Source of the DNA: Bacteriovoracaceae bacterium
GTDB taxonomy: Bacteria; Bdellovibrionota; Bacteriovoracia; Bacteriovoracales; Bacteriovoracaceae
Assembly: GCA_947448495.1 (NCBI GenBank)
Contig: CANFNX010000011.1
Location: forward strand, 1 to 35,329
Length of the DNA stretch: 35,329 nucleotides
Direction of reading: 5' to 3'
Below, one piece after another: positions 1-35,329 of this stretch; position 1 is the stretch's first letter, and each line of letters starts with the position of its first letter. The notes beneath the pieces were generated by a model. That model had not been told where the DNA came from and made no database searches. It was given only the letters and a program-made list of their open reading frames with translations. The translations under genes were made by a program, and so were the position numbers.

Positions 1-2
1 AA

Positions 3-659
3 GACTCTCAAGGACTACTAGCAGATATGATGTCTCAAATGAAAGATCTCCAAGGCCAAATTGATCGTTTGAATGGAAAGATTGAAGAACTTGAGCACAA
101 AAACAAACAGCTTAATCCTGAAACGATCACGAAAATGAATGAAAGCCTAAATGTTCTTAAAACTCAGCAAGAAAATGAGAGTACTCAATTACTTCAGATT
201 CAAAATGAATTAAAAGAACAGCGAACCTTTATTGAAAAGGTCACGGCTTCTTTAAGTCAATCAACTCATCATGAGTCTCCAAAATCTCAAAAAAAAAGCG
301 CAAAAAATGAATTAAGTCACGCCTTAGAGTTAATTAAGAAGGACGCTTTTAGCGATGCGAGAGCGATTTTAGAGCCATTAATCGGCCATTCAAGTTTAAC
401 ACCGGGTGAGCAAAACAAAGTTCTCCATGGTCTTGGTAAGGTTGAATACTTTACTAAAAATTATGATCAATCATTGATCTATTTCACAAAGATTTTTACG
501 AAGTTTCCCAAAGCCAGCCTTGCTCCAAGCTGCCTTCTCTATATCGGAAGGAATCTACACAAATTAGATAAAAAATCTGAAGCCAAAGAAGCTTTTCAAA
601 AGGTTGTTGAAGACTATCCTGGAACAGCTGAAGCTAGCGAAGCGAAAAAAGAACTGTAG
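3..659 (+). CDS. CpoB/YbgF-like coiled-coil plus TPR protein, 5'-truncated by window start
   Basis: Frame is open from position 3 (DSQGLLADMMSQMKDLQ...); N-terminal coiled coil then TPR-like repeats (YFTKNYDQSLIYFTKIFTKFPKASLAPSCLLYIGRNLHKLDKKSEAKEAFQKVVEDYPGT). Confidence 0.75.
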   Translation, partial: DSQGLLADMMSQMKDLQGQIDRLNGKIEELEHKNKQLNPETITKMNESLNVLKTQQENESTQLLQIQNELKEQRTFIEKVTASLSQSTHHESPKSQKKSAKNELSHALELIKKDAFSDARAILEPLIGHSSLTPGEQNKVLHGLGKVEYFTKNYDQSLIYFTKIFTKFPKASLAPSCLLYIGRNLHKLDKKSEAKEAFQKVVEDYPGTAEASEAKKEL

Positions 660-665
660 GCATTT

Positions 666-1712
666 TTGAAAGACACTAAAAAGAAAATTATCTTAGGCAT
701 TGAAACAAGCTGCGACGATACATCAGTATGTATTCTCGAATGTCTTGGTCTAGACACAAAAATTCTCTCTCTTAATAGCTACAATCAAGATTTTCTTCTG
801 GCAAAATGGGGTGGAGTTGTTCCTGAATTGGCAGCTCGAAGCCACCTCAAGGCTATTCCTCCTCTCCTGGAAGTTGCCTTTAAAGAATCAGCACTCCATC
901 CGGAAGATATTACCGAAGTTGCCGTCACGACCCATCCCGGACTTGTAGGCTCACTCTTAACAGGAATTAATTTGGCGAAAACGTTCGCCCTGATCCATAG
1001 GCTTCCGATTACTCCAGTGAATCATCTTTACTCCCATCTTGAGGCAATCCATTTAACTGAAAAAATTTCTTATCCTTACTTAGGTCTACTTGTGAGTGGG
1101 GGTCATACAGTATTTTTTTGGGTCAAGGCCGCGGATCATATGGATGTTCTTGGAACAACTTTGGATGATGCTGCTGGAGAAGCCTTCGATAAAGGTGGAA
1201 AACTCCTTGGAGTTGGATACCCAGCGGGAAAAATCATTGATGACTTGGCTAAAACGGGAGACAAAAAGAAATATCAATTTCCCATTAGCTATCTAAGAGA
1301 TAGACCTGGTAAAATGAGTTTTTCAGGTTTAAAGACGGCCCTTAGGGTTAAGCTTGAAAAGATGACAGCCGAAGACATTGAATCTGAAAAGAGTCACCTC
1401 TGTGCATCTTATCAAGAAGCCATCGTTCAAAGTTTAAAAATCAAAACTGTAGAAATTATTGAAAAAATTCTTCATCAAAACGTTCGTGATTTTAATACCC
1501 CACTAGTCATCGGTGGTGGCGTTGCTTGTAATTCTCGTCTCCGAGAAGTCATGCAAACAACATTTAAACATGTTCATTTTGTTTCCCCTCGATTTTGTAC
1601 TGATAATGCGGGGATGATTGCGAACTGGGCAAGTCGAGTTCCACATGTAACTTCTCTCTTCCCAGAATGCTTAAGCCTGGATGCTCAAAGCCGCTTTGTG
1701 GAGAAAAAGTAA
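666..1712 (+). CDS. tsaD: tRNA N6-adenosine threonylcarbamoyltransferase TsaD (TTG start)
   Basis: ILGIETSCDDTSV, VVPELAARSHL, VSGGHT, DDAAGEAFDKGGKLL and GGGVACNSRLR motifs of the Kae1/TsaD family. Confidence 0.96.
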   Translation: MKDTKKKIILGIETSCDDTSVCILECLGLDTKILSLNSYNQDFLLAKWGGVVPELAARSHLKAIPPLLEVAFKESALHPEDITEVAVTTHPGLVGSLLTGINLAKTFALIHRLPITPVNHLYSHLEAIHLTEKISYPYLGLLVSGGHTVFFWVKAADHMDVLGTTLDDAAGEAFDKGGKLLGVGYPAGKIIDDLAKTGDKKKYQFPISYLRDRPGKMSFSGLKTALRVKLEKMTAEDIESEKSHLCASYQEAIVQSLKIKTVEIIEKILHQNVRDFNTPLVIGGGVACNSRLREVMQTTFKHVHFVSPRFCTDNAGMIANWASRVPHVTSLFPECLSLDAQSRFVEKK

Positions 1713-2509
1713 TGGGTAAATTTCCTACGGCGAATAAAAGTTTCGGCCAACATTTTCTGAACAGCCCTACGGTGATAAAAAAAATTACTTCTCCCCTGCC
1801 TGAACATTGTGATGCCATTATTGAAGTTGGACCAGGGCCCGCAGTTCTCACTCCCCTCTTGGCCAGCTACAAAAAGCCATTTTACGTAATAGAAATGGAT
1901 CAAAGATTTATAGACCTTCTTGCACCTGTCGTTGGAGCAGAAAATATTTTCAATCAAGATGCTCTCGAATTTAATTGGTCTCAATTTCTTGAAGAAAAGA
2001 AATTTCGCTCTATTTGGCTTGTCTCAAATCTTCCTTATAACGTCAGCGTTCCCTTGACATTAAACTTTATGAGGATTCCCCAGATCACCTCCATGACACT
2101 GATGTATCAGAAAGAAGTTGCTGAAAAAATCTTACCTAAAGATCTAAGAAACTCCATGGGATCTCTTCATGTTTTGATGCAGTCTCAGTTTGACTTATCT
2201 CACGTGGTCTATGCGCCTCCTGGAGCTTTTATTCCACCACCCAAAGTGGACTCTCAAGTACTCTCATTTAAAAGAAAATTAGAACCGGTAATTCCTCTTT
2301 CTGAGATCGATGATTTCGAAAGCTACTTGAGACTTATTTTTGGCCAGAAAAGAAAGCAATTGGGTGGCATCCTCCGTAAGGAATGGGGAGTCGAAAGAAC
2401 TCAATCTGCTTTTGAACAGTCGCATCTGTCTTTAGAGATACGTGCGGAAGCCTTAACCTTTAAACAAGTTATTAACTTATATGAAATTTCTCGTCGTCTT
2501 CTTACTTAG
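1712..2509 (+). CDS. rsmA: 16S rRNA (adenine1518-N6/adenine1519-N6)-dimethyltransferase; ORF track start 1667 is probably too early
   Basis: KSFGQHFLNSPTVIKKI, IEVGPGPAVLTPLL, VSNLPYNVSVPL and FGQKRKQLGG motifs; ATG at 1712 overlaps the tsaD TAA stop. Confidence 0.93.
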   Translation: MGKFPTANKSFGQHFLNSPTVIKKITSPLPEHCDAIIEVGPGPAVLTPLLASYKKPFYVIEMDQRFIDLLAPVVGAENIFNQDALEFNWSQFLEEKKFRSIWLVSNLPYNVSVPLTLNFMRIPQITSMTLMYQKEVAEKILPKDLRNSMGSLHVLMQSQFDLSHVVYAPPGAFIPPPKVDSQVLSFKRKLEPVIPLSEIDDFESYLRLIFGQKRKQLGGILRKEWGVERTQSAFEQSHLSLEIRAEALTFKQVINLYEISRRLLT

Positions 2510-3788
2510 CTTTGCCCATAATGCCTGGGCGTCACTCCCTGAACTTTTTGGTCAATCCACTGAAAGTCTGGCGATAGGGAATCAGGCCCAGAGAGAGTCT
2601 GCAGCCAATAATTATCAAGCTCCGGCCTTGCAAGGTTATTCAAAAACGACTCTATTTAGTTTTGATAGTTTTTATGTGAACACTGATTTTAAAGACATAA
2701 ATAACATTTACATCAAAAACTCAACGAATACTGTCAACACTCTCCAACGTGGAAATGTTAAAGTTAATTCAACTCCATCAACACTTTTTGCTGCCCATCT
2801 TTCGACTCCCCTTATTGATCAAGTAGGACCCAAGTTAAACTTCTCACTTTTTGCTCCACTGGACCGACTCATGGAAGCGGACTCTGGAGATCCTTATCTC
2901 CCTCGCTATGTCATGTATCAGAATCGTTTTTTAAGACCTGTGATGCTTTTTAATATCGCTCAAAGTTTTGAAGACTGGAGTTTTGCATTAGGGGCCCAAT
3001 CAGGTTTTCAATCCACGGGTGAGGCATATTTTATTACTCGCACGACTCCTGGGAGCCCGAGCCTGGCCAAGATTAGTTTTAATGCTAAACCGACCTGGGG
3101 AGCCATCTTCTCGGTTGCGAAAAAGAATCAAAATCAAGTAACTCACCTGACTTTCCAACAAGAAATGAAATCGAAACTAACAAACCGAGCGACTGGTGAA
3201 ACAGAAGTCTTTGGTGCAGGAGTTGGTCAATTTGATTTCGATCTGACCTCACTTCTCTACTATGACCCTTTGATTATTAGACTTGGTCATCAAGTTCACC
3301 TAGAGGAAAATAGTTTTTTTTTCTCATTTGAGTTTCAAGAATGGGATCATTATCAAAGTTCGAGTTTAAACTTGAAAAAACTCGGCGGCACTATCAATGG
3401 ATCACAAAATTACGAACATATTAAGACGAAAAATATTTTCATTCCTAAAATTGGATTTGAACACAAAATAAATAAAAACTGGTCGGCAAAAGCGGGTTAC
3501 TTTTATCGTCAAAGTCCGATTGACCAACATAATCTCAAGAACTCAGGGAATTCTCTGGATAGCGACAAACACGTTGCATCTATCGGTATTGGCCATAAAT
3601 TCTCTTTACGCCAAAAAGTGATGGGATTGGATTTTGCCTATCAAAGTCATTTTTTAAAATCATTTAAGGTCTACAAAACATCCAACAGGGAAGATGGTGA
3701 CCCATCTGAACCAAAGATCGGTTCGCCAGGTTATCAGGTTGGTGGTATGATTCACGTTCTGAGTCTGGGTTTAAACTGGAAATATTAA
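2481..3788 (+). CDS. Putative outer membrane beta-barrel protein, FadL/OmpP1-like
   Basis: Signal peptide MKFLVVFLLSFAHNAWA; amphipathic beta-strand pattern; LFGQSTESLAIGNQAQ...NNYQAPA resembles FadL-family N-termini. Confidence 0.6.
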   Translation: MKFLVVFLLSFAHNAWASLPELFGQSTESLAIGNQAQRESAANNYQAPALQGYSKTTLFSFDSFYVNTDFKDINNIYIKNSTNTVNTLQRGNVKVNSTPSTLFAAHLSTPLIDQVGPKLNFSLFAPLDRLMEADSGDPYLPRYVMYQNRFLRPVMLFNIAQSFEDWSFALGAQSGFQSTGEAYFITRTTPGSPSLAKISFNAKPTWGAIFSVAKKNQNQVTHLTFQQEMKSKLTNRATGETEVFGAGVGQFDFDLTSLLYYDPLIIRLGHQVHLEENSFFFSFEFQEWDHYQSSSLNLKKLGGTINGSQNYEHIKTKNIFIPKIGFEHKINKNWSAKAGYFYRQSPIDQHNLKNSGNSLDSDKHVASIGIGHKFSLRQKVMGLDFAYQSHFLKSFKVYKTSNREDGDPSEPKIGSPGYQVGGMIHVLSLGLNWKY

Positions 3789-4237
3789 TGGGCGTAAAGA
3801 TTATCTGTAAAAATCAAAGAGCAGAATATGACTTCTTCATCGAAGACAAGTATGAATGCGGTATAGTCCTTCAGGGGACCGAAGTTAAGTCGCTGCGTCA
3901 AGGCAAAGGTATTATTAATGAGGCCTTTGTGACAATCGATTCACAGGGTGAAGCATGGCTCCAAAACTCTACCATACCGCATTATGACTTTGGTAACATC
4001 AACAACCATCCAGAAACCAGAAAGCGTAAGTTGCTGTTAAAACGAGAACAGATTCATCAAATTGAGAAAAAAATGGCCATCAAGGGTTTGACTGTCATTC
4101 CACTTGCCCTCTATTTTAAAGATTCTCTAGTGAAGTGTGAAATTGCACTGGCAAAGGGTAAAAAACTCTTTGATAAGCGTGACACATCGGCTAAAAAGGA
4201 CGTAGAGCGCAAAATTAGACAGGGGCAATACGAATAA
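3788..4237 (+). CDS. smpB: SsrA-binding protein SmpB
   Basis: CKNQRAEYDFFIEDKYECGIVLQGTEVKSLRQGK and GKKLFDKRDTSAKKDVERKIR family signature. Confidence 0.97.
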   Translation: MGVKIICKNQRAEYDFFIEDKYECGIVLQGTEVKSLRQGKGIINEAFVTIDSQGEAWLQNSTIPHYDFGNINNHPETRKRKLLLKREQIHQIEKKMAIKGLTVIPLALYFKDSLVKCEIALAKGKKLFDKRDTSAKKDVERKIRQGQYE

Positions 4238-4575
4238 TGGAAACATCATTAGAAAACGTCCGCAGCATTCATCTACTTAATCAAACTAAGGTTTTCTCCC
4301 ATGAGGAAGCTATGGATATGATTCCCCTATTGATGCACATCTCATCAAAAACGAAACGCGAATTAAATGTTCTCAATTCTCAATTAAGTTTTTTAAAAAC
4401 AAATTCTGAAAAAGCTATCGCGATTCAGGAAAAGATTAATGTTGGGGTTCAAGCCTGGTCTGACAAAATTAGAAGATTAGGCGCTGTTCCTGTGTCCCTC
4501 TGTAAAGTTCGTATTCCAGGAGAAGATGGTCAATATCTTTGGGAATACCCTGAGAACCGTCTTTTCATGCAGTAA
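4237..4575 (+). CDS. Small protein, possibly DUF2203-like
   Basis: FSHEEAMDMIPLLMHISSKTKREL...LGAVPVSLCKVRIPGEDGQYLWEYPEN resembles DUF2203 proteins; overlaps the smpB stop by one base. Confidence 0.55.
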   Translation: METSLENVRSIHLLNQTKVFSHEEAMDMIPLLMHISSKTKRELNVLNSQLSFLKTNSEKAIAIQEKINVGVQAWSDKIRRLGAVPVSLCKVRIPGEDGQYLWEYPENRLFMQ

Positions 4576-5302
4576 AGAGCTCCCACACACCTTCAATTAA
4601 AACTTTTGTCCCCATCAAACCTAAAAGAATATTGAGGATGAGATTAAATTTCTCGTCTGAAATCTTTTTAGATACAGGTATCGACAGGCCCACACCTAGC
4701 AGGGACGCCAGGATCAGTAAAAGCACGTCCTCTTTTAAATTATAAAAATCTATTCCCGCGGCTCCCCAAAAGGCGAAGATCTTTGAAATCTGCAGCATTG
4801 CTTGACCAGCACTTTTAGTTGAAAGCATGCCTTCACGAGAAATTTTTAAGCGATTAAAAAACGGCATCACAAGTGGCCCAACCGCTCCCACAAAGACTCC
4901 TGCAAATCCTGAAAACATTCCGAGCCAAATAAATGTTTTAAATCGAGGCTCTCCCTTTGGCCTGAAAGAAAATGGAAGAACAGAAAGGAGAATGAAGGAA
5001 CCGACTAAAATTTTGAGCCAACTTGGATTAACCAAATGAAAAATTTTTGCTCCAAACCAGGCGGCAGGAATCATGAGACTTGCATAACTCACAACGACTT
5101 TCCAATTCACGGTCTTAAAAAAAATCCCCGCTCGTAAACTATTCGCTGTAAGTTGTGTAAAGCTGTGAAGAGGAATGGCCATTGCGGGAGGAAAAACCAG
5201 GAGTAAGCCTGCGAGGATAAGTGTGCCTCCTCCCATCCCAGTCAAACTCGAAATAAAGGCGCCAACAGTGACAAGGGCAAAAAGCAAGAAAGAACTCATC
5301 AC
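4565..5302 (-). CDS. Sulfite exporter TauE/SafE family membrane protein
   Basis: Multi-TM; GAFISSLTGMGGGTLI N-terminal motif and GMFSGFAGVFVGAVGPLVMPFF second-half repeat. Confidence 0.85.
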   Translation of the reverse strand: MMSSFLLFALVTVGAFISSLTGMGGGTLILAGLLLVFPPAMAIPLHSFTQLTANSLRAGIFFKTVNWKVVVSYASLMIPAAWFGAKIFHLVNPSWLKILVGSFILLSVLPFSFRPKGEPRFKTFIWLGMFSGFAGVFVGAVGPLVMPFFNRLKISREGMLSTKSAGQAMLQISKIFAFWGAAGIDFYNLKEDVLLLILASLLGVGLSIPVSKKISDEKFNLILNILLGLMGTKVLIEGVWELFTA

Positions 5303-6408
5303 CAGCCTTTGTAATCCTGGTAAAGTTGTATTTTTCTTCTCATGGCCTCAAAGGCAAGTGAAATCTCAAAGGTAAAAAGTTTTGAGATTTTAAAGTATCT
5401 ATCAAAATTTGCCTGAAAATCTTTTTCAATGAACTCAGCAGTCTTTGGATCTTTTAAACCTTTCCTGTGCCCTTTACCGAGCTCAGACCCAACCGAGGCT
5501 GCAAAATCACAAAGTTCATCTTTATCTAAGAACTTTTTAACTTTCACGGCGAAGCTAGGAATTTGTCGTCCCCAGTATTGTTTATTTTGAAAAGTACAAT
5601 ACCCTAGGCGCTCCTCCATTCCATCTGCAAAAATTTTACTGGCCTCAATCATTCTCAAACCATGATGCTCAAATGGAGAATAGAAAAAACGATTATTTTT
5701 TTCTTCGTAAACTTCTTTGATATCTAAAAGGATGGCATCGTTATGGGAATCTGGATTTTTTGGAAAGAGTGAGATGATAAAATGTTTTTTGCCAAGACTT
5801 CCAGGAGTGAGACCTGCTTCATCGACATAATATTCATTTAAAAGATGCAGCTCATTTCTCGATTCAAGAAACTTCTTCAATAATCCAGTCACGACCTCGC
5901 TGCGGGAATTAATTCTAAATTCTCTCATTTTCTTGGCCCATTTTTTATTAGCGGCCAGGTAATCTTTCGTCGTTAGCTGCCAACGCTCCGGGGTGACTTC
6001 TTTGAGCATTTTAAGTTGCTTATGGGGAATATCAGGGTGAAGAAAATGGGTAAAATAAGAATCGATGAAATACTCCACGATTCTTCTATCGAGATATCCA
6101 TCGTTATCCTCTCTTCTCAGAGATAAAGAGCTTAGAAATCGAATAATGTCCCAGCAATAAGGTCCCATTCTAGATCGATCAAAATCCATCATGGCAGACC
6201 CACGAGAGGTTTTTACATAATTATCGATGTGCGGATTCCCATGAATAAATGTTGTAGGAACCTTGGTAAGATCAACAAATCTTTGAAGTTTGGCCTGCAT
6301 AATTGGTCCGGCCATTCGAAAGAATAGATAACGCGCCTCTTTTCGAGGCATAGGTGAAATACTTAACCGTTTTTGAAAGATTTGGCCTTGTCGTAAATAC
6401 TCTTCCAT
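5299..6408 (-). CDS. DUF2252 family protein
   Basis: FIHGNPHIDNYVKTSRGSAMMDFDRSRMGPYCWDIIRFLSSLSLR and FADGMEERLGYC typical of DUF2252 (kinase-like fold). Confidence 0.8.
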   Translation of the reverse strand: MEEYLRQGQIFQKRLSISPMPRKEARYLFFRMAGPIMQAKLQRFVDLTKVPTTFIHGNPHIDNYVKTSRGSAMMDFDRSRMGPYCWDIIRFLSSLSLRREDNDGYLDRRIVEYFIDSYFTHFLHPDIPHKQLKMLKEVTPERWQLTTKDYLAANKKWAKKMREFRINSRSEVVTGLLKKFLESRNELHLLNEYYVDEAGLTPGSLGKKHFIISLFPKNPDSHNDAILLDIKEVYEEKNNRFFYSPFEHHGLRMIEASKIFADGMEERLGYCTFQNKQYWGRQIPSFAVKVKKFLDKDELCDFAASVGSELGKGHRKGLKDPKTAEFIEKDFQANFDRYFKISKLFTFEISLAFEAMRRKIQLYQDYKGW

Positions 6409-6451
6409 ATATCAACTATTGAGCTTAATCGAGTTGAGGTCAACAACAGAA

Positions 6452-6480
6452 TTCACTTCCATTCATTATTAAGTTAATAT
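6452..6480 (+). promoter_or_regulatory. Putative sigma70-like promoter TTCACT-17-TAATAT immediately upstream of the 6488 ORF
   Basis: -35-like ttcact 6452-6457, 17-nt spacer, -10 taatat 6475-6480; start codon 7 nt after the -10. Confidence 0.4.
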
Positions 6481-6487
6481 AGCCCCG

Positions 6488-6991
6488 ATGAAGGAAAAAT
6501 TAAGAAATCACTTTTTAAATCTGGGGCCTAGAAGATTTGTCATTTTGGCAGTCATTGCCCTTATCATCCTTGATCTACTCACGGCCTATTACTTTCGACT
6601 CTCATGGGAAACACGGGGTCTTTCCAAAAGTCTAGTCGCCCTATCCATTGGTCAGGCAAAATTTAGCGTTTCTGATTTTTCTCAAGAGACTCTTTTAGAA
6701 ATGTCAGGACTTGTTAATCAAACGATCGATTTCCTATTGATTCTGCTGATCTTTAATAATTTATTTTTTTATTTCTTCTATCTTAAAAAGAAATTATGGG
6801 CCCAATCCTATGTTCTTTTTTACACTCTCAGCGCTGCGGTTCTATCCTTAACCATGATCTTTGATAATCAATTAGGAATAGGATGGTTATTATTTAATAT
6901 CGCCACGATCCCTACCTATATGTACCTTTATTTTGGAGTGAAACTCTTAAAACCTGAAACTATCCTTGTGCCAGAAAAGAAGGCACAATAA
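6488..6991 (+). CDS. Hypothetical multi-pass membrane protein
   Basis: Several hydrophobic helices; no family recognised. Confidence 0.7.
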   Translation: MKEKLRNHFLNLGPRRFVILAVIALIILDLLTAYYFRLSWETRGLSKSLVALSIGQAKFSVSDFSQETLLEMSGLVNQTIDFLLILLIFNNLFFYFFYLKKKLWAQSYVLFYTLSAAVLSLTMIFDNQLGIGWLLFNIATIPTYMYLYFGVKLLKPETILVPEKKAQ

Positions 6992-7925
6992 AGTTTCCGC
7001 CATCTGAAGTTCCCCACTCCGGAATTTCCCGCAGTCCATTCATGAGCATTCTCTGTCCAACGACCGAAAGAATGAAAGAATCAAAGGCTTGTTCATTTTT
7101 TATGATTGTATCTAAATCGTTTTCATAGATAAAAATATCCATCTGTTTTTCAATTTGCTGGACGATAAGTTCTCGAGCAGAACTGGCCAATTCAAGATCA
7201 AAAAGTTGAAGGAGTGTGGATTTTGAAATTATCCGGGCACGATAAAGTTCTATTAAGCAGATTTCAATGCTTGATTCATACATTTTAAGATCACGTGGAA
7301 GATGCCTGACAAGATATTTCAGCCTTGCTAAGAGCATGACTGAAACATTCCCAAAGGAATCGTAAGACATCTTAAAAACCTCTAACAATTGGTCGTAGTA
7401 ATTTTTCCAAATCCAAAAATCGATTGGACGATGCCAATAAGGAACAAACCCTTTACGCAGTTTACGTTTAAAGGATCTTGATAGCATGTGCTCATCAGCA
7501 TTCTTTTTAGTGAGATTTTTGGAGTAATCAACCTCTAATGAAGCGACTCGATCTTGTTCATACTTTTTAGGATTTACACGCTCATACTCCGCATCCTCAT
7601 CCAAAAGTTTTTTCATTTCTTCTCGGACTTCCATAACCTCTCGTCGCGGACAGGCATGAGCACCGGAACAGCTATTTAAACAGGCTTCTTCACACGGGGG
7701 CCGAGACAGAGGAAAATCGACAATCAGTTGCCGAAGTTCATATTGCTCCACCCATGATGCAATAATTTCATCACGGTCGCGAATCTCTTCATCCTTAACT
7801 TGATGAAGAGATTTTAAAAACCAACGTTTTTTTTCTGGATAATACTCAAGAAGAGAAAGAAAAAAATTCTCTCTACGTCCACCGCCAAGACTCATTCCTG
7901 CGACATTTTTTGGTTGGGTGCCCAA
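6960..7925 (-). CDS. Hypothetical protein with CX3CX3CX5C cluster, weakly DUF429/RNase H-fold-like at the N-terminus
   Basis: VAGMSLGGGRRENFFLSLL...LRQLIVDFPLSRPPCEEACLNSCSGAHACP; 11 nt downstream of the GHMP kinase gene. Confidence 0.7.
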   Translation of the reverse strand: MGTQPKNVAGMSLGGGRRENFFLSLLEYYPEKKRWFLKSLHQVKDEEIRDRDEIIASWVEQYELRQLIVDFPLSRPPCEEACLNSCSGAHACPRREVMEVREEMKKLLDEDAEYERVNPKKYEQDRVASLEVDYSKNLTKKNADEHMLSRSFKRKLRKGFVPYWHRPIDFWIWKNYYDQLLEVFKMSYDSFGNVSVMLLARLKYLVRHLPRDLKMYESSIEICLIELYRARIISKSTLLQLFDLELASSARELIVQQIEKQMDIFIYENDLDTIIKNEQAFDSFILSVVGQRMLMNGLREIPEWGTSDGGNFIVPSFLAQG

Positions 7926-7936
7926 TGTGTATCCTC

Positions 7937-8950
7937 TTATAGAGGCGACTCAACCTTAAACGGAAGGATCTCCATCCCATGGGCCCGAACTTTGGTTTCA
8001 ATCACATTTGGATCAAGACCTTTATGGACCAGGATAAAGCAGCCACCGCCGCCAGCGCCGCACATCTTTAATCCTAACACATTTCCTTCATTTTTTAATT
8101 CTGATGTAAATTGACGAATTTTATCAGTCGTAATTCCAGGAAAGAGCTTTTCACGCTCAAGCCCCTCTTGAGCAATATTTTGAAGCATCTCATCCCATTT
8201 ACGCTCTTTAAGTGCAATGTAAGTGGCGTGAGAAATCTGGGCAATACGATTAAGCCCCTCGACAACTTCTGGTTTTTTATCAAAAAAGCCTTTATAAACT
8301 TCCCAGTTATTGATCCCAGAAGCTCGGGATTGACCCGAGGAGATAAGAGTCAGATGGGTTTCAAGGATATGTTTCAGTTCATCTGAATAGAGCTGCTCCA
8401 CCTTGATTTCACCTTCAACTCCTTTAACTGCCAGCACTCCACCTGTCAGCGCCGGAAAATAATCTTGGTAGCCCGCCATTCCCTGATTTAAAATTCGGCT
8501 TTCAACTGCTTTCACCCGAAGAACAGCATTCAAACGATCATAGTTGTAACCTGTAAAATTACAAAGAGCTCGATAAAGGGTCACCCCCATCGCTGAAGAA
8601 CCACCAAGCCCAGATCCAGCTGGTGCACCCGAAGAGAGTTCAAGTTTTAGACCAGAATTAATATTAAAGAGCCTCAGAATTTGAAGAACAAAAGACATTT
8701 CAGCAAATTCTTTTGTGTAAACGACGCGATCTTCAGTTAAATCCTTCGACTCGTATTTGTAAGTTTTATTATAATCTTTGGAATGAATTTCAATTCCATC
8801 AAATGCTATCTTGGAAAGGGTGACAGAAGCTTTTAAACCTGTTGCCACATTTAAAGTAACGACATTTTTAATAATAAGATTGATGGGCTCAATATCAAGT
8901 GTTCCACCAACAAGATCAACTCTTACACTACCCTGATTAGTTACCTGCAT
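7937..8950 (-). CDS. GHMP kinase family protein (sugar/mevalonate-type)
   Basis: VRVDLVGGTLDI, LSSGAPAGSGLGGSSAMGV (ATP-binding) and LKMCGAGGGGCFI (motif 3). Confidence 0.88.
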   Translation of the reverse strand: MQVTNQGSVRVDLVGGTLDIEPINLIIKNVVTLNVATGLKASVTLSKIAFDGIEIHSKDYNKTYKYESKDLTEDRVVYTKEFAEMSFVLQILRLFNINSGLKLELSSGAPAGSGLGGSSAMGVTLYRALCNFTGYNYDRLNAVLRVKAVESRILNQGMAGYQDYFPALTGGVLAVKGVEGEIKVEQLYSDELKHILETHLTLISSGQSRASGINNWEVYKGFFDKKPEVVEGLNRIAQISHATYIALKERKWDEMLQNIAQEGLEREKLFPGITTDKIRQFTSELKNEGNVLGLKMCGAGGGGCFILVHKGLDPNVIETKVRAHGMEILPFKVESPL

Positions 8951-9467
8951 TTAACATTCCTATGTATGGGAGTTCACGATAGCGGCCGGCATAATCTAGG
9001 CCATAACCAATGACAAACTTATCCTCAATTTCAAAACCAAGATAATCAATATTCACTTTATGCTTTAATTTGACCGGCTTGAAAAGTAGAGAAGCAAGTT
9101 TGACAGTCTTTGGCTTTCGAACGTGCATCATATCCATCAGAGTTTTAATCGTAAGTCCGGTATCAACAATATCTTCCACGATTAAAACATTCTTGCCTTC
9201 AATATTGGCCGTGATATCCATCTCGAGGCGAACATTGCCAGAACTATTGGTGGAATCTCCATAGGAAGAAAGTGAGATAAACTCAAGAGAAACTGGACGA
9301 TTAATTTTCTTAATGAGATCAGAACAAAAAATAAAGGCTCCTTTCAGAACACAAATGACAATCAGATCCTCATTTTCGAAATCTTTTGTGATCGCTTTTC
9401 CAAGTGCCTCAATTCGAAGTGAGATTTCCTCCTCCGTTATAAGGGCTTCAGGGGTATACATTTCCAT
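8937..9467 (-). CDS. hpt: Hypoxanthine phosphoribosyltransferase
   Basis: IVICVLKGAFIFCSDLIKKI, EFISLSSYGDSTNSSGNVRL and VLIVEDIVDTGLTI PRPP motif; AGGAGA SD upstream of ATG. Confidence 0.95.
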   Translation of the reverse strand: MEMYTPEALITEEEISLRIEALGKAITKDFENEDLIVICVLKGAFIFCSDLIKKINRPVSLEFISLSSYGDSTNSSGNVRLEMDITANIEGKNVLIVEDIVDTGLTIKTLMDMMHVRKPKTVKLASLLFKPVKLKHKVNIDYLGFEIEDKFVIGYGLDYAGRYRELPYIGMLNAGN

Positions 9468-9476
9468 AGTTTTCTC

Positions 9477-10295
9477 CTAGCAATACGAGTTGTTAAGAAT
9501 CTCTCCTAACCCACCCGCACCTGGTACAATATATTGAATAGAATTTAAGCCTTTTTCTTTTGCCCACAATTTTCCCGGTATTTCTTCAAGAGCTTCCCTA
9601 GTAGACAAACCGCGATCTAGTCTCAACGTAAAGATTTTAAGATCAGGACAACTTTTAGTCACGCGCTCGATATATTCCGGGGTAATAATCAAGTGCATGG
9701 CCACAATCATTTTTGGACAACCACCAACATGATTTTTATAGTGATTGTAGACTTCTACAATCGTACCACCAGTTGCTCCCATCGGGTCTGGTAAAAGAAC
9801 AATTGCCTCATCAACATCGCCACCAATTTTAGAACCAGAAATATTTACGCCAGTCACTTTACCTTCCTGATCACTTACTCGGGCGACATAGAAATGGTCC
9901 TGTCTAACGCCACTCGGACGTAGAAAATAGTTAAGTTTCTCGTAGCAGATATGTGAGGGAAAAGTTCCCGCTCGTGCCAAATCAACAATCACCGCGCGAG
10001 ATTGAGGATTTACAATTTCTCCCTCATAAATGGCTTCAGGGTGTGAAGTTTTCATTCTTGTTTCAACTGAAGCACTGACTCTGGGAAATTGACTGTCAAT
10101 GACCTGATCGAGAAGGTAATTATACAGCATTGAGACAATATGATTGATTTGGGGTTGCTCTGTTGCAGGAGAGCCTAATTTTGCGAGCAAAGTCAGCATT
10201 AAAGGAGAAGAAAGAATATGAACATTTTCTCCATAATAATGGACCTGTTCATTGGTCTTAAAGCTTAGTTGCTGGTGTTGAAAATCTTTTGCCAT
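9477..10295 (-). CDS. upp: Uracil phosphoribosyltransferase-like protein (long form)
   Basis: AVIVDLARAGTFPSHI, VLLPDPMGATGGTIVEVY PRPP motif and YIVPGAGGLGEILNNSYC C-terminus. Confidence 0.85.
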   Translation of the reverse strand: MAKDFQHQQLSFKTNEQVHYYGENVHILSSPLMLTLLAKLGSPATEQPQINHIVSMLYNYLLDQVIDSQFPRVSASVETRMKTSHPEAIYEGEIVNPQSRAVIVDLARAGTFPSHICYEKLNYFLRPSGVRQDHFYVARVSDQEGKVTGVNISGSKIGGDVDEAIVLLPDPMGATGGTIVEVYNHYKNHVGGCPKMIVAMHLIITPEYIERVTKSCPDLKIFTLRLDRGLSTREALEEIPGKLWAKEKGLNSIQYIVPGAGGLGEILNNSYC

Positions 10296-10320
10296 GGTGA
10301 TTTAGGGTACCATGGCAAAA
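10287..10320 (-). repeat. Perfect 12-bp inverted repeat (ttttgccatggt / accatggcaaaa, 10-nt spacer) covering the upp start codon
   Basis: Arms 10287-10298 and 10309-10320; the upp ATG (10293-10295) lies inside one arm. Confidence 0.9.
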
Positions 10321-10332
10321 TAAGAAATGTCT

Positions 10333-10953
10333 CTAGTTTGAAAGTTGAGCGAGAGGCTTAATCTCTTCATCTAAGGGAAGAAGAGCTTGCTCCTCATGCT
10401 CATCATATTGATAGTGGCCACGGCAACGTGCTTCATAAGCATCAGTCTCGCCTAGTAGAACTCGATCTTTGCAAGCACTGAGCCTCTGTGAACGAGTCGC
10501 CGGAGCACCACAAACAGTACAAATAGAATGAATTTTCATGACTTCATCTGCTAGCGCCAGGAGTGTCGGCATTGGACCAAAAGGCTGGGCACGATAATCA
10601 AGATCTAAACCAGCACAAATAACTCTATACCCTCGTGCCGCCAACTTCGTCACAACTGTAATTATGTTTTCATCAAAAAATTGCACTTCATCTATCGCTA
10701 CCACTCGAGTGGAGTCCTTAAGTCGAATCAAGATATCAACCGCATTCTCTACAGGCTCAGATTTAATTGCTTGAGATGAGTGAGAAACAACATCTTCCTT
10801 ATCGTAACGAACATCAATAGCAGGTTTGAAAATTTGAACTCTTTGCTTGGCAATTTGAGCACGTTTCACTCGACGAATCAGCTCTTCTGTTTTACCAGAA
10901 AACATTGGACCGCAAACAACTTCAATTGAACCATGAAAGTACTGGTGCGTCAC
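10333..10953 (-). CDS. tdk: Thymidine kinase; GTG start at 10953 preferred over ORF-track 11025
   Basis: GSIEVVCGPMFSGKTEELIRRVKRA P-loop, VVAIDEVQFFD, CTVCGAPATRSQR zinc ribbon; GAGGAGA SD precedes GTGACGCACCAG. Confidence 0.93.
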   Translation of the reverse strand: MTHQYFHGSIEVVCGPMFSGKTEELIRRVKRAQIAKQRVQIFKPAIDVRYDKEDVVSHSSQAIKSEPVENAVDILIRLKDSTRVVAIDEVQFFDENIITVVTKLAARGYRVICAGLDLDYRAQPFGPMPTLLALADEVMKIHSICTVCGAPATRSQRLSACKDRVLLGETDAYEARCRGHYQYDEHEEQALLPLDEEIKPLAQLSN

Positions 10954-11081
10954 AGGGTCATCTCCTCGAAATAAAATTACTTTTGTGTGTAAAACAATAG
11001 TTCCAAACAAACGAAAATCTGACAATCACACTTGGTTTTACAAAGGCATGAATTCCCGTGGCCGTAAGAAAATATCAGGGA

Positions 11082-11738
11082 CTAAAAGACTGAAACTAAA
11101 CAAATTACACTGAATATCAGCACGCTAAAGACAAAAGCCGCAATTAAGGTTGGCGTTAAAAGAATGACCCAGGCGAGGGACCTTGAAGCTCCTAAATTAG
11201 AGCGCAATCCCGCATAAAGCAGAAAATAGTAGAGAAAACTTTGAATGAAATCACCAAGAAAAGGAATAACACAAAACAAGTTCGAACTAAGAGCATGAGT
11301 CGTGATCTGATCAGCAATCTCCTCATGAGGTAACTCTGGGTTCAACCATTTACTGAAAATCCTAATAACCCATGACCAAACCTCAGTCATGACAAAAGCG
11401 GCAATTGGAAAAAAGATAATATCGAGGGCAGCTGAAAAAAGGACAAAGTAGTAAGTCGAAATACCAGAGCTATAAACGATATCCTGAAGAACAGGAAAAC
11501 TTTCACTCTGAAAACGCAGAAAGGCTTGCAAGAAAAAATTTATAATGACGATTTTCCCCACACCCCTGATGAGGGCAAAGATCCATGAAATCCCTAGCGC
11601 TTCAGATAAATTAAGGGGCTCAAAAAGATGTTCACCATGCCCAGGCAGGGCAAGATGATGACGGAATTGCTGATGAATCCTAAAAGGATGAATCAATACC
11701 ATCAGATACGTTTCGAACAAATCAAATAAATGTCTCAC
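11082..11738 (-). CDS. Multi-pass membrane protein, Yip1-like
   Basis: Multi-TM with N-terminal LIHPFRIHQQFRH...LNLSEALGISWIFALIRG pattern seen in Yip1-domain proteins. Confidence 0.55.
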   Translation of the reverse strand: MRHLFDLFETYLMVLIHPFRIHQQFRHHLALPGHGEHLFEPLNLSEALGISWIFALIRGVGKIVIINFFLQAFLRFQSESFPVLQDIVYSSGISTYYFVLFSAALDIIFFPIAAFVMTEVWSWVIRIFSKWLNPELPHEEIADQITTHALSSNLFCVIPFLGDFIQSFLYYFLLYAGLRSNLGASRSLAWVILLTPTLIAAFVFSVLIFSVICLVSVF

Positions 11739-11742
11739 CCTA

Positions 11743-13053
11743 CTACTTTAGCACATCCGCAAAAGTTGCGAGAAAAGAATTATTTAAATAAAAGAAATGC
11801 GCCTTAAAACCTCTAGTCAAATTAACAAGTATAAGCTCCTCTTGCTTCTTCCAAAAAAGTATTTCCTGACCAAAAATTTCAACTCTTAGATGGGAACCTG
11901 ACAAAAGTATCTTTTTTTCAGAGTTAGTTAATTGAGAAACTCGATCGGCCTGGTCCTTGTCGCCTAAATTCAATAGGTATTCGAAGAGCAGACTCATCTT
12001 AGGGGAGTCGACTTTGAAGGCCGAAGTTTCAAACCCAAGTGGCTCACTATTTATAAGGTTAACATAAGCCGATTTATCGTCTTGCATGAAATGGACCCTC
12101 GTTTTTGAAAAGGGTTTTAGAACCGAATGCGGAATGACTTTTTTGTCCCAAAAATCCTGAAGATTTACAAAAAAGGGTTTTAGCGTTCCCCCAATCATGA
12201 GCCAAGCTCGCTTGTTTTTGGAATCAACAATGTAAGAATCGGCTGATCGTGAGGAGTTTAACCAAAGCTCCCAAATCTCTGACGAGTGATCACCAAGAAA
12301 AGAGATTTTTCCTAGAAGATGCTTTTTTATTGACTCGCTATAGGTGACTTCCTTCTTGAGAGTGACTTGCGTAAGGAGAGAAATAAACTTGTCACCAATT
12401 TTGTCATGTACAGATATCCCTTCAATTGGCGGCGGAACTGTTTCATTGGATTTTAAATTAAGTTCAAAACTGGGGCGACTTTCTAATTCGATTAAAATTT
12501 TACCCGCAGAAAGAAGTGGGTAATAACGAAAGAGTTGGGTTTCAATCAAGTTGGTAAGTTTTAGACCAAATAGCTTTTTAAAGTTTTGGTATTTAATCTC
12601 AGCAAGTTTTGTATCGTCATCTGTGATTTCCCCACTTGTACCATCGATGGTGGCAATCATGATTTGATTTCCTCTTGCCAGATAAAACCCCTGACGATCA
12701 AAAGTTAAATCCCCTAATAGAAAATCCTCATTATTCACCTTGAAAGAAAGTGCCGTAGAAAAGAAAGTACCCTTATCACCTGTAATTGTTTTTACTTGCC
12801 GTATTGAGTATAGTTGCTTTTCGAGTTGATGAAGGGAATTATGCGATAGAAGCTGAGCACCACTCCACCACTGCTGGTTTTTCTTTGTAGCCTCAATATC
12901 TCCCCACCGAATGTAATGAAGATCTTGGCCCGAGAAAAGGAGATCTTTGGTTAATGATTTGTCAAAATCAGAACGTATTCGCTTTTCATGAAAAAAGTAA
13001 GTGCCGATTAATAAAATGATTAAAATTCCAACTAAACTCAGGTTTTTTTTCAT
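11743..13053 (-). CDS. DUF4340-like membrane-anchored protein
   Basis: N-terminal TM helix followed by a long beta-rich domain; position next to a GldG-like gene is typical of DUF4340. Confidence 0.6.
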   Translation of the reverse strand: MKKNLSLVGILIILLIGTYFFHEKRIRSDFDKSLTKDLLFSGQDLHYIRWGDIEATKKNQQWWSGAQLLSHNSLHQLEKQLYSIRQVKTITGDKGTFFSTALSFKVNNEDFLLGDLTFDRQGFYLARGNQIMIATIDGTSGEITDDDTKLAEIKYQNFKKLFGLKLTNLIETQLFRYYPLLSAGKILIELESRPSFELNLKSNETVPPPIEGISVHDKIGDKFISLLTQVTLKKEVTYSESIKKHLLGKISFLGDHSSEIWELWLNSSRSADSYIVDSKNKRAWLMIGGTLKPFFVNLQDFWDKKVIPHSVLKPFSKTRVHFMQDDKSAYVNLINSEPLGFETSAFKVDSPKMSLLFEYLLNLGDKDQADRVSQLTNSEKKILLSGSHLRVEIFGQEILFWKKQEELILVNLTRGFKAHFFYLNNSFLATFADVLK

Positions 13054-14591
13054 AACACTCTTCGACGTCTATAGACAAATATGGCCGCAGAGAAAAAGAC
13101 AATTGGCACAATAAGAATAGCTATAACAAATATCAGTTGAATATGTTGAGCACTTAGGAAGACAGGGAACTCCTCAACACCTGGCCTATTTAAAGAAATT
13201 AACCCCTCATCTTTAACTAACCAGTTCAGAGAATTTAAAAATAAATGAGGGTTACCTGTTTGGTTTTGATAAGCATTAATTAAGAATGAACTAGATCCTA
13301 ACAAGATGAATCTTGAATCAAGCACACTCCCTTGACCAACTTTTTCACCAATCCCAATTAATCCAATCGGTCCTTTTAGGTCCTCATTTTCTTTAAAGAC
13401 AGCCTGACCTTTGACAGCTGCTTTCAAATCTGTTTCTGCCCAGCTACCAGGAAAGGCGGAGGTAAAGGCCAGGATGGTAGCAGCATCATTGCCCTCAAGA
13501 GTCGAGACAGATGAACTCAAGGGAAAAACTGTTCTTAAATTAAAATTGGCCGTAATCGGGTGGTTTGATTCATACCTATTGATGACTGGTATAGTTGCCT
13601 CAGACCCCTGAACAGTCGAGAGACGATCAATCACAATATCTTTTCCGAGCTTAAGACCGTATGGCCGCGCTAATTTAGTTAAGTTGTCATAAACTTCAGA
13701 CTTAAAAGCAGGTGCTAAGGCGAGATAAACACTCCCCCCAGACCCAAGGTAATTTTCAAGCTGCTTAATTTCAGAATCAAGAAAACCTGAGATCGGACCA
13801 AAAATCAAAACAGCTGAGGCATCTGTAGGTATTTTTTGAGTTTGTGTTAAGTCTAAATCTCGAAGCTCATAATTTTGATCCTTCATTCGCTGGCAAAGAT
13901 CAGATATACCTTCTTGCGTTTTAACCTGACACGATAACTCTTGATGACCCGTGATCATATAAAGCACAATTTTATCTTTCTTAATCACTTTTAGAATCGC
14001 ATTAGTCACAGAAAGTTCACCCGTCATGGCAAATCGTGTTTCAATATTTTTGGAAGCAACGATAATGGTTCCATTTTCCGTAATATTTTTCTCGCGCACT
14101 AAATCTGGACGAACATCTGTGTCAACAGCGTTTAGTTGTATATATTGACTCTTGGCCTCATACAGTTTTAAAACATCTAAGATCGGCTTCCATTCTTCTC
14201 GCTTGGCATATAGGGTAAGAGATAAAGGAGACTTGACCATTGAAATAATCTTTAATGTTTGCTCGGTTAAACTGTTTCGCTTTTCCTGAGTGAGATCAAA
14301 TTCTTTATAGTTTTTATTACCTAGATAGTTCAAAACCCCAACAATACTGAGAACTAGTAAAACGTTGAAAACATGAAATAAGACATTCCTAAAATAATGG
14401 CTCTTTATAAATGAACGAACCTCTGCCCAACGTGTAAGGATAAGTAAAAGAGCAAGTGTGACAGAAAAGATGCTCAGGCCAATATTCAAGGTTTTGTATT
14501 CGGGAGCAGAAATCCAGAGAGAAATAGCTGCCAGCGTCACCAAGACATTTACAATCACCCAAAGTGGGTAGAGAAAATTTTTCATCACCAA
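13050..14591 (-). CDS. GldG-like ABC-associated auxiliary protein
   Basis: TM anchor, YKEFDLTQEKRNSLTEQTLKII, VLYMITGHQE, GGSVYLALAP and C-terminal TM, as in GldG/ABC-type uncharacterised transport proteins. Confidence 0.85.
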   Translation of the reverse strand: MVMKNFLYPLWVIVNVLVTLAAISLWISAPEYKTLNIGLSIFSVTLALLLILTRWAEVRSFIKSHYFRNVLFHVFNVLLVLSIVGVLNYLGNKNYKEFDLTQEKRNSLTEQTLKIISMVKSPLSLTLYAKREEWKPILDVLKLYEAKSQYIQLNAVDTDVRPDLVREKNITENGTIIVASKNIETRFAMTGELSVTNAILKVIKKDKIVLYMITGHQELSCQVKTQEGISDLCQRMKDQNYELRDLDLTQTQKIPTDASAVLIFGPISGFLDSEIKQLENYLGSGGSVYLALAPAFKSEVYDNLTKLARPYGLKLGKDIVIDRLSTVQGSEATIPVINRYESNHPITANFNLRTVFPLSSSVSTLEGNDAATILAFTSAFPGSWAETDLKAAVKGQAVFKENEDLKGPIGLIGIGEKVGQGSVLDSRFILLGSSSFLINAYQNQTGNPHLFLNSLNWLVKDEGLISLNRPGVEEFPVFLSAQHIQLIFVIAILIVPIVFFSAAIFVYRRRRVL

Positions 14592-15343
14592 TTCCTCCGT
14601 CCAAGACTCTTCACTGTCAGAAGACCAAAAATGAAAACAAAGCTCAGATAATAAATAATATCTTGCGTTCCTATGCTTCCTCGCAAAATTCTCTCAAAAT
14701 GAGAGGTGATTCCAATATAAGTAAAGATTTCAGAAATGACATAATTTGAATTTAAATGCCCTCCCCATGTGATCATCCACAGAAACATGATTCCAAGGAT
14801 AGAAAGGAGAGATGATACAATTTGATTAGCAGATATTGATGAACAAAAAACGCCCAACGATACATAGGCCAAAGCATTTAGAATTACGGCGAGATAAGAT
14901 GATCCAAGCATACTAAAGTCTTTGATACCTATTCCCCATATCACAATAGGAAAGATGATAGTCATCACGAGCAAACTCATAACCAACAGCAAAGCAGCAA
15001 CACCTTTTGCAAGAACTAACTGCCAATCACGAATCGGTGAAAGCCAATAGAGATCAATCGTCTCCATTCTCCTTTCCTCAGAAAAAAGCTTCATTGTTAT
15101 GATAGGGACAAAAAAGAGGAAAAGAAAATTTACGTTCGCGAAAAACTTTAAAACTACTTCTTCTACAAAGGAAATCTGTTCTGTGTAATTTGGGGGCAAA
15201 CTTTGAATACCATCAGAATAGGTCACCAGGAGATTAAAGAAAATGATACCACTAATAAGAGAAAAAAGACCTATCAGGACATAGGCCAGTGGTGAAGCAA
15301 AATATGACTCTAATTCTTTTTTGATTAATGTGAATGTCATCAC
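14585..15343 (-). CDS. ABC-2 type permease, GldF-like
   Basis: IKKELESYFASPLAYVLIGLF N-terminus, PIITMKLFSEERRMETIDLYWLSPI, about six TM segments. Confidence 0.88.
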   Translation of the reverse strand: MMTFTLIKKELESYFASPLAYVLIGLFSLISGIIFFNLLVTYSDGIQSLPPNYTEQISFVEEVVLKFFANVNFLFLFFVPIITMKLFSEERRMETIDLYWLSPIRDWQLVLAKGVAALLLVMSLLVMTIIFPIVIWGIGIKDFSMLGSSYLAVILNALAYVSLGVFCSSISANQIVSSLLSILGIMFLWMITWGGHLNSNYVISEIFTYIGITSHFERILRGSIGTQDIIYYLSFVFIFGLLTVKSLGRRNW

Positions 15344-16266
15344 TTAGTCTCCGTCATATGTAAAAAGATATCTTCCAGTTCTGGCGACTCCACATGCATC
15401 GTTTGAAGTTTAACTCCATGTGAGATCAGAAATTTCGAAAGCTCATAACGAATATCCTTATCCTGGTGAAAATTGATAAGAAATTGTTCTTCATTGTTTA
15501 GGACATGGTGATGAGTGATCTCGTAAGAACCGAAAGAGGTTAGATCAGGAAGTTTTTCTGAGGGTCCAATACCTACCTTTAATACTAGTCCTTGTCGAAA
15601 TTTCTGATGAATTTCACTCAAGTCGCCAGACGCGCGTATTTTACCTCTATGGATAATCGTTATCTGATCACAAATTTGCTCAACCTCACTCAATATGTGT
15701 GAAGAAAATAGAATCGTTTTTTGACCGGCGAGCTTTTTAATAAAGTCTCTTAGTTCAACCACGGCCTGAGGGTCTAATCCATTTGTAGGCTCATCTAAAA
15801 TTAAAAAAGGAGCATCATAGACGATCGCCCCACCAAGACCAACTCTTTGCCTAAATCCCTTAGACAAATTCCCTATTAATCTACTCTTCACTTGCGTTAG
15901 ATTTAATTCCTCCATGACTTTTTCTACTTTTTCTTTCACATGCTGAACACGATGTAACTTCGCTACAAAACTCAAATAATTTTCAACCTTCATATCGAGA
16001 TAAAGTGGGGCATTCTCTGACAGAAGACCAATAAGATTTTTAGAATCATTTTTTTCTGGTGAAATTTTCTGACCAAAGAGCCTAATTTCACCGTCCGTGG
16101 GTAATAAAAGACCAGCTATCATTTTCATAGTGGTAGACTTCCCGGCACCATTTGGGCCAAGAAACCCATGAATTGATCCAGACTTCACCTGAAAAGACAC
16201 ATTTGAGACAGCTGTACGACCAGGATATTCCTTAGTGACACCATCAACTATTAAAATTTTTTCCAT
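15340..16266 (-). CDS. ABC transporter ATP-binding protein, GldA-like
   Basis: Walker A GPNGAGKST, signature LSKGFRQRVGLG, Walker B FLILDEPTNGLDP; MEKILIVDG start preferred. Confidence 0.94.
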   Translation of the reverse strand: MEKILIVDGVTKEYPGRTAVSNVSFQVKSGSIHGFLGPNGAGKSTTMKMIAGLLLPTDGEIRLFGQKISPEKNDSKNLIGLLSENAPLYLDMKVENYLSFVAKLHRVQHVKEKVEKVMEELNLTQVKSRLIGNLSKGFRQRVGLGGAIVYDAPFLILDEPTNGLDPQAVVELRDFIKKLAGQKTILFSSHILSEVEQICDQITIIHRGKIRASGDLSEIHQKFRQGLVLKVGIGPSEKLPDLTSFGSYEITHHHVLNNEEQFLINFHQDKDIRYELSKFLISHGVKLQTMHVESPELEDIFLHMTETK

Positions 16267-16363
16267 ATTTATTTCCGATTCAGTATGACCCAACTACAAT
16301 TAAATCTTTAAAGTGAATCAACACTGTAGTTCCTGGCTTAAGTGCCGAAAAGCTCATTACACT

Positions 16364-17368
16364 ATGACTATTTTAGATACTTTTAAGTCAAGAATACAAG
16401 CCGCAGATAAGATTCTTATCACAACTCACGAATTCCCTGACGCTGATGGCATCGGGAGTGAAATCTCGCTCTGTCTTGCCTTAAGAGAACTGGGCAAAAC
16501 TGCATATTGTGTGAATGAAGAGTCCCTACTCGATAGATATCAATATCTTGATCAAGATCATACTGTTATGGGGCTCAAAAAATTTCAAGAGTACCACAAA
16601 GACTTTAGACCAGATCTAGTCATTGTCGTTGATACCAATACAAAGGCGAGAATCGGCCAAAATCTGGCCAAATACCTCGACGAAGCCACAACCACCCTTT
16701 TTATCGATCACCACCCTTGTCGAGGAAGAGATCTTTCAACTCATTGTATAGATGTTTCAGCGGCAGCTACCGGTCAGCTGGTTGGAGAAATGATTGAGTA
16801 TATCGGGGTAAAATTTACTAAAAAAATCGCCTTACCTATCTATACCGCTATCATCATCGATACTAGTTCTTTTAGATACCCAACCGTATCGGCAGCAACG
16901 CACTCTCTTGTCTCGAAATTGATGGCGACAGGAATTAATCCCCCTGAAGCCTACAATGGCATTTATGGAACAAAAAAAATTATTCACATGCATTTGCTAT
17001 CAAAAATATTAAGCTCGGCTGCCACAAATAAAGAAGAGACCATTGCCTGGATGTTGCTCAAGAAAGAAGATATTGATCAATTTAAATCCGATATCGAAGA
17101 TACCCACGCTTTCATCAATCATTTACTTGTCCTTAATAACATTAAAATTGCTATCATGTTTAGAGATGATGGCGACCAAGTTAAAATGAGTCTTCGCTCA
17201 TCCGGTGATGTTGATGTAGGGCTTGTCGCCCAGTCATTGGGTGGTGGTGGACATAATCACTCCGCCGCAACAATCTTATTCAGAGAGAATGGTGAGACGA
17301 CAGAGGCTTTAATTAAAAGAACAGTGAGCAAAGTAGAATTAGTTCTTTTGAGCTTCGCCCAAGCCTAG
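16364..17368 (+). CDS. DHH/DHHA1 phosphoesterase, NrnA-like (oligoribonuclease/pAp phosphatase family)
   Basis: THEFPDADGIGS, VVDTNTKARIG, IDHHPC and GGGGHNHSAA DHHA1 motif; ATG at 16364 preferred. Confidence 0.9.
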   Translation: MTILDTFKSRIQAADKILITTHEFPDADGIGSEISLCLALRELGKTAYCVNEESLLDRYQYLDQDHTVMGLKKFQEYHKDFRPDLVIVVDTNTKARIGQNLAKYLDEATTTLFIDHHPCRGRDLSTHCIDVSAAATGQLVGEMIEYIGVKFTKKIALPIYTAIIIDTSSFRYPTVSAATHSLVSKLMATGINPPEAYNGIYGTKKIIHMHLLSKILSSAATNKEETIAWMLLKKEDIDQFKSDIEDTHAFINHLLVLNNIKIAIMFRDDGDQVKMSLRSSGDVDVGLVAQSLGGGGHNHSAATILFRENGETTEALIKRTVSKVELVLLSFAQA

Positions 17369-17751
17369 TTAAGCGAGCGATACATAAATCCAAAAATCAT
17401 GAGGACCACAAAAAATGTCATGACGACATTCTGAACCTTTTTAAACTTATTACGGACTTCAGTGGCATCACTCGGTTTATAATGTTCCTGAGCAACCTCA
17501 TCGAAATCAGGGGCCTCAAGCTCTGGATAAATTCCTAAATCTGCCAGCTTCGACTTCGCGGTGTCAGGTAATTTATTAAATTCATCATTGGGAATTTCAA
17601 TTTGATAAAAAGAAGTGTCACCTCTTCCGCCCTTGGCCTTTACGTTCTCAGTTGATCCTCCAGCGGCATCGACGTGATATTGAGTCTTATGCTGATCTAG
17701 AATCTTGGTGATAAGATTAATTTCGTGTTGTGAAAGTCCAATTGTAATCAT
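17365..17751 (-). CDS. Hypothetical protein with C-terminal transmembrane helix
   Basis: Complete ORF overlapping neighbours by 4 nt; hydrophobic VVMTFFVVLMIFGFMY near the C-terminus. Confidence 0.7.
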   Translation of the reverse strand: MITIGLSQHEINLITKILDQHKTQYHVDAAGGSTENVKAKGGRGDTSFYQIEIPNDEFNKLPDTAKSKLADLGIYPELEAPDFDEVAQEHYKPSDATEVRNKFKKVQNVVMTFFVVLMIFGFMYRSLN

Positions 17752-18794
17752 TCGTTTTTTTCCAGAAATTTGACCATCCGGGACTTAAACAATCTTTCAT
17801 TCCATTTCAAACCGAAACGCCTCAGCGCTCTTCTATCCATCGAAAGATAAGATGCTTCAATCTCATGATAAATCGAGTTTATAGTATCGTGATTAAATTC
17901 ACTCATAAAATAAGTGCCTTGAGTGAGGAATTCTCTATTGAGCTTATTGTCTATGACAACCACCGGTCTACCGGTGCAGAGAGCTCCAAAAGCTTTTGCA
18001 GGAAAAAACGTTGTAGAAAAAGACCATATCGCTTTGGCCTGATGAGAGTACATCGCACTGGTCGCTTCACAATGATCCCCAGCAAAATCAATTTGTGGAA
18101 ACTCTTTTTTTACATCAAGCAGATGCTCAAATGGCCCCATAACTCGGACAGTTTCACCTTTGTCTAAGAGAACCTTCGCAACGGATCGAAATTGATGCTG
18201 ATTAAGATCGTGGGTATAAATGAGATGATGATCAAATAAAAAATTGTGATCCTCATCTTTGACGAAAGAATATTCCTCAGTTCTAAAAGTGGGTTGAATC
18301 ACTTCTGCATTAGGGAGTGAAAGGAGTTCTTTTAAGGACTCAGAACTCACAGCAATTTTTTGATATTTCGTCAGGGCCTTCTCACGCCATTCGTTTACAT
18401 AAGGGCCGAAAACTTTTTGCCAGCCAAGTGATGAAGAATCGACCAAATTCCAATCAACAATATATAAAAATCGCTTCACATGAGAAGGAAAATTAAGTCC
18501 ATGAATGTATCCACGACTTAAGACAATCACCTTTTCAATCGAAGGATGAAAAGGAATTGCCTTCACGGCCGAAGGCAGGATCCAATAATTCTTTCTTAAA
18601 AGATGAGGTTTCTTGGCCTTATGACTAAGAAAACTAGAAACAATTGGTCTGGTTTCAATCGTCCCGAGTATAGAGCCTTGCCGATGAGCAATGGTATAAA
18701 TTTCAGAATTGGGAAAAAGATTTAGTACCATTTCTAAGAGGAAAGTAGATTCTTCACGCTCTAATAATGAGTCGATACAAATAGCAGTTTTCAT
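17748..18794 (-). CDS. Glycosyltransferase-like protein (GT4-like)
   Basis: IAVSSESLKELL, EVIQPTFRTEEY, AFGALCTGRPVVVIDNKLNREFL resemble GT4 donor-site regions. Confidence 0.65.
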   Translation of the reverse strand: MKTAICIDSLLEREESTFLLEMVLNLFPNSEIYTIAHRQGSILGTIETRPIVSSFLSHKAKKPHLLRKNYWILPSAVKAIPFHPSIEKVIVLSRGYIHGLNFPSHVKRFLYIVDWNLVDSSSLGWQKVFGPYVNEWREKALTKYQKIAVSSESLKELLSLPNAEVIQPTFRTEEYSFVKDEDHNFLFDHHLIYTHDLNQHQFRSVAKVLLDKGETVRVMGPFEHLLDVKKEFPQIDFAGDHCEATSAMYSHQAKAIWSFSTTFFPAKAFGALCTGRPVVVIDNKLNREFLTQGTYFMSEFNHDTINSIYHEIEASYLSMDRRALRRFGLKWNERLFKSRMVKFLEKNE

Positions 18795-19696
18795 TAATAC
18801 TTCTTCAATTGGATAACGAGGGAGCCAAAAATAAGAATCCCCCCTCCAAGTAATTGCCAGTCCGTGAGCTGTTTACCTAAAAAAAACCAATTCACCATAA
18901 TGGCAAAAAAAGGAAAAAACATCTCAGCAATCGCCGTCGTCTTGGCCGATAATCTCTTTAAACCTTGGTAATAAAACCACATGGCAATTGCACCCGAGAT
19001 CAGAACCATAATCAAGATTCTTAAATAATCCTCACCTTCAGGTAAGATTAATGTACGATCCCATTTTACGAAGGGAATAAGCACCAAAAGGCCTGTTAAA
19101 AAGCGACCGCCCATGATCGATTTGGTATCAAATCCAACAACAGTAAGACGTTTTCCAAAAACAGTCGTTGCCCCCCAGCCAATAATCGAGACAGCAACAA
19201 GTAAATACCCATGAACAGCTGAGTTCGAAGTTACTGTCGTCATATTTGATCTCAAAAGATCATAGAAACGAATAATGTCGGGCGAGCTGATCAGCAGTCC
19301 ACCGATTAAGCAAATAGCTGCCCAAAAAATAAATTGCTTCTGAATCTCTTCTTTAAGAATAAGAGCTGAGAGCAATATCGCAACAATAGGCTGAAACTTC
19401 TGAAGCAATATGACTAATGAGGGATTGAGGTATTGAAAAGATTCAGTAAAAGCAACAGTCGCTACAGCCGAGCCAATTCCACCAATAATTAAAAAACTAA
19501 AGATATCGGCAAGCTTTAATTCTCCGATGCGCTTAAATGATGAGATTGGCCCTGTCGAAAATAAAAGGACGAGGACGATATGTTCATAAAACACAATTGT
19601 TGTAGGGTTTAAGCCTCTTTCAACAAGCGGATATCGAATAAGGGTATCCATGCCCCAAAATAAACAAGCCAAAATGACAAGAAAAGTACCGGCCAC
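18794..19696 (-). CDS. EamA/DMT family transporter
   Basis: About ten TM; FLVILACLFWGMDTLIRYPLVERGLNP and second-half repeat GYLLVAVSIIGWGATTVFGK. Confidence 0.9.
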   Translation of the reverse strand: MAGTFLVILACLFWGMDTLIRYPLVERGLNPTTIVFYEHIVLVLLFSTGPISSFKRIGELKLADIFSFLIIGGIGSAVATVAFTESFQYLNPSLVILLQKFQPIVAILLSALILKEEIQKQFIFWAAICLIGGLLISSPDIIRFYDLLRSNMTTVTSNSAVHGYLLVAVSIIGWGATTVFGKRLTVVGFDTKSIMGGRFLTGLLVLIPFVKWDRTLILPEGEDYLRILIMVLISGAIAMWFYYQGLKRLSAKTTAIAEMFFPFFAIMVNWFFLGKQLTDWQLLGGGILIFGSLVIQLKKY

Positions 19697-19722
19697 TGCA
19701 AAAACCTCTTTTTTCCAATGCT

Positions 19723-21078
19723 TTATACTAGCTCGGAATAAAAGCTTTTGAAAACATCTTGTGCACGCTGGGAGACCAGTTCTTTTTTTATTTTTTTACG
19801 ATCTTTTTTAAGCTGATCTTTGGTTAAACTAACTGACGGTAAAAGCCCAAAATTGATATTAGACGGGCAAGGTTTCTCAATAGTCATAATATAATTTACC
19901 AGTGCTCCCATAGCGGTCTCAACGGGAAAACGAATCGCTTCTTTGCCCTCAATACGACGTAAAACCTGTAAAGCCACGTACAACCCCATTGAGGCAGATT
20001 CCGTGTAGCCTTCCACTCCTGTAATTTGCCCAGCAAAAAAAAGCTCCGGATATTTTTTACTGCTTAAGTCCCATTCAAGTAGCTTACGAGCATTGAGAAA
20101 GGAATTTCTATGACATGACCCTAGATGAATAAAAGCTGCCTCTGCGAACCCAGGAATCATCCGGAATACACGAACCTGCTCTTTATAAGTCAAACGAGTT
20201 TGGAACCCCACAAGGTTATAGGCCGAGCCGAGTAAATTTTCTTTCCTCAATTGAACCACGGCATAAGGCCACTTACCGTTTATATCAGGCTCAAGTCCGA
20301 CGGGTTTCATACAGGAGAACCGTGCCGTGTCTTTTCCTCTTTCGGCCATTAAATCAATCGGCAAACAGGATTCAAAAAATTTCCAATCCTCAAACTCTTT
20401 TGGAGCGACTTTTTCAGCTTTGGCCAACTCTTCTACAAAAGCGTAATATTCTTCTTTGGTCATTGGAGCATTAAGGTAATCGCCCCCCTCATCCATATTT
20501 TTGTGACGATCTTTAAAATACATTTTGCTTAGATCAAGTGTGTCGGCATCAACAACTGGTGCAATAGCATCATAGAAATAAAAATCTTCTCCTGATAAAT
20601 CATTCAGGATCCAATTCTCTAAGGATTTACTAGTCAAAGGCCCTGTTGCAACAACCACGTATTGACAATTGTACTGTTCTTTTAATTTCAGTGGATTTTC
20701 GGCTTCTAGTTCTACCACTGTGACGAGGGGATGAGATGACAATTCCTGAGTAATCGCAGATGAAAATAATTCTCTATCTACCGCCAATGCGTCTCCAGCT
20801 GGAACTGAGTGTTCTAAAGCTTTCTCAATAATGAAAGATCCCATGGATTTCATTTCAGACTTAAGAAGTCCGTGGGCGGATTGGGTATCGAGTGATTTTA
20901 ATGAGTTTGTACAAACTAATTCTGCAAAGGTTGTTAATTTTTGGGCGGGATTAAGCTTGAGTGATTTTCCTTCAATTAAAATCACTGGGACTCCATTACG
21001 AGCGAGAAACATGGCAGCCTCAGAGCCGGCCAAACCTGCGCCTATAACAAGGACTTTTGGTTTTGAGGAATTCTTCAT
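19723..21078 (-). CDS. trmFO: Methylenetetrahydrofolate--tRNA-(uracil-5-)-methyltransferase TrmFO
   Basis: VLVIGAGLAGSEAAMFLARNGV, ELVCTNSLKS, VATGPLTS, GCCxN-like GSCHRNSFLNA, LFFAGQITGVEGYTESASMGLYVA. Confidence 0.95.
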   Translation of the reverse strand: MKNSSKPKVLVIGAGLAGSEAAMFLARNGVPVILIEGKSLKLNPAQKLTTFAELVCTNSLKSLDTQSAHGLLKSEMKSMGSFIIEKALEHSVPAGDALAVDRELFSSAITQELSSHPLVTVVELEAENPLKLKEQYNCQYVVVATGPLTSKSLENWILNDLSGEDFYFYDAIAPVVDADTLDLSKMYFKDRHKNMDEGGDYLNAPMTKEEYYAFVEELAKAEKVAPKEFEDWKFFESCLPIDLMAERGKDTARFSCMKPVGLEPDINGKWPYAVVQLRKENLLGSAYNLVGFQTRLTYKEQVRVFRMIPGFAEAAFIHLGSCHRNSFLNARKLLEWDLSSKKYPELFFAGQITGVEGYTESASMGLYVALQVLRRIEGKEAIRFPVETAMGALVNYIMTIEKPCPSNINFGLLPSVSLTKDQLKKDRKKIKKELVSQRAQDVFKSFYSELV

Positions 21079-21172
21079 ATTCTCTCTCTTAAGAACAACA
21101 TTTTTAAGATATAGTAGGAGCGTTCCTAGTACCTCAGTCTAAGGCGGAGTGTCAACCCAAAGAGATTTGCTT

Positions 21173-22939
21173 ATGAAAACAAAAATCCATCTCCATCAAT
21201 CACATCAAACGGTTGCCGATTTCAAGGGAATATTTAGGTTCCTCACGGAGGTCTTAACTGGTGATGATCTACACGTTTTCCCTGAACTTTTTCTTACAGG
21301 ATACCCACTTCAAGATCTCGTCCTTCAAAGAACCTTCATCCAATCTTACCTAGAACATCAGGATTCCGTTCATCAATGGGCCATTGCTCAAAAAGGTATG
21401 TGGCGTGCTCTAGTGGGGGGACTTTACTATGAGATGGACAATAGCAACGTTCCAAAAAAAATTCAAAATGTAATCTATGAAATTGTCCCAGGAAAGGGCT
21501 TAGTAAAACTTTATGCCAAACGACTTCTCCCAAACTATGACATTTTTGATGAACAAAAATACTTTTCGGCAGGAAAAAGCACCGCCTTTTACGAATTTAA
21601 TCATGAGGTTTTTGGACTTCTGATTTGTGAAGATATGTGGGCATCCAGCTTTCACGAAATTGATCCTTGTGAAATCATGCTTAAAGAAATCAATCAAAAG
21701 CAAATTCAACTCAGGGCGATTATTAGCCTAAGTGCTTCACCCTTTGAGGTGTCAAAGAAACAAAAAAGATCTGAACGAGCGAAAAACATATCTCTTAACT
21801 TTGGTTGTCCATTTGTTTACGTCAATCGCGTTGGTGGTGAAGATGAAATTCTGTTCGACGGCTCAAGCTTTGTTATGAATGGAGCTCATTTAATAACTGA
21901 GCTCCCTAGCTTCCAAGAGGCCAGCGAAGCGGTAGACCTTAGCTTGATTCATGGTCCTTACCTTGAAGAACCAGAGAATAAGAGCGAAAACACATGGGAA
22001 AGTCTTTTTTCTCCAAGTATAAACACAGAAATAAAGCCTGCTGTTTTAAGATCTTGGAGCGATGAAGAATGCCTAGACGTCCTAAAAGGCTTGCAATTTG
22101 GACTGCAGGAATATGCAAAGAAAAGTGGCTTTAAAAAATTCCTAATAGCTCTATCCGGAGGTATTGACTCTGCCTTGGTATTGGCGATTACAAAATTGAG
22201 CCTAAAATCAGATCAAAGCATAGAAGCCATTTATATGCCCAGTATCCATTCTGCCCCCTTAAGCACACAATTGTGCGAAGAGATGTGTCAAAGACTGGGC
22301 ATAAAACTCTCCTACCTACCAATTAAGTTTCTCCACACCATGGTAAAAAACGCCTTCAATCAGACTTTCTCTGAAAGTTTTACAGGGCTGACTGATGAGA
22401 ATGTTCAGAGTCGATTGAGAGGAACATTGCTCTATACGAGGTCCAACCAAACAGGTGCGATGGTCATCAATACCTCCAATAAATCAGAACTCGCCGTTGG
22501 TTACTCTACTCAATATGGAGACTCAGTAGGCGCTCTATCACTCCTCGGCGATCTATACAAAACAGAGGTTTATCAGCTTTCTTCGTTTATAAATCGGCAC
22601 TTCAACCAGATGATTCCCCCTGGAATTATTCAACGTGGTCCTTCAGCAGAATTGCGTGATAACCAACTCGACCAAGATTCTCTCCCTGCTTATTCAAGGT
22701 TGGATACGATCCTTGAGGGTATCTTAAGTTATCGGTTAAGTGGCGACGATCTCCTAGATCTAGGCCAGGAAAAAAACGATATTATAAAAGTTCTGGAGCT
22801 CTATTCAAAATCAGAGTATAAAAGAGCTCAGTTTTGCCCGATCGTAAAAGTGAAGGCAAAGAGCTTTGGCTTTGGTTATCGGGTCCCAATTAGTAAGAAC
22901 TTTGATTATCAACTTAAGTTTAAAAAGGAGCATCTATGA
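21173..22939 (+). CDS. nadE: Glutamine-dependent NAD+ synthetase
   Basis: Nitrilase domain (FPELFLTGYP, LLICEDMW) plus synthetase domain (ALSGGIDSALVLAI, NTSNKSELAVGYSTQYGDSVGAL); ATG at 21173 preferred over GTG 21149. Confidence 0.95.
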   Translation: MKTKIHLHQSHQTVADFKGIFRFLTEVLTGDDLHVFPELFLTGYPLQDLVLQRTFIQSYLEHQDSVHQWAIAQKGMWRALVGGLYYEMDNSNVPKKIQNVIYEIVPGKGLVKLYAKRLLPNYDIFDEQKYFSAGKSTAFYEFNHEVFGLLICEDMWASSFHEIDPCEIMLKEINQKQIQLRAIISLSASPFEVSKKQKRSERAKNISLNFGCPFVYVNRVGGEDEILFDGSSFVMNGAHLITELPSFQEASEAVDLSLIHGPYLEEPENKSENTWESLFSPSINTEIKPAVLRSWSDEECLDVLKGLQFGLQEYAKKSGFKKFLIALSGGIDSALVLAITKLSLKSDQSIEAIYMPSIHSAPLSTQLCEEMCQRLGIKLSYLPIKFLHTMVKNAFNQTFSESFTGLTDENVQSRLRGTLLYTRSNQTGAMVINTSNKSELAVGYSTQYGDSVGALSLLGDLYKTEVYQLSSFINRHFNQMIPPGIIQRGPSAELRDNQLDQDSLPAYSRLDTILEGILSYRLSGDDLLDLGQEKNDIIKVLELYSKSEYKRAQFCPIVKVKAKSFGFGYRVPISKNFDYQLKFKKEHL

Positions 22940-23352
22940 GCGAGCAGCAACAAGGTCAGAAAGAAAAAGTTATGGGTAAGATCAATGAGATCAAAAAAAA
23001 CGTTGAGACTTTCATTTCAGACGTTAATGTGAATGAGCTAAAAGAAAGCCTCAATACCATGGTTAAAGATGCTCAAAAAGACTTTAATAAACTCGTAGAC
23101 AAGGATCTAGGAACATTAAAAGCAAAATTTCAAAAAGAAAAATCGGTTCTCGAAAAGAAAGCCCAAAAATTTTTCGATAATCATAAAAAAGAGATTTCTG
23201 CCCTTCAAGCAAAGTTTGATAAGCTAACCAAAAATGCTAACAAAAAAGCTGCTCCTAAAGCAGCTGCAACAGCCTCAGCAAGCAAAAAAAAAATAACTAA
23301 GAAAATTGCGAAAGTTGCAAAGAAAACGACTAAGAAAGCTGCTAAAAAATAA
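22936..23352 (+). CDS. Coiled-coil protein with Lys/Ala-rich histone H1-like C-terminal tail
   Basis: NKKAAPKAAATASASKKKITKKIAKVAKKTTKKAAKK tail after a helical domain; ATGA overlap with nadE. Confidence 0.85.
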   Translation: MSEQQQGQKEKVMGKINEIKKNVETFISDVNVNELKESLNTMVKDAQKDFNKLVDKDLGTLKAKFQKEKSVLEKKAQKFFDNHKKEISALQAKFDKLTKNANKKAAPKAAATASASKKKITKKIAKVAKKTTKKAAKK

Positions 23353-23364
23353 TGAGCTAATCTC

Positions 23365-23390
23365 ACGGGGGTCCACGGGCCCCCGTTTTT
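23365..23390 (+). terminator. Rho-independent terminator
   Basis: acggggg-tccacggg-cccccgt stem-loop followed by a T run. Confidence 0.85.
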
Positions 23391-24723
23391 AGGCTACTAC
23401 TTCGTTGACGTGGAAGACCTTTCCTCGACCAGACTTTTTAGACAAGTACATCATCTTATCAGCGAATTCGATAATAGACTTTGCGCTCGTGGCATCACTT
23501 GGATATTCTGCAATACCAATGGAAAGTGAAAGATTATATTTAGTTCCATCCTCGATTTTAAACTCCGCCGCCTTAACACATTCAGAAATACGTATCGCTA
23601 TTTTTTTTGCTTCAATCAAATTCGATTTGGGCAATAAAACAATGAATTCATCTCCACCATAACGGTAAACAAGATCACTTGCACGAAGTTGTGTTTTAAG
23701 GACAGCGGCCATATCTATCAATAATTGACTACCGACAACATGCCCATATTTGTCATTCACATTTTTGAAATAATCGATATCGATAAACAACAAACTAAAA
23801 ACCTGCTTATCAATTGGATAGCCAGAAATATAATAATCTAAATCAAGTGTGAGTTTTCTCTGATTAAAGAGCCCAGTAACTTCATCCGTTAAGGAAAGAA
23901 GTTTAATTTCTTGTCGTGCTTTACTTTCAGTCAATATAGACAAGGATGTTCTTAGAACATTCGACAAATAATCACTTAAAATTTCAGTCACAGAAAAAAC
24001 AGACTGATTGACTGCGACAAGGTAAGAAAATTTATCAGGGCCGGTCTTGATAAGGAAGTGAAATCTGTCTTCAATGAAACGTAGACCAAAAATCAGTCCA
24101 GAGGAATCGCCAATGAATCTTTTAATTCTCTTCTGCTGATGAGAATTTAAATTAAATTCCAACTTTAAATCTCTTACCATCTGAACCTCATTAGCAAAGA
24201 AGGTATGTTTTTCAATTTCAAAAAAAAGATTTAAATATTGATTAAGGGTGATTGAGATATCTTCTAAAGATGAAAAACTCTCAGGACGAGAAAAAAGATG
24301 AAGGACAGCTCTTTCTGGATTCCAATGACCACTCTGCATAACTTCATGCAGCTGCAATCTAAAGAGCATGGATCGAAGTTCAGATGGGTCAAGAGGTACG
24401 GTTAATAGATCAAAAAGCCCTGCCCTGAAAGCTCCGATCGCCCCGCCCAGGTCGACTCTGGAAGATAGCAATGTAATAGCGGCCCTAGGAAGCTCCATCG
24501 AAATTTTCCGAACGTCCTGTATAATTTTATGACTTTGCTTATTAGAAAAATAAAAAACCGCTTCGATTGATTTTCTATGCATGCCAGAAAGCTCATCGAT
24601 CTCACTAATAAAGCTAATTTTATATTTAAAACCATTGGCCTTTAGTGTCTTTTTTATCACTTCAATTGCAATACTATCCAGACCAATCGCCAAAATTTCA
24701 AAAAACTTATTTTTCTTCATCAT
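23389..24723 (-). CDS. GGDEF diguanylate cyclase with degenerate receiver-like N-terminal domain
   Basis: DEVTGLFNQRKLTLDL, FIDIDYFKNVNDKYGH, RASDLVYRYGGDEF (I-site RxxD plus active GGDEF), SIGIAEYP, ADKMMYLSKKSGR. Confidence 0.93.
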   Translation of the reverse strand: MMKKNKFFEILAIGLDSIAIEVIKKTLKANGFKYKISFISEIDELSGMHRKSIEAVFYFSNKQSHKIIQDVRKISMELPRAAITLLSSRVDLGGAIGAFRAGLFDLLTVPLDPSELRSMLFRLQLHEVMQSGHWNPERAVLHLFSRPESFSSLEDISITLNQYLNLFFEIEKHTFFANEVQMVRDLKLEFNLNSHQQKRIKRFIGDSSGLIFGLRFIEDRFHFLIKTGPDKFSYLVAVNQSVFSVTEILSDYLSNVLRTSLSILTESKARQEIKLLSLTDEVTGLFNQRKLTLDLDYYISGYPIDKQVFSLLFIDIDYFKNVNDKYGHVVGSQLLIDMAAVLKTQLRASDLVYRYGGDEFIVLLPKSNLIEAKKIAIRISECVKAAEFKIEDGTKYNLSLSIGIAEYPSDATSAKSIIEFADKMMYLSKKSGRGKVFHVNEVVA

Positions 24724-26814
24724 TTACATATCAATGTTTTTTTTCAATGCCTCAAGAACACCTGCTTTATCTGACTCATCTTCTAGTACAGATATCGCAC
24801 TTCGTAGAGTTTTAATCGCCTTGTCTAATTTATCCTCTAACTCAAAACGACTTTCAACAGAACGTTTTTCTTGAACGGATATTGATTCCATATCAAATTC
24901 CATTGAATCAATTTTCCTTTTTAGTTCAAGAATTTTCAGATCGCGGTGCCTAATCTGTGTTTCAGAATCTGCCTTCAGAAGCTCTAATTTCTGCTCGAGC
25001 TCTCTTTCTCTCATTTGGATTCTTTTTATGTCGATCTTATTTCGCTGAGCAGATTTATCAATTTCGACCTGGAGAATTTTATTTTTCTCTTCGAGAATTA
25101 ATTTCTTCTCATCGTGCAATTTTAACCGATCTCTCAACTCACTAATTTCTTCATTCAATTTTTTTCGGATGATTGTTAATTCAATTTTCTTTTCATCCAA
25201 ATCGGCACGAAGAGTTAAGTTTTGACGGGCCTGTAGAACCTTCTCCTCTTCAAGTTTGACGATTTTTAAGAGTAATTCCTCTCTATCAACCCTCAAATTG
25301 GACAATGTTGCTTGCAACCTCTCCATCTCTGCAGAATAGGCGCCTGAAATTTCTTTTATATCCCTCGCAGAATTCTGAGAGACCTGAAATCGAGACTCTC
25401 TTCCATCTTTTTCTTCTTTGGTTTTCTTTTTTGGCTTCTCTTCTTTTGGAGCCTCATTTTCAACTTCTGAAGAAAAATTAATACTATCCAAATTAAGATC
25501 ATCTGAAACGAGTGGCTTATCGATATCACGATCTTCAGATTTATCATCAGGGACGTTATCCTGAGCATCATCCGATAAATTTAAGCCAAACATTTCGTCA
25601 TCTGAACTTGATACTTCGACCTTGAGACCCACTTGAGAAGCATCTAGATCCATAATCTCATCAATTTCTTTTAATTTTTCTTTCGCAGCTGCCGACAGAT
25701 CGAGATCTTCTTCAGTTCCCAAAGAAACAATATCGTCTGAGAGATTAAGCTCTTCACTATTAGAAAAATCTAGATCTCCACCAATTTCATCAGCGTCATC
25801 AAGATTTAAAACGCTTTCCAGCTCCCTGTCCTCCCCTGCACTTAGGTCAGGAATGTCTTCACTAAAACTTAATTCATCTTCTAATGAGGGAGCTCCAAGC
25901 AAATCATCTTCACCAAGTGTGATCTCTGTTCCGCTCTCCTCATCTAGAGAAAGCTCATCCTCTGTCGTAAAGTCACTGGATTCATCTGATGCATTGACCT
26001 CGTCATCCTCAGTTAACTCAGAGGACAGATCGAGATCCATTCCCTCATCCAATTGTTCACTCTCGGTGAACTCTGGCACCTCAGCTTCATCCGCAAGATC
26101 AAGGACTTCTTGATCACCCAGGTTGAGCTCCAACCCCTCTTCTTCAACAATTTGTGAATCAGCTCCACCCGTGGGGTCAATTTCAAGATCCCCTAAATCA
26201 TCTAGTGAAAGTTCTTGATCTTTGTCACTCATAGAATCTCCCGCAATGGACTGCTCATCGATATCAGTCTTCTTTAAAATATTCGTGCTTTGCCAAGCAG
26301 GTCGTTCGCGTTCCTGCTGATAAACTTCATTAAAAATTTTCTCAATAAACTTATTTTCGGCCATTTTTTTAAGCGCAAGGAGCTTATGCTGATCTTCAAT
26401 TTTTATTGAATTAGTTCCTGCTTGCTCAAGCCTATTGCCCTTCAAGTTCATTTGTTGAGGCCCCATTCCACCAAGCAATTTTTCCAAATCTTGATTGGAG
26501 ATATCCTCCGTAATATAGGCATCCCCGGCCACCGGAGTTGATTGATGAGTTAATTGCTCTTGATGATTAGGTGAGGTTGCAATATAAATTATTTTGGCAT
26601 TGGGCCGTAGATCTCTAATAATTAAAACCATTTCATCCAATTCTTCATCTCCGACGAGAAAGGGGGCAAAGAAATATGCTTCTTGAGAATGAGTAGACTT
26701 TAAATTTGAAAGGTCTTTCTTCGAATTTATATAATTGGCAGATTTTAAAATAGGAATCTTACTCTGAAATTGCTTCAAATTTTGTGTAGGCACAATGATG
26801 AGATAGTACGCCAT
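24724..26814 (-). CDS. Pseudo-receiver-like N-terminus, long acidic repetitive linker and C-terminal coiled coil
   Basis: Continuous 696-aa ORF; middle is Asp/Glu/Ser/Leu-rich (ELSLDDLGDLEIDP, ELNLSDDIVSLGTEEDLDLS), C-terminal ~220 aa heptad-like. Confidence 0.85.
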   Translation of the reverse strand: MAYYLIIVPTQNLKQFQSKIPILKSANYINSKKDLSNLKSTHSQEAYFFAPFLVGDEELDEMVLIIRDLRPNAKIIYIATSPNHQEQLTHQSTPVAGDAYITEDISNQDLEKLLGGMGPQQMNLKGNRLEQAGTNSIKIEDQHKLLALKKMAENKFIEKIFNEVYQQERERPAWQSTNILKKTDIDEQSIAGDSMSDKDQELSLDDLGDLEIDPTGGADSQIVEEEGLELNLGDQEVLDLADEAEVPEFTESEQLDEGMDLDLSSELTEDDEVNASDESSDFTTEDELSLDEESGTEITLGEDDLLGAPSLEDELSFSEDIPDLSAGEDRELESVLNLDDADEIGGDLDFSNSEELNLSDDIVSLGTEEDLDLSAAAKEKLKEIDEIMDLDASQVGLKVEVSSSDDEMFGLNLSDDAQDNVPDDKSEDRDIDKPLVSDDLNLDSINFSSEVENEAPKEEKPKKKTKEEKDGRESRFQVSQNSARDIKEISGAYSAEMERLQATLSNLRVDREELLLKIVKLEEEKVLQARQNLTLRADLDEKKIELTIIRKKLNEEISELRDRLKLHDEKKLILEEKNKILQVEIDKSAQRNKIDIKRIQMRERELEQKLELLKADSETQIRHRDLKILELKRKIDSMEFDMESISVQEKRSVESRFELEDKLDKAIKTLRSAISVLEDESDKAGVLEALKKNIDM

Positions 26815-26957
26815 GTGGATTCCTTATAAATAATGATAACTTAGGATGGAATTAATGGCAGTTCCGGCAAAGATTGCTAGGCGAAGTTTTCGAGGGAATT
26901 CTTGCTTGATCTTGCTCACCATAATACAATTAAAAAGCTAAATGTGAGGGAGGCTTC

Positions 26958-27932
26958 TTGAGAAAAGTAATTCAACTTGCTTTATATTTGACTTTTTCAA
27001 TCGGACAAGTTTGGTCGTCGGATTTTTTACCATATAATATTCTTATGATGGATGGAAAATATGCCCACCATGTGATTCTCGTTGAAAAAGCAACTCATAA
27101 ACTACACCTTTATGAAAACAGCTCGACTCTCCCTACCCTCGTTAAAACCTACAGCACCGCCACTGGTAAATTTAAAGGTGATAAAGCTCAGAATGGTGAT
27201 CATAAAACCCCTGAGGGAATTTACACTATTTACGAATTTTTATCGGATGCTGAGTTACACCGAAGACATGGTAAGTATGCTGACATTTATGGTAGTGGCG
27301 CTTTCCCTATGGACTATCCGAATTTTATGGATTTAAGAGAAGGTAAAACTGGCGGTGGTATTTGGTTACATTCCACTGATGATGATTCTAGAATTTCAAA
27401 AGGTTTAGATTCTAAAGGCTGCGTTGTACTACAGAACGATGACCTCAAAGATATTTCCCAGTATATAGAACTAGAGCACACTCCCATTATTGTCGTTCAG
27501 GATGTGTTGTACTTATCCAAATCTACCTGGGAAAGAAATCGTAAAGAAATAAATGACACGGTAACGAAGTGGGCCAAGGCATGGCAGGACAAAGACTTCG
27601 AAAACTACATTTCAAATTACGACTCCGTGAACTTCTTCGATAAAAGCAAAGGGAGCTATCAATCCTATAAAAACTATAAAAAGGCTGTCTTCTCCCGGCC
27701 GGATTCTCCGATAATAAAGCTAGACTTTGTTTCCATCATGGTAAACTTAGAATATGCTGTCGTCCATCTTCAGCAAGATTACAAATCCTCCATTATCAAT
27801 GATATTGGGAAGAAAACCTTATACTTGAAAAAAGATGCTAACTACGACTGGAAAATTGTTGGGGAACAGTGGTCAAAAACAAATTCTTCACAGGAAGGAT
27901 TCAAACCATCAAATCGTTTTTTTAAAAAATAA
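26958..27932 (+). CDS. Secreted L,D-transpeptidase-fold (YkuD) protein with NTF2-like C-terminal domain, Csd6/Pgp2/Bd1075-like
   Basis: TTG start with GAGGGAGG SD; signal peptide; GGIWLHSTDDDSRISKGLDSKGCVVL catalytic His/Cys region; C-terminal WAKAWQDKDFENYISNYDSVNFFDKSKGSYQSYKNYKK. Confidence 0.85.
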   Translation: MRKVIQLALYLTFSIGQVWSSDFLPYNILMMDGKYAHHVILVEKATHKLHLYENSSTLPTLVKTYSTATGKFKGDKAQNGDHKTPEGIYTIYEFLSDAELHRRHGKYADIYGSGAFPMDYPNFMDLREGKTGGGIWLHSTDDDSRISKGLDSKGCVVLQNDDLKDISQYIELEHTPIIVVQDVLYLSKSTWERNRKEINDTVTKWAKAWQDKDFENYISNYDSVNFFDKSKGSYQSYKNYKKAVFSRPDSPIIKLDFVSIMVNLEYAVVHLQQDYKSSIINDIGKKTLYLKKDANYDWKIVGEQWSKTNSSQEGFKPSNRFFKK

Positions 27933-27934
27933 AT

Positions 27935-28678
27935 ATGAAAGAAGCAATTCAAAACTTAAGTAAGGAAATATCGATTGTTATATACGATGCTCCACTTCCT
28001 CCACGCTATTTAAGATTTTCAAAAAAACTTCTTCGATTTTTATTTATAGTATTACCTGTAGGAATTGGACTTATTTTATTTGTGTCCATTTTTTTCGGTT
28101 TTTCTTCGAAAGTTAAAGAAGCTCCAAAATCAAGCTTCTCCTCAATTGTGACAAGTAATGATTCTAAAATATCTGATCTGGAATCTGATCTGAATGCATT
28201 GAAATTAAGTAATCAACAACTCCAGATCAAACTCTCAACAGTTAACTCAAGTGACTCAAATCAGGATGACCTGTATTTGATGAACATAAAAAGACCTTAT
28301 GGTATGCAAAATTTGGTTGCTCAAAACAAAGTCACTCTTGATCAATTTGAATTTGTACCTTCTCAGGATAAGATTAATTTGAAATTTCAAATTATCAGCA
28401 CGACTCCTGAAAACAGAGTAGCCGGTCACATTTTAGTCTTTATGATTTCCAAGATGGGAATCCTTGCCTATCCTGCTGAAGCAAATCAATCCATGTCAGT
28501 TGGTATCAAATATGCCCAAGGTGAGCCTTTTGCTGTATCACGACTGAGACCAACGAATGCTGAGTTTTCTTATAGACCCAACACGGATACAATAAAATTC
28601 TTTATCTATATTTTCTCAAGAGAGGGTGACCTTCTCAGCGTCAAAGAAACTGAAGAGTATAAGCTTTTGGAGAAATAA
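27935..28678 (+). CDS. Hypothetical single-TM protein with coiled coil and C-terminal beta-rich domain
   Basis: TM helix LLRFLFIVLPVGIGLILFVSIFFGF, coiled coil KISDLESDLNALKLSNQQLQIKL, then beta-like domain; 2-3 nt from both neighbours. Confidence 0.8.
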   Translation: MKEAIQNLSKEISIVIYDAPLPPRYLRFSKKLLRFLFIVLPVGIGLILFVSIFFGFSSKVKEAPKSSFSSIVTSNDSKISDLESDLNALKLSNQQLQIKLSTVNSSDSNQDDLYLMNIKRPYGMQNLVAQNKVTLDQFEFVPSQDKINLKFQIISTTPENRVAGHILVFMISKMGILAYPAEANQSMSVGIKYAQGEPFAVSRLRPTNAEFSYRPNTDTIKFFIYIFSREGDLLSVKETEEYKLLEK

Positions 28679-28681
28679 TCT

Positions 28682-29035
28682 ATGAATGATCAAGATTTTA
28701 AAAAATTTAACTATAATGTATTAGGATCTAAATCATTTATTAACGGAACAATCGTTATCAGTGGTGACAGCATTATCAATTCACATATTGATGGAAATTT
28801 GGAAGTGAGAGATGCAGGAAAACTTGTCTTAGAAAGAGGCAGCTTTATTAAAGGGAAAATCAAGGCCATTGACCTCGAAATTTTTGGAGAAGTCGTTGGC
28901 GAAATTGAATGCTCTGGACTTGTATCGATACGATCAAGCGCGAAAGTCATAGGCTCAATAAAATCTTCTAAACTGGTGATTTATCCAGGGGCCATGGTTG
29001 AAATGAGTGCTAACTCTCAAGAAAGCAATCTATAA
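28682..29035 (+). CDS. Bactofilin
   Basis: GSKSFINGTIVISGDSIINSHIDGNLEVRDAGKLVLERGSFIKGKIKAIDLEIFGEVVGEIECSGLVSIRSSAKVIGSIKSSKLVIYPGAMVEM right-handed beta-helix periodicity. Confidence 0.93.
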   Translation: MNDQDFKKFNYNVLGSKSFINGTIVISGDSIINSHIDGNLEVRDAGKLVLERGSFIKGKIKAIDLEIFGEVVGEIECSGLVSIRSSAKVIGSIKSSKLVIYPGAMVEMSANSQESNL

Positions 29036-30394
29036 AAAGTCAGTAAACTTTAAAATTTTTACCGGTCGTATTCTTGAAAGACTTTTCTCTAAGGCTTTAT
29101 CTCCTACGACAACAATCGTAAGTCTGTCCCAGTTAAAAGCCTCTAAACTCGATTTCGCAAGTGCATCCATGGTCAACGAAGAGATCGTTGAGGGAAAGCT
29201 TACAAGTTCATTTAAATTTCTTCCCTGATGATCGTAGATCATAATCTGAGAAAGAAAGGCTTCACTTTCTTCAAAGCCAAAAGCAAATCCACCGATTTGG
29301 TGGGACTGTTGATGTTTAAATTCTTCTGCAGAGAATTTTTTAGAACTCATGTCTTGAAAGACATCTCTCACAACTGAGATTGCTTCTGCCGCCGTCTCAT
29401 TCTTGGAAAAAGTCATAATACCTGCACGTCCATAATCTCTTTGCATAGAAACATAAGCACCTGCAGAATAGGTAATTCCTCTTTTCACTCTTAATTCTTG
29501 AACCAGCTTAGAAGTAAATCCTCCGCCCAAAAATCCTGCGAGAAAAAGATAGTTATCATATTTCCCCTTCACTTCACTTTCAGTTAAGTAGCGACCAATT
29601 CTAATTTGAGCTTGATTCGCACCAGATACAGGAACAAGATAAATAGCCGATTGCTGTACCGGTTTCTTAAGTTCAACTCGCTGTACATTCGCATGACTCG
29701 ACCAAGGACATTTTTTGAGAATGATGTCTTTCATCTTTAATGCACTCGATGGCCCCGAGAGATAAAGAACCTTTTTCGCTTGGTTCATTCTAGTAAGTCT
29801 TTCTTTCAAGATAGAAGAATTCAACTTGTCGAAGTTAGAGAGATTCCCTTCAGCAGGTAATGAGAAAGGAGTGTCTTGAAGAGAGACTTGTCGAAATATC
29901 CGATCTGCTAAAGCAGCATGAGAAGTCACTAAATTTTTAAGGTGACTTTTCGATCGACTAACATATGAATTTAGTTCTTTTTCTGGATACTGAGCATCTT
30001 TAAAAAGCTCACAGACCTTTGTCACGACGGGGTCGAGGTCCTTCGTTAGCCCTTGAATACTGTAAGTCGAATACTCGTGATTCACATTTGTTTTAACTTT
30101 CGTTCCATAAAAATCAAAGAACGCCGAAATTTCTCTTTGATTTTCTTTTTTTGATCCAGACGAAAGTTGGTCAAAGGTCGCTTGAGTTAGGCCAGGAAAA
30201 GGATCTGACAAAGCACCATCTTGAAAATAAAACATGGCAGAGTAACGTGGAAACTTGTTATCTTCAATCCATACAACTTCTAAATCACCCCATTCTTTTC
30301 TCTCAACTAAATCCAAAAATGATGAGGCATAGACGTTAACAGATTGAATCAAAAAGATGCAGAATATAATTATTTTTTTCATGTTTTCTCTCAC
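29030..30394 (-). CDS. M16 family peptidase-like subunit lacking HXXEH (non-catalytic partner)
   Basis: Signal peptide; M16 fold sequence without HXXEH; LVQELRVKRGITYSAGAYV R/Y-type motif retained. Confidence 0.85.
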   Translation of the reverse strand: MRENMKKIIIFCIFLIQSVNVYASSFLDLVERKEWGDLEVVWIEDNKFPRYSAMFYFQDGALSDPFPGLTQATFDQLSSGSKKENQREISAFFDFYGTKVKTNVNHEYSTYSIQGLTKDLDPVVTKVCELFKDAQYPEKELNSYVSRSKSHLKNLVTSHAALADRIFRQVSLQDTPFSLPAEGNLSNFDKLNSSILKERLTRMNQAKKVLYLSGPSSALKMKDIILKKCPWSSHANVQRVELKKPVQQSAIYLVPVSGANQAQIRIGRYLTESEVKGKYDNYLFLAGFLGGGFTSKLVQELRVKRGITYSAGAYVSMQRDYGRAGIMTFSKNETAAEAISVVRDVFQDMSSKKFSAEEFKHQQSHQIGGFAFGFEESEAFLSQIMIYDHQGRNLNELVSFPSTISSLTMDALAKSSLEAFNWDRLTIVVVGDKALEKSLSRIRPVKILKFTDFL

Positions 30395-31737
30395 TTATTC
30401 TCATTCCAAACAGTAACAAAGACTGTTGGTTTGCTGATTAACTCCAGACAAGAATTTTTGACATCATCAAGGGTTACACTTTCATAAAGATCCAATTCTT
30501 CCTTATAAAACTTCCAATCACCAAAGATAGAATGTCGCTCACCTAAAAACGAGGCAAGACCTGCGTTTGTATCAAGCCCACTGTATAAACTAGAAAGATA
30601 GTTGTTTTTGACCTTTTGTAAGTTTGTGGGAGTGATATCCCTTTCACAGAAGCTCTGCATTGATTTTTTTAAACTTTCTCGAAACTCTTTGAGCTTAACC
30701 CCTTTTACAAGTTCCCCTCCAATAAAAAAGAATCCTGATTTCTCTAATGATTGGTGAGCAGCATAAATGGAGGTTGAAATAGGCTTATCAACTAATACAT
30801 ATTGATTTACGAGTGAAGAGCTTTTTCCGGAACCAATAATAGAAGCAAGAATATCCAGCGCATATCCCTTTGGATGACCGGCTTTATAGGTGGGATAGGC
30901 AAACATAAAAAGCGGACTCGGGGATTCTCCTTTCTTGGCAACAATCAAATCTTTTTTTATTTTTGGTTCGAACATTTCATCCGTTAATGAAGCATGCGCC
31001 CCCTCCACTGTCGGTGAAGATGGAATTTTTCCAAATTTTTCTTCTATAATATTTTTCGCTTTCTCTAGGTCAAAGTCACCCACGAGAATGAGAATCGCAT
31101 TATTTGGGGCATAATATTTCTTAAAATAAGTAAAGATCTGATCTCGAGAAACTGATTTTAAATCCGAAATATCTCCAATCACAGATCGACCATAGGGAGT
31201 GCCAGAGTATAGCTCTTGCATAAGCTCAAGATAAAGTTGGCCGCGTGGCGAATTCTCATAACGCATTTTTCTCTCTTCAAGCACAACTTGTCGCTCTTTT
31301 GAGAAATCGTCTGGGTCTAAAAGTAAATTTTCCATTCGATCGGCTTCAATATCTAAAATTTTTTCTAGCTCGCTTGAAGGCAAATTTTCATAGTAAACAG
31401 TTTGATCATTTGTTGTGTATGCGTTTGTCGACCCACCACTTCCTTCAATAATAAAATCAATCGTGTTTTTTCCGTATTTTTTGGCGCCTTTGAACATCAT
31501 ATGCTCTAGGAAATGGCTTGCTCCAGTAATTCCAGGGACCTCATTTTTCCCCCCCACTTTATAAAACGTTTGCACCGAAAAAATGGGAAGCTTATGATTT
31601 GGAACCATCAGCACGGTTAATCCATTACTAAGCTTAAGCTCCTTTACATCTAGCTTTATACTTCCAGACAAAGTTTTAGGAGACTTCACTGAAGCACATC
31701 CAAAAAGCAGAGCGAAAAGCATAAAATAAAATTTCAT
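30391..31737 (-). CDS. M16 family zinc metallopeptidase, predicted lipoprotein
   Basis: Lipobox-like MLFALLFGCAS; ASHFLEHMMFKG (HXXEH) and VVLEERKMRYENSPRG; ATG at 31737 preferred. Confidence 0.93.
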   Translation of the reverse strand: MKFYFMLFALLFGCASVKSPKTLSGSIKLDVKELKLSNGLTVLMVPNHKLPIFSVQTFYKVGGKNEVPGITGASHFLEHMMFKGAKKYGKNTIDFIIEGSGGSTNAYTTNDQTVYYENLPSSELEKILDIEADRMENLLLDPDDFSKERQVVLEERKMRYENSPRGQLYLELMQELYSGTPYGRSVIGDISDLKSVSRDQIFTYFKKYYAPNNAILILVGDFDLEKAKNIIEEKFGKIPSSPTVEGAHASLTDEMFEPKIKKDLIVAKKGESPSPLFMFAYPTYKAGHPKGYALDILASIIGSGKSSSLVNQYVLVDKPISTSIYAAHQSLEKSGFFFIGGELVKGVKLKEFRESLKKSMQSFCERDITPTNLQKVKNNYLSSLYSGLDTNAGLASFLGERHSIFGDWKFYKEELDLYESVTLDDVKNSCLELISKPTVFVTVWNENK

Positions 31738-31753
31738 AGTAATATCCTCGATG

Positions 31754-32563
31754 ATGAACAAGATCACGATTTTGGGTTCCGGTACTAGTACAGGTGTACC
31801 TATTTTAGGTTGTAAGTGTGGAATTTGCCAGTCAAAGGATCCTAGGAATAATCGTCTCAGGTCCTCAGCACTGCTAGAGCTTACATCTAAGAAAAATATT
31901 TTGATTGATGCGTCTCCTGACCTTAGGGCTCAACTACTGAGGGCCCGAACAGATTCACTCAATGGAGTCATCATAACCCATGATCACGCAGACCATACTC
32001 ATGGTATAGATGATCTTAGGGCCTTTAGCTTTGAAAGAACCTCAGAGATTCCCGTCTACACCGATCCTCATTGTATGAATTCTCTTACCATGAAATTTCC
32101 TTATATCTTCCAGCGCGAAAAAATTTTTGCTCAAAGACCAATTCTGGGAGGTGGAATTCCTCATCTTGAACTCCACCCTATTCTTCCGGGCTTAAATGTT
32201 GTTTGCGATGAAGAGTTTCATTTTTTTTCTCTCCCTCATGGTTATGGGAGCACATTGAGTTTTATTCACCGTCGACTTGGTTATATTATCGACTGCGTCG
32301 AAATCTCTCAGGAAGCACTTGATTTTTTTTCTAACGCTAAGCTCGAGATATTGGTTATCGATTGTTTACGTTATGATCCCCATCAAACTCATCTCCATTT
32401 CGATAAAACTTTACGCTATATAGAAATGATTTCCCCTAGGCTGGCCATCTTAACCCATATGGGTCACGAGATTGATTATCTCGACATAATTAATCAGCTT
32501 AAACGGCGAGGCATCAAAAATGTTATTCCAGCGATTGATGGACAGAGCTTCCTCTATTCTTAG
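31754..32563 (+). CDS. MBL-fold metallohydrolase, PhnP-like
   Basis: ILGSGTSTGVPILGCKCGICQSKDPRNNRLRSSALLEL, THDHADHTHGIDDLRAF, LTHMGHEIDY. Confidence 0.88.
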   Translation: MNKITILGSGTSTGVPILGCKCGICQSKDPRNNRLRSSALLELTSKKNILIDASPDLRAQLLRARTDSLNGVIITHDHADHTHGIDDLRAFSFERTSEIPVYTDPHCMNSLTMKFPYIFQREKIFAQRPILGGGIPHLELHPILPGLNVVCDEEFHFFSLPHGYGSTLSFIHRRLGYIIDCVEISQEALDFFSNAKLEILVIDCLRYDPHQTHLHFDKTLRYIEMISPRLAILTHMGHEIDYLDIINQLKRRGIKNVIPAIDGQSFLYS

Positions 32564-32630
32564 AGCCAAAAAACGAGTAAGATAGCTTCACTTTAATGAT
32601 TTGTTTAATTGCTCGATCAGGAGACCTGAA

Positions 32631-33749
32631 ATGAAAATTGCTGTGCCTAAGGAAATTAAAAACAATGAAAACCGTGTTGGATTAGTTCCAAGTGGAGCTC
32701 GTCAATTAGTTCAAGATGGACATGAAGTTTATGTTCAACATAACGCTGGGATGGGAATTGGAATCTCTGATGAAGAGTACATCAAGGCCGGTGCAAAAAT
32801 CGTAGCCACTCTCGAAGATGCTTATGCGACTGGTGAAATGATTATAAAGGTTAAAGAGCCTCAACCAAATGAAATTGCTCTTCTTAAACCTCATCATATT
32901 CTTTATACCTACCTTCACCTTGCCGCCGACAAGCCACAAACTGAGGGCTTGATGAAGTCAGGAGCGACTTGTGTCGCCTATGAAACGATTCAGTTAGATG
33001 ATAACTCACTACCACTTCTTGTTCCTATGTCTGAAGTGGCTGGCCGCATGTCGGTTCAAGTTGGGGCCACTTACCTTCAACTGGATAAAGGCGGTAAAGG
33101 AATTCTTCTTGGAGGAGTTCCAGGTGTAAGACGTGCGAAGGTGACAATCATTGGTTGTGGTATCGCTGGAACTAATGCTGCTCAAATGGCCGTTGGTATG
33201 GGTGCAGATGTGACTCTTATTGATCTTTCAACCAAGCGCTTAGCTGAACTGGATCAACTTTTTGAAAATAAAGTTCATACTATTTTCTCAAATTCACAAA
33301 ATATTGAAGATGCCGTCATTCACTCTGATCTTGTTATCGGCGCTGTTCTTGTTCCTGGAGCGAAGGCACCAAAACTCGTGACTCGTGAGATGATCTCTAA
33401 AATGCAAAAAGGATCAGTCGTTGTAGATATCGCCGTTGACCAAGGTGGATGTATTGAGACATGTAAACCAACAACTCATGAAAATCCGACTTTTGTAGTT
33501 GATGGTGTAGTTCACTACTGTGTGGCCAATATGCCAGGTGCCGTTGCAAGAACCTCAACTTTTGCTCTTACGAACGTCACACTTAAGTATGCTCGCATGA
33601 TTGCTCAAAATGGAATTGATCGCGCCATCATGAAAGATAAACCACTCCGTCTTGGTGTAAACATCTATAAAGGCAAACTGGTTTACGAGCAAGTAGCTAA
33701 GGATCTTGATCTTCCATTTACTCCGCTTCAACTTGATAAATACCTCTAG
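32631..33749 (+). CDS. ald: Alanine dehydrogenase
   Basis: [90 protein letters not shown]. Confidence 0.97.
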
Positions 33750-33760
33750 TTTCTAGCTGA

Positions 33761-33784
33761 AGGGGGCCTCTTGGCCCCCTTTCT
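33761..33784 (+). terminator. Rho-independent terminator after ald
   Basis: agggggcc-tctt-ggccccct perfect stem followed by tttct. Confidence 0.85.
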
Positions 33785-33786
33785 AT

Positions 33787-33814
33787 TTGCCACTTTCGAA
33801 CACCATGTTATGAT
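33787..33814 (+). promoter_or_regulatory. Putative sigma70-like promoter TTGCCA-16-TATGAT upstream of the fliL-like gene
   Basis: -35 33787-33792, -10 33809-33814, located just after the ald terminator. Confidence 0.5.
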
Positions 33815-33820
33815 TATTCC

Positions 33821-34282
33821 ATGGGTAAACTTCAAAATATTTTAATGCTGGTTAACCTCGTCATCATGCTTGGTGGTGTAGGAGCTGTTTTTTACGCTCA
33901 CAACATGATTAAGCCGGCCCCAACTGATCAGGCAGCTGAAGCTGAAAGCCTTAAGAGCGGTGCTTTGGAACAAGCACAGGTCAAGGCAGTGCCTATAAAA
34001 AAATTCGTGGTAAATCTGCACTCAGGATCAAATCGTTTGCGATACCTGGATCTGGAAATGAATATTCTACCATTCCAAAATGAACAGGCAGAACTCATTA
34101 AGGCGAGTGAATACATATTTAAAGATATACTAATTGAAATTGCTTCTCATCTTGAACCAGATGACTTGGATACACTGTCTGGGAAAATACTTTTAGAGAA
34201 TAAAATAAAAAAACAGGTTAACACAAAACTAGGTCAACCTGTTGTTAAGCAAATTTATTTTTCGGGCTTCGTGGTTCAGTAA
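33821..34282 (+). CDS. FliL-like flagellar basal body-associated protein
   Basis: N-terminal TM, VKAVPIKKFVVNLHSGSNRLRYLDLEMNILPF...IKASEYIFKDILIEIASHLEPDDL, VKQIYFSGFVVQ C-terminus. Confidence 0.8.
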   Translation: MGKLQNILMLVNLVIMLGGVGAVFYAHNMIKPAPTDQAAEAESLKSGALEQAQVKAVPIKKFVVNLHSGSNRLRYLDLEMNILPFQNEQAELIKASEYIFKDILIEIASHLEPDDLDTLSGKILLENKIKKQVNTKLGQPVVKQIYFSGFVVQ

Positions 34283-34283
34283 A

Positions 34284-34457
34284 TTACTGAATATTCTTTG
34301 CTTCCTCATGATCGAGAGGAACAGCATTTTTTGTTTCATCAGCAAGAGAATCTAAATATTTTTTTACTTCTTCTTTCGAGATCTTTCCTTCTGCAAGAAG
34401 GCGATCACGTAGGCGTGCATCCATAAGTTTTTCTTCAAGAGCTAATCTAAGTTTCAT
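34284..34457 (-). CDS. Small 57-aa hypothetical protein not in the supplied ORF track
   Basis: Manual translation MKLRLALEEKLMDARLRDRLLAEGKISKEEVKKYLDSLADETKNAVPLDHEEAKNIQ*; GTGAGGAC SD just upstream of ATG. Confidence 0.75.
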   Translation of the reverse strand: MKLRLALEEKLMDARLRDRLLAEGKISKEEVKKYLDSLADETKNAVPLDHEEAKNIQ

Positions 34458-34522
34458 AAAGTCCTCACTTTTTACAAACCTCTTTTTAACACTTTATTCT
34501 GCAATAAGGCAAGAATTAACGC

Positions 34523-35242
34523 TTACTGCCAAAACTTAGGTGGCTTCTGATCCTCATCTTTAACAACGTAAAGATGATTTTTGCTCCGCTTCTTATTCTC
34601 AAAGGTAGCGTTGAGGACTTTTTTAATCAGAGGTTTTGTTTGAAAATGGATAATAAGATAACTGATCGCCATGGCCAGAAGATGCGCCCACGAAGCCGCC
34701 AAATTAGAAAATAGCGCCATGTAGGCTTCGATTCCTGCCAGAATCAAACAAAAGGTTTTTGCCTTCATGGGAAAAATCATCATGAGAGACATTTGACGAT
34801 CGGGATAGAGAATGGCGTAGGCCACAAGTAATGCAAAATTGATCCCCGTAAGACCATGCAAAGGAGTTGAAAAAATAGCAGTTCCATAAAAAAACAATGT
34901 GCTAACGAGAGTGAAAAATAAGGCCACTCCAAGGATATTTATCAGAAGAAATCGAACATAAATTCTTCCCCCCCAGAGCCTCTCAAGTTCAGATCCAATA
35001 AACCAGATGACTAGACCATTAAAGAGAAAATTCATGAGCTGGTCTTCAATAAAAGAATATGAAACAAGTTGGAAGACCATACCACTCATTAGTCCCGAGC
35101 CTGACAAGCCTAGAATGCTTGTTAAATGAATAGCACCAACCGCCTTCAGAATCGATCCGATTAAAAATAAAACTCCCGACAAGATCAACATGATTCTATT
35201 AATGCGAGTCAGAGGAGGGGCTACAAATTGGTAATTAGACAT
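34523..35242 (-). CDS. Rhomboid-like membrane protein with substituted serine motif
   Basis: QLMNFLFNGLVIWFIGSELERLWGG rhomboid TM2 pattern; LHGLTGINFALL where GxSG is expected; SWAHLLAMAISYLI His helix. Confidence 0.75.
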   Translation of the reverse strand: MSNYQFVAPPLTRINRIMLILSGVLFLIGSILKAVGAIHLTSILGLSGSGLMSGMVFQLVSYSFIEDQLMNFLFNGLVIWFIGSELERLWGGRIYVRFLLINILGVALFFTLVSTLFFYGTAIFSTPLHGLTGINFALLVAYAILYPDRQMSLMMIFPMKAKTFCLILAGIEAYMALFSNLAASWAHLLAMAISYLIIHFQTKPLIKKVLNATFENKKRSKNHLYVVKDEDQKPPKFWQ

Positions 35243-35329
35243 GATCAAGCCTTTGAGATATTTCGATCAGAACTCCACCGGTTGACTTAGGATGAATAAA
35301 GTTTACGAGACAGCCTCCAGCACCAATAC
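35235..35329 (-). CDS. Methylmalonyl-CoA epimerase-like protein, C-terminal fragment (truncated by window end)
   Basis: Manual reverse-strand translation IGAGGCLVNFIHPKSTGGVLIEISQRLDHV*; FxHPKSTGGVLIE is characteristic of methylmalonyl-CoA epimerase. Confidence 0.8.
   Translation of the reverse strand, partial: IGAGGCLVNFIHPKSTGGVLIEISQRLDHV

Follow-up and report, generated by a model that had tools for sequence, protein, structure and literature searches.

A bactofilin operon with a predicted Bd1075-type LD-carboxypeptidase and a candidate membrane adaptor in Bacteriovoracaceae

Bd1075 is the curvature LD-carboxypeptidase of Bdellovibrio bacteriovorus, and its NTF2 domain places it on the convex face of the cell, for which, as for curvature itself, residues W303 and Y274 are required (PMC8938487). 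According to the same authors, no mechanism is known for sending proteins to one lateral side wall (PMC8938487). The NTF2 domain of Pgp2 binds peptidoglycan fragments, according to work cited in that paper (PMC8938487).

Several bactofilins act together with bitopic membrane proteins. The LmdC proteins of Hyphomonas neptunium and Rhodospirillum rubrum, whose genes overlap bacA, combine a short cytoplasmic region and a transmembrane (TM) helix with coiled coils and an M23 peptidase domain, and they require their cytoplasmic beta-hairpin to bind BacA (PMC10945521). In H. pylori, the bitopic SH3b protein Csd5 contacts CcmA through a short cytoplasmic appendage, in a complex described without Csd6 (PMC9448923).

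Here we analyze a locus of a Bacteriovoracaceae genome where a predicted LD-carboxypeptidase is encoded in one operon with a TM protein and a bactofilin. Literature on LD-carboxypeptidase or Csd6 together with bactofilins is scarce, the Bd1075 and Campylobacter papers, checked by term search, describe no such operon, and our literature search returned no work pairing a bactofilin with Halobacteriovorax.

The operon, its enzyme and its bactofilin

The window, i.e. the whole stretch of 35,329 nucleotides that was analyzed, includes the following features:

26815..26957, no strand: divergent intergenic region of 143 bp (read from the sequence)
26958..27932, + strand: YkuD plus NTF2-like (Cds6_C) gene, 324 aa, TTG start (Pfam, PDB match, residue conservation)
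27935..28678, + strand: middle (TM) gene, bitopic protein of an unnamed family, 247 aa (AlphaFold2, Foldseek, alignment)
28682..29035, + strand: bactofilin gene, the second (non-par) copy of the genome, 117 aa (PF04519)

With start codons assigned mechanically, 2 nt separate the YkuD from the middle gene and 3 nt the middle from the bactofilin gene, and a strong Shine-Dalgarno-like GAGGGAGG lies directly 5' of the TTG start. The operon promoter must sit within the 143-bp region; a consensus promoter scan of that region gave no convincing site, and a promoter/terminator scan and an Rfam search returned nothing useful.

Concerning the surroundings, two genes are transcribed divergently from the operon (23389-26814, - strand), one for a GGDEF protein and one for an acidic coiled-coil protein of 696 aa that has no Pfam family match. 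Homologues of this pair adjoin the TM-bactofilin genes in many families, and the GGDEF neighbour hints at a possible c-di-GMP link. A tandem M16 peptidase pair (29030-31767, - strand) is convergent with the operon; homologous M16 pairs lie 3' of TM-bactofilin in family f8, whereas in f6 and f11 they lie 5' of a YkuD-NTF2 gene that stands alone. The window also encodes a FliL-like protein (33821-34282; PF03748, E 1e-15), with no flagellar cluster visible around it there.

The product of the first gene starts with a Sec-type leader (judged by eye), followed by a YkuD domain (residues 38-179; Pfam PF03734, E 1.1e-18, above the curated cut-off) and a Cds6_C NTF2-like domain (residues 198-304; PF24125, E 1.3e-16, 61.3 bits against a cut-off of 27). 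In a PDB sequence search its nearest solved structure is Bd1075 (7o21, E 3.4e-49, residues 20-309), with further matches to Pgp2 (6xj6, E 2e-24) and Csd6 (4xzz, E 2e-21); with all three it shares the YkuD plus C-terminal NTF2 architecture and predicted secretion. We predict that it is a secreted LD-carboxypeptidase of the Bd1075/Csd6/Pgp2 type. The alignment to 7o21 pairs H138, C155, V157, Y275 and W305 of the window enzyme with H141, C156, V158, Y274 and W303 of Bd1075, i.e. the catalytic H/C, V158 and both NTF2 pocket residues have equivalents, whereas a Ser occupies the position of A142. With the Y274 and W303 equivalents, the NTF2 domain is of the extended type known from Bd1075. Among 61 distinct family members the active-site H and C are invariant and the pocket Tyr is present in 60, while at the position of W303 51 members carry W and the remaining 10 F or Y. 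A further difference from Bd1075 is that the window gene shares its operon with a TM protein and a bactofilin, neither of which adjoins YkuD in the Bdellovibrio-like families sampled.

The third gene encodes a bactofilin (PF04519, E 4.8e-18, above the Pfam cut-off). The initial annotation had read the locus as three + strand genes 2-3 nt apart, the first a YkuD protein with an NTF2-like C-terminus akin to Csd6, Pgp2 and Bd1075 and the last a bactofilin, and the coordinates, gaps, HMM matches and PDB matches given above agree with it on each of these points.

The window's genome has two bactofilins, the operon copy (65 bits) and a par-type copy (L132, 94 bits). The latter gene, on contig C104, follows parA-parB directly and precedes ATP synthase genes, an arrangement similar to that of the par-linked bactofilins of Myxococcus. 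The operon copy is a divergent, putatively specialised paralogue linked to the TM protein. An N-terminal membrane-targeting peptide is present in many, not all, bactofilins. The N-terminus of the operon copy, MNDQDFKKFNYNVLG, is acidic and looks unlike the BacA membrane peptide MFSKQAKS; this peptide has been described, and an overproduced membrane-bound client can substitute for it (PMC12448750). An acidic N-terminus, combined with such substitution of a client for the peptide, fits, without proving, recruitment of the operon bactofilin to the membrane by the middle protein.

The same species also has MreB and an LmdC-like M23 protein (L235), whose gene (C149:472-1530) adjoins secA. The latter has a match at E <= 1e-20 in 111 of 114 phylum genomes, many of them via the M23 domain alone, and is likely a second bactofilin client. 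With the parAB-cluster bactofilin, MreB and this M23 protein in the same genome, the earlier description of the operon as a self-contained module is not established.

The middle protein and known bactofilin clients

No Pfam or NCBIfam family above cut-off, no PDB sequence match and no catalytic family was obtained for the middle protein. Its AlphaFold2 model (mean pLDDT 85.5, 30 sequences) contains strands at 11-16 and 24-29 that make up a beta-hairpin (11-29), a single TM helix (30-60), a coiled-coil helix (68-101) and a beta domain (~119-240), for which Foldseek returned, with modest scores, Ig/Fn3-like sandwiches such as ApaG, intracellular proteinase inhibitor and factor XIII domains. The predicted layout is a cytoplasmic beta-hairpin, a TM helix, a coiled coil and an Ig-like periplasmic domain, and the model is in line with the single-TM protein with coiled coil and periplasmic-type domain initially proposed. 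Within the window's family the conserved pattern of the cytoplasmic part is SFIxYxxxxxPxYFxIxK, and in outgroups it is LTVLVFKDNxAxRTFQVP; an N-terminal hairpin scan of the other proteins of 11 genomes found orthologues and otherwise no convincing match.

Some Pfam matches, to DUF6568, DP, DivIC and others, were rejected as identities of the middle protein, being below cut-off and inconsistent over 30 members; they are best explained by its coiled coil and TM helix. DUF6776, presumably a bactofilin neighbour in Gammaproteobacteria, was discarded, as neither Pfam nor the papers searched offered a connection. SH3 families were found neither for the window protein nor among the 25 families listed for the 30 members.

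A close parallel is LmdC-BacA: in the model the middle protein likewise has a cytoplasmic beta-hairpin, a TM helix and a periplasmic coiled coil, and its gene adjoins or overlaps a bactofilin gene (39 of 40 loci, 18 with a 4-bp overlap). However, it has no M23 match in Pfam, a non-enzymatic Ig/Fn3-like sandwich (Foldseek) taking that place, and the wall enzyme of the window operon is a separate predicted LD-carboxypeptidase. The sides of the cell also differ, BacA/LmdC of R. rubrum being found on the inner curve and Bd1075 on the outer. We do not class the middle protein as LmdC, but by analogy it may work like the N-terminal half of LmdC. Csd5 is likewise bitopic, with a periplasmic beta domain and a short cytoplasmic tail that contacts the bactofilin CcmA, but this domain is SH3b rather than an Ig-like sandwich with a coiled coil, and, in contrast to Csd5, the middle protein is encoded beside a bactofilin. 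Csd7 differs in having several TM helices, against the single one modelled at 30-60. PbpC of Caulobacter crescentus is another bitopic client, reaching BacA via its N-terminal cytoplasmic tail; however, it is a wall synthase, and its tail binds by a conserved N-terminal peptide, no hairpin having been described.

The N-terminus of the genome's own M23 protein L235, YYTVMVVPEKQKGVKTFRIP, was modelled over its first 130 residues as a hairpin (4-9/18-23) followed by a helix (24-100). A comparison of M23 and outgroup-middle hairpin profiles aligned 26 columns with an hhalign probability of 83 and a score of 21.3, which was reached by none of 300 column shuffles (maximum 16.7). The hairpin profile of the window's own family gave no significant score against the M23 hairpin, and hairpin-only HMMs, scanned against ORFs, lacked the power to connect TM with M23 proteins. 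The hairpin layout is thus common to middle and M23 proteins, and since the outgroup profile is significant but that of the window's family is not, common descent of the hairpin is only suggested.

Gene order and joint absence

YkuD, TM and bactofilin genes follow each other on one strand at 75 loci (L040 counted, and repeat retrievals of the same locus included), which represent 59 distinct middle proteins. The YkuD-TM gap is mostly -4 to +11 nt and the TM-bactofilin gap most often -4 nt. This order is far beyond chance. Nearly all of these triads belong to the window's family, Bacteriovoracaceae; outside it, the order occurs in one f2 genome and in one 'Deltaproteobacteria' MAG. A search with the middle protein found homologues in 34 of 58 relatives, all of the window's genus and family. 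Many of the genomes searched are incomplete MAGs, and the window's own is ~87% complete.

The YkuD family is much wider than the triad, with Cds6_C in 227 of 291 phylum genomes. In families f6, f7, f8, f11 and others the YkuD-NTF2 gene has different neighbours, so that the triad order is no phylum-wide feature. TM-bactofilin neighbours of this gene are lacking in the sampled Bdellovibrio-like families and in most of the other families sampled. Conservation of the three-gene order in relatives, as anticipated by the initial annotation, therefore holds for the window's family, the f2 genome and the 'Deltaproteobacteria' MAG, but not generally in Bdellovibrionota.

The middle-family profile (A1) matches 150 of the 291 phylum genomes, including families with YkuD elsewhere. 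Of the 40 loci retrieved, 39 have a bactofilin gene directly 3' of the middle gene (at a distance of at most 100 bp in 38, and with a longer overlap in the other; the 4-bp overlaps are ATGA-type), which identifies TM-bactofilin as a conserved core pair. These pairs mostly occur outside the window's family, away from YkuD, and are retained at 20-30% protein identity; YkuD is a lineage-specific third member of the module. The earlier idea that the middle protein is the connector gains support from the LmdC-like hairpin and from its conserved pairing with a bactofilin, which extends to genomes whose YkuD gene lies at another place.

The f2 genome (G060, L166) has YkuD 5' of TM-bactofilin, with no NTF2 match in the 186 YkuD residues present. 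At L040 (1300-4383), the 'Deltaproteobacteria' MAG encodes in a row a YkuD protein with tandem NTF2 domains, a homologue of the middle protein and a bactofilin; the upstream gene is an AMP-ligase, a context unrelated to that of the window. In a YkuD tree, with midpoint rooting and some low supports, the family enzymes fall largely together, with one f8 sequence among them, and those of L040 and L166 lie elsewhere, which points to more than one joining event or to a very old one.

Among the sampled genomes of the window's family, Cds6_C is missing from the four of genus g36 and from G277, G286 and G213, none of which has the middle protein either. G269, whose genome is fragmented, departs from this pattern, with only the middle gene present. 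Bactofilins number zero in the four g36 genomes and one each, of par-type score, in G277 and G286. The four g36 species (L230-L233) thus lack YkuD-NTF2, the putative adaptor and both bactofilins, and retain MreB. Their flanks (M16b-M16a and the coiled-coil gene) are intact and directly adjoin each other, with a junction of ~90-120 bp in two species; in the two others it holds an unrelated opposite-strand ORF of 153-194 aa. This absence supports the triad as a unit, without proving interaction, and as the genes are linked, a single deletion could account for it.

A candidate route from bactofilin to one side wall

With moderate confidence we favour a model where the bactofilin positions the middle protein and the middle protein positions the LD-carboxypeptidase. 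The three genes would form a translationally coupled cell-shape module, whose bactofilin would polymerise on the cytosolic side of the cytoplasmic membrane and be bound there by the cytoplasmic beta-hairpin of the middle protein. The TM helix would span the membrane and the coiled coil carry the Ig-like domain into the periplasm, where the exported LD-carboxypeptidase would concentrate near the Ig-like domain or the coiled coil, most likely via its NTF2 domain with the pocket Y275/W305. By turning tetrapeptides into tripeptides on one side wall, the enzyme would then let turgor bend the cell.

The steps differ in strength. Binding of the hairpin to bactofilin is likely, by analogy with LmdC and from the gene pairing, and the model gives good reason to expect that the adaptor crosses the membrane and exposes the Ig-like domain. 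Bending of the cell by local shortening of tetra- to tripeptides is plausible given the linkage and the biology of Bd1075, and the NTF2-mediated contact between enzyme and adaptor, suggested by the linkage and the targeting role of this domain in Bd1075, is uncertain. As the YkuD-NTF2 genes of the Bdellovibrio-like families sampled have no TM-bactofilin neighbour, convex targeting can work without the adaptor or with a substitute; conversely, with YkuD elsewhere in most TM-bactofilin families, the adaptor must also have a further partner or act on an enzyme encoded at another locus.

The TM protein and the bactofilin might instead be a module with its own task (e.g. another wall enzyme or c-di-GMP-linked assembly), the LD-carboxypeptidase being merely co-transcribed and making no contact. 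This would account for TM-bactofilin without YkuD being the common state outside the window's family, for the GGDEF and coiled-coil genes divergent beside the pair in many families, and for the widespread YkuD-NTF2 genes without such neighbours. However, YkuD is found 5' of TM-bactofilin in two distant lineages too (L040, L166), the triad is jointly absent in g36, and repeated juxtaposition is not needed for co-expression alone; we regard this explanation as rather unlikely. Conserved flanks (CC-GGDEF and the M16 pair) could also suggest that unrelated neighbours merely persist in a slowly rearranging region, and since the flanking genes are also syntenic, linkage within the family partly reflects shared ancestry. 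As the sole explanation, shared ancestry of the whole block was rejected in view of L040 and g36, and near-zero gaps and 4-bp overlaps, TM-bactofilin retained at such low identity and a triad in the unrelated context of L040 make mere persistence of unrelated neighbours highly improbable.

Joint absence and a conserved operon are left unexplained if the enzyme of a true shape module targets itself, its NTF2 domain reading peptidoglycan while the bactofilin and the middle protein set wall synthesis elsewhere and in parallel, as with CcmA-Csd5/Csd7. Targeting might indeed be read from the wall if the NTF2 domain behaves as that of Pgp2 is cited to do (in PMC8938487), Bd1075 localises in Bdellovibrio and YkuD occurs without the triad in the Bdellovibrio-like families sampled, and Csd5 partners CcmA in a complex described without Csd6 (PMC9448923); on balance we consider such self-targeting improbable.

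Under the model of positioning by bactofilin and middle protein, a Bd1075-type enzyme encoded with a bactofilin and a hairpin-bearing membrane protein represents a candidate mechanism for one-sided wall editing, with hairpin residues 11-29, the NTF2 pocket Y275/W305 and the Ig-like domain as candidate interfaces. Tentatively, the middle proteins may constitute an undescribed adaptor family that combines an LmdC-like hairpin with an enzyme-docking Ig-like domain, here docking a Bd1075-type enzyme and so providing a complete inside-to-outside route. If true, non-enzymatic proteins can be bactofilin clients too, and a bactofilin system can carry an LD-carboxypeptidase instead of the usual M23 endopeptidase.
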